Assembly (NCBI RefSeq): GCF_900215485.1
Contig: NZ_OCMZ01000001.1
Span: 806,001-870,000 of the forward strand
Direction of reading: 5' to 3'
DNA length: 64,000 bases
Origin: Nitrosovibrio sp. Nv4
GTDB lineage: Bacteria; Pseudomonadota; Gammaproteobacteria; Burkholderiales; Nitrosomonadaceae
Shown: positions 1 to 64,000 of the stretch, in pieces
How the letters are laid out: every line of letters begins with the position of its first letter
Numbering within the stretch: position 1 is the stretch's first letter
Made by a program: the position numbers and the translations under genes
The notes under the pieces: model-generated
Databases searched by the model: none
The model's input: only the letters and a program-made list of their open reading frames with translations
What the model was told of the DNA's origin: nothing

Positions 1-361
1 GCGCGAGGCGGCGCCGCAGGTATTGTCGGGGCCTCGCGGGCGTGAAATAAAACAGGAGATAAAAAGAGCCAATGCGGTGATGAGCGAGATCGACCTGCCG
101 TGGCAAGCGCTGTTCGATTCGGTCGAATACGCTTCCAGTCACGACGTGGCTCTGCTGTCATTTCAGCCGGATGCGGCGGGCCGTACGATTCGTATTGGTG
201 CTATAGCGAAGAATATTCCGGCGATGCTCGATTTTGTAAGCGCTTTAGAGCGTGAACCCGCCCTTCGGGACACCTTCCTGCTCAAGTACGAAATCAAACG
301 GGAAGATCCCCAGCGGCCCGTGGTTTTTTCTCTTACGGCGTCATGGATCGAAACTTCCTGA
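1..361 (+). CDS. PilN-like inner-membrane assembly protein, C-terminal part
   Basis: The reading frame is open from the left edge, so the start and the membrane anchor lie outside the window. About 119 residues remain. They resemble the periplasmic ferredoxin-like end of PilN/GspL-type proteins, with a segment of the type IPAMLDFVSALE followed by a beta-strand ending in SLTASW. This reading rests mainly on context: a PilO-like, a PilP-like and a secretin gene follow at once in the same direction. Such proteins form the inner-membrane platform that aligns the secretin with the pseudopilus. The stop lies inside the first copy of a 22-bp tandem duplication. Family assignment is moderately sure; a GspL-like label would describe the same part. 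Confidence 0.6.
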   Translation, partial: REAAPQVLSGPRGREIKQEIKRANAVMSEIDLPWQALFDSVEYASSHDVALLSFQPDAAGRTIRIGAIAKNIPAMLDFVSALEREPALRDTFLLKYEIKREDPQRPVVFSLTASWIETS

Positions 362-388
362 CAAATGGATCGAAACTTCCTGACAAAT
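343..388 (+). repeat. 22-bp perfect tandem duplication at a gene junction
   Basis: Positions 343-364 and 365-386 are identical 22-base units, and the identity continues for two further bases. The unit begins with an ATG and contains the TGA that ends the upstream gene. Because 22 is not a multiple of three, the ATG of the first copy (343) leads into a different, short frame, while the ATG of the second copy (365) opens the PilO-like gene. A single-copy ancestor would have had the two genes overlapping by 19 bases. Here they are separated by 3 bases. Confidence 0.95.
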
Positions 389-940
389 ACCTGGCTGCGG
401 GTGCGTTGGCAAACCGAGCGGCTGGGCGCCGCCGGAAAAATCGGCCTCGGATTATTCGTGTTCTCGGCGGTTTTTTTTGTGGTGGCAGTATTACCGCAAC
501 AGGCGGCGTCCAGAGTGCTGATGATGAGAGCTGAAGCAATCGAGCAGCGCCTGAAAGCGGAGCCGGTGCAGGGAAACCGCAGGGCCCCCAAAATACAAGG
601 CGATCAGGGATTGCAGGCTTTCTACGCTTTTTTCCCAAAAATGGATTCTTCGCCGTTCTGGATCAAGGAATTGGTACAGGTTGCGGCGCAGCGCGATGTG
701 GAGATTACTCGCATGGATTATCGCATGGTATATGAAAGGGATGTGAAGTTGGCGCGCTATGAAATGATACTGCCGGTGCGCGGCAAATATGCCCAGGTGC
801 GCGGTTTTATCGCCGATGCGCTGCGAGTTGTGCCGGCAATGGCACTGGCCGATGTGACGCTCAAGCGTCAGGACGCGGCCTCCGAGTTGCTTGACGTGAA
901 TCTGAAATTCAACCTCTATCTGGGCGGAGGCGGGACATGA
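365..940 (+). CDS. PilO/GspM-like inner-membrane protein
   Basis: This 191-residue protein has a short cytoplasmic head, one membrane segment at about residues 25-45 (GLGLFVFSAVFFVVAVL), a coiled stretch and a periplasmic ferredoxin-like domain at about 80-190. That is the layout of PilO and GspM, which pair with PilN/GspL. The start is the ATG in the second copy of the tandem duplication; the first-copy ATG leads into another frame. The next gene overlaps its end by four bases (ATGA), which suggests translational coupling. The call rests on architecture and position more than on strong sequence motifs. Confidence 0.6.
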   Translation: MDRNFLTNTWLRVRWQTERLGAAGKIGLGLFVFSAVFFVVAVLPQQAASRVLMMRAEAIEQRLKAEPVQGNRRAPKIQGDQGLQAFYAFFPKMDSSPFWIKELVQVAAQRDVEITRMDYRMVYERDVKLARYEMILPVRGKYAQVRGFIADALRVVPAMALADVTLKRQDAASELLDVNLKFNLYLGGGGT

Positions 941-1482
941 AACGGGCGGCAAGAGGGCGTACGTTATGGCTGGGCGGAGCATTGCTGGCCACACTTCTCG
1001 CTACCCAGTGGGTCAGCGGCGAAGAGGGCCCGCAACCGGAACAGGCTGTTGAAGACAGGGTTGTTCAAAAAGACGCTACCGGCACAGAGGGCGTAGAGGA
1101 AAAGAAGGCGGAACAGCTACAGCTTGAGCGTCTGGAACGCAGGCGCTTCAGCGCGCAGGCAGGCGACATTTTTAGTCGTCAATCGTGGGTGCCGCCCCCG
1201 CCTTCGGCTTCGATGAAGCCGTCGAAGCCAACTCCGCCGCCACTGCAGTTCAAATATCTCGGCAGGGTCAGGGACGGGAGCGAGACGCGGGTGTTTCTTG
1301 CCCTGGCCGAACGTAACTATATCGTCAAGCCGGGCGAGAGCATCAACAGCCAATACCGGATGGATGAGGTTACTGATGAACATATCACATTCACTTATCT
1401 TCCACTCAATGCAAAACAGATGCTTTCCACCGCGGGTGGAACGGCAGGGAATACTCGATCGGAATGGGAAAATACATTGTAG
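937..1482 (+). CDS. PilP-like periplasmic secretion protein
   Basis: A 181-residue protein with one N-terminal hydrophobic segment (about residues 9-25), a charged and probably coiled stretch (about 35-75), a Pro-rich linker and a small beta domain from about residue 95 (LQFKYLGRV, then YIVKPGESI). The last part resembles the PilP/GspC homology-region domain, which links the inner-membrane platform to the secretin. It overlaps the upstream gene by four bases and the secretin gene by 19 bases. It lacks an evident lipobox, unlike classical PilP, so it may be a GspC/PilP hybrid type. Confidence 0.55.
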   Translation: MKRAARGRTLWLGGALLATLLATQWVSGEEGPQPEQAVEDRVVQKDATGTEGVEEKKAEQLQLERLERRRFSAQAGDIFSRQSWVPPPPSASMKPSKPTPPPLQFKYLGRVRDGSETRVFLALAERNYIVKPGESINSQYRMDEVTDEHITFTYLPLNAKQMLSTAGGTAGNTRSEWENTL

Positions 1483-3710
1483 TTGTCTTGATCCTGGCCA
1501 CGTTTGCCGGATGCGCGACAAATAACGCATTTGTCGAGGGCAAGCGGCTTATTGCCGAAGGTCAGATGGATACCGGTCTGGCCAGCCTGGAAGAGGCGGC
1601 GCGCAAGGAGCCGGATAACCTCGAGATTCGCGCGGTGCTTGTGCGCCAGCGCGAGGCGGTTGCAGGACGTTTGCTGCTGGACGCCGATAGGGCCAGGGTA
1701 TCCGGCGACCTGGCTGGCGCGGAGCAGGGGTACCGCCGCGTCCTGGAGCTGAATCAGCACAACGAACGCGCGCAGGCGGGCCTGGCCGCGCTCGACACGG
1801 AGCGCAGGCATACCGCCCTGACAAGACATGCGGAAGCATTATTGGAGCGCGGAGATTACGCGGCCGCGGAATCGGAAGTCCGGTCGGTTCTTCAGGAAAA
1901 TCCCCTGCAGCGGGATGCGCGCCGGCTGATGCAGCGGATATCAGACCTGGAGGTGCAGTCAGGGAAAATGGGTCCCGTCCTGAAGACCGCGTTCAAGCAG
2001 CCGATCACCCTCGAGTTTCGCGACACCGGCCTGAAATCGGTCTTTGAAATCATGGCGCGCACAGCGGGAATCAACGTTGTCTTTGATAAAGACGTCAAGC
2101 AGGATACCAAGACCACCATTTTCGTGCGCGACACCCACATCGATGACGTATTCAAGCTCCTGCTCCTGACGAACCAGCTCACGCACAAGGTCCTCAACGA
2201 GAATTCCGTGCTGATCTATCCGAATACGCCGGCCAAGCAGAAGGAATACCAGGAATTGACGGTACGCAGTTTTTATGTTGCCAATACCGACGTGAAGCAG
2301 ATCGTGGCGATGGTCAAGGGGCTGGTCAAAACCAAGGACATGCATGTCGACGAGAAACTGAATCTCTTCGTCATGAAAGATACGCCGGATGCGATCCGCC
2401 TGGTCGAGCGGTTGATTGCACTGAATGATCTGGCCGATCCTGAAGTCATGCTGGAAGTCGAAGTATTGGAAATCGGACGCAACCGCCTGCTCAATCTTGG
2501 TCTACAGTATCCTGACCGGATCAATGTGAATATGCTCAGCGCAGCCAGCGCTGCGGCTGGCGCTCCATTCCCGCCCTTCGAGATCAGCAGCGCCGGCGTC
2601 AACGGCAACGGCTCCAACCTCGACCGGTTGACTGGATTCATCGCCAACCCCGCATTGATTGTCAATCTCAAGCGACAGGACGGCGTCATCAACGTGCTCG
2701 CCAATCCGCGCATCCGTGTCAAAAACCGTGAGAAGGCAAAAATCCTGATCGGGGACAAGGTGCCGGTGGTGACCACTACCGCCACGGCCAACGTGGGGGT
2801 TGCATCCTCGGTGAGTTATCTCGACGTCGGGCTCAAGCTGGATGTGGAGTCTACCATTTCGCTCCAGGATGAGGTATCGATGAAGGTCAGCCTCGAAGTA
2901 AGCAACATCGTGCGGGAAGTGCCGGTATCTGGGGGTGGCCTGGCCTATCAGGTGGGCACGCGAACCGCTGCGACCACGCTTGCATTGCGGGATGGCGAAA
3001 CCCAGGTTCTGGCAGGACTGATCAGCGACGATGAACGCACCACGCTCTCAAAGGTTCCCGGTCTTTCGGCGTTGCCGTGGATTGGAAAGCTGTTTATCAA
3101 TCAGAACACGACGCGCAACAAGACTGAAATTGCGCTTCTGATAACCCCGCGTATTGTGCGCAATATTGCGCGCCCGGCGAGAGTGGCGAGCGAACTTCAT
3201 TTTGGCACGGAAAACACCATAGGAATGTTACCGGTCACCATTGGCAAGGTGGCGCCGCGAGCGCTTGCCATGTCATCCTCTACGCCTGGGGGCGCTGCCG
3301 CCAAGAGCGGCGTACCCTCCCCTTCCCCCTTACCCGATGCGTCTCAGGCAGCGAAGGCTCGCCCCACCGCCTCTCCTGTGGTGATGCTCGCAGCCCCGGA
3401 GCAGGTAGGGGCAGGCAAGGAATTTGCGGTCAGTGTGAGTCTGGCCGACGCCGAAGGGCTGCCTGCGGCCGAGTTGGAGCTGAATTACGATACCACCGCA
3501 GTCGAAGCGCTGGATGAGGGTGAGAACTCCGGCACCCGCCTGTTGAAGCTGGGCAAGGGAGGCGGTGCTGCGGAACTGCGGTTCAGGATCGTCGCGCAAA
3601 AGCCGGTCACCACCCAGATTGCCGTCAAAAATCTCACTTTCCCGGGTGAGAGCGGTGATCTTGCCGCGCAGATTGCGTTGCCGCCAGTGGCCAATATTGA
3701 TATCCAGTGA
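1464..3710 (+). CDS. Outer-membrane secretin lipoprotein with TPR and cohesin-like domains
   Basis: A 748-residue secretin-family protein. It opens with a lipoprotein signal (VLILATFAGC, lipobox Cys at about residue 16). Residues ~25-160 contain TPR-like helices. An STN/N0-like domain lies at ~175-255 (ITLEFRDTGLKSVFEIMA), an N1-type domain at ~263-330, and the secretin core at ~390-560 (typical VPVVTT and SKVPGLSALPWIGKLF segments). After a Pro/Ser/Ala linker, residues ~639-748 look like a cohesin-type beta-sandwich (VGAGKEFAVSVSL, then LELNYDTTAVEAL). Secretins form the outer-membrane ring through which pili or folded proteins pass. The N-terminal TPR and C-terminal cohesin-like part are additions to the classic GspD/PilQ plan. 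It overlaps the upstream PilP-like gene and is followed directly by pseudopilin genes, so it belongs to the same machine. Confidence 0.9.
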   Translation: MGKYIVVVLILATFAGCATNNAFVEGKRLIAEGQMDTGLASLEEAARKEPDNLEIRAVLVRQREAVAGRLLLDADRARVSGDLAGAEQGYRRVLELNQHNERAQAGLAALDTERRHTALTRHAEALLERGDYAAAESEVRSVLQENPLQRDARRLMQRISDLEVQSGKMGPVLKTAFKQPITLEFRDTGLKSVFEIMARTAGINVVFDKDVKQDTKTTIFVRDTHIDDVFKLLLLTNQLTHKVLNENSVLIYPNTPAKQKEYQELTVRSFYVANTDVKQIVAMVKGLVKTKDMHVDEKLNLFVMKDTPDAIRLVERLIALNDLADPEVMLEVEVLEIGRNRLLNLGLQYPDRINVNMLSAASAAAGAPFPPFEISSAGVNGNGSNLDRLTGFIANPALIVNLKRQDGVINVLANPRIRVKNREKAKILIGDKVPVVTTTATANVGVASSVSYLDVGLKLDVESTISLQDEVSMKVSLEVSNIVREVPVSGGGLAYQVGTRTAATTLALRDGETQVLAGLISDDERTTLSKVPGLSALPWIGKLFINQNTTRNKTEIALLITPRIVRNIARPARVASELHFGTENTIGMLPVTIGKVAPRALAMSSSTPGGAAAKSGVPSPSPLPDASQAAKARPTASPVVMLAAPEQVGAGKEFAVSVSLADAEGLPAAELELNYDTTAVEALDEGENSGTRLLKLGKGGGAAELRFRIVAQKPVTTQIAVKNLTFPGESGDLAAQIALPPVANIDIQ

Positions 3711-3711
3711 C

Positions 3712-4212
3712 ATGACGAACAGGATTTTGGTAACAGGTTCGGCAGCGCAGGGTGGCTTCAGCCTGATCGAAATGATGATGGTTGTGGCCATCATGGCGGT
3801 GTTGGCCGCCATGGCGGCGCCCTTGTACGAACTCACGGTAAAGCGCGCCAAGGAGCAGGAATTGCGGACCGGACTGCGGCAGATCCGGGAAGCGATCGAT
3901 GCATACAAGCGCGCGGTCAACGACGGGCGGGTGGCCAGGAAGGCCGAAGAGTCGGAGTATCCACGCAAACTGGAAGATCTGGTGGACGGTGTGCCGGACA
4001 TGAAGGAACCGGAAAAGCGCAAGATCTATTTTTTGCGGCGATTACCGCGCGATCCCATGGCGGATGATCCCGCGTTGCCCGACGCCGAGACCTGGGGCAA
4101 GCGCGCGTACGAGAGCCCGCCGGACAGTCCGCAGGAAGGCGATGACGTCTTCGATATATATTCGCGTTCGCAACAGATCGGCCTGAATGGTATTGCTTAC
4201 GATAAATGGTGA
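3712..4212 (+). CDS. Pseudopilin, GspG-like (first)
   Basis: A 166-residue protein with a class III signal: a 15-residue leader ending in Gly-Gly, then FSLIE, with the conserved Glu at position +5, and a hydrophobic helix MMMVVAIMAVLAAMAAP. PilD-type prepilin peptidase would cut after the Gly. The soluble part is long and charged and ends in DKW, as in GspG-type pseudopilins that bind calcium or pack at the C-terminus. The start ATG lies one base after the secretin stop; a longer in-frame extension upstream only overlaps the secretin gene. It is likely one of the major or minor pilus-like subunits of this machine. Confidence 0.85.
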   Translation: MTNRILVTGSAAQGGFSLIEMMMVVAIMAVLAAMAAPLYELTVKRAKEQELRTGLRQIREAIDAYKRAVNDGRVARKAEESEYPRKLEDLVDGVPDMKEPEKRKIYFLRRLPRDPMADDPALPDAETWGKRAYESPPDSPQEGDDVFDIYSRSQQIGLNGIAYDKW

Positions 4213-4240
4213 GCCGGACAATGCTGATGCCGGATTTATT

Positions 4241-4666
4241 ATGAAGTACAAACACGAAGCAAATGGGGGCATCGCCGGTGTCGTATCGCCCAGCAATCTC
4301 CGTCCTGGCGGCTTTACCCTGATCGAATTGCTGGTGGTGATGGCGATCATTGCCGTTCTGCTGAGCATTGCGGCGCCCAGGTATTTCAATTCGCTGGACA
4401 GGTCCAGGGAGACGGCGCTGCGCCAGGATCTGAATGTCATGCGCGACGCTATCGATAAATTCAACAGCGATACCGGACAGTATCCGGAGGACCTGGCCGA
4501 GTTGGTGGAAAAGCGGTATTTGCGCGCCATTCCAATTGATCCCCTGACCGAAAGCGCGGAGACCTGGGTGGCAGTGCCGCCACCTGATGGGGGAGGCGGT
4601 GTTTACGATGTGCACAGCGGTTCGGCGGACCAGGCAAAGGATGAAACCTCCTATGGCGCCTGGTGA
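4241..4666 (+). CDS. Pseudopilin, GspG-like (second)
   Basis: A 141-residue prepilin-like protein. A long leader of 24 residues ends in Gly-Gly, followed by FTLIELLVVMAIIAVLLSIAAP, with Glu at +5. The globular part has the usual GspG features: ALRQDLNVMRDAIDKFNSDTGQYP, a Leu-rich helix, and a Trp-containing strand near VYDVHSGS. The chosen ATG at 4241 lies in the gap after the previous gene; an upstream extension in frame would overlap that gene's end. It is the best match to the major pseudopilin (GspG) type in this locus. Confidence 0.87.
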   Translation: MKYKHEANGGIAGVVSPSNLRPGGFTLIELLVVMAIIAVLLSIAAPRYFNSLDRSRETALRQDLNVMRDAIDKFNSDTGQYPEDLAELVEKRYLRAIPIDPLTESAETWVAVPPPDGGGGVYDVHSGSADQAKDETSYGAW

Positions 4667-4685
4667 GGCGTGCCAGACGGGTGGC

Positions 4686-5414
4686 ATGGCCCTGCAGAAG
4701 AAGCATTTGCAGGAAAAAGGGTTTACCTATCTTTGGGTAATGTTTATCGTGGCAATGACCGGCTTGGCGCTGGCTGGCGCAGGCCAGTTATGGCGTACCG
4801 AGGCGCGGCGGGAAAAGGAGAAAGAGCTCATGTTTGTGGGCGAGCAGTTCAGGCTCGCGATTGGTTCGTACTACGAGAGTTCGCCCGGGACCAAGCGCTA
4901 TCCGGATTCGCTGGAAAAACTCTTGTCGGACGATCGTTTCCCGATAGTCAAACGGCATTTGCGCAAGGTTTTTATTGATCCGATGACGGGGGTGCCCGAG
5001 TGGGGACTGATCCAGAAGTCAGGTTCCGGAATTACTGGTGTATACAGCCTGTCCGCCCGCGAGCCGCTAAAACGCGCCAACTTCCATCAACGCTATGCCG
5101 CCTTTGGCGAGGCGGAGAATTATCGCGACTGGAAGTTCATCTACCTGCCGGGCGACGTGGGCGGGGCCATGCCGCAGCCGCAGCCAACTCCGCAAGCACA
5201 ATCCCAGTCCGACACAAGGCCGTCCCAGCCCCAGGCCCAACCCCAGGCCCAGCCCGAAACAGAGCCACAATCGGAACGACGCCTACCGCCGCCGCAAACA
5301 CAATCCGAATCGCAACCGTTGTGGGATCCATTCTCACCGTCATCTGATCCAGCGGGTGGGACAGACCCCGGCGCGCAATCGCCGGGCTACTCCAAGCGGC
5401 ATATACAGGAGTAG
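4686..5414 (+). CDS. Pseudopilin-like protein with Pro/Gln-rich tail
   Basis: About 242 residues. The N-terminus has a short leader ending in Gly, then FTYLWVMF and a hydrophobic helix to about residue 33. Position +5 is Trp rather than Glu, a deviation also seen in GspK-type tip pseudopilins. The middle (about 40-150) resembles minor pseudopilins, with RREKEKELMFVGEQFRLAI and a conserved YPDSLEKLL segment. From about residue 160 the tail is built of Pro-Gln-Ala-Ser runs. ATGs at 4641 and 4653 overlap the previous gene; 4686 gives the most normal leader, but the start is not certain. It is the last gene of the secretion run. Confidence 0.72.
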   Translation: MALQKKHLQEKGFTYLWVMFIVAMTGLALAGAGQLWRTEARREKEKELMFVGEQFRLAIGSYYESSPGTKRYPDSLEKLLSDDRFPIVKRHLRKVFIDPMTGVPEWGLIQKSGSGITGVYSLSAREPLKRANFHQRYAAFGEAENYRDWKFIYLPGDVGGAMPQPQPTPQAQSQSDTRPSQPQAQPQAQPETEPQSERRLPPPQTQSESQPLWDPFSPSSDPAGGTDPGAQSPGYSKRHIQE

Positions 5415-5695
5415 TAGCCGTTATGCGTCTATTGGGCGGGCAGTCTGAGGCGGTACCAAGGCAGTAACAGATTTAAAAGAGGCTGGGTAAATTCTGGCTT
5501 CTCGCGATTTATGCGCAAGCCCAAACGTTGCAGAATGCGCTTCTTGCGTATTTTCTTGTCTGCCTGCCGCGGAGAAGGGATAATATCAAGTTTACTGCTG
5601 CGCACTTATGCCTTACGCCCAACGACGAAGGTATACAACGTGCAAAGACGGTATAGAGGCGCTTTTTAGGATATTCAGGGTAGAAATCTTCGTCC
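5415..5695. other. Intergenic gap before trpG
   Basis: These 281 bases separate the secretion run from trpG. No convincing gene, terminator hairpin or tRNA was seen. A 62-codon frame on the minus strand (5509-5697) has no family-like features and reaches into the trpG start. The trpG promoter probably lies here, but no clear -35/-10 pair stands out. Confidence 0.5.
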
Positions 5696-6271
5696 ATGCT
5701 GTTGATGATCGATAATTATGATTCCTTTACCTACAACCTGGTGCAGTATTTTGGCGAGCTGGGTGAAGAGGTGATGGTATTTCGCAACGATGAAATTACG
5801 CCCGATGAAGTGGCGAAGTTAGGGCCTGCCTGCATCGTGATTTCACCCGGGCCCTGTACTCCAAGTAAAGCGGGTATATCGATACCGTTGATCGAGCACT
5901 ACAACAGTCGGATTCCCGTACTGGGCGTGTGCCTTGGCCATCAGAGCATAGGGCAGGCTTTCGGCGGGAAAATCGTTCATGCCAGACAGCTCATGCATGG
6001 CAAGACTTCACCCATTTTCCACAATAGCGCCGGTGTATTTCGGGGCTTGCCAAATCCGTTCTGTGCGACCCGCTATCATTCACTCGTCATTGAGCGCGAG
6101 AGTCTTCCGGATTGCCTGGAAATCACTGCATGGACCGAAGATGGTGAGATCATGGGCGTGCGCCATAAAACGCTGGCGATCGAGGGTGTGCAGTTTCATC
6201 CGGAATCCATTCTTACCGAGTACGGGCACAAGTTGCTGGAAAATTTCCTGGTGCAGCGGGCAGCCGCATGA
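5696..6271 (+). CDS. trpG: Anthranilate synthase glutamine amidotransferase subunit
   Basis: A 191-residue class I glutamine amidotransferase of the TrpG/PabA family. The nucleophile Cys79 lies in GVCLGHQ, and His168 and Glu170 in HPES complete the triad. It releases ammonia from glutamine for anthranilate synthase and, in bacteria with one amidotransferase, also for aminodeoxychorismate synthase in folate synthesis. trpD and trpC follow in the same direction. The partner trpE is not upstream in this window. The length and N-terminus ([15 protein letters not shown]) are normal for the family. Confidence 0.96.
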
Positions 6272-6328
6272 ATGACTCGTGAAGAAGTTGCATGAAGTAG
6301 GTGATGCCATTCCCAAAAAGGATTCATT

Positions 6329-7381
6329 ATGAAACCGCAGGAAGCGCTGGCCCGTATCATCGAACATCGTGAAATCTTTCACGATGAGATGCTCTCGCTC
6401 ATGCGTCAGATCATGCGTGGAGAGTTATCGCCGACGCTGATCGCTGCTATCGTAACCGGATTGCGGGTGAAGAAGGAAACCGTCGGCGAGATCACGGCCG
6501 CTGCGCAGGTGATGCGTGAGTTTGCCACCCGGGTGGAAGTTGCTGATGAATCTCATCTCGTGGATACATGCGGAACGGGCGGGGATGCCGCCCACACTTT
6601 CAATATCTCCACCGCGGCGGCATTTGTCGCGGCCGCCGCCGGCGCACGGGTCGCCAAGCACGGCGGACGCTCCGTTTCCAGTAAATCGGGGAGTGCGGAT
6701 GTACTCGAGGCTCTGGGCGTCAATCTCAACCAGACGCCTGGCCAGGTAGCGGAGGACATCAGGGAAATTGGGCTGGGATTTATGTTCGCGCCCAATTTTC
6801 ACAGCGCCATGAAACATGCCGCGCCGGTGCGGCGCGACCTGGGCGTGCGCACTCTGTTTAATATCCTGGGGCCGCTGACCAATCCTGCCGGGGCAAAAAA
6901 TCAGTTGCTGGGCGTATTTCACCCTGATCTTGTCGGGATACTGACGCGGGTACTGCAGCGTCTGGGTAGCCATCATGTAATGGTTGTCCATGGCGGGAAC
7001 AGCCAGGGTGGGCTGGACGAGATCACTATAGCTGGCGAGACCTGGATCGGTGAACTCAGGCACGGCGAGGTGATTGAATACGTCATTAAACCGGAAGATT
7101 TCGACATGAGAACTGCCGCCATCGAAACAATACAAGTACAAGATAGCGCCCAATCCAGAGAAATACTGATGTCGGTACTGGATAATCAGCCAGGTCCGGC
7201 ACTTGATGTAGTCATGCTCAACGCAGGCGCGGCGATATATGTTGCGGGCGTGGCGGAATCGCTGAAGCAAGGCGTGGAAAAAGCTCGCGTGGCAATTGAA
7301 TGCGGTGCAGCCAAAGCAAAATTACTGGAACTGGTCGAATTCTCGAATCGGGAAAATCGCGATGAAGTTACCCTGATTTAG
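6329..7381 (+). CDS. trpD: Anthranilate phosphoribosyltransferase
   Basis: A 350-residue TrpD, which joins anthranilate to phosphoribosyl pyrophosphate in tryptophan synthesis. The PRPP-binding loop is visible as [17 protein letters not shown] at residues 79-95, and the anthranilate-site segment [21 protein letters not shown] follows near residues 114-134 (written here as the [10 protein letters not shown] and [11 protein letters not shown] halves of one motif). A purine-rich AAAAAGG ribosome binding site precedes the ATG. It lies 57 bases after trpG and three bases before the trpC ATG, so the three genes are very likely one transcript. Confidence 0.97.
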
Positions 7382-7384
7382 GGC

Positions 7385-8221
7385 ATGGCTACCAATATTC
7401 TGCAAGAGATTCTAACCGTCAAACTGCAGGAGATTGCCGCGGCAAAGGCTGCGACGCCTCTTCGCGGGTTGCGCCACGAGGCAGAGGTTGCGCCGCCACC
7501 TCGTAATTTCACCAAAGCGCTCCACGATAAAATTACCATCGGATCAGCTGCGGTTATTGCGGAAATCAAGAAAGCCAGTCCCAGCAGGGGCGTATTGCGC
7601 GAGCAGTTCGACCCGGCCGCCATTGCCGCAAGCTACGCGCAAAATGGCGCTGCCTGCCTGTCAGTGCTGACCGATACGAAATTTTTCAGCGGCAGCACGC
7701 AGTATTTGCAGCATGCCAGAGCCGCCTGCAATCTGCCGGTACTGCGCAAGGATTTCATGCTGGAAGAATATCAGGTGGTCGAGGCCCGGGCAATGGGAGC
7801 AGACTGCATCCTTATCATCGTCGCGGCCTTTCGCGAGTTTTCTCTTCTGACTGGAGAGCGTCAGCGAAATGAAGACATGGTTGCCCGAATGCTCGAGCTC
7901 GAATCCCTTGCCCATGCTTTTGGCATGGGGGTACTGGTGGAAATCCACGATGGCGCGGAACTGGAGCTGGCGTTGCAATTGAATTCCCCGCTGATTGGCA
8001 TCAACAATCGCAACCTTCATACTTTTGAAACCCGCCTGGACACCACGCTGCGATTGCTCGAGCGAATTCCGGCGGGACGCATCGTGATTACCGAAAGCGG
8101 TATACACACGAAGGCCGATGTGGCGCTGATGCGCGATCATCAGGTCAATGCCTTCCTGGTGGGCGAAGCTTTTATGCGCGCCGTGGATCCCGGTACGGAA
8201 TTGGCCCGATTGTTCGGCTAA
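7385..8221 (+). CDS. trpC: Indole-3-glycerol phosphate synthase
   Basis: A 278-residue TIM-barrel enzyme that closes the indole ring in tryptophan synthesis. Family motifs are [11 protein letters not shown] (strand 1 with the catalytic Lys), LRKDFM, GINNRNL and ITESGI. The ATG is three bases after the trpD stop, which indicates tight coupling. Length is normal for a monofunctional TrpC; there is no fused TrpF domain. No trpF, trpB or trpA follows; the next gene is an unrelated porin. Confidence 0.97.
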
Positions 8222-8519
8222 TCTGCGCGAGCAACGCCTATCGGCAGCACACCTCAGCAGCAGGACTCGGCAGTACAATTTGCATAGACTCGCAGGCCCC
8301 ATCTGCCTGAATCCCGGGTTAAAACGATTTTGTTGCAAAAAAGCAACACATGCCTCTTCGATATACCGAAAGTCTCTTTATTTCCTTGCTACGCGTTGTT
8401 GCGTTAGGCACAATCTCTCAACCCTCTCATTTAGAGAGGTCCAAGCAGCGGGATACTACTCCACCGAAATAGGGTCGGTGAGAGGCCCCACCGTTTCAAC
8501 TTTAAAGGAGATTTTCCAC
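8222..8519 (+). other. Porin leader and promoter region
   Basis: These 298 bases between trpC and the porin hold no convincing gene. An inverted repeat (CCTCTC, 5-base loop, GAGAGG) lies at 8423-8439, about 80 bases before the porin ATG. It could act in the mRNA leader or as an operator, but there is no further evidence. A good ribosome binding site (AAAGGAG) lies a few bases before the porin start. No clear -35/-10 pair was identified. Confidence 0.45.
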
Positions 8520-9794
8520 ATGAAAAAGAAACTGATTGCACTGGCTGCTGCTGGTGCACTCGCGGCCCCGGTGGTTGCATCCGCTCAGGGGACAAACGTC
8601 ACGATTTTTGGTCGGGTGCAAGCTGAATACAGTCTCGTCGACTTTGCCGGCCAACCCAGTCAGGGAGCGCTTCAGGACAATTCCCGCTCGTCGCGTTGGG
8701 GTCTGCATATCACCGAGGATCTGGGCAATGGATTCAAGGCAAACGCCCGCCTGGAAATGGGTTTGAACGCGGGTTCCGGTTCGGCCACCACGCCGCGTGA
8801 GCAATGGGTCGGTCTTTCCAGCAATCATTGGGGCGATGTCAAATTCGGCCGCGTTCAGTCGCCGTTCAAGGATTTCGCCGGCGGTATGACAATTGATCCG
8901 TTTGCCTATACGACCCTCCAAGCCAACGGCGCCGGCGGTACGATGTCTGGTGGCGCAAACGGTCTGGGTTCAGGTGCAAACGGTTTTGTCAACAGCGCCA
9001 TCCGTTATGACTCCGCGAGCATAGAAGGCTTCTCCTTTGCCGCGCTGCTTATGCCTGGTGATGCGAATAGCCTTGACCCTCTCCAATCCGGAATGATAGG
9101 TGGCATTTCTGGCGCCGGTAACTGGCTTCCTGGGGGACTGGGTGGGCACGGCAACACCGGAGGTAGAAACGGTGAGTTCGACGGTCAGGCCGCTGCAAAG
9201 TATCACGCCGATTTCATGGGCATGGGATTTGACATATTCGGCGGTTACTCCAGGGACAATGCCAACAACATACAGAAAAGCATAGGCCTGAGAACAGAAG
9301 AAGTATGGCGGGTTGGCGCTACATGGGCCTGGGAAAACTTCAAGCTCAGCGGCCAGTACGAAGATATCAACAACGCAATTGGGTCCGCGACATGTACCAC
9401 CGCTGCTGCCCTTGTGGCCAACCCACTTGATGCCGGCGCATCTTCAGGACAATGCAACTCCGCGATGAACTGGGGCGGTGACGGCAACATTTGGCACGCT
9501 GGCGCCCAGTACAGATGGGGCAACACCACCCTGGTGGCGCAAGGCGGCATGACCAAAGCCCACGCAGGCGGTGTCAACGCGGCGGCAGCGCGCAAAGCTG
9601 ATAGCTTTACAGTTGGCGCGATCCACAATCTGAGCAAGCGCACGAGCATTTTTGGTGGTTATCAGCATGTTTACATAACCAACCCCAACGGCGCAGCTGC
9701 AAATGATCTGGGCGGTGCTGTTAGCTACATTCAGCCAGCCTATGCAACCGGCAACCGTTCCACCTACACGATCGGTGTCCGTCACAACTTTTAA
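8520..9794 (+). CDS. Outer-membrane porin (Gram-negative general porin type)
   Basis: A 424-residue porin. The signal peptide MKKKLIALAAAGALAAPVVASA is cut before Gln-Gly. The mature part begins with a strand typical of betaproteobacterial porins (TNVTIFGRVQAEY), is rich in Gly, Asn and aromatic residues in alternating pattern, and ends in VGVRHNF-type beta-signal with C-terminal Phe. These proteins form trimeric beta-barrel channels for small solutes in the outer membrane. A longer in-frame extension upstream to 8148 overlaps trpC and is not used; AAAGGAG precedes the chosen ATG. The gene ends in a strong terminator, so it is probably monocistronic and highly expressed. Confidence 0.93.
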   Translation: MKKKLIALAAAGALAAPVVASAQGTNVTIFGRVQAEYSLVDFAGQPSQGALQDNSRSSRWGLHITEDLGNGFKANARLEMGLNAGSGSATTPREQWVGLSSNHWGDVKFGRVQSPFKDFAGGMTIDPFAYTTLQANGAGGTMSGGANGLGSGANGFVNSAIRYDSASIEGFSFAALLMPGDANSLDPLQSGMIGGISGAGNWLPGGLGGHGNTGGRNGEFDGQAAAKYHADFMGMGFDIFGGYSRDNANNIQKSIGLRTEEVWRVGATWAWENFKLSGQYEDINNAIGSATCTTAAALVANPLDAGASSGQCNSAMNWGGDGNIWHAGAQYRWGNTTLVAQGGMTKAHAGGVNAAAARKADSFTVGAIHNLSKRTSIFGGYQHVYITNPNGAAANDLGGAVSYIQPAYATGNRSTYTIGVRHNF

Positions 9795-9813
9795 TTGAGT
9801 CAAATCAGTTGAG

Positions 9814-9842
9814 AATGGGGCGCTCAGGCGCCCCATTTTTTT
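9814..9842 (+). terminator. Rho-independent terminator after the porin
   Basis: A perfect 10-bp stem (AATGGGGCGC with GCGCCCCATT) around a TCAG loop, followed by a T run. It lies 20 bases after the porin stop. Confidence 0.93.
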
Positions 9843-10260
9843 ACGTTTTTTGCAGAAAAATAGAAATGCACAATGTCGCTCTCGGCCGCGCGTGGCTTGG
9901 ATTAGAGAGGTTCTTAACCTTGAAAAAGTTGTGTGTTTAGTTTATGAAATATACGTGCTAATATACTGACGCAAAACGAGGGAATCGACCTGACCCGTAC
10001 CGATAGAACGGCACGATAGGTGAAAATCCAGATTCCGGCTGCCGGCAGTGCTTATGTAATTTGAGAATGCGTAAGGAACTGCAGTGTTTCGCCCATTTTC
10101 ACTTACGAGAGCCCAGTGGAATGGCATCTTCGAAGAAGCATCTTCGAGAATAAAGAAGGTGTCGGGCCTATCGAGCCTAGGTTAAAAATAACAGGAAAAA
10201 TTCGCACCGTTATCGTCTGCGAACCAGTCAGTCTATTGAAGTTTTTTGGAGGGTTTGTTC
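9843..10260 (+). other. Long leader region upstream of hpnH
   Basis: About 420 bases without a convincing gene. It contains GGTGAAAATCC at 10019-10029, preceded by GGGAA (9980-9984) and followed by a GC-rich self-complementary stretch (10033-10050) ending in CAGTG. This order partly resembles the core of cobalamin riboswitches, but spacing and the last conserved boxes do not fit well. A 10-base direct repeat, GCATCTTCGA, lies at 10124-10133 and 10138-10147. A GGAGGG ribosome binding site (10248-10253) lies seven bases before the hpnH ATG. Confidence 0.4.
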
Positions 10261-11367
10261 ATGGGAGTTCCTATACGTCAACAGATAGCTGTAGGTACTT
10301 ATCTGCTCAAGCAAAAGCTGAAAGGGGTAAAAAAATATCCTATGGTTCTTATGCTGGAGCCTTTGTTTCGTTGTAATCTGGCCTGCGCAGGCTGCGGTAA
10401 AATTGATTATCCCGATCACGTTCTTGACCAGCGCCTTTCGGTCGAACAATGCATGGAGGCTGTTGATGAGTGTGGGGCGCCGATGGTATCCATTCCCGGC
10501 GGCGAACCGCTGATACACAAGGAAATGCCGGAAATCGTTGCGGGTATCGTTGCGCGGAAGAAGTATGTTTACCTGTGTACGAATGCGCTTCTGTTGAAGA
10601 AAAAGATTGGCGACTATACGCCATCTCCTTATCTGACCTTTTCCATCCATCTGGATGGCCTGAAAGAGAGGCATGATGCGTCCGTTGCCCAAGATGGAGT
10701 TTTTGACCGGGCGGTGGAGGCTATAAAACTGGCGGTAGCTAAAGGGTTCAGGGTCACGGTAAACTGTACCCTGTTTCAAGGTGAGACTCCGGAGGATGTT
10801 GCGGAATTTCTGGATTATGCGATGGAGTTGGGTATCGAGGGCGCAACCATTGCACCGGGATTCAGCTATGAACGGGCTCCGAAGCAGGATATCTTCATCA
10901 AGGGGAAAGATACCAAGAACTTGTTTCGGGGTATTTTCAAGATCGGCAAGACGCGCAATTGGAAATTGAATCATTCCTCGCTTTATCTTGATTTTCTTGC
11001 AGGCAACCAGAATTATCAGTGCACACCTTGGGGTAATCCAACGCGGAACGTGTTTGGATGGCAAAAACCCTGCTATTTATTACCGGATGAAGGATATGCG
11101 TCCAGTTTTCAGGAATTGCTGGATGACACGCCGTGGGATAAGTACGGTAACAGCAGTAATCCAAAATGCGCTCAGTGCATGGCGCACTGCGGCTATGAGG
11201 CGACCGCCGTTGAAGATATGTTACAGCACCCCGTGAAAGCGTTGCTCACTTCTATCAGGGGCCCGAAAACAACGGGTCCCATGGTAGCCGAGCCGGCGCC
11301 CAAATGGGCAGCGGAAAAACCGAAGCTTCCAAAAACACTCGCCGGAATTCCTGTCAAGGTCGAGTGA
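10261..11367 (+). CDS. hpnH: Adenosyl-hopene transferase, radical SAM
   Basis: A 368-residue radical SAM enzyme of the HpnH family. The [4Fe-4S] cluster Cys38-x3-Cys42-x2-Cys45 lies in FRCNLACAGCGK, with GGEP at the SAM-binding position. A C-terminal SPASM-like Cys-rich segment (CAQCMAHCGYE) follows. HpnH adds the adenosyl radical of SAM to diploptene, the first step of the extended hopanoid side chain. The ATG at 10261 is chosen because GGAGGG lies seven bases upstream; a TTG at 10246 would include that site. hpnM, hpnN, shc and hpnG follow in the same direction. Confidence 0.95.
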   Translation: MGVPIRQQIAVGTYLLKQKLKGVKKYPMVLMLEPLFRCNLACAGCGKIDYPDHVLDQRLSVEQCMEAVDECGAPMVSIPGGEPLIHKEMPEIVAGIVARKKYVYLCTNALLLKKKIGDYTPSPYLTFSIHLDGLKERHDASVAQDGVFDRAVEAIKLAVAKGFRVTVNCTLFQGETPEDVAEFLDYAMELGIEGATIAPGFSYERAPKQDIFIKGKDTKNLFRGIFKIGKTRNWKLNHSSLYLDFLAGNQNYQCTPWGNPTRNVFGWQKPCYLLPDEGYASSFQELLDDTPWDKYGNSSNPKCAQCMAHCGYEATAVEDMLQHPVKALLTSIRGPKTTGPMVAEPAPKWAAEKPKLPKTLAGIPVKVE

Positions 11368-11465
11368 TAAACAGCGCAAACAGTCATGCCATCAAAGCGC
11401 GCCGGTACAGTAGTTCGCCGCAGGCTTTGATGGCAGTTAGCGCACTTGCTATAAAGGCTGTCAAT

Positions 11466-12095
11466 ATGAAAGTCCTGCGCGCGATCAAATCTGTATTGCA
11501 ACTTCAGATAGCGGTGGTCATGCTTCTGATCATGTCGCCCTCCTCGGCGGAAACGCAGGATGCGGCCGAACCTCAGCAGGTTGTAAACCGCCTGCACGAA
11601 GCCTTGATCAAGGCGATGCGCGAGGGCGCGAAACTCGGGTATCAAGGGCGCTACGAGTTGCTGGCTCCTGTTGTTGATCAAACCCACGACCTTGATTTTA
11701 TTGCCCGGACCGCATTAGGAGCCAACTGGTCTCAACTGGACGCCAAGCAACAGCGCACTTTTACGGAAGTTTTTCGGAAGCTCAGCATTGGCACTTACGC
11801 GGGTTGGTTTAAAAGTCACGAGGGTGAGCGTTTCGAATTTCTGGAGCAACAATCCATGCCGCGGGATCAGGTGATGGTCCGTACCAGGCTGGTTCAATCG
11901 AGTGGCGAACCTGTACGTTTCGACTACATCCTGCGGAAGGGTAACGATGGCTGGCGCATCGTCAATGTCCTGGCCGACGGTGTCAGCGATCTTGCGCTGA
12001 AACGCGTCGAATATCGCGCCATCCTTCAGCGCGACGGCTTCCCCACGCTCATCGACATGCTCAAGAAAAAGATCCTCCTGACTGAACAGGATTAA
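11466..12095 (+). CDS. hpnM: HpnM, MlaC/Ttg2D-family periplasmic lipid-binding protein
   Basis: A 209-residue secreted protein with an N-terminal hydrophobic signal (about residues 12-30, cleavage near SSA). The rest is a MlaC-like fold: a helical N-terminal half with RYELLAPVVDQTHDLDFIA and a C-terminal beta part with VRFDYILRKGNDGWRIVNVLADGVSDL, which is a hallmark of the family. MlaC-type proteins carry lipid across the periplasm. Its position between hpnH and hpnN fits the HpnM name used for hopanoid loci, where it is thought to work with HpnN. The in-frame stretch before 11466 overlaps hpnH and is not used. Confidence 0.9.
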   Translation: MKVLRAIKSVLQLQIAVVMLLIMSPSSAETQDAAEPQQVVNRLHEALIKAMREGAKLGYQGRYELLAPVVDQTHDLDFIARTALGANWSQLDAKQQRTFTEVFRKLSIGTYAGWFKSHEGERFEFLEQQSMPRDQVMVRTRLVQSSGEPVRFDYILRKGNDGWRIVNVLADGVSDLALKRVEYRAILQRDGFPTLIDMLKKKILLTEQD

Positions 12096-12144
12096 ACACC
12101 TGGGCAGCGCGGGGGATCGATCGCTCCAAATTGCTTCCTGAAGC

Positions 12145-14802
12145 ATGACCACATCAAACAAAGCTTCCCATAGCCGCATCTACGACCTCTTCGCGCGCTG
12201 GTCCACCATTTCCTATCGTTACGGCGGCTGGGTTCTTCTCATAGCGCTGCTGGTAGCCGTGGCAAGCGGCATATATGTTTCGCGCAATCTGGGTATGAAT
12301 ACCGATACCACAGAGATGCTCTCGGAGCACTTGCCGTTTCGCGTCAATATGAAGCATTACAATGAAACGTTTCCGCAGGATATGGAAACGCTGCTGATAG
12401 TGCTGGATGCTCCCACACCAGAGCAGGCTCGCATGGCGACAGAACGTCTCGCTGCGCGGCTAAAAAAGGATACCGCGAATTTTCATGATGTCTATGCTCC
12501 CAATGCCGGCGATTTTTTTGAGCGCAATGGCTTGCTCTACGAAAGTGTTCCGGAGCTGGAACAGATCACTGACCGACTCGCCGCTGCACAGCCGCTGATC
12601 GCGCATATTGCCCAGGAACCCACCTTGACGGCTTTTGCCGATGTGCTGACGCGGGCGGTGGAGGAGTTGCATAAGGGACGCAGCATGGAGCTGCGACCGG
12701 TGTTAAGCGGGATAAGCGCGACGTTGGACGCACGGCTCCGCGAATCGCCCAGGGCGTTATCCTGGCAATCACTGTTCAATGCCGAGCCACAGAAAAGCAA
12801 GTACCAGGAGCTGATCGTAGTAAAACCGAGGCTTGATTACAGTCAACTATTCCCGGCAGAACAATCCATAGCAGCCCTGCATGCTGCCGCAAAAGACGTC
12901 GGGGTGACGGGGGAAAGCCCGGTTCGATTGCGAATTACCGGGGAAGTAGCGTTGGCAGAAGAGGAACTCAACACTTCGCTGCGCGGCATGGAGTACGCGG
13001 GAATAATCACGTTCGTAATGGTGGTGGTGGTGCTCTATTTTGCAATGCGGACCCCCGGACTAATACTCAACGTACTCGTCTGCCTGACATTGGGCCTGAT
13101 CCTCACTGCGGCGTTTGCCACTGTCGCCGTGGGTCACCTGAATATAATTTCCATCGCCTTTGCGGTCCTATACATCGGTTTGGGTGCGGACTTTGCTATC
13201 CATTTTCTGCTGCGGTACCGTGAAATTCTGGAAAATGGCGCTCAGCCAGTCGAGGCAATGAAGATATCCGGAGGCGATGCCGGGGCCGCACTGACGGCGT
13301 GCACAATTACCAATGCCATCGGCTTCTACGCATTCATGCCTACGGACTATAGCGGGGTAGCGGAGTTGGGAATCATCTCCGGTACCGGCATGATCATCAG
13401 TCTGCTTGTTACGCTTACCGTAGGCCCTGCCCTGTTGCGCTACCTGCCAAGACGGCTGCCAGCGAAATCGACTGCAAAAGCCTCCGTGGGCAGAGTGCTC
13501 GAGCTATCGTTGAAGTGGCACAAGGTCACCTACGCCCTAACCTTGGTCGCTTCGGTTGCCGCACTTGCAATATTGCCTCAGGTAACGTTTGATTACAATT
13601 TGCTGAATATGCAGGATCCACAGGGAGAAGCAGTAAAGACTTTTCGGGAACTGCTTGCGGAAGCTGATCATTCCCCCTGGCACGCAACCGCACTGGCCAA
13701 CGATCGTAAGGAAGCAGAACGTCTGGCTCAGCAGCTGACCAAGCTCCCTGAAGTGAAAAATGTAGTCACGATCCTCGATTTCGTGCCGGCGGAGCAGGAG
13801 GAGAAACTCCAGCTTATCGAGGAAATGGCGCTTACGATGGGACCGATTACCTTTTCAAGCCAGGCTGCGGGAAAGGGCGATGAAATCCCGGTGCAGCAGC
13901 GTAACGCATTGGAGGCGCTGGCTGTTGCATTAGACCGATTTATTGCCGAGCGTCCCGATCACCCTGCTTCGGCAACCGCCCGTGAGCTAAAATCGTCCCT
14001 TGCTGCACTGTTTGCCCGGCTCGACGGCGCCAGCCTCGACGAGAGGCGCAGCCTGCTCAATTCGGTGGAAAACGATCTGCTCGCGACGCTGCCTTCCGCT
14101 TTGCAGAGCCTGCGCACCGCTACTGAAGCGACTCCATTTGGTCAGCAGGATTTGCCGACATCTTTAGCCAGCCGGTGGCGCAGCCGGTCAGGTGACTATC
14201 GATTGGTCATCTATCCAGCAGAAGATCTCAACGACAACGATGCACTCAGGCGTTTTGTGCGGGCAGTGCAGCAAGAGGCGCCGAACGCCACCGGCGCACC
14301 CATGGTGAGCCTTGAGGCAGGCGAGGCAGTGGTGCAGGCATTCGTTCAGGCGTTCCTGCTGGCACTGGTCGGGATTATCATAGCGTTGTTGATAATATTG
14401 CGTAGCGTGAAGTATACCTTGCTGGTTCTGCTCCCACTTTTGCTGTCCAGTTTGTTCACTGCCACATTCACCGTCCTATTGAACGTACCGTTCAACTTTG
14501 CCAATATTATCGCCCTGCCGCTTCTGCTGGGTCTGGGTATCGACAGCAGCCTGCACATGGTGCACCGAAGTTTGAATAAGGAGCTGGTGAGCGAAATTCT
14601 GATTCACACCAGTACTGCGCGCGCCATTTTTTACAGCGCTTTGACTGCCCTGGTTGATTTCGCAAGTCTCATGTTTTCATCGCACCGGGGTACTGCCAGT
14701 ATGGGAATAATGCTTACTGTGGGGCTCACTTTTACGCTCATCTGCACTCTGGTGATACTGCCCACATTGCTGCGTCCTCCGGCTCAGCGTGCAGAGGCGT
14801 GA
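12145..14802 (+). CDS. hpnN: Hopanoid transporter HpnN, RND/MMPL superfamily
   Basis: An 885-residue RND protein with the double-repeat plan: a membrane helix at about residues 27-46, a large periplasmic loop, five or so helices from about 290 to 440, a second helix near 460, a second periplasmic loop, and helices from about 735 to the end. GLGADFAIHFLLRYRE and its partner GLGIDSSLHMVHR in the two membrane bundles are typical of the MMPL type. HpnN of Rhodopseudomonas is known to move hopanoids from the inner to the outer membrane. Here it follows hpnM and precedes an MlaA-like lipoprotein gene. Confidence 0.93.
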   Translation: MTTSNKASHSRIYDLFARWSTISYRYGGWVLLIALLVAVASGIYVSRNLGMNTDTTEMLSEHLPFRVNMKHYNETFPQDMETLLIVLDAPTPEQARMATERLAARLKKDTANFHDVYAPNAGDFFERNGLLYESVPELEQITDRLAAAQPLIAHIAQEPTLTAFADVLTRAVEELHKGRSMELRPVLSGISATLDARLRESPRALSWQSLFNAEPQKSKYQELIVVKPRLDYSQLFPAEQSIAALHAAAKDVGVTGESPVRLRITGEVALAEEELNTSLRGMEYAGIITFVMVVVVLYFAMRTPGLILNVLVCLTLGLILTAAFATVAVGHLNIISIAFAVLYIGLGADFAIHFLLRYREILENGAQPVEAMKISGGDAGAALTACTITNAIGFYAFMPTDYSGVAELGIISGTGMIISLLVTLTVGPALLRYLPRRLPAKSTAKASVGRVLELSLKWHKVTYALTLVASVAALAILPQVTFDYNLLNMQDPQGEAVKTFRELLAEADHSPWHATALANDRKEAERLAQQLTKLPEVKNVVTILDFVPAEQEEKLQLIEEMALTMGPITFSSQAAGKGDEIPVQQRNALEALAVALDRFIAERPDHPASATARELKSSLAALFARLDGASLDERRSLLNSVENDLLATLPSALQSLRTATEATPFGQQDLPTSLASRWRSRSGDYRLVIYPAEDLNDNDALRRFVRAVQQEAPNATGAPMVSLEAGEAVVQAFVQAFLLALVGIIIALLIILRSVKYTLLVLLPLLLSSLFTATFTVLLNVPFNFANIIALPLLLGLGIDSSLHMVHRSLNKELVSEILIHTSTARAIFYSALTALVDFASLMFSSHRGTASMGIMLTVGLTFTLICTLVILPTLLRPPAQRAEA

Positions 14803-14935
14803 TCGTCCGATAACTATGTCTAGTTGGGTAATTATTGTTTATACTTCGCACCTTCTAATGGTTTAATCGCATCGAGAAATACCATAAATCTCGGAGTGCT
14901 CCAGAACTAACAAGATTGGCTGCTTCCTACTGATC

Positions 14936-15715
14936 ATGACGCATAGCCGGACAACCGCCCTACCGCTAGTATGCGCATTACTGTTTACCGGTTGCGCCAC
15001 CACGCATCCAAACGAAGCAAGCATAGATCCGGTAGATCCCAATGAAGAGACCAATCGCAAATTCTATAACTTTACGGATGTAATCGACCGGAATGTTCTG
15101 GCGCCGGTTGCCGATGTTTATATAAAGTATGTGCCTGACCCGATGCAGCGTTCGATTGGAAACTTTTATGACAACCTTGCATACCCGAACGTTATTCTGA
15201 ACGATTTTTTACAAGGCAAGGTAAGGCAGGGCTTCCAGGATAGTTTGCGATTTGTCGTCAATTCGACAGTTGGTCTGGGTGGATTATTTGATATGGCCGC
15301 GCCCATGGGCTTGCCGCAGCATGACGAAGACTTTGGGCAGACATTGGGTGTTTGGGGAGTTAACACGGGGTCTTATCTTTTTGTCCCTCTGATCGGTCCC
15401 AGCACCTACCGGGATGCGCCAGGTATTCCCGTAAGTGTTTTCAGCAATCTTTTGTTTTATGCCGGCACCGTTGCCAGCACAGCAATTGTCGGTCCGGTCA
15501 CGGTTTTAAGCATTATTGACAAGCGCGCCAGGTTATCAGGTCCCATGCGCGTTCGTGACCAGGCGGCCCTGGATCCTTATCTGTTTGTCCGCGAGGGATT
15601 TTTGCAACAGCGCAAGCATTTGATCTATGACGGGGATCCCCCGCCCGAGACCTACGACGATCCACTGTTCGACGATACCGTACGGAATGAGGCCGTAGCC
15701 GAGCCGCTACGCTGA
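14936..15715 (+). CDS. mlaA: MlaA/VacJ-family outer-membrane lipoprotein
   Basis: A 259-residue lipoprotein: signal ending in LLFTGC (lipobox Cys at residue 20), then DPNEETNRKFYNFTDVIDRNVLAPVADVY, split here by the family's DPxE-xxNR motif, and later FGQTLGVWGVNTGSYLFVPLIGPST. These segments define the VacJ/MlaA family. MlaA forms a ring in the outer membrane that takes phospholipid from the outer leaflet and passes it to MlaC. The gene lies between hpnN and shc, so here it may serve hopanoid rather than phospholipid traffic; that is inference. The gap to hpnN is 133 bases, so it may also have its own promoter. Confidence 0.92.
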   Translation: MTHSRTTALPLVCALLFTGCATTHPNEASIDPVDPNEETNRKFYNFTDVIDRNVLAPVADVYIKYVPDPMQRSIGNFYDNLAYPNVILNDFLQGKVRQGFQDSLRFVVNSTVGLGGLFDMAAPMGLPQHDEDFGQTLGVWGVNTGSYLFVPLIGPSTYRDAPGIPVSVFSNLLFYAGTVASTAIVGPVTVLSIIDKRARLSGPMRVRDQAALDPYLFVREGFLQQRKHLIYDGDPPPETYDDPLFDDTVRNEAVAEPLR

Positions 15716-15879
15716 CGCTCTATTTGCGAATGGCGCGCTCATATCCGAAGGTCACAAATACTCGCGTCATCAAATGCATTTAAACCGGCTCATGCAAAAA
15801 AAAGCTATTTCTGCAATTACTTTCACGCCAACCAGCTGGGTTTATTCCGATCCCGCCGGAAGGCAATTCAGGTAAAAAT

Positions 15880-17832
15880 ATGAACAGATTTGGAGGTGCC
15901 GCCAGATTGTCTTCCCGAGATCGACATCAGAATTCAACTATTACAACAACAACACCCCTGGAAGATGGATTGGCCGCGGCGCGTAATGCACTGCTGTCCC
16001 AGCAGAAAGAGGATGGTCATTGGTGTTTTCCGCTGGAGGCGGACTGCACGATCCCAGCCGAGTATGTGCTGATGATGCACTTCATGGATGATATCGATGT
16101 CGATCTGGAAGTCAGGCTTGCCCGGTTTATCCGTGAAAAGCAGGATCCAGCGCATGGCGGCTGGCCGTTGTACTACGGCGGCGAGTTTGACCTGAGCTGT
16201 ACGATCAAGGCTTATTACGCCCTGAAAATCGTCGGCGATTCGCCGGATGCGCCGCACATGAAGCGCGCGCGCGCAGCCGTTTTGAAACACGGGGGCGCGG
16301 CCCGGGCAAATGTTTTCACGCGGATATTGCTCGCGATGTATGGGCAGCTTCCGTGGCGCGGCGTTCCATTTGTACCGGTGGAAATCATTCTGTTGCCCCG
16401 GTGGTTTCCTTTCCATCTGAGCAAGGTGGCATACTGGTCTCGCACCGTCACGATACCGCTATCCATTCTATGCAGCTTGAAAGCCCATGCGGCAAACCCG
16501 CGCAAGGTTCACATCCGCGAACTGTTTACAGTGTCTCCGGAGGAAGAACGGAACTACTTTCCGGTGCGCACCAGTCTCAACCGCCTGTTTCTGGTGCTGG
16601 AGCGAACCGCTTCGCTATTCGAGTCGTTCATTCCACACGCGCTGCGCCGCGTTGCGCTACGCCGTGCCGAACGCTGGATAGTGGAGCGGCTCAACGGCGA
16701 TTCCGGCCTTGGAGGTATATTCCCCGCCATTGTAAATGCCGGTGAGGCACTGGCGTTGCTGGGCTATCCTTATGAGCATCCTTACCGGGAGCAGTGCCGC
16801 CAGGCGCTGCGGGGACTGCTGGTAGACGAAGGTGAGCGCGTCTGGTGTCAGCCTTGCGTATCGCCGGTATGGGATACCGTTCTGACATGTCTCGCCATCC
16901 AGGAGGACGTCGCTACCGATCAGAAGCCCATCCGGAAGGCGCTTGACTGGCTCATCCCCAGCCAGATACTCGACGCGCCGGCGGACTGGCAGGAAGAACA
17001 TCCTGACTTGCCGGGGGGAGGCTGGGCCTTCCAGTACGCCAATCCCCATTACCCGGATCTTGACGACACCGCTGCGGTGGCCTGGGCCCTGCATCAGGCA
17101 GACCCTCACGCTTACCGCGAAAGCATAGTCCGCGCTGCGGACTGGCTGGCCGGCATGCAATCCCGCAACGGCGGTTTTGCAGCTTTCGATACCAACAATA
17201 CTTATTACTATCTCAACGAAATTCCATTTGCCGATCATGGCGCTTTGCTCGATCCGCCTACCAGCGACGTGACCGCCCGTTGCACCGGCTTTCTCGCTTT
17301 ATATGGCGAGTCCAGGCATAGGGATGTCGTGGAGCGAGGTCTGACTTATCTATTCCGCGAGCAGGAATCCAGTGGCGCCTGGTTCGGTCGCTGGGGAAGC
17401 AATTACATTTACGGCACCTGGTCCGTGCTGGAGGCCTTCCGCCTGGCTCGCGTAGATACCGGTCACCTCGCCATTCGGCGGGCGATCCAATGGCTAAAGT
17501 CGGTGCAGCGCGATGACGGGGGTTGGGGCGAAAGCAATGACAGTTATGCCGAACCTCAGAAGGCCGGCCGGTTTGAAAGGAGCACATCTTTCCAAACGGC
17601 TTGGGCGCTGCTGGGTTTGATGGCAGTAGGAGAAGAGCATAGTCAGGAAGTGCATCGGGGGATCGAGTACCTGTTGCGCGAGCAAAGTGGTGACGGGCTC
17701 TGGTATGAGCCTTGGTTTACCGCCCCCGGTTTCCCGAGGGTTTTCTATCTGAAATATTACGGCTATTCGAAGTATTTCCCACTGTGGGCCTTGACCAGAT
17801 TCCATGCGTTGAGCCGGAAGATTTCTGCGTGA
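15880..17832 (+). CDS. shc: Squalene-hopene cyclase
   Basis: A 650-residue triterpene cyclase that folds squalene into hopene and diplopterol at the inner membrane. The catalytic DxDDTA motif appears as DLDDTA at residues 393-398. Several QW repeats are visible, including QKEDGHW near the N-terminus, QSRNGGFAAF, QESSGAWFGRW, QRDDGGWGES and QSGDGLWYEPW. The length matches bacterial Shc enzymes. Its stop overlaps the start of hpnG by four bases (GTGA). A 164-base gap separates it from the mlaA-like gene. Confidence 0.97.
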   Translation: MNRFGGAARLSSRDRHQNSTITTTTPLEDGLAAARNALLSQQKEDGHWCFPLEADCTIPAEYVLMMHFMDDIDVDLEVRLARFIREKQDPAHGGWPLYYGGEFDLSCTIKAYYALKIVGDSPDAPHMKRARAAVLKHGGAARANVFTRILLAMYGQLPWRGVPFVPVEIILLPRWFPFHLSKVAYWSRTVTIPLSILCSLKAHAANPRKVHIRELFTVSPEEERNYFPVRTSLNRLFLVLERTASLFESFIPHALRRVALRRAERWIVERLNGDSGLGGIFPAIVNAGEALALLGYPYEHPYREQCRQALRGLLVDEGERVWCQPCVSPVWDTVLTCLAIQEDVATDQKPIRKALDWLIPSQILDAPADWQEEHPDLPGGGWAFQYANPHYPDLDDTAAVAWALHQADPHAYRESIVRAADWLAGMQSRNGGFAAFDTNNTYYYLNEIPFADHGALLDPPTSDVTARCTGFLALYGESRHRDVVERGLTYLFREQESSGAWFGRWGSNYIYGTWSVLEAFRLARVDTGHLAIRRAIQWLKSVQRDDGGWGESNDSYAEPQKAGRFERSTSFQTAWALLGLMAVGEEHSQEVHRGIEYLLREQSGDGLWYEPWFTAPGFPRVFYLKYYGYSKYFPLWALTRFHALSRKISA

Positions 17833-18572
17833 GGGCGGTTGGCATTGTCACGGCATTGCGAGTGGAAGCTCGCTGTATAACGGCGCATCGGCTGCCTTTT
17901 AACCAAAGGATCAGCCTGGGAGAGAACGCAGCAATATGGCTCTGCGGCATGGGCGAAGCGGCGGCCCGGGAAGCAGCAGAAGGACTCAGGACCGGAGGCG
18001 CGACGGCCCTGATCAGTTTCGGGTTTGCAGGCGCATTGGATGCAAACCTTCACCCGGGACATCTGATATTGCCGGAGTCGATCCATGCCGGTCACTCGTT
18101 GCAAATCGACCTGGGCTGGCGGGACCGCTTTCGGCAGCGCCTGCCCGACCACTTGCGTGTTAGCGGTGGGATATTGGCTGCGAGCAGGGCGGTGCTGACC
18201 TCGGCCACTGCGAAACGTGAACTGGCTCAAGCTACCGGAGCGTGTGCGGTGGATATGGAAAGCGGTGCGGTGGCAGAGGCTGCGGCTCATGCCGGTTTAC
18301 CGTTCCTGGCAGTGCGAGCGATCTCGGATCCGGTCGAATTCTCACCCCCGCCAGTTCTGCTCCATGCTGTGCGTCCGGATGGAAGCGCCGACCTGCGCCG
18401 CCTTTTGCCACTGCTGATGCGACGATCCCTGACTCTCGGCACGTTGCTGCGCCTGGCGAAAGACTCGCGCGCCGCATGCTCCACTTTGTCCACTGTAGCG
18501 CGATATGCCGACACGGAAATGGGTGTTTCCCGACGTCTTCCCCCATCCGCTCACGGATATGTGTCAGACTAA
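17829..18572 (+). CDS. hpnG: Hopanoid-associated nucleoside phosphorylase
   Basis: A 247-residue enzyme of the purine nucleoside phosphorylase/MTA-SAH nucleosidase superfamily. The purine-site motif VDMESGAVAEAA includes Asp142 to Ser145, and ISFGFAGAL forms the N-terminal nucleotide strand. HpnG removes adenine from adenosylhopane to give phosphoribosylhopane, following HpnH. The GTG start at 17829 overlaps the shc stop (GTGA) and gives a normal N-terminus (RAVGIVTALRVEARC). A longer in-frame reading from 17712 lies within shc and is not used. The last 40 residues are less conserved. Confidence 0.9.
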   Translation: MRAVGIVTALRVEARCITAHRLPFNQRISLGENAAIWLCGMGEAAAREAAEGLRTGGATALISFGFAGALDANLHPGHLILPESIHAGHSLQIDLGWRDRFRQRLPDHLRVSGGILAASRAVLTSATAKRELAQATGACAVDMESGAVAEAAAHAGLPFLAVRAISDPVEFSPPPVLLHAVRPDGSADLRRLLPLLMRRSLTLGTLLRLAKDSRAACSTLSTVARYADTEMGVSRRLPPSAHGYVSD

Positions 18573-18718
18573 GAGAAATGAGGGGACAAAGTAAGAGGGT
18601 AAAGCAGGATTTCAGGGTTACGTGTAGCGTCCGCCTATCTTGTACGGAGCAGATAACAGATATATCACAAATATATCATCCGAGAACCGGGGAACATGAA
18701 ATAAAGTCATCACATTAC

Positions 18719-18748
18719 TTGAGAAGTAACCCGGTTAAAGAGTAAAAT
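18719..18748 (+). promoter_or_regulatory. Probable sigma-70 promoter of rpsO-pnp
   Basis: TTGAGA and TAAAAT are spaced by 18 bases, 36 bases before the rpsO ATG region. The -35 lies in a small inverted repeat (TTACTT/AAGTAA). No other good pair was found in the 211-base gap after hpnG. Confidence 0.45.
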
Positions 18749-18783
18749 ATCGCCCTTTCCCATTGGGCATCATGGAGAGCAGC

Positions 18784-19053
18784 ATGGCAGTAACAACCGA
18801 TCAAAAAGCACAGGTGGTACGCGACTATCAACGAGCAACTGGAGATACTGGTTCTCCCGAAGTGCAAGTGGCGTTATTGACCGCTCGTATCAACGACTTG
18901 ACCAATCATTTCAAAGCGCATGTCAAGGACCATCATTCTCGCCGCGGTTTATTGCGTATGGTAAGCCGTCGCCGCAAGCTGCTGGATTACCTGAAGCGCA
19001 GCAGCGAAGATAGTTATCGTGCGCTAATCGAACGCCTTGGCTTGCGTAAATAG
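18784..19053 (+). CDS. rpsO: 30S ribosomal protein S15
   Basis: An 89-residue S15 with the full family signature ([15 protein letters not shown], then [11 protein letters not shown]-type helix written here as [21 protein letters not shown]). It binds 16S rRNA early in 30S assembly. The ATG at 18784 gives the standard N-terminus ([12 protein letters not shown]) and has GGAGAG upstream; an ATG at 18763 would add seven untypical residues. pnp follows 128 bases later, the usual order in proteobacteria. Confidence 0.98.
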
Positions 19054-19181
19054 GTAGCGATCCCTGATGAGAGAGCGGCGGGATCAATTGAACTGCTATT
19101 TCCAGGAGCAGAGTCAACAATTCGGCTATATCGGTTTGACGCAAAAGCGAAACGGATGATTTTATTGAAAAAGGTAGTTAA

Positions 19182-21287
19182 TTGAAAATCAAGAAAAGCA
19201 TTACATACGGGTCCCATCAACTAACATTTGAAACTGGCGAAATAGCAAGGCAGGCGCACGGCGCAGTAATCGTTACCATGGGTGATACCGTAGTCCTTGT
19301 GACTGTGGTGGGTGCAAAAAACGCTAAACAGGGGCAGGATTTTTTCCCGCTGACCGTGGATTATCAGGAAAGAACCTACGCCGCCGGTAGAATACCGGGT
19401 AGTTTTTTCAAGCGTGAAGGCCGCCCGTCCGAGAAAGAAATCCTTACATCCCGCCTGATTGATCGTCCCGTTCGTCCGCTATTTCCAGAAAATTTTTACA
19501 ATGAAGTACAGATCGTGGCCACCGTCCTGTCGTCCGATAACGAAGTGGACTCCGATATACCCGCCATGCTAGGCGCATCTGCAGCACTGGTCCTTTCCGG
19601 TATTCCCTTTCAGGGACCTATAGGTGCTGCTCGCGTCGGCTATGTTAACGGTGAATATATCCTTAATCCCGCCACCAGCCAACTGAAGCAAACCCAATTG
19701 AATCTGGTGGTGGCAGGCACACAGCAAGCTGTGCTGATGGTGGAGTCCGAGGCGATGGAATTGCCCGAAGATGTCATGCTTGGTGCTGTCATCTACGGTC
19801 ACCAACAAATGCAGGCAGCAATCCACGCCATCAACGAGTTGGCCGACGAAGCGGGAGTGACCGCATGGGATTGGGCACCTGCGCCGCGCGATTCTGTTCT
19901 GGCGGCGCAAATTGCCGAACTGGCGGAAGACGATTTGCGTGCTGCATTCCAGCTAAAGCAGAAACAGACACGGTCCGAAACCATAGACAGTATCTGGACA
20001 AGGGTGTTTACCGAAGTCGGCGTCGGCGCTGAAGGCGGACCCGATGCGCAGGCTGTGAAGGAAGCCTGCTTTGCTCTGGAATCGAAGATCGTGCGTTCCC
20101 AGATTCTGGACGGTGAGCCTCGCATAGACGGGCGCGACACCCGAACCGTGCGTCCCATTACCATCCGCAACGGACTGTTACCGAGAACGCACGGCTCTGC
20201 TCTGTTTACTCGCGGAGAAACCCAGGCGCTGGTCGTTGCAACACTGGGCACGGGACGTGATGAACAGAAAATTGATGCGCTGCAGGGAGACTACTCCGAA
20301 CGTTTTATGCTTCACTATAACATGCCGCCGTACGCCACTGGCGAGACTGGCCGTGTAGGAACTCCCAAGCGTCGTGAAATCGGTCATGGACGTCTTGCCA
20401 AGCGAGCGCTGGTTGCTGTACTTCCTTCGCCCGAAGAGTTTGGTTATTCGCTCCGGGTTGTATCCGAGATTACAGAGTCGAATGGTTCCAGTTCCATGGC
20501 GTCGGTATGCGGTGGTTGTCTTGCATTAATGGACGCTGGCGTGCCGCTGAAGGCGCATGTGGCGGGTATCGCCATGGGGTTGATCAAAGACGGCAACAGA
20601 TTTGCCGTGCTGACCGATATCCTTGGGGACGAAGATCATCTGGGCGATATGGATTTTAAAGTAGCCGGCACGGAAAAGGGTATCACCGCGCTACAGATGG
20701 ATATCAAGATCCAGGGAATTACCAAGGAGATTTTGCAAGCTGCGCTGATACAAGCCAAAGAAGGGCGCATGCATATCCTCGAGATTATGAAACAGGCGCT
20801 GCCGACGACGCGTGAGGATATTTCAGAACATGCCCCGCGTATCATCAAGATAAAGATCAATCCCGAGAAAATCCGTGACGTGATCGGCAAGGGCGGCGCG
20901 GTTATCCGTGCGTTAACCGAAGAGACCGGAACTACAATCGATATCGCTGACGATGGCACCGTTATGATCGCCTGTATTAATGCGGAAGGCGGCGAACTGG
21001 CGAGAAAGCGTATCGAGGATATTACTGCCGAGGTTGAGGTCGGAAGAACATACGACGGAACCGTCCTGAAACTTCTGGATTTTGGCGCAATCGTGAGCGT
21101 TCTGCCAGGCAAGGATGGATTATTGCATATCTCGCAAATTGCCAATGAGCGGGTCAATAACGTGGCTGACCATCTCAAGGAAGGTCAGGTGGTGCGCGTG
21201 AAGGTCCTGGAGGCCGATGATAAGGGTCGCCTGCGTCTCAGTATGAAGGCGATTGCGGCCGAGGTTACCGACACTGCGGCAACATGA
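19182..21287 (+). CDS. pnp: Polyribonucleotide nucleotidyltransferase
   Basis: A 701-residue PNPase: two RNase PH domains (about 1-230 and 310-540), a KH domain ([20 protein letters not shown] at about 565-585) and an S1 domain to the end. It degrades RNA with phosphate from the 3' end, usually in the degradosome. The start appears to be TTG at 19182: it has AAAAAGG upstream and gives the normal N-terminus [10 protein letters not shown]. No ATG lies nearby in frame. PNPase mRNA is known to be autoregulated in its leader in E. coli; no such hairpin was worked out here. Confidence 0.97.
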
Positions 21288-21420
21288 GTATAGTTACTGA
21301 AATATTATGAAATTGTGGTTCCTGATTGTAGTTCCTTGAACAAAACAGATTCACTCCTGTCTCCGCTCCGCCCCTGTTAAGCGGGCAGGCGCAGATACAG
21401 TCAGGTTTCTTCAATGGCAT

Positions 21421-21455
21421 AAAAAAGCCCCGATCGCGAGATAGGGGCTTTTTTT
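21421..21455. terminator. Bidirectional terminator between pnp and dksA
   Basis: AAAAAAGCCCC and GGGGCTTTTTTT flank a 12-base loop. The A run on one side and the T run on the other make it usable from both strands, and the two genes converge on it. Confidence 0.92.
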
Positions 21456-21504
21456 GTAATGTATGATCAAGGTGCGGTAAAAACCAGGCGGATATGGCTT
21501 TATT

Positions 21505-21927
21505 TTATTTAGCCACCTGCTTTTCTCTTATCTCGTCCAGCGTTTTGCAGTCGATGCACAGAGTGGCGGTGGGACGCGCTTCAAGACGTTTAAGACCGAT
21601 TTCCACGCCGCAACTTTCACAGTAACCGTAATCGCCGGTATCTATTTTGGCAATGGTCTCGTCGATTTTCTTGATCAGCTTGCGTTCACGATCACGATTC
21701 CGCAATTCCAGCGCCATGTCTGATTCCTGGCTTGCGCGATCATTAGGGTCGGCGAAAATTGTGGCCTCATCCTGCATGGTGTGAACAGTGCGGTCTATAT
21801 CTTGCCCCAACTCAACTTTAATGCCTTCCAGTATGCTTCTGAAATGCATAAGCTGCTGGGAGCTCATGTAGCTCTCTCCCTTCTTCGGTTTGTAAGGAAG
21901 GGCTTGTTTACGCAGTTCTTGCGGCAT
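21505..21927 (-). CDS. dksA: RNA polymerase-binding transcription factor DksA
   Basis: A 140-residue DksA that works with ppGpp to reset transcription in starvation. The coiled-coil tip motif DPNDRA is at residues 60-65 within the DxxDxA signature, and the zinc finger uses Cys103, Cys106, Cys124 and Cys127. Length and N-terminus are normal. A promoter with a perfect TATAAT lies upstream, and the gene ends at the bidirectional terminator shared with pnp. Confidence 0.97.
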
Positions 21928-21985
21928 TTGTAGTATTCCCTCTATATTCCCAGTTACGTATGAAGACGCTTTTACAGAAAATGAT

Positions 21986-22013
21986 ATTATACAGCAAGTA
22001 GATTTAATGTCCG
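21986..22013 (-). promoter_or_regulatory. Probable dksA promoter
   Basis: Read on the minus strand, CGGACA (22013-22008) and TATAAT (21991-21986) are spaced by 16 bases and lie about 60 bases before the dksA ATG. The -10 is perfect; the -35 keeps four of six consensus bases. Confidence 0.5.
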
Positions 22014-22441
22014 GCTTGAAGTGTCATGCACCAAAGTCAATTCGACTCCAATAAGAACCTGAAGGAGAACATAAAAGATAAATTCCGGGAAAATCCGCCG
22101 AGAGCAAATTAAAAGGGCATGACTCATATTTTAGAACCTTGTGGATGCCTCCGATCAGCCAGTTCGCATGAAACACACCTTACACGACAGCAGGAATTCT
22201 TGCAGAATTCACATTGCTTGGATACCCCCTTGGAAAAAATAAATACGGCATCCCCTTATATGGTTCAAACCGAGCTATCGCGATAGGGCGCTTCTCTTTT
22301 CCTTATGGGTCCTGTTCATCGAAAAGTACGACATTGTGTCCCCACTTCTCTCGAAATATATGTTAAATTTCATAAAACTAAACGCGCGACTTCCCAATGA
22401 GCAATAACGCAGTATCCACTCATCCCATATAGGAGAACACC
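22014..22441. other. Upstream region of the hvfA-like genes
   Basis: About 430 bases with no convincing gene, AT-richer than the flanks. A perfect 12-bp palindrome, CTATCGCGATAG, lies at 22275-22286, and two GAATTC sites separated by five bases lie at 22194-22210. Either could be an operator, but this is not shown. AGGAGAACACC before the ATG at 22442 is a strong ribosome binding site. Confidence 0.45.
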
Positions 22442-22666
22442 ATGTCTAGAAAGAAATCCATCATATCCATAGCAGTTGGTTCCGCTTTTGCCGTCACGCT
22501 CGGCGCCGTGCCCGTTGCTTCAGCGAATTACAACCCTTTTGGCATGCAACTGCTCGACAAGGGCTATATGATGAGCGACGCCCATCAATATAGCGACAAG
22601 AAAGACGGCGAAGGCAAATGCGGCGAGGGAAAGTGCGGCGAAGGCAAGTGCGGTAATGGTAAATAG
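22442..22666 (+). CDS. HvfA-like precursor peptide (RiPP metallophore/bufferin), EGKCG repeats
   Basis: A 74-residue protein with a Sec-type signal (KKSIISIAVGSAFAVTLG, likely cut near ASA) and a short mature part ending in three EGKCG units at residues 57-71. This matches the HvfA/bufferin type: secreted small proteins whose Cys residues are changed by an MNIO (DUF692) enzyme, giving copper-binding groups. The MNIO and DUF2063 genes follow after a second paralogue. The three 15-base DNA units (22610-22654) share register but differ at third positions, so they are kept by protein-level selection or are old. Name by similarity; the modification here is inference. Confidence 0.85.
   Translation: MSRKKSIISIAVGSAFAVTLGAVPVASANYNPFGMQLLDKGYMMSDAHQYSDKKDGEGKCGEGKCGEGKCGNGK
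22610..22654 (+). repeat. Three 15-base coding repeats (EGKCG)
   Basis: Units at 22610, 22625 and 22640 each encode Glu-Gly-Lys-Cys-Gly. Codons differ between units (GAA/GAG, GGC/GGA, AAA/AAG), so this is not a recent copy-paste. Confidence 0.9.
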
Positions 22667-22835
22667 CTAAAAAATTACCTGCCGTGGGCAAGGCATCTGG
22701 TAGCTGCCGCCCATTGTAAGTAAAGTCAAGAAAGCGGGAACAGCTTCCATTGCATGGAGTCTCCTTGCGGAAGCCGGTGCCTGCTCTTCTCAAATTGTGA
22801 CATAATATTTCGTCCAAAATTTAGGAGACGATACT

Positions 22836-23243
22836 ATGCGCAACAAAAAAACCATGATTTCCCTGGCGGTTGGCTCCGCCTTTGCCGCTACGCTCAGTGC
22901 TGTACCCCTCGCCTCGACGGCTAGCCCTTTTGAAATTCAATCCTTGGATAAGGGATACGTCCTGGCTTATGCGGATAAGGTGGACCCCAATAAATACGGT
23001 GGAGCGAAATCCGGCGAAGCGAAATCTGGCGAAGGTAGATGCGGCATGTCGATGGTAGACGTCAACAAGGATGGCAAGGTCACCAAGGAAGAATTTCTCA
23101 AGCATCACGAAGCGATATTCGACAGAATAGACGCCAATAAGGATGGCGCTGTCGATCAACCTGAAGCCGACAGCTATGGGGGGACCAAACCTGGGCCCAG
23201 CTCAGCGCCGTCTACAGCGCCACATGGCGGGATGAAGAAGTAA
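22836..23243 (+). CDS. HvfA-like paralogue with EF-hand pair
   Basis: A 135-residue protein. Its first ~50 residues closely match those of the gene just upstream (KKTMISLAVGSAFAATL signal, then SLDKGYVLAYADK), so the two arose by duplication. Where the first has three EGKCG units, this one has GAKSG, EAKSG and EGRCG in the same 15-base register (23001-23045): two Cys have become Ser and a single Cys remains. After this come two EF-hand loops, DVNKDGKVTKEEF and DANKDGAVDQPE, with canonical Asp/Asn/Asp spacing, and a Pro/Ser/Gly tail. It is likely exported and may bind calcium or another metal. TTAGGAGACG is a good ribosome binding site. Confidence 0.85.
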   Translation: MRNKKTMISLAVGSAFAATLSAVPLASTASPFEIQSLDKGYVLAYADKVDPNKYGGAKSGEAKSGEGRCGMSMVDVNKDGKVTKEEFLKHHEAIFDRIDANKDGAVDQPEADSYGGTKPGPSSAPSTAPHGGMKK

Positions 23244-23255
23244 CATCTGTTTACC

Positions 23256-24107
23256 ATGAAAGCCTTGGATTTGGCCAGTGTGGGACTGGGTTTTCGGCGC
23301 GAGTTAATTCCAGCGTTAAAAGCCCATGTTCCCGATGCCATCGATTTCTTCGAAATCGCCCCGGAAAACTGGATTGATCTCGGCGGTGTGGCCGGACGTG
23401 ATTTGCGCAACTTCACTGAGCGCTTCCCGTTCGTCTGCCATGGTCTTTCGTTATCCATCGGTAGTCCGGCGCCATTGGATGAGGTGTTACTGCAAAAGAT
23501 TCGACAATTCCTGGATCAGCATCACATCCTCTTTTATACCGAGCATCTTTCCTACTGCTCGGACGACGGACATCTATACGATCTCCTTCCAATACCGTTC
23601 ACTGAAGAAGCAGTGAGCTATGTTGCTGCCCGCGTTCGTCGCGCTCAGGATATTCTGGAGCGCCGCATCGCGCTGGAAAACGCTTCGTTTTACTTGCGTG
23701 CACCCATCACGGAAATGAGCGAAGCGGACTTTATCCGTGCTGTATTGACCGAGGCGGATTGCGATCTGCATCTCGACATCAATAACGTCTACGTCAATAG
23801 CATAAATCATGACTATGATCCGATAGAGTTCATCCGCGCCATGCCCACCGAACGCATTGTTTACATGCATATGGCCGGCCACCACAATGAAGCGGATAAT
23901 ATCATCATTGATACGCACGGTGCGGACGTGATCGACCCGGTATGGTCATTGCTCGATCAAACGTATTGCATTCACGGCGTGACGCCTACGCTGCTGGAAC
24001 GTGACTTCAATATCCCTCCCCTGCAAGAGCTGATGCGTGAAGTCGAACGCATTGGCATGGTCCAGACTCGGCATGCCGATGCAAGCCATGTCCGCGCCGC
24101 TTCCTGA
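23256..24107 (+). CDS. MNIO-family (DUF692) peptide-modifying enzyme, HvfB/BufB-like
   Basis: A 283-residue TIM-barrel protein of the multinuclear non-haem iron oxidase family. Metal-ligand segments typical of the family are present in order: FFEIAPENW, CHGLSLSIG, FYTEHLSY, ALENASFY, LHLDINNVYVNS, YMHMAGHH and DTHGADV. Known members turn Cys in small precursor proteins into oxazolone/thioamide or thiooxazole groups that bind copper. The gene starts 12 bases after the EF-hand paralogue and overlaps the DUF2063 gene, so the four genes form one unit. The precursor-like proteins just upstream are the obvious substrates. Confidence 0.92.
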   Translation: MKALDLASVGLGFRRELIPALKAHVPDAIDFFEIAPENWIDLGGVAGRDLRNFTERFPFVCHGLSLSIGSPAPLDEVLLQKIRQFLDQHHILFYTEHLSYCSDDGHLYDLLPIPFTEEAVSYVAARVRRAQDILERRIALENASFYLRAPITEMSEADFIRAVLTEADCDLHLDINNVYVNSINHDYDPIEFIRAMPTERIVYMHMAGHHNEADNIIIDTHGADVIDPVWSLLDQTYCIHGVTPTLLERDFNIPPLQELMREVERIGMVQTRHADASHVRAAS

Positions 24108-24843
24108 GTTTCAGCGTTTCCAGTACGCTTTCACCGCGCATATCCGCGACGCCAAGGCGAACCCTTGTCCACGCGGCATTGAAGCGCGGCGTATGCGGAT
24201 ATACAGGAGGCTGGTTTACAATAACCTTGAGAGTTTTCTTCTGGCTTGTTTTCCCGTACTAAGAAAGGTGCTGGGGGCACGCCGATGGGAACGGCTCGTG
24301 CGCGGGTTCCTCGCCACACATCACAGCCGCTCTCCTTTTTTTCGCCAAATTCCGGATGAGTTTGTCCAATTCCTGCAGAGCGATGGGACTATACCTGCGA
24401 ATTATCCGGAATTCGTGCTGGAACTCGCGCACTACGAATGGGTAGAGCTCGCGCTTTCTGTTTCAGCGGACACTCCCGCCTGGGAGGCGATCGATCCGGA
24501 AGGCAACTTGCTGGAACAGCGTCCGGTTTTAAATCCGGTGCTTGCCAACCTGCGGTATAACTGGCCTGTACATCGCATTGGTCCGCGCGTTCGAGTCACC
24601 CCAGCAGAAACCTGCTTGCTGGTATTCCGTAATTCCAGCGACCAGGTTCGCTTTACTGAAATCAATGCGTTTACCTCGCGTCTGATAGATCTTCTTGCGC
24701 CTGCCGAGCAAACGGGTCGAGCGGCGCTTGAAATCGTCGCTGCTGAAAGCCGCCATCCCTCGCCCGGAATGGTGATTCAGGGAGGGCTGGAAATCATGCG
24801 CGATTTGCAAGTGCGTGGTGCATTGCTGGGCGTTTCTAAATAG
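24088..24843 (+). CDS. DUF2063 partner protein, HvfC/BufC-like
   Basis: About 251 residues. The N-terminal half is the DUF2063 domain (LPEFQRFQYAFTAHI, then RMRIYRRLVYNNLESFLLACFPVLRKVLG), and the rest is the usual C-terminal domain of these proteins. It is thought to bring the precursor peptide to the MNIO enzyme. Starts at 24073, 24079 and 24088 are all in frame within the end of the MNIO gene; 24088 gives the family-like MSAPLPEFQ, but none has a clear ribosome binding site. The overlap with the MNIO gene indicates coupling. Confidence 0.88.
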   Translation: MSAPLPEFQRFQYAFTAHIRDAKANPCPRGIEARRMRIYRRLVYNNLESFLLACFPVLRKVLGARRWERLVRGFLATHHSRSPFFRQIPDEFVQFLQSDGTIPANYPEFVLELAHYEWVELALSVSADTPAWEAIDPEGNLLEQRPVLNPVLANLRYNWPVHRIGPRVRVTPAETCLLVFRNSSDQVRFTEINAFTSRLIDLLAPAEQTGRAALEIVAAESRHPSPGMVIQGGLEIMRDLQVRGALLGVSK

Positions 24844-24955
24844 TGGCTTTATTGTTCCATTGCGAATCCACCGGTTGCCAGGCTGAACTATTACGCCCTT
24901 GCATTGCAAATGCCGCGCCAAGCGTTTTTATTTCGCACGCGGGCCCCGCGCGCAC

Positions 24956-25588
24956 ATGAAATCCCATCCGGCAAACCTCGGAAAAATTTCCGATCTTACA
25001 GTGGCTCACTACAATGAGCGTGCGGAGGCCTTCTGGGAGGGCACGAAAGACCACGATGTCGGGCAAAATATTGCTGCGTTGCTGCAGCACATCAAAGTCG
25101 ACCCGCCTTGCAAGATATTGGATTTTGGCTGCGGGCCGGGCCGCGACCTCAAGCTTTTTTCGCAACTCGGCCATATCGCAGTGGGACTGGAGGGCGCCGG
25201 ACGTTTTGTCGACATGGCTCGCAGCCATAGCGGCTGTGAAGTCTGGCACCAGGATTTTCTAAGGCTCGACCTGCCGGACGAGTACTTCGATGGCGTATTC
25301 GCCAATGCTTCGCTGTTTCATGTTCCAGGTTCTGAACTGCCACGTATACTGAAGGAGCTTTGGGCGACATTGAAACCGGGCGGCGTATTATTCAGTTCCA
25401 ACCCGCGCGGCAGCGGCGAGGAGGGTTGGAATCAGGGACGTTACAGCGTATACCACGATATCGAAAGCTGGAGACGCTACATGGCCGACGCGGATTTCGT
25501 CGAACTAACCCATTACTACCGGCCAGAGGGTTTGCCCCGCGAACAGCAGCCGTGGCTGGCTAGCGTCTGGCGTAAAGCGGCTGGATAA
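24956..25588 (+). CDS. Class I SAM-dependent methyltransferase
   Basis: A 210-residue methyltransferase. The SAM-binding motif I is ILDFGCGPGRDLKLF (about residues 54-68); the acidic strand end VGLEGAGRFVDMA and the LKPGGVLF motif follow. The substrate is not evident; the fold resembles small-molecule or biotin/ubiquinone-type methyltransferases. It lies 112 bases after the DUF2063 gene in the same direction, so it may or may not belong to that locus. The ATG at 24956 is chosen over a TTG-led extension from 24899. Confidence 0.85.
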   Translation: MKSHPANLGKISDLTVAHYNERAEAFWEGTKDHDVGQNIAALLQHIKVDPPCKILDFGCGPGRDLKLFSQLGHIAVGLEGAGRFVDMARSHSGCEVWHQDFLRLDLPDEYFDGVFANASLFHVPGSELPRILKELWATLKPGGVLFSSNPRGSGEEGWNQGRYSVYHDIESWRRYMADADFVELTHYYRPEGLPREQQPWLASVWRKAAG

Positions 25589-25610
25589 CAGCAAGCTGCC
25601 GTGTACTCAC

Positions 25611-26804
25611 ATGCCATTAAAAAAAGATGTAGTAGTGATAGGCGCTGGCGCGGCGGGGATGATGTGCGCCATCGAAGCCGGAAAGCGCGGACGTTCAGTA
25701 TTGCTGCTGGATCATGCGAGCAAGCTGGCCGAAAAAATTCGTATCTCCGGTGGAGGACGGTGTAATTTCACCAATCGCCACACCGGCCCGGACAACTTCC
25801 TCTCGCACAACCCGAATTTCTGCCGATCCGCACTGGCCCGCTTTACCCCCCAGGATTTTGTCGCTTTGGTGGAAAAACATCACATCCCTTATCACGAGAA
25901 GAAGCTGGGACAATTATTTTGCGACGGTAGCTCCCAGCAAATCATCGATCTGCTGCGGCATGAGTGCGACGCCGCAGGCGTTGCATGGCAGATGCCATGC
26001 CGGGTAAACAATGTGAGCCGTGTCAACGGGGCCAGCGCTGGGTTCATGCTGGAAACCGACCGGGGGACATTGACCTCCGACACATTGGTGATCGCAACCG
26101 GAGGCCTTTCCATCCCCCAGATCGGCGCAAGTGCTTACGGCTATCGTATCGCAGAGCAGTTCAATATCACCATTACGCCGCTGCGACCGGCGCTGGTCCC
26201 GCTGATCTTCGCACCCGAGCAATTGGATGGTTTTTCGACACTTCCCGGAATTGCGGTCGATGCGGCAGTGAGCTGTAACGGAGCCCGTTTCCGCGACGGC
26301 CTGTTAATCACACACCGCGGTTTGAGCGGCCCGGCGATATTGCAGATTTCTTCATATTGGCAACCGGGAACACCGATTCATATCGACCTGTTACCGGATC
26401 TTGACGTCACCTCATGGCTTTTTGATCAAAAACATAGCAGTGCGCTGTTATCCAATTTGTTAACGCAACATCTCCCCCGCCGGCTTGCAGAGGCTTGGGT
26501 CAAAGCCACCATCCCCGAACAGGCAGAGGTCCCGGTAAACCGGTATGGTAACAAGGCATTGAAGCAGATCGCTGCACAGCTTCATGACTGGCAGGTCATC
26601 CCGGACGGCACGGCAGGCTACAAGAAGGCGGAAGTGACGCTGGGCGGGGTGGATACTCGCGAGTTATCGTCCAAAACCATGGAAGCGAAGAAAGTGCCCG
26701 GACTTTATTTCGTCGGTGAAGTAGTTGACGTGACGGGACATCTGGGCGGATTCAATTTTCAATGGGCCTGGGCGTCCGGTTACGCGGCGGGGCAGTTCGT
26801 GTAG
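25611..26804 (+). CDS. HI0933/YhiN-family FAD-dependent flavoprotein
   Basis: A 397-residue flavoprotein. The dinucleotide-binding motif VVIGAGAAGMMCA opens the protein, followed by ISGGGRCNFTN, and the C-terminus has the family signature FVGEVVDVTGHLGGFNFQWAWASGYAAG (quoted as two adjoining parts: FVGEVVDVTGHLGG and FNFQWAWASGYAAG). This family is widespread but its physiological reaction is not established; annotations range from aminoacetone oxidase to a tRNA-modifying or BaiN-like reductase. It lies 22 bases after the methyltransferase gene, in the same direction, and converges with rhlE. Confidence 0.9.
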   Translation: MPLKKDVVVIGAGAAGMMCAIEAGKRGRSVLLLDHASKLAEKIRISGGGRCNFTNRHTGPDNFLSHNPNFCRSALARFTPQDFVALVEKHHIPYHEKKLGQLFCDGSSQQIIDLLRHECDAAGVAWQMPCRVNNVSRVNGASAGFMLETDRGTLTSDTLVIATGGLSIPQIGASAYGYRIAEQFNITITPLRPALVPLIFAPEQLDGFSTLPGIAVDAAVSCNGARFRDGLLITHRGLSGPAILQISSYWQPGTPIHIDLLPDLDVTSWLFDQKHSSALLSNLLTQHLPRRLAEAWVKATIPEQAEVPVNRYGNKALKQIAAQLHDWQVIPDGTAGYKKAEVTLGGVDTRELSSKTMEAKKVPGLYFVGEVVDVTGHLGGFNFQWAWASGYAAGQFV

Positions 26805-26992
26805 TTCCGCTTCCATTTCATCAGCGTCAGCGGTACATTCGACCCTTATCCCTCTCGTTGGTACAGTCGCCGGAATGTCCGCCGAAAAGGATGCATTCCA
26901 ATGGTCGAAAGGTGGTACTGCTCAAACGGTATGTTATCCGGACTCGGACTCGTCTTCTTGCTTCCTGCTAGGTCGGAATGGGAAAAATCGGA

Positions 26993-28336
26993 TTAACGGC
27001 CACGTCCGCCCGAACGATGCAGCGCAGGTGCGCGCCCGCCGACCGGTCCGGCCATAGGTATCCGCGCCGCAGGGGCCTTGCTACCTGGCTGGCCTCTTCG
27101 TTGACCATGTCCGGATAGCCCGGGCAGCCCGCTTCGTATAGGGCGCTGTCCCCCGCCGCTACCATTCACAATCGGCTCGGCCCTGATGCGGGGGTCTGGC
27201 TCGAAACCAGCGATAACTTTGCTGGATAGCTCCCGTTTGATCAACCTTTCGATATCCGTCAGCAGCTTGCGCTCATCCACGCACACTAGCGAGACGGCAT
27301 CTCCTTCCGCTCCGGCGCGGCCAGTACGTCCGATGCGATGCACATAATCCTCCGGCACGTTGGGCAATTCAAAGTTGACCACATGCGGTAATTCGCTGAT
27401 ATCGATTCCGCGGGCAGCAATGTCGGTTGCTACCAGGACCTGCAGGCTGCCGGTCTTGAATTCCGCCAATGCCCGAGTACGCGCCGACTGGCTTTTGTTG
27501 CCGTGTATGGCGAGCGATGGAATGCCGCTTGCGACCAGATGCTCAGCCAGTTTATTGGCTCCATGCTTGGTGCGGGTAAATACCAGCACCTGCGACCACT
27601 GGTGCTGCGTGATAAGATGGGCAAGCAGGTCGCGCTTTCGTTCACGATCCACCGGGTGAACGATATGCGTCACGTTGTCGGCAGTCGCATTGCGACGTGC
27701 GACTTCAATTTTTACCGGCTTGTTTAGCAGGCCGCCGGCCAGCGACTGGATCTCGTCGGAAAAAGTGGCCGAGAACAGCAGATTCTGCCGCTGTTTGGGC
27801 AACAGCGCGAGTATCTTTTTTATATCGCGAATGAAACCCATGTCGAGCATGCGATCGGCTTCGTCCAGCACAAGGATCTCTACCTGCGACAAATCGAGCG
27901 TTTTTTGCTGCACATGATCGAGCAAGCGCCCTGGAGTGGCGACCAGAATATCCACGCGGCTTTTCAGGCGGGTGATCTGCGGATTGATGTTGACCCCGCC
28001 TATCATAATCATCGAACTCAGCTTCAGGTATTTGCCATACTCCCGTACGCTTTCCTCCACCTGTGCCGCCAGTTCGCGTGTGGGGACGAGAATCAACGCA
28101 CGTATGGGCGGTCGGCCGCTGGATGGCCCCTTGACGCTTTTGTCGGACAGGCGATGCAGGATGGGCAAGGTAAATCCAGCGGTCTTGCCAGTGCCGGTTT
28201 GAGCCCCGGCCATCAAGTCGCAGCCAACCAGCACAGCGGGGATCGCTTGCAACTGGATGGGAGTCGGGTTGGTATAGCCGCGTTCAGTCACGGCACGGAT
28301 AATTTCATCGGACAGGCCGAAGGTAGAGAAAGACAT
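26993..28336 (-). CDS. rhlE: DEAD-box ATP-dependent RNA helicase, RhlE type
   Basis: A 447-residue DEAD-box helicase. The Q-motif region [12 protein letters not shown], Walker [15 protein letters not shown], the DEAD box (LDEAD), SAT (FSATF), and [10 protein letters not shown] are all present. The tail (about residue 380 on) is Gly/Arg/Pro-rich, as in RhlE proteins. These act in ribosome assembly and RNA turnover, often in the cold. The ATG at 28336 has GGAG upstream and gives MSFSTFGL; an ATG six codons earlier adds no conserved residues. It lies downstream of hslU on the same strand with a 254-base gap. Confidence 0.92.
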
Positions 28337-28590
28337 AGAACTCCAAGGTAACATCGGCCTGTCGTCCCGGTTACGAGACGCCAGTCTTAGGCAGACGGGT
28401 AAAGTTTGAAAAACGGAAAGGACGGCGTGAAGACGTGGAGCGAACGCCGCAGGTTGGGATTGTAACAGATTACGTGCCGGTGCGCCGGTTGGCTGAGATG
28501 CATTTCTTTTACACGAGGCCGGAATCAGGAATTACTGAATCAGTCCTCCGGTTGCCACGCGCTACAAGAAAGACCTGTTCAGGGCTTGCT

Positions 28591-29922
28591 TTAAAGCACG
28601 TAGCGGGCTAAATCCTCGCTTTGGGACAAGCTTTGGAGCCGGGCATCCACATAGGCGGCATCAATGACAACCGTATTACCGCGATGTTTTTCGGCATCGA
28701 AGGAAACCTCTTCCAGAAGCTTCTCCATCGCGGTATAAAGGCGCCTTGCGCCGATATTCTCGGTCGTTTCGTTGACGGCAAAGGCAATCTCCGCCAAGCG
28801 CTTTACCGCATCGGGTGTAAATTCCAGCTTGATTCCTTCAGTTTCCAGGAGCGCCTCGTATTGCCGTGTCAGACATGCATCCGTATTGGTGAGGATTTGT
28901 ACAAAATCGTCAGCGCTAAGACTTGCAAGTTCGACACGAATGGGAAAGCGTCCCTGCAATTCCGGAATCAGATCCGAGGGCTTTGCGAGGTGGAATGCGC
29001 CACTTGCGATAAAAAGAATATGATCCGTCTTGATCATTCCGTACTTGGTGGAAACCGTAGTACCTTCCACTAATGGCAGCAGGTCACGCTGGACCCCCTG
29101 ACGCGATACGTCGGCTCCCGTACTTTCGGAGCGGCTCGTAATCTTATCGATCTCGTCAAGGAAGACGATGCCGTTCTGCTCAACGTTCTGCACGGCGCCC
29201 AGTTTCAGCTCTTCATCATTGACGAGTTTGGATGCTTCTTCATCGATAATGAGTTTCATCGCCTCGCCAATTCTCAGCTTGCGTGTTTTTTTTCTTTCCC
29301 CGCCCAGATTCTGGAACATCCCTTGAATTTGAGTAGTCAATTCCTCCATGCCGGGCGGAGCAAAGATTTCCATATGGCTATGCGCCGCCGCCACCTCGAT
29401 TTCGATTTCCTTGTCATTGAGCTCTCCCTCCCGCAATTTCTTGCGGAACTTCTGCCGGGTGGCATTTTCCCCGTCAGCGGCTTCCGCTTGCAAACCCATT
29501 TCCCTTGCTGAGGGCAGCAGTACGTCGAGAATGCGCTCTTCGGCGTGATCTTCAGCGCGGGCGCGCATTTTATGCGTTTCCCGTTCACGCGACAATTTGA
29601 CCGCGGACTCCGCCAGGTCGCGAATAATGGAATCCACGTCGCGCCCGACATAACCCACCTCGGTGAATTTGGTTGCCTCCACCTTGATGAAAGGCGCATC
29701 GGCCAGTTTCGCCAGACGGCGGGCGATTTCGGTCTTGCCTACGCCGGTAGGCCCGATCATCAAAATATTTTTTGGCGTAATCTCCTGGCGCAAGGGGTCC
29801 ATTACCTGTTGTCGGCGCCAGCGATTTCTGAGGGCAATGGCAACTGATCGCTTGGCGGCATCCTGCCCTATGATGTGCTTGTCCAGCTCGTGGACGATTT
29901 CCTGTGGAGTCAGTTGAGACAT
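28591..29922 (-). CDS. hslU: ATP-dependent protease HslVU, ATPase subunit
   Basis: A 443-residue AAA+ unfoldase. Walker A is GPTGVGKTE (about residues 57-65), Walker [10 protein letters not shown], and the C-terminus DLARYVL docks into HslV. The long I-domain between them (about 110-240) is present. It unfolds substrates and feeds them to HslV. hslV lies just upstream on the same strand, separated by 154 bases, a larger gap than usual. Confidence 0.97.
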
Positions 29923-30076
29923 GATTTCAGGTCAATGTTAAATGCAAGAAATGAGAAATATCGGATAGGCGAAGCGCCGCGTCTTGCCTGGGTATTCATT
30001 TGAGAGGAGTTGCTTTTGTTCCCTGGGGCTTCACCTCTTGTTACACCTTATATACCTGATCTACCGCTCAGGGTTT

Positions 30077-30616
30077 TCACGTTTCAAGCACCTCGATTAC
30101 ATGGTTCTGATTTGTATAGATACATAGGTCGCCCGCGATGGACAGGGACTTCTTGACGATTTCCAACGGCATCATACTGGTATTCTCCAGAAGCGCGCGA
30201 GCGGCAGAGTGAGCATAAGACCCGCCGCTACCAATCGCAGCAATCCCGAACTCAGGCTCAATCACATCCCCGGAGCCAGTAATAATGAGGGTGGTTGATG
30301 GATCGGCTACGATCAGCATCGCTTCCAGTCGCCGCAAAATGCGATCGGTGCGCCAATCCTTCGCCAGTTCCACGGCCGATCGCATAAGGTGGCCCTGATG
30401 CCTTTCCAGCTTACCTTCAAAGCGCTCAAACAAGGTAAAGGCATCAGCTGTTCCCCCCGCGAATCCGGCGAGGATCTTGTCGTGGTAAAGCCTGCGTACC
30501 TTGCGGGCGCTAGCCTTTGCTACAACGGCGCCCAAGGTTACCTGGCCATCGCCTCCGAGTGCGACCTGATTCCCGCGTCGCGCCGAAAGTATGGTTGTAC
30601 CGTGATGTTCTGGCAT
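30077..30616 (-). CDS. hslV: ATP-dependent protease HslVU, peptidase subunit
   Basis: A 179-residue N-terminal-nucleophile peptidase. A six-residue propeptide ends before [10 protein letters not shown], so the catalytic Thr is residue 7. GGDGQVTLG and the later [14 protein letters not shown] segment are typical. It forms the proteolytic double ring of HslVU. It lies between xerC and hslU on the minus strand, the common betaproteobacterial order. Confidence 0.97.
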
Positions 30617-30694
30617 GGTTAGCGCGAGATGATTGGAAGCGAGGATTATAACGCTGATTCGCAGAGAAAATACAAACTGAATGGTTACCGGAAG

Positions 30695-31624
30695 TCAGCT
30701 CCTTTCGTTCTTCCTGGCCCGCGGATGGGCGGCATCGTAGACTTTTGACAAATGTTGAAAATCAAGATGAGTATAAATCTGCGTGGTGCTGATGCTGGCG
30801 TGTCCCAACATTTCCTGGACCGCCCGTAAATCCCCACTTGACTGCAGCAGGTGCGACGCAAATGAATGCCGCAGCACGTGGGGATGGATATTGACGCTGA
30901 CTCCCTGCCGTACCGCCAGAATTTTGAGCCTCTGACTAATGGATCTGTGACTGATATTTCTGCCGTATCGGGACAGAAACAGCGCTGCCTCGCCGGGTTT
31001 CGCCAGCGTCTCACGCTGTATCATCCACTGGCGCAAAACCAGCACTGCTTTACTGCCCACGGGCACGACACGGGTTTTTCCGCCTTTGCCGGTAACACGC
31101 GCCGTTCCCTCAGACAGACTCAAATCTCCAGGTTTCAGGCTGGCGAGCTCTGCCAGCCGCAAACCTGACGAATAGCATAGCTCGAACATGGCCTTGTCCC
31201 GCAATGCCATAAGGTCGTCGATAGGGAACTCCAGCAGCTTCGCCGCCTCGTCAGGCGAAAGCGTGCGAGGTAGGGGTTTCGGGGATTTTGGGGCGCGTAT
31301 TCCGGCGCAGGGATTGCATGCATAGCCATGATCCCGTGCCAGGTATTTGTAAAAGCCGCGCCATGCCGATAACATTCTGGCCAGACTTCTGCCGGAAAAG
31401 CCGGCCGCATGAAGTTGGGCGACAAAACGGCGGATATGATGAATCTGGAGTTGATCGAGCGATGCTCCTGTTTCCGCTTCCTTCTTCGTTCCTTGTACAT
31501 GCTTTAACAGCACACCAATATCGCGCGCGTAGCTTTCGCAGGTAAGCGGTGATAAACGGCGTTCCCTGGAAAGATGGAAGAGATAGGCAGAGGCAAGTTC
31601 GGAATGACCGTTAACGGATGTCAT
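30695..31624 (-). CDS. xerC: Tyrosine recombinase XerC
   Basis: A 309-residue tyrosine recombinase. The catalytic residues can be placed: Arg156 (GLRLAEL), Lys180 (TGKGGK), His249 and Arg252 (HVLRHSFASHL), His275 (LGHASIS) and the nucleophile Tyr284 (QIYTH). The N-terminal SAM-like domain covers about 1-100. With XerD it resolves chromosome dimers at dif. It follows dapF and a DUF484 gene with short gaps, the conserved order that marks the housekeeping XerC rather than a mobile integrase. Confidence 0.96.
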   Translation of the reverse strand: MTSVNGHSELASAYLFHLSRERRLSPLTCESYARDIGVLLKHVQGTKKEAETGASLDQLQIHHIRRFVAQLHAAGFSGRSLARMLSAWRGFYKYLARDHGYACNPCAGIRAPKSPKPLPRTLSPDEAAKLLEFPIDDLMALRDKAMFELCYSSGLRLAELASLKPGDLSLSEGTARVTGKGGKTRVVPVGSKAVLVLRQWMIQRETLAKPGEAALFLSRYGRNISHRSISQRLKILAVRQGVSVNIHPHVLRHSFASHLLQSSGDLRAVQEMLGHASISTTQIYTHLDFQHLSKVYDAAHPRARKNERS

Positions 31625-31643
31625 ATTTGTCCTTCGCTTCTTC

Positions 31644-32312
31644 CTAACCTTCAGCCTGCGTAAAACGTGCCAATGCGGCGCTTACCAGTTCACCAAGCTG
31701 CGTCAGGTAAACTGTCCCCATGTTTACATAAAATCGTTGAGGATCCTCGCTGCCCATTACCAGCAGGCCGGCGACTTGATCAGTCCGCAGAGCCACCTTC
31801 GCGAAAGAACGCAGGCGAGCGGCATCCTCCTCTCCAAACCAGCTTCTAATCTCGTCCAGAATATGTGGACCGCAGTAAGGGTGCGACAGGCCCTCGGCCA
31901 GGACGTGAACATCAGGACTGACTGGCGCTAATTCCGGTAGTGCCGGACCTTCGGTCGATCTATTCCACAATCGTAGCGCCGTATGAGGTACGGAAAAATC
32001 TTCGCGCAGATGAAAGTTCAGACCATGCAGAAAATCAGCCAGATGGCTGAAAGAAAGTAGCGCAACGGCCAGACGGTGCATTTTTTCGGTGATAGCGCTG
32101 TTCTCTTCACCAAATCTGATCAATTCGCCCAATTTGTCCTGCAGGATGCGATTTTTATCCCGAAGCGCGACAATCTGGCGTTCGCTGATAGGAATGGCTC
32201 TGCCGCCGTGAGGATGGGGCACCTGAATCTCCGCCAGCATATCTGCATATTCCTCGAAGAATTCGGGATGTTGCCGCAGGTATTGGGCTACTTCTTCCGA
32301 ACTGAATTTCAT
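31644..32312 (-). CDS. DUF484 family protein
   Basis: A 222-residue protein of the DUF484 family, with a short helical N-terminus (VAQYLRQHPEFFEEY), a coiled-coil stretch and a GAF-like domain from about residue 85. Function is not established; the gene is commonly found between dapF and xerC. The ATG at 32312 has AGGAAG upstream and gives MKFSSEEV; earlier in-frame starts would run into the dapF end. Confidence 0.9.
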   Translation of the reverse strand: MKFSSEEVAQYLRQHPEFFEEYADMLAEIQVPHPHGGRAIPISERQIVALRDKNRILQDKLGELIRFGEENSAITEKMHRLAVALLSFSHLADFLHGLNFHLREDFSVPHTALRLWNRSTEGPALPELAPVSPDVHVLAEGLSHPYCGPHILDEIRSWFGEEDAARLRSFAKVALRTDQVAGLLVMGSEDPQRFYVNMGTVYLTQLGELVSAALARFTQAEG

Positions 32313-32331
32313 GTTTCTTCCTGTCTGCATC

Positions 32332-33159
32332 CTATAAGTTGATCTCTCCATCAAACACGGCGACTGCGGGGCCGGTCATAAAGACCGGTTCATTTTCACC
32401 TTCCCACCGGATAAATAAATCTCCATTCCGAAAGCTGACTTTCACCGATGATTCCAGTAGCCCACGCTGGATTCCCGCCACCACGGCGGCACACGCGCCG
32501 GTACCGCATGCAAGCGTTTCACGAGCGCCCCGCTCATAAACCCGCAACCGGATGTGATGGCGGTCGACCACCTGCATATAGCCGGCGTTCACTCGTTGAG
32601 GAAAACGCGGATGGCGCTCAATCAGCGCACCTTCCGTCAATACCGGAGCGTGATCTATGTCGGGCACCAATTGCACTGCATGCGGGTTGCCTATGGATAC
32701 GGTACTGATTTCCAATTGTTTGCCGTCGATATCGAGTGGATAAGTCAGCGTACGCTTCTCGGCAACGAAAGGAATTTCTCGCGGCTCAAATCTCGGTACA
32801 CCCATATTGACGGTAACTTCCCCATTTGGCTCCAATCTGGGAATAATAATGCCGCTCAGTGTCTCTACCCGAATTTCATTCTTGGTTGTCATGCCGCGGT
32901 CATGCACATAGCGAACAAAACAGCGCGCGCCATTGCCGCACTGCTCCACTTCCCCGCCATCGGCGTTAAATATGCGATAGCGAAAATCAGCATCGCCTTC
33001 CGCTGTTTCTATCAGCAGAATCTGATCACAGCCAACGCCCAAATGACGGTCCGCAAGATGGCTCAATTGTTTGGCATTGAGGGAAACCAATTGTCGTATG
33101 CCGTCAATGACAACGAAATCATTGCCCAGGCCATGCATTTTGGTGAATTTGAGTTTCAT
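32332..33159 (-). CDS. dapF: Diaminopimelate epimerase
   Basis: A 275-residue DapF, which converts LL- to meso-diaminopimelate for lysine and peptidoglycan. The two catalytic Cys are Cys74 (QCGNGARCF) and Cys218 (ACGTGACA). The N-terminus [14 protein letters not shown] is typical. An in-frame extension to 33210 is not conserved. It is the first gene of the minus-strand run dapF-DUF484-xerC-hslV-hslU. Confidence 0.97.
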
Positions 33160-33291
33160 GAACAATAGCCGAAAGGAGATCGACGCGAGGCATAAAAAGC
33201 GGAATATCATTCACCCCGTTATTTCGTCTTCTTAATGCGCGCGTAATTTGGTATTCTACAGTCCTTTACGACTAAAAATGGCTGGGACAAC

Positions 33292-34491
33292 ATGAACGAA
33301 TATCTTTTTACTTCCGAATCCGTGTCCGAGGGTCATCCCGACAAGGTGGCTGATCAGATTTCCGATTCAATCCTGGACGCCATCCTGGCACAGGATCCCA
33401 ATGCACGGGTTGCCTGCGAGACGCTGTGCAGTACCGGTTTGATTGTAATGTCGGGTGAAATCACCACGGAGGCCAATGTTGACTATATGCAGGTTGCGCG
33501 TGCGGCGGTCAAACGTATCGGATACAACAGTTCCGATATCGGCTTTGATCATCATACCTGCGCGGTGCTGACGGCCTTCAATAAACAATCTCCCGATATC
33601 GCCCAGGGGGTCAACCGCACGAAGGAAGAAGAGATGGAGCAGGGCGCGGGCGATCAGGGTCTCATGTTCGGCTATGCCTGCGATGAAACGCCACAATTGA
33701 TGCCGATGCCCATCTATTATGCCCATCGCCTGATGGAGCGACAGGCGGAACTGAGAAAAGATGGGCGCTTGCCGTGGTTGCGTCCGGATGCAAAGTCGCA
33801 GGTTTCGGTGCGCTATCTGAATGGCAAACCACAACGGATCGACACAGTGGTGATATCTACCCAGCATCACCCCGACATTCCCCACGAGCAACTGAGCGAA
33901 GCGGTAATCGAAGAAATTATCAAGCCGGTGATTCCAAAAAAAATGCTGAATGGGGCGACTCGTTACCTCATCAATCCCACAGGACGCTTCGTTGTGGGCG
34001 GCCCGATGGGCGATTGCGGCCTGACCGGGCGCAAGATTATCGTGGACAGCTACGGCGGGACGGCGCATCACGGCGGTGGCGCTTTCTCGGGCAAAGATCC
34101 ATCCAAGGTAGATCGTTCCGCAGCCTATGCGGGGCGTTACGTGGCCAAGAACATCGTTGCGGCTGGTATTGCCAGCAGATGTGAAGTGCAGATGGCCTAT
34201 GCTATTGGAGTGGCGCGTCCGGTTTCACTGATGGTCGATACTTTCGGGACAGGAAAGATTTCCGACCAGGAAATCGTCAGGCTGATCGAGCGTCATTTTG
34301 ACTTGCGTCCGCGTGGCATTATTCATGGTCTCGATCTTCTGCGCCCGATTTACCAGAAGACCGCTGCGTATGGCCATTTCGGGCGGGATGAACCGGAATT
34401 CACCTGGGAGGCCACAGATAAAGCCGCCCAACTGCGTGCCGAAGCGGGAATCGAAGCCGCAATGGAACAGACAATAAGCCTTCAGGCGTAA
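33292..34491 (+). CDS. metK: S-adenosylmethionine synthetase
   Basis: A 399-residue MetK that makes SAM from methionine and ATP. The ATP motif [12 protein letters not shown], the [12 protein letters not shown] segment, the P-loop-like [17 protein letters not shown] stretch (in two parts) and the DTFGTG segment are all present. Divergent from dapF across 132 bases. The next gene is ahcY, preceded by an SAH riboswitch, so SAM synthesis and SAH removal are adjacent but may be separately controlled. Confidence 0.98.
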
Positions 34492-34519
34492 GTTTTCAAA
34501 GTTAGCTTCAATCCCTTCC

Positions 34520-34590
34520 AGGCCGAGGAGCGCTGCAACGGGCACAGTCCCGCGAGGCTCGGCAGGGGAGGATCGCAACAACGGCGCTCG
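34520..34590 (+). promoter_or_regulatory. S-adenosylhomocysteine (SAH) riboswitch
   Basis: The leader of ahcY matches the SAH riboswitch. P1 is GCCGAG (34522-34527) with CTCGGC (34558-34563). P2 is CGGG (34539-34542) with CCCG (34549-34552). The pseudoknot pairs GAGCGC (34528-34533) with GCGCTC (34584-34589). The conserved GAGGAGCGCTGCAACG and GAGGCTCGG segments are intact. This RNA class binds SAH and turns on SAH-recycling genes. The downstream ribosome binding site (AGGAGA, about 34601) lies just after the pseudoknot, consistent with control at translation or by access. Confidence 0.93.
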
Positions 34591-34613
34591 TTCATCTTTT
34601 AGGAGATTATTTT

Positions 34614-36089
34614 ATGAACGCTGTGCTCAGTTCTATATCCGCATCCGCATCCGCCTCTACACCCACGAGTAACGAATTTTCCGATTATAAAGTTGCAGAT
34701 ATGTCGTTGGCGGGATGGGGACGCAAGGAAATTGCCATCGCCGAAACAGAGATGCCCGGTTTGATGGCGTTACGCGAAGAACACGCTGACACAAAGCCTT
34801 TGGCGGGCGCGCGCATTGCGGGTTCGCTCCACATGACCATTCAGACGGCAGTGTTGATCGAAACGCTGATCAAACTGGGTGCACAAGTGCGCTGGGCTTC
34901 CTGCAATATTTTTTCTACCCAGGACCATGCCGCGGCAGCCATTGCCGCGGAAGGCATTCCAGTGTTCGCCTACAAGGGCGAATCGCTGGATGACTACTGG
35001 GAATATACCCATCGTATTTTCGAGTGGCCATCCGAAGATGGCGCGTCCGATGGAGGCAGCGCCCCCAACATGATTCTGGATGATGGCGGCGACGCAACAT
35101 TGCTGATTATTCTCGGTAGCAGAGCGGAAAGCGATTCGTCAGTTATTGCCAATCCCACCAATGAGGAAGAACATGCCTTGTTTGCGGCCATCCGGAAGCG
35201 GCTGAGTACCAGTCCTGGCTGGTATTCCAGCAAGCGCGCCAGCATTCGTGGCGTAACGGAGGAAACCACTACCGGCGTTCACCGTTTGTACGAAATGCAG
35301 AAAAAAGGTGAACTGCCGTTTCCGGCGTTCAACGTCAACGACTCGGTCACCAAGTCCAAGTTCGATAACCTTTATGGTTGCCGTGAGTCGCTGGTCGATG
35401 GGATCAAACGGGCCACCGATGTCATGATCGCCGGCAAGATAGCGCTGATCTGCGGTTACGGCGACGTAGGCAAGGGTTGTGCCCAATCCCTGCGCGGTCT
35501 CGGCGCAACCGTATGGATAACAGAGATAGACCCGATTTGTGCACTGCAAGCGGCAATGGAGGGCTATCGCGTAGTTACCATGGACGAAGTCTGCGATCAG
35601 GTCGATATCTTTGTCACCGCCACTGGCAATCTGCGCGTTATTACCCATGACCACATGCTGAGAATGAAAGACCAGGCTATCGTGTGCAATATCGGCCATT
35701 TCGATTCCGAGATAGATATTGCGTCCGTACAGAAATATCAGTGGGAAAATATCAAGCCACAGGTGGACCACGTCATTTTCCCGACAGGCCGACGCATCAT
35801 TGTACTGGCCCAGGGCCGACTGGTGAATCTGGGCTGTGCGACCGGCCATCCCTCTTTTGTCATGTCCAGTTCGTTCACCAATCAGGTGCTGGCACAAATG
35901 GAGTTGTGGCAAAATGGTGCCAGCTATCAGAAGAATGTTTATGTACTGCCCAAGCATCTCGACGAGAAAGTAGCGCGGCTACACATCAAAAAGCTCGGTG
36001 TAAAACTCACCGAATTGACCGAGGAGCAAGCGAGCTACCTGAACCTGGACAAAAACGGACCGTACAAGCCTGCAATGTATCGGTACTAG
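34614..36089 (+). CDS. ahcY: Adenosylhomocysteinase
   Basis: A 491-residue SAH hydrolase that splits SAH into homocysteine and adenosine. The NAD site [10 protein letters not shown] and the C-terminal [14 protein letters not shown] end are typical. Residues 1-20 form a Ser/Ala-rich extension before the conserved core, which begins near [24 protein letters not shown] lies before the ATG. Control by the SAH riboswitch is expected. It lies between metK and metF. Confidence 0.98.
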
Positions 36090-36428
36090 CTTTCAGGTTG
36101 CGGCGGCGCCGGAGCAGGTAAATGGCGGATAAAGCTTTTATCTTCTCCGCGCGTGCCGCGGCAGGTCCACGTATTTCATCAGATCAGCCTCGACGATTGC
36201 CGTAACGGCATGAATAAGGGGAATAGGGGGTCGGGCTCAACAGGGCTGGAATACGGAAATCCAGTCTATCCACCCCACCTTCGCCGATGCTGGGCTTTAC
36301 GGTGTTTTCGCGTCCCTGCTTCGCTTCCAACTCAATTATGGACCTGGGGTGACGACGGATCCGCCAATTGACTGGCGACTCTGCCCCGCCATCATTCACG
36401 ACCGCGTGAAATATTCGGGCTAGCTAAA
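36090..36428 (+). other. Gap between ahcY and metF
   Basis: These 339 bases hold no convincing gene. A 72-codon frame (36153-36371) lacks family features and has no clear ribosome binding site. No terminator hairpin or second riboswitch was recognised. A promoter for metF may lie here. Confidence 0.45.
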
Positions 36429-37274
36429 ATGGAATCACAAAAAAAATTCGCTCCCACCTTCAGCTTCGAGTTTTTTCCACCGCAAACGGCGGAGGGAATC
36501 GAGAAGTTGCGGGCCACTCGCAGGCAACTGGCGCAACTTGATCCAAAGTTCTTTTCAGTGACCTTTGGCGCAGGGGGATCGACGCGCGATCGAACCCTTG
36601 AAACGGTGCTGGAAATCCAGTCAGAGGGGTATGTGGCTGCGCCCCATCTTTCCTGTATTGGCGCAACCAGCGAAAACATCCGGACCATGTTGCAAAAATA
36701 TCGCGATGGGGGTATTCGCCACGTGATCGCGCTGCGAGGCGATCTACCCTCAGGCATGGCACAGGGTGGGGAATTTCGCTACGCCAATGAATTGGTCACA
36801 TTCATCCGCAAGGAGTTTGACGACGCATTTCATATCGATGTTGCGTCATATCCTGAATACCATCCACAGGCTGATTCCGTGCAGAAAGATTTGCAGAACT
36901 TCAAGCGCAAGGTTGAAGCTGGGGCCGACTCCGTTATTACGCAATATTTCTACAATGCGGATGCCTACTTCAGTTTTGTTGACGCATGCGAAGCGATGGG
37001 CATCAATATCCCCATCGTGCCCGGCATCATGCCCATCAACAAATTTTCCCAGCTCGCAAGATTCTCGGACGCCTGCGGCGCTGAAATTCCCCGCTGGATC
37101 AGAAAAAAGCTGGAAAGTTATGGAGACGACAGTGCATCAATACGCGCATTCGGGCTGGATATCGTAACCGATCTGTGCGATCGATTGCTGAGTGCAGGCG
37201 CACCGGGACTGCATTTTTATACCTTGAACTCGGCAGGGTTGACGACGACGATCTGGCAGCGGCTGGGATTGTAA
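36429..37274 (+). CDS. metF: 5,10-methylenetetrahydrofolate reductase
   Basis: A 281-residue MetF, a TIM-barrel flavoprotein that makes 5-methyltetrahydrofolate for homocysteine methylation. FSFEFFPPQT, SVTFGAGGSTRDRT, the FAD segment VIALRGDLP, ASYPEYHP and PGIMPI are all typical. It completes the metK-ahcY-metF methyl-cycle block. The ATG at 36429 follows a gap of 339 bases after ahcY, so co-transcription is not certain. Confidence 0.97.
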   Translation: MESQKKFAPTFSFEFFPPQTAEGIEKLRATRRQLAQLDPKFFSVTFGAGGSTRDRTLETVLEIQSEGYVAAPHLSCIGATSENIRTMLQKYRDGGIRHVIALRGDLPSGMAQGGEFRYANELVTFIRKEFDDAFHIDVASYPEYHPQADSVQKDLQNFKRKVEAGADSVITQYFYNADAYFSFVDACEAMGINIPIVPGIMPINKFSQLARFSDACGAEIPRWIRKKLESYGDDSASIRAFGLDIVTDLCDRLLSAGAPGLHFYTLNSAGLTTTIWQRLGL

Positions 37275-37332
37275 GACCACGGGATAAGACTTGAATGGCC
37301 CAAGAGTTGTAAGAGCTGCAGGAGAGTTGCAG

Positions 37333-37359
37333 GGTGTAATAAACAAGGCGCATTACACC
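37333..37359. repeat. Imperfect-palindrome dispersed repeat, one copy
   Basis: GGTGTAAT and ATTACACC form a perfect 8-bp inverted repeat around an 11-base spacer containing AAGGCGC. The layout resembles a small palindromic repeat seen scattered between genes in many proteobacteria. There is no T run, so it is not a standard terminator. It lies between the convergent metF and aminotransferase genes. No other clear copy was found in the window. Confidence 0.45.
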
Positions 37360-37491
37360 ATATAGACCAGTCACCCGCGCCTCGTCTCCGCCTTTGGCTA
37401 CGCCATGCTTACATAAACCACCATTGCCCCGGCAAGCCCCCGCTGGCAAAAGCGGAGGCTTGTTCCGAAGTTCTTTTACCTGCTCAACTAA

Positions 37492-38739
37492 TCAAGCCGC
37501 CACCTTGGCAGAACTTTTACTTTCCACCGGCAGTGGGTTGGCGGCATAGGCGTAATGCGCTGCGGATTCCGCAGCGCCATATTCGATTTTTACCCCCATA
37601 TCGGAAAATACGGTTTCCAGCGCACCCAGGCAAAGCATTACATTTTCGATCCTGCTCGAATAACCCATCAAGCCAAAACGCCAGATTTTGCCCGCGAAAT
37701 CGCCCAAGCCGGCGCCGATTTCGAGATCATAGTCAGCGATCAGCCGACGGCGAACCTCCTTCTCATCTATGCCTTCCGGCACATGCACGGAGTTGAGCTG
37801 TGGCAGACGTGATTTTTCTTCTACCAGATATTTCATGCCGAGAATTTCCAGTCCTGCTTTCAGCGCGATGTGGTTGCGCTGATGACGCGCCCAGGAATGT
37901 TCCAACCCTTCTTCGTACAGCATCACCAGTGATTCGTGCAATGCGTAAAGCGCATTGGTGGGAGCGGTATGATGGTATGTGCGAGTGGTTCCCCAATACC
38001 CCAACAGCAGGTTCAAATCCATGAACCAGCTTTGTACTTTTGTTTTGCGATTCTTGACCAGATCCACGACACGCTCCGAAAAACTGATGGGCGACAGGCC
38101 CGGCGGACAGGACAGGCATTTCTGGCTGCCGGAGTAAATCGCATCGATTTTCCATTCGTCGACCTTGAGGGGGGAACCACCCAGCGAAGTGACCGTATCC
38201 ACAATAGTGAGGCAATTGTGGCGATGAGCGATCTCGCAAAGTGTTTTTGCGTCAGACAGCGCGCCGGTGGATGTCTCGGCGTGGACAAAAGCGACGATCT
38301 TCGCATCGGGATTCTGTTTCAATGCGTCTTCCACCTTCTGCGGGTCAACCGGTGCTCCCCACTTGTCTTCCACGACCACTGCGGTACCGCCGCAGCGCTG
38401 CACATTCTCGATCATGCGCCCGCCAAATACACCGTTGCGGCAGACGATCACCTTGTCGCCAGGGTTGACCATATTGACAAAGCACATTTCCATCCCGACC
38501 GAGCCTGGGCCGGAAACAGGAAAAGTCAGCAGATTGGATGTTTGAAAAGCGTAACGCAGCAGGCTTTTCAGTTCCTCCATCATATCCGTGAATACTGGAT
38601 CGAGATGACCCAGCGTGGGGCGGGCCATCGCGGACAATACTCGAGGATGCGTGTCGGACGGACCTGGTCCCATCAAAGTACGCTGTGGCGGATAAAACGT
38701 GCTGATCTTTTTGGCTGGATAGAAATTTTTAGTGGTCAT
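37492..38739 (-). CDS. Alanine/serine-glyoxylate aminotransferase family protein
   Basis: A 415-residue class V PLP aminotransferase. The PLP Lys is residue 207 in YSGSQKCLSCPPGL, and the N-terminal GPGPSDTHPRVL is typical of alanine-glyoxylate and serine-glyoxylate aminotransferases. These turn glyoxylate into glycine, with alanine or serine as donor. In an autotroph with the Calvin cycle this would serve 2-phosphoglycolate salvage. The C-terminal ~25 residues (Ala/Tyr/Ser-rich) extend beyond the core. Donor preference cannot be read from sequence. Confidence 0.92.
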   Translation of the reverse strand: MTTKNFYPAKKISTFYPPQRTLMGPGPSDTHPRVLSAMARPTLGHLDPVFTDMMEELKSLLRYAFQTSNLLTFPVSGPGSVGMEMCFVNMVNPGDKVIVCRNGVFGGRMIENVQRCGGTAVVVEDKWGAPVDPQKVEDALKQNPDAKIVAFVHAETSTGALSDAKTLCEIAHRHNCLTIVDTVTSLGGSPLKVDEWKIDAIYSGSQKCLSCPPGLSPISFSERVVDLVKNRKTKVQSWFMDLNLLLGYWGTTRTYHHTAPTNALYALHESLVMLYEEGLEHSWARHQRNHIALKAGLEILGMKYLVEEKSRLPQLNSVHVPEGIDEKEVRRRLIADYDLEIGAGLGDFAGKIWRFGLMGYSSRIENVMLCLGALETVFSDMGVKIEYGAAESAAHYAYAANPLPVESKSSAKVAA

Positions 38740-38931
38740 GGATAATCCTGAGAAGAGTGGTGGACGGAATTAATTGAAGAGGACAGGCCAATTCTATCAA
38801 GTGAACGGAGATTTTGCTATCCGGCCACCGAACTGCTCCTGTTTTCATTACTAGCCCAATGTCATGTCCTGCGCGTTCCGGATGTGCCGAAGTATTTTGG
38901 TCGCGAAGCCGACTGGCCGCCTGCATACAGA

Positions 38932-40059
38932 CTACCGGATCAGCAATACCGGTTTAATGTAGAGAGTCTGAGCGATCCTATCCGCCGCCTGTCTTGCCCT
39001 GATCTGATCGGCATAAGGCCCGGCATGAACTTTGAACATGCCATCTCTTGCGATAATGCTGAGGGAGTTGATCAATGAGGGAAGCTCGTTGCGCATGCGT
39101 GCGAGGAAATTATCGGCGTTATCATAGACGCTGAACGCGCCTAGTTGCAGATAGATTCCGCGAGATTCCTCTATAGCAGGCGTGTCTAGGGAAGTGGATA
39201 CCGATGTGCCAGATTGCGCGGGAAGGTAGGCAGTCTCAATCAAATCCAGCTTGGCATCTCCTTTTTGGGTTTCTATGCCCAGCGACTGCGGAGGACTGAT
39301 TTTTTCCGGGATAGAGGCAGGTATGGAGGAAGAAGTGGAGGCAGTGGCGGGATTACGAGCGGAGCCTGAAATCGGGACAAGTGCCGGCGCTTCCCCTATT
39401 TGCAAGGCAGGACTCTGGCCAGGCAGGATGGTTTCCACTTCCACCCATGCACTGCCGCCACCGAGCACATCAAGCTTGTAAGCGGCAGTGTACGAAAGAT
39501 CGATGAGCCGGTCGGACAGGAATGGCCCCCGATCGTTGACGCGTACCACTACGGATTTTCCATTCCTGATATTGGTGACGCGGGCGTAGCTGGGTATTGG
39601 CAAGATGGTATGCGCGGCAGTCATGCCATACATATCATAAGCTTCGCCCGAGGCGGTTTTCTGTCCATGGTAGCGGCGGCCATACCATGAAGCGATTCCG
39701 CGCGCTTTGTATGATCCAAGGCCGGCCATCGGTGTGTACGATTTCCCTAGCGCAACGTAAGGCCGCATGTTGGCTTGCCGCAGGGGTTCATCGCGAGGGA
39801 CGGCATCGGGAATGGATGCCAGATCTGCCGGCGGATTATCGCCGGGGCCATCGTCCAGATAATAGCCGCCTTTTTTTTGCGTAATGCCAAATAACCCCGA
39901 TGTTGTGGAGGATGTTTTTCCCTTCTTATCCTGTTTCAGGATCGTGCCGCAGCCCCCGGCAAAAACGAGAATTCCCGCCGCGATGATCCACGTAATCCAT
40001 CGCCCTGGAAGGAGTGCACGATTCGGCACGTTTCTTGATTCTGAATCAGCGTTCTTCAC
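38932..40059 (-). CDS. rlpA: RlpA-like septal-ring lytic transglycosylase lipoprotein
   Basis: A 375-residue lipoprotein. A signal with lipobox (ILVFAGGC, Cys at about residue 31) is followed by the double-psi beta-barrel domain at about 110-200 (ARGIASWYGRRYHGQKTASGE, in two parts, and VVRVNDRGPF) and a SPOR domain at about 300-375 (YLQLGAFSVYDNADNF). RlpA cuts denuded glycan strands at the septum. The start is GTG at 40059, overlapping the rodA stop by four bases (GTGA); the longer in-frame stretch lies within rodA. It ends the mre operon. Confidence 0.9.
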   Translation of the reverse strand: MKNADSESRNVPNRALLPGRWITWIIAAGILVFAGGCGTILKQDKKGKTSSTTSGLFGITQKKGGYYLDDGPGDNPPADLASIPDAVPRDEPLRQANMRPYVALGKSYTPMAGLGSYKARGIASWYGRRYHGQKTASGEAYDMYGMTAAHTILPIPSYARVTNIRNGKSVVVRVNDRGPFLSDRLIDLSYTAAYKLDVLGGGSAWVEVETILPGQSPALQIGEAPALVPISGSARNPATASTSSSIPASIPEKISPPQSLGIETQKGDAKLDLIETAYLPAQSGTSVSTSLDTPAIEESRGIYLQLGAFSVYDNADNFLARMRNELPSLINSLSIIARDGMFKVHAGPYADQIRARQAADRIAQTLYIKPVLLIR

Positions 40060-41156
40060 GTCTTCACCAGCTTGGGATGCATCTGAATGCTCATCAAAAT
40101 ACCAAATCCCAGCAGCATTGTCACCATCGACGTGCCGCCATAGCTGATCAGGGGCAGCGGTACCCCGACCACGGGAAGGATGCCGATGACCATGCCCATG
40201 TTGACAAAAATATAAGTGAAGAACGTCAGCGTAATCGAGCCGGCAATGAGACGAGTAAACTGGGTGGAGGCATTGGCAGCGATAACCATGCCGCGACCTA
40301 TAACCAGCAGATATAACAGCAACAGCAACAAATTGCCGATCAGTCCAAATTCCTCCGAAAATACCGCAAAGATGAAATCGGTGCTTCTCTCGGGAAGGAA
40401 ATCGAGATGAGTCTGGGTTCCATGCTGCCACCCCTTGCCCAGAACGCCCCCCGATCCGATGGCAATGATGGATTGAATGGTGTGGTATCCTGCGCCCAGT
40501 GCATCCTGAGTCGGATCAAACAGCGTCATCACGCGGCGGCGCTGATAATCGTGCATCATCGACCATAGCAGCGGCAGGCTTCCCGCTCCGGCGAGGAATA
40601 ATGTAGCCATGATGCGCCATGACAGTCCCGTTAGAAACAATACGTAAAAGCCGCTGGATGCGATAAGCAAGGCAGTGCCTAAATCCGGTTGACGCAAGAT
40701 CATCAATAACGGAAGTAGCAGCAGCAATGTTGCTATCGCATAATCTCTCAGCCTCAAGGCGGCCTCATGTTTATCGAAATACCAGGCCATCATCAGGGGT
40801 ACCGCTATTTTCATCAATTCGGAAGGTTGAATACGGGTCACGCCGATGTTCAGCCAGCGCCGCGCACCATTGTTGATTTCGCCGAACAGCGCGACACCAA
40901 GCAGCAGGAAAAGGCCGGTTACATATAGGGGCAATGCAATACGCATGATATGCTGTAACGGGATATTGGCAATCAGCCACATGATGCCAAGTGCTACCAG
41001 CATGTTGATTGCCTGGTTTGTAACGCGATTGAGGTTCGCATCGGTTGCGCTATAAAGCGTCAACAGGCCGGTCAACATCAGTAACAATATTCCGCATAGC
41101 AGAAAACCATCCACGTAACGCGTAAGGTAGTTCCATAAACGCAGAGGTTCAATCAT
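40056..41156 (-). CDS. rodA: Rod-shape glycosyltransferase RodA
   Basis: A 366-residue SEDS-family protein with about ten membrane helices. Typical segments are LGTALLIASSGFYVLF, the conserved HTDFIF-type region written here as FLPERSTDFIFAVFSEEFG, and PLISYGGTSMVTML. It polymerises glycan with PBP2 in the elongasome. The ATG at 41156 overlaps the mrdA stop by eight bases and has a GAGG site; an ATG at 41171 adds five unlikely residues. It lies between mrdA and rlpA. Confidence 0.95.
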   Translation of the reverse strand: MIEPLRLWNYLTRYVDGFLLCGILLLMLTGLLTLYSATDANLNRVTNQAINMLVALGIMWLIANIPLQHIMRIALPLYVTGLFLLLGVALFGEINNGARRWLNIGVTRIQPSELMKIAVPLMMAWYFDKHEAALRLRDYAIATLLLLLPLLMILRQPDLGTALLIASSGFYVLFLTGLSWRIMATLFLAGAGSLPLLWSMMHDYQRRRVMTLFDPTQDALGAGYHTIQSIIAIGSGGVLGKGWQHGTQTHLDFLPERSTDFIFAVFSEEFGLIGNLLLLLLYLLVIGRGMVIAANASTQFTRLIAGSITLTFFTYIFVNMGMVIGILPVVGVPLPLISYGGTSMVTMLLGFGILMSIQMHPKLVKT

Positions 41157-43059
41157 GCTCGCCCTCTTCATTCACCTGCTCGACGGCCGGTGCCGCGGGT
41201 TCCTCAGGCAGCTTGCCGAGCAGGTAATAATCCATCACCAGCCTTGCGATAGGGGCTGCGGTAGCACCGCCGTGCCCACCATTTTCCACCAGCACGGATA
41301 GCGCAATTTTCGGGCTCTCGGCCGGGGCATAGGCAATGAACAGCGCGTGATCACGAAACCGCTCCCGTACCTTGCTTTCCACGTATTTTTCCCCTTGCCT
41401 CATTCCGATCACTTGCGACGTCCCGGTTTTTCCTGCGAAAGAATAGGCGGCGCCCTCGCCGGCGAGCGCTGCGGTGCCACCGGGCCGGGTTACGTCTACG
41501 AGCGCATCACGCACCGCCCGCAGATTAGCGGGATCGAGATCGAGCGTATACAAGGGATGTGTGGCAATTTCGCGCACCACCTCATTATTGTTATTCAGAA
41601 CCTGCTTCACCACATGCGGACGAAACGCTGTGCCATTGCCGGCCAATATCGCAGTAGCAAAAGCCAGTTGCAGCGGTGTGGCGAGGTTATAACCCTGGCC
41701 TATCCCAACGGAGATGGTATCGCCCGCATACCATTTCTGCTTGTGCCGCTTCATTTTCCATTCCTGCGAGGGTAGCAGGCCGGATGCTTCGCCCGCGATA
41801 TCAATTCCCGTTTTTTTCCCCATCCCGAACTTGCTGACAAAATTGAAGATGTTGTCGATGCCCAGGTCGTTGGCAAGTCCATAGTAGTATGTGTCGCATG
41901 ACACAACCAGGGATTTGTGCAGATCCACAATACCGTGGCCTCCGGCCTTCCAATCACGGAAACGGTGTGTACTCCCCGGGAGGCTGAAGTACCCCGAGTC
42001 ATTGATTGAATGCTGGGGCCAGCGCTTTTTCAGCTCCAGGCCGGCAAGCGCCATAAACGGTTTAAATGTTGAACCTGGCGGATACAGTCCTCGCAACGCG
42101 CGGTTGTTCAGGGGCCTGTCAATGGAATTGTTCAGCAAATCCCAGTTTTCGGAGTCGATGCCATCGACAAACAGATTGGGATCGAACCCCGGTTTGCTGA
42201 CAAAGGCGAGTATGTCACCGGTGGCAGGCTCAATCGCTACCAGCGCACCTCGCCGGTCCCCGAATGCTTTTTCTGCAACCTCCTGCAATCTGGAATCGAG
42301 CGATAGCGTCAGGTTATTGCCCGAGATCGGCGGCGTACGGGATATTACCCTTATCACCCGTCCGGCTGCGTCGGTTTCCATTTCCTCGAAGCCGGTCGTA
42401 CCGTGCAATTCCTTTTCATAACTCTGCTCGATACCGATTTTTCCCATGTATTGGGAACCTCGATAATTGGCCAGGTCATCGTTGGCTTCCAGTTGTTCCA
42501 GATCCTTGTCATTAATTCTGCCAATATAGCCCACCACGTGGGATGCACTTGAGCCTTTTGGATATTGGCGGAATAAACGCGCCTTGATTTCCACTCCGGG
42601 AAAGCGATAGCGGTTGGCGGCGAAACGGGCCACCTCCACATCCGATAAACGGGTTCGGATGGGCAAGCTTTCAAATCTCTTGCTCTCCTCCATCAGCTTC
42701 TTGAAACGCTTGCGGTCTCTCGCGGCTATCTCGACGACAGTGGATAATTCGTTGATGAGAGACTCGAGATCTCCAACCTTGCTCGGCACAATTTCAAGAG
42801 TGTAAGCTGAGTAGTTATGCGCCAATACTTGACCGTTGCGGTCAAAAATCAGGCCCCGATTCGGCACAATAGGCGCAATGGATATCCGGTTAGCTTCCGC
42901 AAGGGTGTGATAATGCTCGCGTTGTGATACCTGCAGGTAAAAAAAACGCGCAAACAGCAGCAGGAACAGTAACAGCACGAAACCGGCGCTGACAGCAAGC
43001 CGCAACCGGAAATTGTGCTGCTCGCGCGGGTGATTGCGAAGCTCTACTTTACGGTTCAT
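41149..43059 (-). CDS. mrdA: Penicillin-binding protein 2
   Basis: A 636-residue class B PBP. An N-terminal membrane anchor at about residues 22-43 is followed by the pedestal domain and the transpeptidase domain, with Ser330-Thr-Phe-Lys333 (PPGSTFKPF), Ser387-Cys-Asp389 and KTGTSQ (about residue 545). It cross-links peptidoglycan for rod elongation with RodA. It overlaps mreD by four bases (ATGA) and rodA by eight, so the operon is tightly coupled. Confidence 0.97.
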   Translation of the reverse strand: MNRKVELRNHPREQHNFRLRLAVSAGFVLLLFLLLFARFFYLQVSQREHYHTLAEANRISIAPIVPNRGLIFDRNGQVLAHNYSAYTLEIVPSKVGDLESLINELSTVVEIAARDRKRFKKLMEESKRFESLPIRTRLSDVEVARFAANRYRFPGVEIKARLFRQYPKGSSASHVVGYIGRINDKDLEQLEANDDLANYRGSQYMGKIGIEQSYEKELHGTTGFEEMETDAAGRVIRVISRTPPISGNNLTLSLDSRLQEVAEKAFGDRRGALVAIEPATGDILAFVSKPGFDPNLFVDGIDSENWDLLNNSIDRPLNNRALRGLYPPGSTFKPFMALAGLELKKRWPQHSINDSGYFSLPGSTHRFRDWKAGGHGIVDLHKSLVVSCDTYYYGLANDLGIDNIFNFVSKFGMGKKTGIDIAGEASGLLPSQEWKMKRHKQKWYAGDTISVGIGQGYNLATPLQLAFATAILAGNGTAFRPHVVKQVLNNNNEVVREIATHPLYTLDLDPANLRAVRDALVDVTRPGGTAALAGEGAAYSFAGKTGTSQVIGMRQGEKYVESKVRERFRDHALFIAYAPAESPKIALSVLVENGGHGGATAAPIARLVMDYYLLGKLPEEPAAPAVEQVNEEGEHD

Positions 43060-43577
43060 CGGGCATCGGTATCAGACCTTGGCTTCTGCGGTATCCTCAA
43101 CATGGAAGAGAGAAATGGCCACAGCAAAGTGCCGCTAACACTAGCAAGAAAGAAATCCCATCCGGGAAAATGGGAACCGTCCAGCAGCCCTGTCAGAAGT
43201 ATGATGAATTGTCCCGCAATCAATATCAATCCTATCTGGGGAGCTTGTTTCATCGGGCCGAAGTTACTCAAACGCCGGTGAAGCACCAGCGCTACAAAAG
43301 CAATTATGCTATACGCCAGGGCATGCTGACCGAATGTACTGGCGTCGCCAATATCCATTAACAGGCCCATTCCGAAAGCGATACTGATGCCGATACGCTG
43401 CGGCTGGCTGATACACCAGTAAAGTAACGCCAGTGCGATAAAATCGGGCCACGCCGCCAGCGCCACATTCTGCAGCGGAATCAGATTCAGCACCAGCGCG
43501 ACGATGAAAGTAAGTGCGATGAACGAGCGTTTGACAGGCAGTAGAATTTCCTGTCTGGGATGATCGGCGAATGCCAC
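43056..43577 (-). CDS. mreD: Rod-shape protein MreD
   Basis: A 173-residue membrane protein with about five helices, in the usual order after mreC. The FPIWLP-type centre is hidden, but GMGLLMDIGDASTFGQHALAYSIIA (two adjoining parts) is a family hallmark. It links MreC with the elongasome. Its start lies three bases after the mreC stop. Confidence 0.92.
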   Translation of the reverse strand: MAFADHPRQEILLPVKRSFIALTFIVALVLNLIPLQNVALAAWPDFIALALLYWCISQPQRIGISIAFGMGLLMDIGDASTFGQHALAYSIIAFVALVLHRRLSNFGPMKQAPQIGLILIAGQFIILLTGLLDGSHFPGWDFFLASVSGTLLWPFLSSMLRIPQKPRSDTDAR

Positions 43578-43580
43578 TTT

Positions 43581-44465
43581 TTATCGCTTCCTGCTCTCGG
43601 GTTTCAGCTCGATCGCTTCCACCGGGATTTCGGTAACAGGCGTCTGCATGGACAGTATCAGCAGCTGACGGTTGTGGCCCACTCCCGCAACGGGTATGCA
43701 GGTAACGCGGGCAAAGACATAAGTGGAGTTACGTTCGATCTTCGACACGACGGCGACGGGAAGACCAGGTGGGTAAACGCCGTCTATTCCGGAAGTCACC
43801 AACGTATCGCCCTCCTGAATATCGGTGTTGACAGCCAGATAACGTAATTCCAGCGCGCCGTCCTTTCCCGTGCCCGAAACCACGGAGCGTAGCCCGTTGC
43901 GCACTACCTGGACTGGCACGGAGTGATCCTTGTCCGTGATAAGCGTAACTTCAGAGGCCCATGGATAGTCTCGGGTAATCTGCCCTACTACGCCAATGTC
44001 GTCCACCACGACCTGACCTGGCTGAATTCCGCTTTGGCTGCCCTTATCAAGCATGACCTTGCGGTTAAACGGATCATGCGGCACGCGCAGGATTTCAGCC
44101 ATCACCGCTTTGGTTTCAACTCGCTGCGCGGCTTCCAGGAGTTTGCGCAACTGCGCATTTTCCGTCTCCAGCGCCCGCAACTGCTGAAGCTTCCCCCGGT
44201 CGAGCAGATGCTGTTGCTTGAGATTTGCGTTTTCCTCGGCCAGGTGGCCGCTGAAGAAAAATTCGCTTACTCCGTCATAGAGCGTTTTGGGTACGTTGGC
44301 CAGTTTTTGCAGCGGGTAGACCAGGACAGATAAAGTTTGACGAATTTCGGCGAGATATTTAAGCCGGGCGTCAACTGCCATCAGCACTAATGACAGCATT
44401 ACAAAAAACACCAGTCGCGTCAGAAGACTGGGGCCATGCCTGAAAAACCGCGGGGCCATTTCCAT
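43581..44465 (-). CDS. mreC: Rod-shape protein MreC
   Basis: A 294-residue protein: one membrane anchor at about residues 15-32, a coiled coil at about 65-105 and the periplasmic beta-domain to the end, with GVVGQITRDYPWASEVTLITD (two parts) and VTSGIDGVYPPGLPV as hallmarks. It scaffolds PBP2 and RodA. ATGs at 44465 and 44459 are both possible. It follows mreB after 58 bases. Confidence 0.95.
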   Translation of the reverse strand: MEMAPRFFRHGPSLLTRLVFFVMLSLVLMAVDARLKYLAEIRQTLSVLVYPLQKLANVPKTLYDGVSEFFFSGHLAEENANLKQQHLLDRGKLQQLRALETENAQLRKLLEAAQRVETKAVMAEILRVPHDPFNRKVMLDKGSQSGIQPGQVVVDDIGVVGQITRDYPWASEVTLITDKDHSVPVQVVRNGLRSVVSGTGKDGALELRYLAVNTDIQEGDTLVTSGIDGVYPPGLPVAVVSKIERNSTYVFARVTCIPVAGVGHNRQLLILSMQTPVTEIPVEAIELKPESRKR

Positions 44466-44523
44466 CTTGTCCGGGTTTCAGGATTCCCTATGCAGGGCAG
44501 GCCCGGATGTGTGAAGAAAGCAG

Positions 44524-45648
<1,125 letters not shown>

Positions 45649-45693
45649 CTATTAGCTATTTGAATATAAGGGTTATAAAGGATTTAGTGGCCG

Positions 45694-45981
45694 ATGTCTC
45701 TGTCTCTGGATGATGTAAAACGTGTCGCGAACCTGGCACGAATAGAGGTTAGCGAGCATGAGGCGCATACCGCGCTGGCGCAGTTATCGGGTATCTTCAG
45801 CCTCATCCAGCAGATGCAGGCAGTGGACACATCGACGATAAAACCCATGTCGCACGCCCAGGATGTCATGCAGCGGCTGCGCCCGGACATCGTAACGGAG
45901 ATTGATCAGCGCGACTTGTTTCAATCCGTAGCGCCCCAGGTGGAGGCAGGGCTTTACCTGGTGCCGAAAGTGATCGAGTGA
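45694..45981 (+). CDS. gatC: Asp-tRNA(Asn)/Glu-tRNA(Gln) amidotransferase subunit C
   Basis: A 95-residue GatC with the N-terminal helix [17 protein letters not shown] and the C-terminal [21 protein letters not shown] stretch (two parts). It stabilises the GatA-GatB complex. It starts the gatCAB run. Confidence 0.96.
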
Positions 45982-46065
45982 AGCCTGGCGAGGTGTTCCT
46001 GACGACCCCGCCGTGTTCTCCGCCACTGCTATTTTTTCCACGATTTGCCTTTCCCTGCAAACATC

Positions 46066-47520
46066 ATGTTGAATTCCAGCCTCAAGCAACTCTCAGCGCT
46101 GCTCGCCGCGAGAAAAATTTCCAGTACTGAATTGACCGGTGCATTTCTTGAGCGTTCCCGAGCATTAAACCCAGCCTACAACGCTTTCATTACCATCAAT
46201 GAAGAGATGAGTCTCGCCCAGGCGCGTGCCGCGGATATGATGATCGCGTCCGGGAGGGCGCAGCCGCTGACCGGTATCCCGATTGCTCAAAAAGACATTT
46301 TCTGCACCAAGGGATGGCTCACTACCTGCGGATCAAGGATGTTGTCGAATTTCATCTCGCCTTACGACGCTGGCGTGGTCGAGCGTTTCAATATTGCGGG
46401 GGCAGTAAACATCGGCAAGACCAACATGGATGAATTTGCCATGGGCTCCAGCAATGAGACTTCCTTTTATGGGCCAGTAAAAAATCCATGGGATAGCACG
46501 GCCGTGCCGGGCGGTAGTTCGGGCGGCTCCGCATGCGCAGTCGCCGCACGCATGGCTCCTGCCGCTACCGGCACCGATACTGGGGGTTCCATCCGTCAAC
46601 CTGCTGCCTTATGCGGTATTTCCGGCCTCAAGCCCACGTACGGACTGGTATCGCGTTACGGCATGATCGCGTTCGCCTCCAGCCTGGACCAGGGCGGGCC
46701 GATGGCGAAATCAGCGGAAGATGTGGCATTGATGCTGAATGTCATGGTGGGATTCGATGTTCGGGACTCGACCAGTCTGCAGCGCGAACCGGAAGATTAC
46801 ACCCGCAATCTGGAGAAGCCGCTCGAAGGCCTGCGCATTGGCCTGCCGAAGGAATATTTCGTCAAGGAAATAAACGATGACGTTGCGCGTACGGTGGAAG
46901 CTGCTATCGCGGAATATCGCAAGCTTGGGGCAAAAACGGTCGAGGTGTCGCTGCCCAATACGAAGCTGTCCGTTCCCGTTTATTATGTATTGGCTCCGGC
47001 AGAAGCATCGAGTAATCTCTCCCGGTTCGATGGCGTACGCTACGGCTATCGCGCACCCGAATATGCGGACCTCAACGATATGTATCGGAAAAGCCGCGCC
47101 CAGGGTTTTGGGGCGGAGGTGAAACGCCGCATTCTGATTGGCACTTACGTACTGTCGCACGGGTATTACGACGCCTACTACATTCAGGCGCAGAAACTGC
47201 GCCGTCTGATGGCGCTGGATTTTGCCGAGGCGTTCAAGCAGTGCGATATCATTATGGGACCGACTTCACCGACTGTTGCATTCAATCTTGGAGAGAAAAG
47301 CAGCGATCCGGTACAGATGTACTTGTCCGATGCCTATACCATCGCGGTCAATCTCGCAGGACTGCCCGCAATGTCCATTCCCGCTGGTTTTGGCAAAAAT
47401 AACAGGCCGGTGGGATTGCAGATTATCGGCAATTATTTTGCCGAAGCGCAAATCCTGAACGTGGCGCATCAATACCAACTGGTAACGGATTGGCATATGA
47501 AGATGCCTGATCCGCTCTGA
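46066..47520 (+). CDS. gatA: Asp-tRNA(Asn)/Glu-tRNA(Gln) amidotransferase subunit A
   Basis: A 484-residue amidase-signature protein. The Ser-cisSer-Lys triad is Lys76 (PIAQKD), Ser151 (PGGSSGGS) and Ser175 ([14 protein letters not shown]), with the spacing of the family. It releases ammonia from glutamine for the GatB kinase/transamidase. The ATG at 46066 is used because it gives normal length; a TTG at 46045 is in frame but unlikely. It lies between gatC and gatB. Confidence 0.97.
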
Positions 47521-47575
47521 AATTTTGCCTTCGGGCGCGTCTGCTATAAAAATCTACCCTGAAAAGGTTTTCGCA

Positions 47576-49069
47576 ATGCAATGGGAAATCGTTATCGGTC
47601 TTGAAGTCCATGCTCAGCTTTCGACCCAATCGAAAATATTCTCGGGCGCTTCGACTGCATTTGGCGCCGCACCCAACGCAGAGGCCTGCGGGGTGGATCT
47701 CGCACTGCCGGGCGTGCTGCCGGTATTGAATCGCGGTGCGGTTGACCGAGCAATCAAGCTTGGTCTTGCGGTGGGGGGAAAAATCAACTCGCCGTCCATT
47801 TTTGCGCGGAAAAATTATTTTTATCCTGATCTCCCCAAGGGCTATCAGATCAGTCAATACGAATTGCCGGTGGTCGAAGGCGGCAGCGTCCGGATTCAGG
47901 TTCGTCAGGATGGAGAGGAGCGCGAGAAAACGATACGTCTTGTTCGGGCGCACCTGGAGGAAGATGCGGGCAAGTCCTTGCATGAGGATTTTCACGGCAT
48001 GACTGGCATTGACCTGAATCGCGCCGGGACCCCTTTGCTAGAGATCGTTTCAGAACCGGATATGCGTAGCAGCGCCGAAGCGGTAGTCTATGCCAAGACA
48101 TTACATTCGCTGGTGCGCTGGATCGGCATCTGCGACGGCAACATGCAGGAAGGCTCATTCCGTTGTGATGCTAATGTATCCGTGCGCCATCAGGGAGCAG
48201 ACCGGCTCGGTACCCGCTGCGAAATAAAAAATCTCAATTCGTTTCGCTTTCTTGAGAAGGCTATTGATTACGAGGCCAGGCGCCAGATCGAGATCCTTGA
48301 AGACGGCGGAACCATACAGCAGCAGACTCGCCTCTATGATCCGGATAAAGATGAAACGCGTGCCATGCGAAGCAAGGAAGATGCACAGGATTACCGCTAT
48401 TTCCCCGACCCGGATTTGTTGCCCCTTGAAATTTCTGAGAGCTGGATCGCTGAGGTAGAGAGCGGGCTACCTGAACTACCGCAGCAGATGCGAGCCCGCT
48501 TTGAGCGCGACTATGGGCTTTCCGCTTATGATGCATCAGCGTTGACAGCGGACCGGGACATTTCGGAATACTACGAAGCGGTCGTCGAGAAACTTCCTTC
48601 CGATCCCAAGCTTTGTGCGAACTGGGTAATGGGCGATATCTCCGGCTATCTCAATGACGAGGGAAAGTTTTTCGATAACTGCCCACTGTCTCCCACACAA
48701 CTCGCGCAACTTTTGACGCGCATCAAGGACGGCACCATCTCCGGAAAAATCGCAAAGGAAGTATCCAGGCAAATGTGGACCAAGGTTCGTGACCAGTCTG
48801 CCACGTGGAAGCGCCGGAATTCGGAATTGGAGGAGAACCTCGCCGATCAAATCATCGAAGCGCAGGGATTGAAGCAGATCTCCGATTCAGGCGCTCTGGA
48901 AAAACTGGTTGGCGAGGTAATCGCAGCCAATTCGAAATCAGTGGAAGAATACAAGGCCGGCAAGGAGAAAGCCTTCAACGCCCTCGTTGGGCAAGTAATG
49001 AAGGCCGCCAAGGGCAAGGCGAATCCCGCACAGGTGAACGAAATATTGAAGAGAACGCTGGCGGAATGA
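47576..49069 (+). CDS. gatB: Asp-tRNA(Asn)/Glu-tRNA(Gln) amidotransferase subunit B
   Basis: A 497-residue GatB with the N-terminal [15 protein letters not shown], the [13 protein letters not shown] segment, the DVNVS-type region (CDANVSVR), and the C-terminal tRNA-binding YqeY-like domain. It activates misacylated tRNA with ATP and uses ammonia from GatA. AAAGG precedes the ATG. An in-frame stretch from 47525 is not used. Confidence 0.97.
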
Positions 49070-49092
49070 GCAAATCGGCTTTCGCGACCTTG

Positions 49093-49833
49093 CTATAAAT
49101 TCACGCTGCGTCCCCCGTCCACCGCGATGATCTGACCCGTGATGTATGGCGCGTCGGCGATGAGGAATGCTACGGTTCTCGCGATATCATCCGGCTCGCC
49201 CGTTCTTTTCAGCGGTGTCCTGTCGATGATGTGCTGGCGCGATGCTTCATCCGTCCATTCGCCTTGCTCCGGCCACAGAATAGGACCTGGAGAGATGCCA
49301 TTCACCCGGATTTCCGGCGCAAGCTCAAGCGCCAGGGATCGGGTAAGGGAGGCCAGGCCACCTTTTGCGGCATTGTATACCACGTATTTTTTCAGCGGCC
49401 ACTCTGCATGGATATCCACGATATTTACAATGCAGCCGTGCTGTGCTCTGAGCTGTAGCACCGCGGCCTGCGACAGAAACAGGGGAGCCTTCAGGTTGCT
49501 GCCGACAAGATCATCCCACATCTTCTCGGTAATCTCCCCTAGTGGAGTGGGAAAAAAGCTGGAAGCATTATTGATAAGTGCATCAAGTTTTCCAAAATGC
49601 TGTACAGCCTCATCAATTAAATCGGGTAGTCGTGAAATGTCGAGCAGGTCGGCTTGCACTAATGCTACCGAACCGGGCCGGGCCTGATTCAGCTCGGCCT
49701 GTAACGCCCGCGCCTCTCTCTCGGATGATCGATAGTGTATGGCCAGATTTGCTCCTTGCGCATGCAGTCTACGGCAGGTGGCGGCGCCTACCCGTCTAGC
49801 CCCCCCGGTGATGAGTATCACTTTCCCTCGCAT
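49093..49833 (-). CDS. Short-chain dehydrogenase, pteridine reductase (FolM) type
   Basis: A 246-residue SDR. TGGARRVGA replaces the classical TGxxxGxG in the nucleotide loop, the TGxxxRxG form typical of pteridine reductases, which use NADPH. The catalytic YNAAK and the NNAS motif are present, and the C-terminal GQIIAVDGGRSV is typical. It may reduce dihydropteridines in folate or tetrahydromonapterin metabolism; the substrate is inferred. The ATG at 49833 gives MRGKVILITGG; a longer frame to 49914 overlaps the divergent methyltransferase start. Confidence 0.85.
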   Translation of the reverse strand: MRGKVILITGGARRVGAATCRRLHAQGANLAIHYRSSEREARALQAELNQARPGSVALVQADLLDISRLPDLIDEAVQHFGKLDALINNASSFFPTPLGEITEKMWDDLVGSNLKAPLFLSQAAVLQLRAQHGCIVNIVDIHAEWPLKKYVVYNAAKGGLASLTRSLALELAPEIRVNGISPGPILWPEQGEWTDEASRQHIIDRTPLKRTGEPDDIARTVAFLIADAPYITGQIIAVDGGRSVNL

Positions 49834-49912
49834 CGCTATCTCCTCTACACTTGCTCCTCGAAATTTGTGAACCCAACGGTTTTCGTAACTTGTACAGAGT
49901 AGCATAGAGCCC

Positions 49913-51103
49913 ATGCAGCCACTACCATCACTACCCTTACCAAACGAACCCGCCCTCGAGCATAGCCGCGCAGTAAGAGAACTTATTCAAACTGAAGTCG
50001 CTGCCGCTGGCGGCTGGATTTCATTCGAACATTACATGAGGCTGGCGTTATATGCACCCGGGCTGGGTTATTACAGCGGCGGCGCAGCCAAATTTGGCCA
50101 GGCGGGAGATTTTGTCACCGCACCCGAAATCTCCCCACTGTTTGGCAGGGCGGTGGCACGGCAGGCCGCGCAGATAATTGAACTCGTGGATGGCGACAGC
50201 GACATTCTGGAATTCGGAGCAGGTACCGGTAAACTTGCGCTCGATTTACTGCTTGAACTGGAAAAACTGGGCAGCTTGCCGAGACGGTATTTTATTCTCG
50301 AAGTCAGTGGAGAGCTGCAACAGCGGCAGCGGCAAATATTCGAAAGCTTCGCGCCGCACCTTGCTTCGCGGGTTGCCTGGCTGGAGCATTTGCCTGCGGA
50401 ATTCAATGGACTGATACTGGCCAATGAGGTACTTGACGCCATGCCCGTGCATCTTGTGGTATGGCGTGGCGCTGATCTGTTCGAGCGGGGCGTAATATCC
50501 GACGGCGGTGAATTCAGGTGGAGCGATCAGCCGCTTAAAGCAGGACAGCTTTTCGAGGCGGCGTGCCGACTAAATCCGCAGATTGATCCGGGCAGAGATA
50601 ATATTAGCGAATATCTCAGCGAGATTAATCTTGCCTCCAGGCATTTCATGCTCAGCCTTGCCGATATTTTGCAGCGGGGCGCCATCATCCTGATCGACTA
50701 CGGCTTTGGACGGGACGAGTATTACCATCCCCAGCGGAAGATGGGAACACTGATGTGCCATTATCGCCATCATGCCCATGACAATCCCTTCTATCTGCCG
50801 GGCTTGCAGGATATCACCAGCCATGTCGATTTCAGTGCTGTTGCCAGCGCTGCCTCGGATGGAGGATTGGAGTTGCTGGGCTACACCAGTCAGGCATATT
50901 TTCTCATCAATTGTGGAATTACCGAAATTCTGGCACAAACGCCAGCGGAAGATGCAAAGAACTATTTGCCGCTGGCGAATCAGGTGCAAAAGCTGCTGAG
51001 TCCGGCAGAAATGGGCGAATTATTCAAGGTTATTGCCTTCGGCAGGAATGTTCGCCACGCTCTGACCGGATTCGTCAGTGGAGATAAAAGCCGTATGTTG
51101 TAA
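49913..51103 (+). CDS. MidA/NDUFAF7-like SAM-dependent methyltransferase
   Basis: A 396-residue member of the MidA/COG1565 family. The N-terminal GGWISFEHYMRLALYAPGLGYYSGG (two parts) and FVTAPEISPLFG, then the SAM motif ILEFGAGTGKLALDLL, are diagnostic. The eukaryotic relative methylates an Arg of complex I subunit NDUFS2; the bacterial role is not established. It is divergent from the SDR gene with 79 bases between starts. Confidence 0.92.
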   Translation: MQPLPSLPLPNEPALEHSRAVRELIQTEVAAAGGWISFEHYMRLALYAPGLGYYSGGAAKFGQAGDFVTAPEISPLFGRAVARQAAQIIELVDGDSDILEFGAGTGKLALDLLLELEKLGSLPRRYFILEVSGELQQRQRQIFESFAPHLASRVAWLEHLPAEFNGLILANEVLDAMPVHLVVWRGADLFERGVISDGGEFRWSDQPLKAGQLFEAACRLNPQIDPGRDNISEYLSEINLASRHFMLSLADILQRGAIILIDYGFGRDEYYHPQRKMGTLMCHYRHHAHDNPFYLPGLQDITSHVDFSAVASAASDGGLELLGYTSQAYFLINCGITEILAQTPAEDAKNYLPLANQVQKLLSPAEMGELFKVIAFGRNVRHALTGFVSGDKSRML

Positions 51104-51290
51104 AACATCCAGCGGTACTTGTCACGGGACAGGCGATGTTGATTGCGAGAGCGTAATCGTGGGCGCTGTCACGGTTCTGACGCGATCTGTGCGGCAGCCC
51201 GCTCGGGTTTTTCCTCCGACGTGCTATTATTAGATGAGCTTAATAGAGGTTTTGGAAAAATTAGAAACTGAGGTGTGGGAGAGCAATGCT

Positions 51291-51725
51291 ATGGCGACTG
51301 TAAGGCAATTACTGGAAGGCAAGGGATTTGAAGTGGCAAGCATCGAGCCGGACAAGTCGGTATACGACGCCATGAAATTGATGGCTGCCAAAAATATTGG
51401 CGCGTTGCTGGTGCTACAGAATGGAAAATTGGCCGGTATCTTTACTGAAAGAGATTATTCGCGGAAGGCATATCTGCTGGATAAATCCTCGAAGGACATT
51501 CAGGTAAAAGAACTCATGACCTCGCAGGTAGCATATGTAAGTCCTGACTATACGGTCGAGGATTGCATGGCATTGGTTACCGAGATGAGGGTGCGCCATT
51601 TGCCCGTGCTCGAGAACAACGAAGTGTTTGGCATTATCTCCATTGGCGATCTGGTCAAGGATGCCATCTCCGGACAGGAATTCATTATTCATCAGCTCGA
51701 ACGTTACATATACGGAATTCGCTGA
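51291..51725 (+). CDS. CBS-domain protein (tandem CBS pair)
   Basis: A 144-residue protein built of two CBS domains: VASIEPDKSVYDAMKLMAAKNIGALLV (in two parts) with GIFTERDYSRK, and VAYVSPDYTVEDCMALVTEMRVRHLPV (in two parts) with GIISIGDLVKDAI. Such pairs bind adenine nucleotides and sense energy state; no partner domain is fused. The ATG at 51291 has GGGAGAG upstream and gives MATVRQLLEGKGF; an ATG at 51234 would add 19 residues and is less likely. Confidence 0.88.
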   Translation: MATVRQLLEGKGFEVASIEPDKSVYDAMKLMAAKNIGALLVLQNGKLAGIFTERDYSRKAYLLDKSSKDIQVKELMTSQVAYVSPDYTVEDCMALVTEMRVRHLPVLENNEVFGIISIGDLVKDAISGQEFIIHQLERYIYGIR

Positions 51726-52278
51726 TTGAAATACCGGTGTCCGGCGTTTGCGATCTTTCTTCCGCCGCATCGCCGCCGACCCGGATGTTGCCGCTGTAAT
51801 AACGCGCCTCGACTTCTCGGGACTGCTCAATAACGTCCGCAGTGATTTGCCATCATCGGCGAAGGAGTGGAAGCAAAGCAAGAGGCTGTGCTCGGAAGTT
51901 CCGTCTCGGTCATATCACCGATTCAGCTAGCGTGACAGCGCGGTGGAGGTAAAAAAACTTCCAAACAGAGCGAAAACAAAGCGTAGAGAATTGTAGCTCG
52001 ATCTCGTTGTCCTACCCTTTCTGAGCGAGATATTCTTGAATCAGGCAAGTTCGATGCGTCGCTGGCCTTCTACAAGTGTCACGTATTACTTAAAATTGCC
52101 CGAGTTACCCGAGTCAGGTCAGCACCCATAGAGCGATTCCTGATGTCTGGGAGATATCCAATTGCCTTCTACCCCCCTCTACCTTTTGAATGCTTTAGCG
52201 AGTAGACTTTTCGAATGCCACGCGTTCCAACAGAAGTAGAAGTAGGAAAAACAGTCTACGGCTTTTATCAGCGGACAC
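51726..52278 (+). other. Long gap before the GlcF-like gene
   Basis: These 553 bases hold no confident gene. A 60-codon TTG-led frame (51748-51930), rich in Arg and Ser, begins SFFRRIAADPDVAAVITRL, which looks protein-like, but no family is recognised and there is no ribosome binding site; it may be a gene remnant. No tRNA, terminator or strong repeat was found. Confidence 0.4.
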
Positions 52279-53703
52279 ATGATCATGAAGCCTACTGATC
52301 TTCCGCCCAATTTTTCTCCCGATTCGCCGAGCGTCGAAATAAGCGCCAAAATAAGCGCGGAAGCGAACCTGTGCGTCTCGTGCGGTCTTTGTCTGCCCCA
52401 TTGCCCCACCTATCGCATCACACAATCGGAAGCCGATTCGCCCCGTGGGCGCATCGCCCTGATGAGCGGGGTTGCCGGAGGGCGCATTCCGATGAATGAA
52501 CGCTTTGAACTGCATATGGACCGCTGCCTTACGTGTCGCGCCTGTGAAGCGGTCTGCCCGAATCATGTACGTTTTGGGCAATTGATGGATGGGGCTCGTG
52601 CCATGATAGCATCCTCGCCACCCGATCTCCTGAGGGAAAAAACGGGGATGCGGAAACCCTGGTTCCGTAGATGGGTGGAACGTGAATTAGTTGCAAAATC
52701 CGCACGCATCGACGCTTTGCGCCCGCTCCTACGTTTTTATCAGGGAAGTGGTTTGCAGAAATTGATGCGAAAATCCAGGCTGTTGGGGCAAACAAAATTC
52801 GCCCTGCTGGAGGCGCAGTTGCCACATGTCGACAAGCCTTGCTCCTTGTCAGGCGGAACGAGTAATACCCGGTCCTGGCAGGAAATTTACCCCTCGATCG
52901 GCAAGCCACGCGGAGATGTAGGTCTATTCCTCGGTTGCGTAGCGCGACTGACGGACGCCCCAACGCTTAACGCGACAATACTGGTACTTAATCGTCTGGG
53001 TTATACGGTGCATGTGCCGCGCACGCAAACCTGTTGCGGCGCCCTGCATCAGCACAGCGGCGATATGCACGCGGCGGCACAACTGGCGCGCGAGAATACG
53101 AAAGCTTTCGATGGATTGAATTTGCATGCGATTATCAGCACGGCGTCAGGGTGCGGCGTGCAATTGGCGGAGTATTCCTTCTTCCCGGCATCGCAACCGT
53201 CAAGAAAATCCACTCCAGTACAACAGCAAGCAAGAGAGGACGACTTGAAAGGCCGACTGCCGGGTAAGGCAGCCGGCAAATCCCGGCCCAAGGTCATGGA
53301 CATCAGCACGTTTCTTGCAGTGGCTGAAGGATGGGATGACGTAAAGCTGGCACCCTTGCCGCACAAGATCTCTGTGCACGAGCCCTGCAGTCTGCGCAAT
53401 GTGCTTCGCTGTGCAGCCCATCCATACACGTTGTTGGCACGTATTCCGGGTGCGCTGATTGAACCGCTTGCCGGGAATGATCAGTGCTGCGGAGCGGCTG
53501 GAACCTATTTTCTTGATCAGCCGGAGATGGCAGGTATGCTCCTGCGTGATAAAATTGGTGCGTTGAACGCAAGTGGTGCGCGTTATCTCGCCACATCCAA
53601 TGTTGGCTGCGCCATGCATATTGCCAGCGCGCTGCGCGAAGCCGGCTCAGAGATTGAAGTGGTGCATCCGGTGGCACTTATCGCACGGCAGATGAGTATA
53701 TGA
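52279..53703 (+). CDS. GlcF-like (Fe-S)-binding protein, glycolate oxidase iron-sulfur subunit type
   Basis: A 474-residue protein with two 4Fe-4S motifs near the N-terminus (CVSCGLCLPHCP at about 32-43 and CLTCRACEAVCP at about 83-94) and two CCG-type cysteine-rich domains (FLGCVARL with TCCGALHQHSG, and HEPCSLRN with CCGAAGTYFL). This is the plan of GlcF, which passes electrons from GlcD/GlcE to quinone when glycolate is oxidised. GlcD and GlcE are not in the window. A low-complexity Lys/Gln/Arg-rich linker at about residues 305-340 is larger than in E. coli GlcF. ATGs at 52279 and 52285 are both possible. Confidence 0.85.
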   Translation: MIMKPTDLPPNFSPDSPSVEISAKISAEANLCVSCGLCLPHCPTYRITQSEADSPRGRIALMSGVAGGRIPMNERFELHMDRCLTCRACEAVCPNHVRFGQLMDGARAMIASSPPDLLREKTGMRKPWFRRWVERELVAKSARIDALRPLLRFYQGSGLQKLMRKSRLLGQTKFALLEAQLPHVDKPCSLSGGTSNTRSWQEIYPSIGKPRGDVGLFLGCVARLTDAPTLNATILVLNRLGYTVHVPRTQTCCGALHQHSGDMHAAAQLARENTKAFDGLNLHAIISTASGCGVQLAEYSFFPASQPSRKSTPVQQQAREDDLKGRLPGKAAGKSRPKVMDISTFLAVAEGWDDVKLAPLPHKISVHEPCSLRNVLRCAAHPYTLLARIPGALIEPLAGNDQCCGAAGTYFLDQPEMAGMLLRDKIGALNASGARYLATSNVGCAMHIASALREAGSEIEVVHPVALIARQMSI

Positions 53704-53766
53704 TTTTGAGATATCGCTTTATCGTTCCCATCCAATATTGCTTTCATTGTTTGCCGAAGGACCTTC

Positions 53767-54393
53767 ATGCCAAATCTGGATAAATTTATCATCAGTTTCG
53801 ACCATGCATTGCGCACCCTGCTGACGCCCGCACAAACGCTGCGGCCGGTCCCCGGTACTCAACTGCCGGAAGTCGGATTGAACGATTCGGAGAAACACGA
53901 ATCCGCCGCACTGATGCGCATCAATCACACCGGCGAAATCTGCGCGCAAGCGCTATATCAGGGACAGGCGCTTACCGCGCGCAACGTAGAGGTGCAACAT
54001 ACGCTGGCGCAAGCGGCGCGGGAGGAGACGGAGCATCTTGCCTGGACTGAGCGGCGTATTGCTGAATTGAGCGGGCGCAAGAGTATATTGAATCCGTTAT
54101 GGTACGGCGGATCGTTCGCCATTGGCGCCCTGGCGGGCGTACTTGGCGATAAATGGAACCTTGGTTTTCTTGCGGAAACCGAACGTCAGGTTACGGCCCA
54201 TCTGGCCGGGCATTTGAAGCGCTTACCGCATCACGATGGAAAAAGCCGCGCCATCGTTGCACAGATGCAGATCGACGAAGCCGGCCATGCTACCTCAGCC
54301 ATGTCGCACGGTGGCGTGGAATTGCCGATGCCTGTGAAGCTGATGATGAACCTTGGATCAAAAGTGATGACGGGAACCGCATATTGGGTTTGA
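53767..54393 (+). CDS. coq7: Ubiquinone hydroxylase Coq7
   Basis: A 208-residue di-iron hydroxylase of ubiquinone synthesis. The carboxylate/His ligand motifs are [35 protein letters not shown] and [10 protein letters not shown]. It hydroxylates the polyprenyl ring at C6, replacing UbiF in many betaproteobacteria. The N-terminus MPNLDKFI and length are normal. It converges with the osmC-like gene. Confidence 0.96.
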
Positions 54394-54421
54394 ACGAAAA
54401 AATTTGACCGAAAGAACGTTT

Positions 54422-54838
54422 TCACGCTTCCACGATTTCAAAGTCATGCGTCAGTTTCGCGGTTTTTCCCAGCATTATCGAGGCTGAGCAATATTTCTCC
54501 GCAGAAAGAGTGATCGCCCGCTCTATCTGTTGAGGATTAAGTTTTTTGCCGGTCAGAATAAAATGGAAATGAATTCGGGTGAATACCTTGGGTTCTTGCG
54601 GAGCCCTCTCCGCCTCGATTTCCACCTCGCAATTGCTGATGTCCTGGCGGCTCTTTTTTAGAATCAGCACAACGTCAAAGGCCGCGCAACCGCCGGTCCC
54701 CATCAACAATATTTCCATCGGACGCGGGCCGGAGTTTTTACCGCCGGCTTCCGGCGGCCCATCCATCAGCACTGCATGACCGCTGCCGGACTCAGCCAGA
54801 AAACTCATCCCATCCTTCCATTCAATGCGCGCTTTCAT
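54422..54838 (-). CDS. OsmC-family protein
   Basis: A 138-residue OsmC/YhfA-like protein. The thiol motif GTGGCAAFDVVLILKK carries the Cys at about residue 51, and IERAITLSAEKYCSASIML carries the second. Known relatives reduce organic or fatty-acid hydroperoxides; the YhfA branch is less studied. Downstream, it converges with coq7 with a 28-base gap. Confidence 0.9.
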   Translation of the reverse strand: MKARIEWKDGMSFLAESGSGHAVLMDGPPEAGGKNSGPRPMEILLMGTGGCAAFDVVLILKKSRQDISNCEVEIEAERAPQEPKVFTRIHFHFILTGKKLNPQQIERAITLSAEKYCSASIMLGKTAKLTHDFEIVEA

Positions 54839-55091
54839 GCTGTTCCTTTCCGAGGATTTGAAGCGTTTATTTTAATATCGTTCTGGCGAAAAAGAGTTCG
54901 CAGAGTAGTTCGTTTTTCCTGGCGGCAAATAGTCAAAAATAAACGATGGATATCAATGCATTGCAGGCGAAAGCAAACTACGGTGGTGGCAATTCTCATG
55001 ATGCACGCAAATTATACAAAGCAATAAATATTCGAAAGTACGTGAAAGTACAAGATGAGAGCAGGTTCCGGAGCCGTGGAGAAGGGAATTT

Positions 55092-55853
55092 TCAGAGCTG
55101 ATCTGAAACGGGAATCAGCCGATACCATAACAGGCCGATGACCTCATGGAAGAATAAACTGCTTCTTAGCAGCGCTCCAGCCGTCGGAATGAATGCGAAT
55201 ATATCCGTTTTATATCGCGTAGTGTATGCGGTAGCAGCGGGGATTACCTTAAACCCCGCCTGCTCGAACTCTCTGACCGCCCTCGGCATATGCCAGGCAT
55301 GCGTGACCAGTGCGATACGGCTGACCTCGTCCCTTTTGAGTATCTCAAAAGTCTTGTACGCGTTTTCACGGGTGTTGCGCGAAGCGCCCTCTATCCATTT
55401 AACCGGCACCTGAAATTCTCTCTCCAGCACCGTTTTCATTTGAGCCGCTTCAGAAGAGCTATTGCCGAGCGGTGCCCCACCCGTCGCCAGCAGAGGTTTT
55501 CCTGTGAGGCGATGCAGTCGCGCGGCATAACGGACGCGCTCGAGTGTATAGCGGCCCACCGTATCATTGCCATATTCCGGGGCGTTGTAGTATGTACCTC
55601 CGCCCAGCACGACGATGGCCTCGACATCATTATCGGCGGGGCTGTGCCTGGGGCGTGTTTCCAGTTTTTGCAACAGCGCGTCAGCCACAATTGGAGTGGA
55701 CTGGAGATAAAACAGCGCCAGCATCATGACCATCAACCCCTTGCCTAGCCCCGGCCGGGTCTTCAGAAACAGAACCCCCGCGGCGCCCAACAGAATAAGA
55801 TTGAACGGAGGGAGTAGAAATGCGCTTGTCAGGTTAGTCGCAAACCAGCTCAT
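55092..55853 (-). CDS. ElyC/SanA/YdcF-family DUF218 membrane protein
   Basis: A 253-residue protein with two N-terminal membrane helices (about residues 12-30 and 37-55) and a DUF218 domain (AIVVLGGGTYYN, then ATGGAPLGNSSSEAAQM, and ALVTHAWHMPRA). ElyC of E. coli affects peptidoglycan precursor lipid use in the cold; SanA affects envelope permeability. The 253-base region between this gene and the OsmC gene holds nothing recognisable. Confidence 0.9.
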   Translation of the reverse strand: MSWFATNLTSAFLLPPFNLILLGAAGVLFLKTRPGLGKGLMVMMLALFYLQSTPIVADALLQKLETRPRHSPADNDVEAIVVLGGGTYYNAPEYGNDTVGRYTLERVRYAARLHRLTGKPLLATGGAPLGNSSSEAAQMKTVLEREFQVPVKWIEGASRNTRENAYKTFEILKRDEVSRIALVTHAWHMPRAVREFEQAGFKVIPAATAYTTRYKTDIFAFIPTAGALLRSSLFFHEVIGLLWYRLIPVSDQL

Positions 55854-55956
55854 GATTTGATTCGCGAGTAAGGCACCAAAACGTATTTTTATTATTCGGC
55901 ATAAACTTGAGCGAGGAGACGGTTATCCCCTGGCATAGCGTTTGCGAATGGGAAAT

Positions 55957-55991
55957 AAAAAAGCCGGCGCGGGGATGCGTCGGCTTTTTTT
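55957..55991. terminator. Bidirectional terminator next to the cytochrome gene
   Basis: AAAAAAGCCGGCGC and GCGTCGGCTTTTTT pair, with one G-T wobble, around a GGGGAT loop. It lies 17 bases past the cytochrome c stop on the minus strand, and can act on the plus strand too. Confidence 0.9.
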
Positions 55992-56007
55992 CAGATTTAA
56001 CCCCGAA

Positions 56008-56319
56008 TTATTTGAGCGTTAGAATCCACTGTGCCAAAGCCTTGGCATCAGCCTCATTGACCTTTGCGTTTGGCGGCATCGGAACCGGGCCCCAAACTCC
56101 CTGGCTTCCTTTCTGCACTTTTACTGCCAGACTGTCCGCGGCCTTCGGATCGCCCTTATACTTGGCTGCGATATCCTTGAGTGCCGGCCCGACCAATTTC
56201 TTGTCAACGGTGTGACAATTCAGGCACCCGCTTTTTTTTGCCAAATCGGGGTTCGCTTGCGCGGTACCCACGGTTAGAAGGGCTGATGCCGCAACCATTC
56301 CTATCCAGACAGCTTTCAT
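56008..56319 (-). CDS. Class I cytochrome c (c-551/c-552 type)
   Basis: A 103-residue protein with a signal peptide ending AQA (cut before Asn23), haem motif Cys32-Leu-Asn-Cys35-His36 and the axial Met81 in PVPMPPN. This is a small soluble periplasmic cytochrome of the c-551/c-552 type, an electron carrier. In ammonia oxidisers such proteins carry electrons from the cytochrome c-554/cM552 route to the terminal oxidase; the exact partner here is inferred. It is downstream of the YyaL gene (gap 19 bases) and ends at a terminator. Confidence 0.93.
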   Translation of the reverse strand: MKAVWIGMVAASALLTVGTAQANPDLAKKSGCLNCHTVDKKLVGPALKDIAAKYKGDPKAADSLAVKVQKGSQGVWGPVPMPPNAKVNEADAKALAQWILTLK

Positions 56320-56338
56320 ACTTTCTCCTTTTATCCGA

Positions 56339-58423
56339 TTAATTTATAGAAAGGGGACTTATCTTACCTTGAATTTCGCAGACACGCAGCAATTCCCGCA
56401 AGTCGGAGATCTCCGGTAAACATTTAACGCCGTGGCAGACCCAGGCGTTGACAGCATTATCCACTGCTGCTGGTTTACTCAGACTCGGCGGCAGCCCAAC
56501 AAGTTCCACGGGCAACGCAAGCACAACCGTGTGGAGGAAACTGTATCGCAACGCATTTTCCCATTCCGTGAGAGCATGTGCTTCTCCACGAAGGATGATA
56601 ACTTGCCGCGGTGTCAGCGATTGCTCCAGCGCTGCCAGCAAACCACAACAGGAACTGGTGTAGCGGGATATGGTGGGATAGAACAAGCCAAGGGTACGCT
56701 CCGCCGCTTCCAGATAACGGGATTCACCCAGCAGATGCCCCAGCCGCTGCAGGGCGTACGCCGCAACGCCATTACCTGAAGGCGTGGCGTTATCATGGCT
56801 CGGCTTGGGGCGATGAATCAGTTTTTCGTGATCGTGGCTGGTAAAGAAAAAACCCCCCGCCGGTTTGTCTTCGAATTGCTCCAGCAACACATCGGCCAGC
56901 GCAATGGCAAAATCCAGATCATCCTGGCGGAACTCTGCCTGCATCAGTTCCAGTAAACCGTCCAGCAGAAATGCATGATCGTCCAGATACGCATTGAGAT
57001 GGGCGTTGCCATCCTTGTAAGTTGCAAGCAGGCGGTCATTCCGCCATAACGTAGCGCGAATGAAGTCCACCGCCCGAGCAGCCGATCGTATCCAGTCATC
57101 GCGTCCGAATACACGACCCGCACGCGCCATTCCCTTGATCATCAGGCCGTTCCAGCTGGTCAGAATTTTCTCGTCACGGCCCGGATGCACGCGCAGTTCG
57201 CGCTCGGCGAGTAGTTTTCTGCGCGCCGATGCAAGTCTTTCCCGGGCTTCCTTCTGGCTGATACCAATACCTTTGGCAATTTCCTCCAGCGGTTCGGTCA
57301 CTACCAGATTCCAGTGCTCGTGTTCGAAGTTTGCACTGCTCGTGAGGCCGTAATATGGCGCAATGACGGCATACTCTTCCGGCGACAAAATTTGCGCCAC
57401 TTGTGTGCGATCCCATACGTAGAACTTGCCTTCCTCGTTTTCCGAATCGGCATCCAATGTCGAATAGTAACCGCCGCCGGTTCCGTCCCTGCCGTGCGGT
57501 TGCATTTCGCGCATTACCCATTCGGCTGTTTCCTCCACGATTCGTTTGAACAAAGGATTGTGAGACGCAAGCCAAGCGTCGGCATAAAGCCGCAGCAACG
57601 GGCCATTGTCATAAAGCATTTTCTCGAAATGTGGAATGTGCCAGTACTGATCCGTACTGTAGCGGCAGAAACCGCCGCCCAGCTGGTCGTAGATGCCCCC
57701 CTCCGCCATCTTTTGCAGAGTATAAGTTGCCATCTGCAAGGCTTCGTCATTCCCTGTCGCAAAGTAACGGCGCAAGCAAAATTCAAGTTCGGTGGGGTGA
57801 AGGAATTTTGGTGCACCACCAAAACCGCCATTCTCGGAATCGAACCGGTTCTTCAGCTCCGTTAGCGCCTGATCAAACGGCTGCTCCGAAAATTCCGGCG
57901 TTGCCGCACTTTTTGATGGCAGCATGTTGGCAAACGACTTCAGCAGCGACGCGCTCTGTCGCTCGATCTCTGTACTGCGAACATGATAAGTCTGGGCCAC
58001 GCGCGGCAATAAATCGAGAAAACCGGGTAAACCATGCCGCGGCGTTTTGGGAAAATAGGTGCCGCCGAAGAACGGCTTTTGATCGGGCGTCAGAAACAGG
58101 GTCAACGGCCAGCCCCCGCTGCGTTGAGTCAACATGTAAAGGGCTATCTGATAAATCTGATCAATATCAGGGCGCTCCTCGCGATCCACCTTGATGTTGA
58201 CGAAATCCTGGTTCATCGCAGCAGCGACTTCCGCGTCTTCGAAGCATTCGTGCGCCATGACATGGCACCAGTGACAGGCCGAATAGCCGACGGAAAGCAG
58301 TATCGGCTTGTTCTGCGCGCGCGCCAGCGCCAGCGCTTCCTCCCCCCACGGATACCAGTCCACGGGGTTGTCGACATGCTGAAGCAGGTAAGGGCTGGTT
58401 TCGGTGGCGAGATGGTTGGGCAT
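56339..58423 (-). CDS. YyaL-type thioredoxin-domain protein (DUF255)
   Basis: A 694-residue protein. The N-terminal thioredoxin-like DUF255 domain has [20 protein letters not shown] with CHWC in the active-site position (about residue 49-52), followed by a long (alpha/alpha)6-type barrel to the end. Called spermatogenesis-associated/YyaL family; enzymatic role is not established. A longer frame to 58618 lies within ilvD; the ATG at 58423 gives [14 protein letters not shown], a standard start. It lies between ilvD and the cytochrome gene, same strand. Confidence 0.93.
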
Positions 58424-58460
58424 GGGCGATGGTGACTGAAATAGTACCTGTACAGGACGA

Positions 58461-60134
58461 TTAATCCGTGATGGCTCCCCGGCTGGCGCTCGATACTGAT
58501 TTCGCATATTTTGCCAATACGCCACGCGTATAGCGCGGGTGAGGCGGTTTCCATTCAGCGCGGCGGCGCGCCAGTTCATCTCCCCGAACGTTAAGCTGCA
58601 GTAGCCGTTGCTCGGCATCGATGGTTATCGAATCCCCTTCATGCACCAGTGCAATAGTGCCGCCTACGAAAGCTTCGGGTGCGACATGGCCCACCACCAT
58701 CCCGTAAGTGCCTCCGGAAAAGCGGCCATCGGTGATGAGCCCCACCGAATCCCCGAGGCCCTCTCCGATAAGGGCGGACGTGGGGGAAAGCATTTCCCGC
58801 ATTCCGGGACCCCCTTTGGGACCTTCATAACGTATTACAACCACGTCGCCAGGCTGGATTTCGCGAGCAAGGATAGCAGCCATGCAGGTTTCTTCGGATT
58901 CAAATACCCGTGCCGGGCCCGTAATTCTTGGCGTTGTTACCCCGGTGATTTTGGCCACACAACCCTCAGTGGCAAGATTACCTTTGAGTATGGCAAGATG
59001 GCCCTGCGCATACATGGGATTTTCCCATTGTCGGATGACATCCTGATCCTTACGCGGCATCGAGGGAATATCCTTTAATACTTCCGCCACGGTCGCGCCG
59101 CTTATGGTCATGCAATCGCCATGCAGCAGGCCGTGTTCGAGCAGCATTTTCATCACTTGGGGAATACCGCCTGCTTTATGCAGATCGGTGGCCACATACC
59201 GTCCCGAGGGCTTCAGATCGCACAGCACGGGCACCTTGCCCCGTATCCGTTCAAAATCGTCGATGGTTAACGTCACTTCCGCCGCGTGGGCGATAGCCAG
59301 AAAGTGCAGGACGGCATTGGTGGAACCGCCTACCGCCATGATGACCGAAATCGCATTTTCTATCGATTTTCTGGTGATGATGTCGCGCGGGCGGATCTGT
59401 TTTCTGATTGCATCAACCAGGACTTCCGCAGAGCGGATGGCGCTCTCGCGCTTTTCGTCATCCTCCGCTGCCATTGTGGAAGAGTAAGGCAGGCTCATTC
59501 CCATCGCTTCGAATGCCGAAGACATGGTATTGGCGGTAAACATGCCGCCGCAGGAACCGGCTCCCGGGCAGGAATGGCGCTCCACTTCGAGCAATTCCTT
59601 TTCATCTATTTTGTGCGACGTATATTGCCCGACGGCTTCGAAAGCGCTGACGATGGTGAGGTCTCTTCCCTTGTAGCGGCCGGGCTTGATGGTCCCACCA
59701 TAGACGAAAATGGCGGGTACATTCATCCGGCCCATCGCGATCATTGCCCCCGGCATGTTCTTGTCGCACCCGCCAATTGCAATTACGCCATCCATGCTTT
59801 CCGCCTGCACTGCCGTCTCGATCGAGTCCGCAATCACTTCGCGCGAAACCAGCGAGTATTTCATGCCTTCCGTCCCCATGGAGATGCCATCGGACACAGT
59901 GATGGTGCCAAACATTTGTGGCATTGCGCCGGCTTCTTTCAACGCCTGCTCGGCGCCTATCGCCAGTTCATTCAGTCCCTTGTTGCAGGGCGTAATGGTG
60001 GAAAAGCCGTTTGCCACGCCGACGATGGGTTTGTCGAAATCGTTGTCGCTGAAACCTACCGCCCGCAGCATGGCGCGGTTGGGGGTACGTTGCGCCCCCT
60101 GTGTGATAGCCTGGCTGCGTTGATTATCTGCCAT
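58461..60134 (-). CDS. ilvD: Dihydroxy-acid dehydratase
   Basis: A 557-residue IlvD of branched-chain amino acid synthesis. Cys ligands for the Fe-S cluster lie in [10 protein letters not shown] (Cys50), GGCDKNMPG and [13 protein letters not shown]. It turns dihydroxy acids into keto acids for valine and isoleucine. It heads the minus-strand run ilvD-yyaL-cytochrome c, and is divergent from lgt. Confidence 0.97.
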
Positions 60135-60473
60135 GAATACTCCTTGAGAACGTGGAAAAAACTTTGGAAGGTACTTGAATCACGGAGAAGATGAAGGAAG
60201 TGCTATTAATCTTGAGCCGTCATATAGAAAGAAGAGCGGCTGGCAGCTGTCTTTTCCATCCCCTCAGCGGCGAATGGAGGTTGCCATATGTATAATCACT
60301 GTCTGGCGAGAAAATATTTCAATTCGTCATTTGGACTTGACCCCGAGTCCAGTCTAAACCAACAATGAATGCGCGTTTCTGCACGCCACAGGTTTCCGGT
60401 TTTTCGCCGGCATGGCGTTTGTCCCGTTTGCTCGCCGGATCAACAATTATTTTACCTCAAAAAGCCGAATCCC
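60135..60473. other. Divergent promoter region between ilvD and lgt
   Basis: These 339 bases hold no convincing gene. A short inverted repeat (TGGACT, 8-base loop, AGTCCA) lies at 60334-60353. A 60-codon frame (60175-60357) has no family features. Promoters for ilvD and lgt are expected here, but no clear -35/-10 pair was identified. Confidence 0.45.
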
Positions 60474-61319
60474 ATGCTCGTTCACCCGCAGTTCGATCCC
60501 ATCGCCATCCACCTCGGACCTCTCGCTGTCCGATGGTATGGGCTCATGTATCTCATCGGATTTGCGCTGTTCATACTGATGGGGCGCTATCGCATCAAGC
60601 AAAATCCGCAAGGGTCGTTTACCATCAGCATGCTCGACGATATGCTGTTTTATGGTGTGCTGGGAGTGATATTGGGTGGCCGCCTGGGCCACGTGTTATT
60701 TTATCAGTTCGGCTACTATCTTCAGCACCCGCTGGAAATCCTCGCGGTCTGGCAGGGCGGAATGTCATTCCACGGCGGTTTTCTTGGTGTGATAAGCGCC
60801 ATGGCGCTGCTGGCCCGAAAGTACAAATTGCAGTGGCTCGCTGTAACAGACTTTATCGCGCCACTCGTACCGCTGGGGCTGGGCGCGGGACGCATCGGTA
60901 ATTTCATCAATGCCGAGTTATGGGGCCGTCCAACCGATGTGTCCTGGGGCATCATCTTTCCCAATGTGGACGGCCTTGCGCGGCACCCTTCCCAGCTTTA
61001 TGAATTTGCACTGGAAGGGCTGGCATTTTTTGCGTTGATGTGGATTTATTCGGCGAAACCCAGACCGGTCGGAGCGGTTTCAGGCATGTTTCTTATCGGC
61101 TACGGCGTATTCCGCTCGGTCTCGGAATTTTTTCGTGAGCCCGAGGATGGTTTTATGGGCGTGCTAACGTTGGGTATCAGCATGGGCCAATGGCTGTCGC
61201 TGCCAATGATTGTAGCGGGAGTAATCATGATAGCCTGGGCCTACCGTCGCCGACCTGCCCCATCTTACAAGCCAGATGCGCCGGTTCCAACTGGCAAGCG
61301 GAATCGCAATCGCAGGTAG
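60474..61319 (+). CDS. lgt: Prolipoprotein diacylglyceryl transferase
   Basis: A 281-residue membrane enzyme with about seven helices that adds diacylglycerol to the lipobox Cys of prolipoproteins. HGGFLG and the signature [14 protein letters not shown] are present. The ATG at 60474 gives [23 protein letters not shown] (typical start, quoted as two parts); a longer frame from 60369 is not conserved. Several lipoproteins in this window (secretin, MlaA, RlpA) would be its substrates. Confidence 0.97.
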
Positions 61320-61334
61320 AAGCGACTTTCCCTC

Positions 61335-61931
61335 ATGTCCTTGCGCCATTCCTACACCGTTATCGCCCCGATTTACGATGCCTTGCTTGCAGCCGCCGGG
61401 ACTGGCGTACGCGCGACAAGCCTTGCGCAATTACCGCAACAGGGTGATCTGAATATCCTCATCAGCGGCATCGGTTCCGGGTTGGATCTACCCTACCTTC
61501 CGTCATGCCACCGTTATACCGGGCTGGACCTTACCGCCGCCATGCTAAGCCGCGTAAAACCCCGAATTGGAAATCTTCATGTGGATCTCGTCCAAGGTGA
61601 CAGCATGTCCCTGCCGTTTGCAGACGCGTACTTCGACCATGTCGTGCTGCATTTGATTCTAGCGATAGTTCCCGATGCAACCGCCTGCTTGCGAGAAACC
61701 GCGCGCGTACTGAAACCGGGTGGAAGCGTGCTGATACTCGATAAATTTCTCAAACCGGGCGAAACTGCGTGGCTGAGGCGAACCTTGAATCTCCTGTCGC
61801 AGCATCTTGTTACACGATTGGATGTGGTATTTGAGGAGGTGCTCGCCAGCGTTCCGCAATTGAAACTGGAAGCGGATGTGCCGGCGCTGGCAAGTGGCTG
61901 GTTTCGCAGTATCCGCCTGGCCAAGGACTGA
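61335..61931 (+). CDS. Class I SAM-dependent methyltransferase, UbiE-like
   Basis: A 198-residue methyltransferase. The SAM-binding strand is NILISGIGSGLDLPYL, with the acidic TGLDLT at the next strand end; DSMSLPFADAYFDHVVLHLIL and LKPGGSVLILDK follow. The motif-I Gly pattern is ISGIGSG rather than the usual GxGxG, a mild deviation. The last half resembles phospholipid or UbiE-type methyltransferases. It lies 15 bases after lgt. Confidence 0.83.
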   Translation: MSLRHSYTVIAPIYDALLAAAGTGVRATSLAQLPQQGDLNILISGIGSGLDLPYLPSCHRYTGLDLTAAMLSRVKPRIGNLHVDLVQGDSMSLPFADAYFDHVVLHLILAIVPDATACLRETARVLKPGGSVLILDKFLKPGETAWLRRTLNLLSQHLVTRLDVVFEEVLASVPQLKLEADVPALASGWFRSIRLAKD

Positions 61932-62009
61932 CCCGTTGCAGAACAGAAGCAAAATCCCTTATCCGGTTTACCCGGCATCGAAACCAACCAGATATTTACC
62001 GGAAATCCC

Positions 62010-62660
62010 ATGCGCCGCATTGCTGCTTTCGCTGTCGCCGCTGTATTCGCCGCCTCAACTGCGCAGGCACTGGATGTGAAGAGTCCGGGGCCGGATTGGA
62101 CCGAGGCCCACCGCAGCAGCGAGCTTGTCATTTTCACGAAGGACGTGGAAGAGGATCGGAGCATCGTGGCGGTCTCCGAGGTGGAGGCTCCGCCGGAAGT
62201 CGTTTTCAATGTTCTTGTTGATTTCGAGCGCTATCCGGAATTCATGCCGTATGTAAAAGAGTCGCGAGTGCTCAGCCGCGAGGGTGATAGCGAGGTTGTC
62301 ACTTACGCGCGTATCGCCCCGCCGTTCGTAAACGAGCGCGATTACCCGCTCAAAGTCAGGATGATGCGCGGCATGCCCTTGAATGGCGATGTCTTCAGAA
62401 TTGACTGGACGGCAAGTCCCGAGGCACAGCCGGAGGTCGAGGGCGTGGTGCGAGTCAGGCTCAATGAAGGTTCGTGGCTCGCAGAACCTCTCAGCGGAGG
62501 CAAGCGCACGCGGCTCACCTATAGGTTGTTAACCAATCCCGGCGGCCTCATTCCCGATTTTGTCGTCAACCTGTCGAATACCATTGCGATACCAGAACTC
62601 TTCCAGGCCGTGAAAAAACGTTCTGTCGAGAAGGCGGACGCTTTCGAGAAAAGTAAATAG
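62010..62660 (+). CDS. SRPBCC/START-like secreted protein
   Basis: A 216-residue protein with a signal peptide ending AQA (near residue 20) and an SRPBCC domain (VEAPPEVVFNVLVDFERYPEFMPYVKE, in two parts, then RTRLTYRLLTNPGGLIP). Such domains bind hydrophobic ligands; relatives are called polyketide cyclase/COQ10-type. Periplasmic location is expected. It follows the methyltransferase gene on the same strand after 78 bases. Confidence 0.87.
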   Translation: MRRIAAFAVAAVFAASTAQALDVKSPGPDWTEAHRSSELVIFTKDVEEDRSIVAVSEVEAPPEVVFNVLVDFERYPEFMPYVKESRVLSREGDSEVVTYARIAPPFVNERDYPLKVRMMRGMPLNGDVFRIDWTASPEAQPEVEGVVRVRLNEGSWLAEPLSGGKRTRLTYRLLTNPGGLIPDFVVNLSNTIAIPELFQAVKKRSVEKADAFEKSK

Positions 62661-62744
62661 GTGCACCTGGAGGCAGTGATTGGCCTTGTACAAATTACAC
62701 ATTCAGGCTGAATGCTTCCAATATTGGCTTATGAGGGACGAGTC

Positions 62745-62855
62745 GTGACAAATGAACAGAAACAGGAGCTCCGTGCAGGAATAACTGCGCAGCCTGACAA
62801 GACGGAAGAGCTGGCGGTGACAATTACTCGTCAACCCAAATACCCAAATGTTTGA
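62745..62855 (+). CDS. Possible small ORF overlapping ynfA
   Basis: A GTG-led frame of 36 codons, hydrophilic ([21 protein letters not shown] and on, in parts), ends in a TGA that overlaps the ynfA start by eight bases. GGGACGAG lies just before the GTG. It could be a coupled leader peptide or chance. No relatives are recognised. Confidence 0.25.
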
Positions 62856-63180
62856 GCTGAAAATCTTTTTTCTTTTCCTGGCGACGGCAATTGCTGAGAT
62901 CGTCGGTTGCTATCTGCCTTACCTTTGGCTCAAGCAGGGCCAGAGCGTGTGGCTTCTTATGCCCGCTGCCGCGAGCCTTGCATTGTTCGCATGGCTCCTC
63001 ACGCTCCATCCGACAGCGGCAGGCCGGACCTATGCAGCATACGGAGGCGTCTATGTTTTCGTAGCGGTGCTTTGGTTATGGGCAGTGGAGGGTATAAGGC
63101 CAACCGCCTGGGATGTGGCCGGTTCCCTGGTGGCGCTTGCAGGCATGGCCATCATCATGTTTGGTCCGAGACATGCATAG
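62848..63180 (+). CDS. ynfA: UPF0060 membrane protein YnfA
   Basis: A 110-residue protein with four membrane helices and family segments [25 protein letters not shown] and LWLWAVEG. YnfA-family proteins resemble small multidrug resistance transporters; some export dyes or drugs. The ATG at 62848 gives the family start ([18 protein letters not shown]). The 260 bases after it hold no recognisable gene or terminator. Confidence 0.93.
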
Positions 63181-63440
63181 TCGAATAAGGGGATCGATGT
63201 CGCTAAAACTGTTTAGTCTCGACCGGTTGCCGCTCTGTTGACTTCGCCACCTGAAACCTTACAATCTCTTAAACATCTCTTTCCGGATTTGCGGATTTGG
63301 CGAAGAGTCAGCGATCAAAGGCGACTTGTCTTTCCTGCGAGAAGCGGGAATCCCGAGGTAAAGCTGCTGGTGCCTATTCTGTAGTTCAATGAGGAATGAT
63401 TCAAAGAAGATAAAATATAAATTGTCCAGGAGAAAAATAG

Positions 63441-63782
63441 ATGGTCGTGAAAATAGGTGCCGCTGTATCAATTCTTCTTCTTGCTGGCTGTTCAGCGATA
63501 TCAACGACGCCGGAGGGAAAATCCGTCGAACTCGTGACGGAAAAACCGCCGGGCAGTTGCAAACCGCTCGGCGATGTTGTGGGCTCACAGGGCAACTGGT
63601 TCACGGGCGACTACACATCAAACAAAAATCTCCTCATCGGCGCCAGGAACGACTTGCGCAACAAGGCTGCTGAAATGGGTGGAAACTATGTCTGGGTGCA
63701 AGACTCAAGTAATACCAACGCATGGGGTAGTAAAGGCACGTCAAACACCACGGTATTGGGCGTTGTCTATCATTGTGAGTAA
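63441..63782 (+). CDS. DUF4156-type small lipoprotein
   Basis: A 113-residue lipoprotein with lipobox ILLLAGC (Cys17). The mature part has a segment typical of DUF4156: CKPLGDVVGSQGNW, then NDLRNKAAEMGGNYVWVQ, and a C-terminal VYHCE. Two further Cys may form a disulfide. Function is not known. The next gene begins 65 bases later. Confidence 0.82.
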   Translation: MVVKIGAAVSILLLAGCSAISTTPEGKSVELVTEKPPGSCKPLGDVVGSQGNWFTGDYTSNKNLLIGARNDLRNKAAEMGGNYVWVQDSSNTNAWGSKGTSNTTVLGVVYHCE

Positions 63783-63847
63783 CACCAACCGACTTGTGCT
63801 CCAATATCCCTTGTTCCATTTCAAAATCAATATGGCGAGAGTGGAAC

Positions 63848-64000
63848 ATGTCCAGCAAGGTTTACTACAACAGCGCATGTCCTGTTTGTAATGCTGGTAT
63901 CAAAGATCAGCGCCAGCGTATGGAGGCATGCGGCATCAAAGACATTGAGTGGGTGGATGTGCACCAGCATCCAGAGGCCGTGTCTGAGGTAGGCGCTTCA
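63848..64000 (+). CDS. DCC-family thiol-disulfide oxidoreductase (DUF393), partial
   Basis: The first 51 residues lie in the window; the gene runs off the right edge. The start MSSKVYYNSACPVCNAGI carries the Cys-x-x-Cys motif and the YYNSxCPVC signature of the DCC (DUF393) family, thioredoxin-like proteins with unknown reaction. The ATG at 63848 is preceded by GGCGAGAG at a short distance. Confidence 0.85.
   Translation, partial: MSSKVYYNSACPVCNAGIKDQRQRMEACGIKDIEWVDVHQHPEAVSEVGAS

Follow-up and report, generated by a model that had tools for sequence, protein, structure and literature searches.

The window, a stretch of 64,000 nucleotides, carries between positions 22442 and 24843 of its forward strand the genes A1, A2, an HvfB-type MNIO and its HvfC/DUF2063 partner in that order, as determined from open reading frames (ORFs) and family profiles. 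The run is preceded by a divergent dksA. An earlier note placed two small exported paralogues, followed by an MNIO and a DUF2063 partner, at these positions, and the ORFs, NCBIfam and Pfam confirm the coordinates as well as the calls. The signal peptides of A1 and A2 were judged by eye from the sequence, and export is given here as a prediction. DoxX is common in such clusters; it was not found among the locus genes, and the one PF07681 match of the assembly is located on another contig.

The MNIO gene occupies positions 23256..24107 (forward strand). Its product reached 431.1 bits against NF003818, above the HvfB equivalog threshold of 360 (NCBIfam), and 348 bits against PF05114 (Pfam); besides this protein no second PF05114 match was found in the assembly. 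The PDB relative is 3BWW (E = 6.6e-79). Residues H62, H97, E141, N176, N177, H205, H209, D219, H221 and E248 are among those invariant over 69 aligned rows, in which the HvfB of the window was entered twice, and the protein carries the metal-ligand-type set (NN, DTH, His/Glu) of the family. Their correspondence to HvfB N175, D242 and H244 was matched by eye on the 3BWW alignment. The HvfC/DUF2063 partner (24079..24843, forward strand) scored 277.4 bits against NF050145 (cut-off 142, NCBIfam), matches the Pfam domains PF09836 and PF22106, and has the PDB relative 3DEE (E = 9.5e-19). An alternative GTG start at 24037 is possible.

A1 (22442..22666, forward strand) encodes a 74-residue EGKCG precursor, predicted to be exported, with three KCG motifs and without an EF-hand. 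It scored 23.1 bits against the KCG-repeat (KCGExKCG) domain model NF050137 (cut-off 19.5) and 14.3 bits against the HvfA equivalog NF050188, far below the cut-off of 95. DUF2282 (PF10048) was not found in any of the 23 genomes of the genus (Nitrosospira/Nitrosovibrio), that of the window included. The designation HvfA/bufferin-type locus holds for HvfB and HvfC, which pass their equivalog cut-offs, and for the KCG repeats of A1, but it does not extend to A1 as an HvfA equivalog or to DUF2282. The locus was read in all 23 genomes, and A1 is present in 11 of them; the four Nitrosospira multiformis genomes (G098, G099, G101 and G102) are among those that lack it. The gene at this place encodes an EF-hand chimaera with 4-6 Cys in eight of these 11 and by a pure EGKCG peptide without EF-hand in the other three, among them the window.

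A2 (22836..23243, forward strand) adjoins HvfB and encodes a single-Cys EF-hand protein of 135 residues, also predicted to be exported. Two canonical EF-hands were recognized (PF13202, 39.5 bits; also PF00036). Loop 1, DVNKDGKVTKEE, is located at 23058..23093 on the forward strand, as indicated by Pfam, by spacing and by its place inside the confidently modelled part of the protein; loop 2, DANKDGAVDQPE, follows 12 residues beyond it at 23130..23165 (forward strand). Cys69 is the sole Cys. Its codon TGC (23040..23042, forward strand) lies in the motif EGRCGMS and precedes EF loop 1 by six residues. The N-terminus is paralogous to A1, and the repeats GGAKS-GEAKS-GEGRC align with the GEGKC repeats of A1. 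Owing to its single Cys, A2 remains under the KCG-repeat cut-off of NF050137 (15.0 bits, cut-off 19.5), and it does not reach that of the HvfA equivalog either. In the AlphaFold model (mean pLDDT 57.8; the structure job took in the A2 of the window and 30 of 42 named loci) approximately residues 71-115 are confident and most of the remainder is poor, which places Cys69 at the border of the confident part. The window belongs to an ammonia oxidiser from the Nitrosospira/Nitrosovibrio group: among named records, Nitrosovibrio sp. Nv6 has the nearest A2, with 95% identity, in a search from which the record of the window itself may have been left out. Neither the two EF-hands nor the single Cys of A2 figured in the earlier note.

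Every one of the 23 genus genomes has HvfB, and in 22 of them A2 abuts it; the exception, G113, has HvfB and lacks A2. Each of the 22 A2 proteins has two EF-hands and a single mature Cys, which lies six residues before EF loop 1 throughout; the context of this Cys, E-G ahead and G-M-S behind, is invariant. Motif position 3 is Asn in five of the 22, and the linker ahead of the Cys varies in length. The median omega of the EF region was 0.057, at a median dS of 1.3 among the retained pairs. Pairs with undefined dS or with dS outside 0.05-3 were dropped, which kept 111 of 231 pairs for the EF region in the genus and 9 of 21 in the clade g2 described below.

A third paralogue, A3, is unlinked to HvfB and occurs in all 23 genomes. 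It keeps EG[RK]CG ahead of the first EF-hand and has a single mature Cys in 19 of the 23; the A3 of G107 has two sites and that of G115 one extra Cys outside the motif. NF050137 gave no match on the A3 of the window. A profile search of the genus also returned an orphan chimaera with 3 Cys in G096 and eight weak matches to the EF part only (E = 1e-10 to 1e-3). Among the 12 genomes without A1, no precursor with at least two sites was found in 11 by the EF-type profile, NF050137 and DUF2282, the eight weak EF-type matches being left out; the exception is G107 with its two-site A3. NF050137 alone gave no match in nine of the 12; the matches in G110 and G115 stay below the cut-off, and in G107 its own A2 scores 20.0 bits. 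In each two-loop protein compared that has a Cys upstream of the first EF-hand (A1 chimaeras, the 22 A2, A3 and the chimaeras of groups g3 and g4, with the main A3 of G108 and G109 left out of this set and of the tree) the last such Cys sits six residues ahead of the first loop-1 Asp. Adjacent loops are separated by 12 residues, except that the middle gap in the four-loop A3 of G104 is 20. The proposal of two precursors for one enzyme fits these data, with A3 even as a third, but the two are not equivalent, A1 being optional and Cys-rich and A2 a conserved single-Cys EF-hand protein.

A 14-bp element, TGTGACATAATATT, precedes A2 at 22796..22809 (forward strand) and was recognized by column conservation and as an identical single copy in the genus. 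It occurs exactly once per genome, before A2, in 22 of the 23 genomes (reversed-pattern control, 0 of 23) and was not found in G113, which has no A2. According to a script, its end is located 24-35 bp upstream of the start of A2. By eye, an extended -10-like TGaCATAAT can be seen within it. The sister genus (g4) has the element with at most three mismatches at the same place in 9 of 13 precursor genes read; eight g3 chimaera genes and seven g2 A2 genes show 4-6 mismatches each. Searched across 125 genomes, the degenerate form TGTGACRTAAYATT had 32 sites spread over 29 of them, against 6 for the reversed control; five sites are in g4 (two of them in G121), three in g3 and none in the eight g2 genomes. 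One extra site within a permease-like ORF of G000 and one between two ORFs of G107 were treated as chance. A regulon defined by the element was rejected, as the single copy stands before A2 only. Also rejected was a loss of the element together with HvfB: the g3 genes match no better than those of g2, yet most g3 genomes have HvfB. The lack of the element in g2 is therefore no separate evidence for a coupling of Cys and HvfB. From its distribution, the element is counted as a putative marker of the genus A2 as well as of the 9 of 13 g4 genes.

Clade g2 comprises eight genomes of uncultured Nitrosomonadaceae of 1.0-2.0 Mb, which are 72-99% complete, three of them below 90%. HvfB was not found in any of the eight, and neither an MNIO nor DUF2063 was found in six. 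The MNIO of G002 is a BufB (NCBIfam), and that of G003 is 32% identical to the HvfB of the window. An A2 orthologue is present in seven of the eight genomes, and all seven proteins have Tyr in place of the Cys. Of the E-G-x-C motif, the Glu is lost in six and the Gly in one. Most have an eroded leader-like PF...L...GY segment, and all seven keep AYAD. The EF region has a median omega of 0.088, indicating purifying selection. Six g2 A2 and the 22 A2 of the genus fall on the same side of a branch supported at 100/99 in a tree whose midpoint root serves for drawing only. The tree has 68 rows, restricted to precursors with at least two EF-like matches; of the A3 of G104 only residues 1-120 were used, G005 of g2 was omitted, and the rows of g3 (6) and g4 (4) were picked by hand. 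About 27 of the 97 MNIO-bearing genomes of the family, all g3, lie outside the locus-level reading.

Directly behind A2, the g2 genome G004 contains two HvfC remnants, corresponding to HvfC residues 101-133 and 209-252 (E = 4e-4 and 3e-7); HvfB was not found beside this A2. The same protein keeps most of the leader-like segment, which would fit if G004 were the latest of these genomes to have undergone the loss. Locus L213 has the same arrangement of remnants behind A2 and is perhaps not independent of G004. Two genomes retain a Cys where an MNIO was not found. G021 (99% complete) keeps GEGKCG in a one-Cys chimaera, with neither MNIO nor DUF2063 found; either the Cys may persist after the enzyme has been lost, or the locus of G021 is unassembled. 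G017 (80% complete), in which no MNIO and one DUF2063 match below the cut-off were found, keeps a Cys in an A3-like protein whose motif is eroded.

Outside the family, the EF-hand chimaeras of five loci with HvfB nearby (Hydrogenophilales, Thiobacillaceae, Thiobacillus, Thiotrichaceae and Thiothrix) contain 4-5 Cys. Comparison with these sequences suggests that the single-Cys state of A2 was probably derived by reduction. In L237 (Methylophilaceae) HvfB is near an EF-hand ORF that has no Cys as parsed and matches A2 over 48 residues only.

The published work cited below is compared as far as the available parts of its text go. Chimaeras of EGKCG and EF-hand regions and tandem precursors have already been described (PMC12452194), as have, in general terms, precursors unlinked to an MNIO and candidates with one Cys; ORFs that precede MNIO genes and contain 1 to 18 Cys are placed there among the unclassified precursors. 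These chimaeras share with A2 an exported EGKCG-type N-terminal region, two EF-hand_5 and adjacent MNIO and DUF2063 genes, and A2 agrees with the Buf_EGKC/EF-hand chimaera by described features (short EGKC region, two EF-hands, adjoining MNIO gene), not by the profile of the authors. However, the available part of that paper contains no lineage with one fixed Cys, no series of losses that links such a Cys to the MNIO and no A2 element, and its main text nowhere contains the string 'nitros'. The chemistry of HvfB and FonB is known and yields 5-thiooxazole (PMC12668002, PMC13419390). The HvfABC/oxazolin and FonABC/fontiphorin systems ('captophorins') have HvfB and HvfC equivalogs, the EGKCG motif and the expected 5-thiooxazole in common with the window; they differ in that HvfA has six and FonA seven modifiable sites, whereas A2 has one site and two EF-hands (PMC12668002, PMC13419390). 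FonB accepts Arg at position 3 and needs Gly or Ala after the Cys, a tolerance with which EGRCG of A2 agrees; the Asn found at position 3 in some A2 is a change absent from the available FonB text (PMC12668002). Lanmodulin resembles A2 as a small exported EF-hand protein with loops 12-13 residues apart (12 in A2), but has four EF-hands instead of two and, in at least one of them, Pro at loop position 2 (PMC10232371), which is absent from both loops of A2; the lanmodulin model NF053806 gave 25.5 bits for A2, against a cut-off of 135. As far as the literature search and the available text of these sources reach, three findings are new: a genus in which HvfB has as its core partner an EF-hand protein with one fixed Cys, a Cys-less A2 with an HvfC remnant in an HvfB-less clade, and the single-copy A2 element.

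The absence of the Cys in relatives without HvfB suggests that HvfB modifies that one site. We regard it as moderately likely that A2, HvfB and HvfC form a core unit in which HvfB and HvfC make one 5-thiooxazole at the lone Cys of A2, beside the EF-hand pair. HvfC would present A2 to HvfB, and HvfB would oxidise the sole Cys of E-G-[R/K/N]-C-G to the single 5-thiooxazole expected from the chemistry of the family. The exported A2 would then hold one soft-metal site, probably for Cu(I), fixed beside a two-EF-hand module that may bind Ca2+. With one such site next to EF-hands, the part of a chaperone or sensor would suit it better than that of a copper sponge with many sites, which A1 may fill where it is present. 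A1 would be an optional extra substrate, and A3 a third, unlinked one. This reading draws on the adjacency of A2 and HvfB, the fixed single Cys, the genomes without a two-site precursor, the Tyr of g2 beside EF-hands under selection, the HvfC remnants of G004 and the agreement of EGRCG with the tolerance of FonB. Weighing against it are the one-repeat peptide that FonBC left unmodified, the Asn at position 3 in five A2, the restriction of the co-loss to one clade, the Cys kept in G021 and G017, HvfB without A2 in G113, the Cys-less ORF of L237, the KCG-repeat score of A2, the lack of linkage of A3, and the chance of precursors from other families.

It is somewhat unlikely that the substrates of HvfB and HvfC are restricted to precursors with several Cys (A1 or an unknown one), with A2 unmodified and its Cys engaged in a disulphide dimer or in a structural role. 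Such a restriction would agree with the behaviour of FonBC, which modified a two-repeat peptide and left a one-repeat peptide unmodified (PMC12668002), with the failure of the A2 and A3 of the window to reach the KCG-repeat model, and with the persistence of the EF-hands without HvfB. Against it, 11 of the 23 genomes keep the enzyme and gave no two-site precursor in the searches with the EF-type profile, NF050137 and DUF2282. Nor does it account for the position of A2 next to HvfB in 22 of 23 genomes, or for the fact that where HvfB is missing the Cys is missing and the EF-hands are not.

The Tyr of g2 could also be unrelated to HvfB, a change that hitch-hiked on general loss in small-genome uncultured lineages; this we consider distinctly unlikely. 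The pattern comes from one clade with one type of substitution, in genomes of 1.0-2.0 Mb of which three of eight are less than 90% complete, and the joint loss of Cys and HvfB may have been a single event. Against this, HvfB, HvfC and the Cys motif are gone and the leader-like segment is mostly eroded, while the EF-hands and AYAD are kept, and G004 combines HvfC remnants with most of the leader segment. That A2 is a decaying former precursor drifting towards an ordinary EF-hand protein, with the last Cys as a relic, is very improbable, for although A2 has KSG where the aligned repeats of A1 have KCG, related chimaeras have 2-6 Cys and the Cys is absent in g2, a relic should vary, and the Cys, its context and its distance to the first EF-hand are fixed in all 22 A2 of the genus, whose retained pairs differ in their EF regions by a median dS of 1.3.

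The proposed modification of A2 as a core substrate of HvfB can be extended, with low confidence, to a more specific proposal: the MNIO of Nitrosospira may have been re-tooled from the production of many-site copper sponges to the placement of exactly one thiooxazole next to the two-EF-hand module, which would act as a stand-in for the second repeat needed by FonBC. The product may be periplasmic and bind two metals (Cu together with Ca or a different EF-hand ion), serving as a sensor or copper chaperone under dedicated control by the A2 element.

The genus and clade g2 together provide a natural experiment on MNIO substrates, in which the lone Cys is invariant with HvfB and gone in the HvfB-less clade while the rest of A2 is under selection. 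Should the lone Cys prove to be modified, A2 would break the expectation of two repeats based on FonBC and would offer a minimal substrate for work on the mechanism. Periplasmic copper handling is an open field in ammonia oxidisers, whose energy metabolism needs copper; modification of the single site would link thiooxazole chemistry to an EF-hand protein in these organisms.

The optional KCG-repeat precursor A1 of the window (22442-22666) was compared with its counterparts at loci L032, L034, L038, L041, L042, L047, L051 and L052. EF-hands are missing from A1 in the window and in genomes G095 and G111, and are present in A1 of the other 8 genomes. Since the A1 proteins without EF-hands nevertheless retain the KCG-type tail, they look, from sequence, like products of an in-frame deletion between KCG repeats. 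In A2, the single-Cys protein adjoining HvfB, the two EF-hand loops (23058-23165) are separated by 12 residues, and position 9 of loop 2 is Asp. This gap is like that of lanmodulin (12-13 residues) and unlike that of usual Ca2+ EF-hand proteins (about 25 residues) (PMC10232371).

An orphan EF-hand paralogue, A3 (L102:2954-3538; profile match G000:C3:1604513-1604899; counterparts in L103-L125), is encoded by all 23 genomes of the genus, carries an EG[RK]CG motif and is predicted to be exported. Most A3 proteins contain one Cys only; in G104 the Cys-EF module is present twice, and G108 and G109 encode an additional copy lacking both Cys and EF-hands.

A different MNIO-DUF2063 pair was observed in two genomes of the related clade g2 (L063 in G002, L064 in G003), the MNIO of G002 being BufB by NCBIfam (340 versus 310 bits). 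A second, divergent MNIO-like domain lies within a 497-aa frame of G095 (L054; G095:C10:513159-513794) and scores 124 bits with the BufB model, under its cut-off.

Genomes of g3, another Nitrosomonadaceae group, encode a distinct family of exported, His-rich EF-hand proteins in which a Cys precedes KMSxVD (L137, L142, L158, L163-L165, L229, L231), found both with and without an MNIO in the genome. One g3 genome has a second HvfB (L070, on G046:C5), which is 79% identical to that of the window, the other copy (L021) being 62% identical, and is preceded by a 3-Cys EF-hand chimaera; the Nitrosospira-type unit may have been transferred horizontally.
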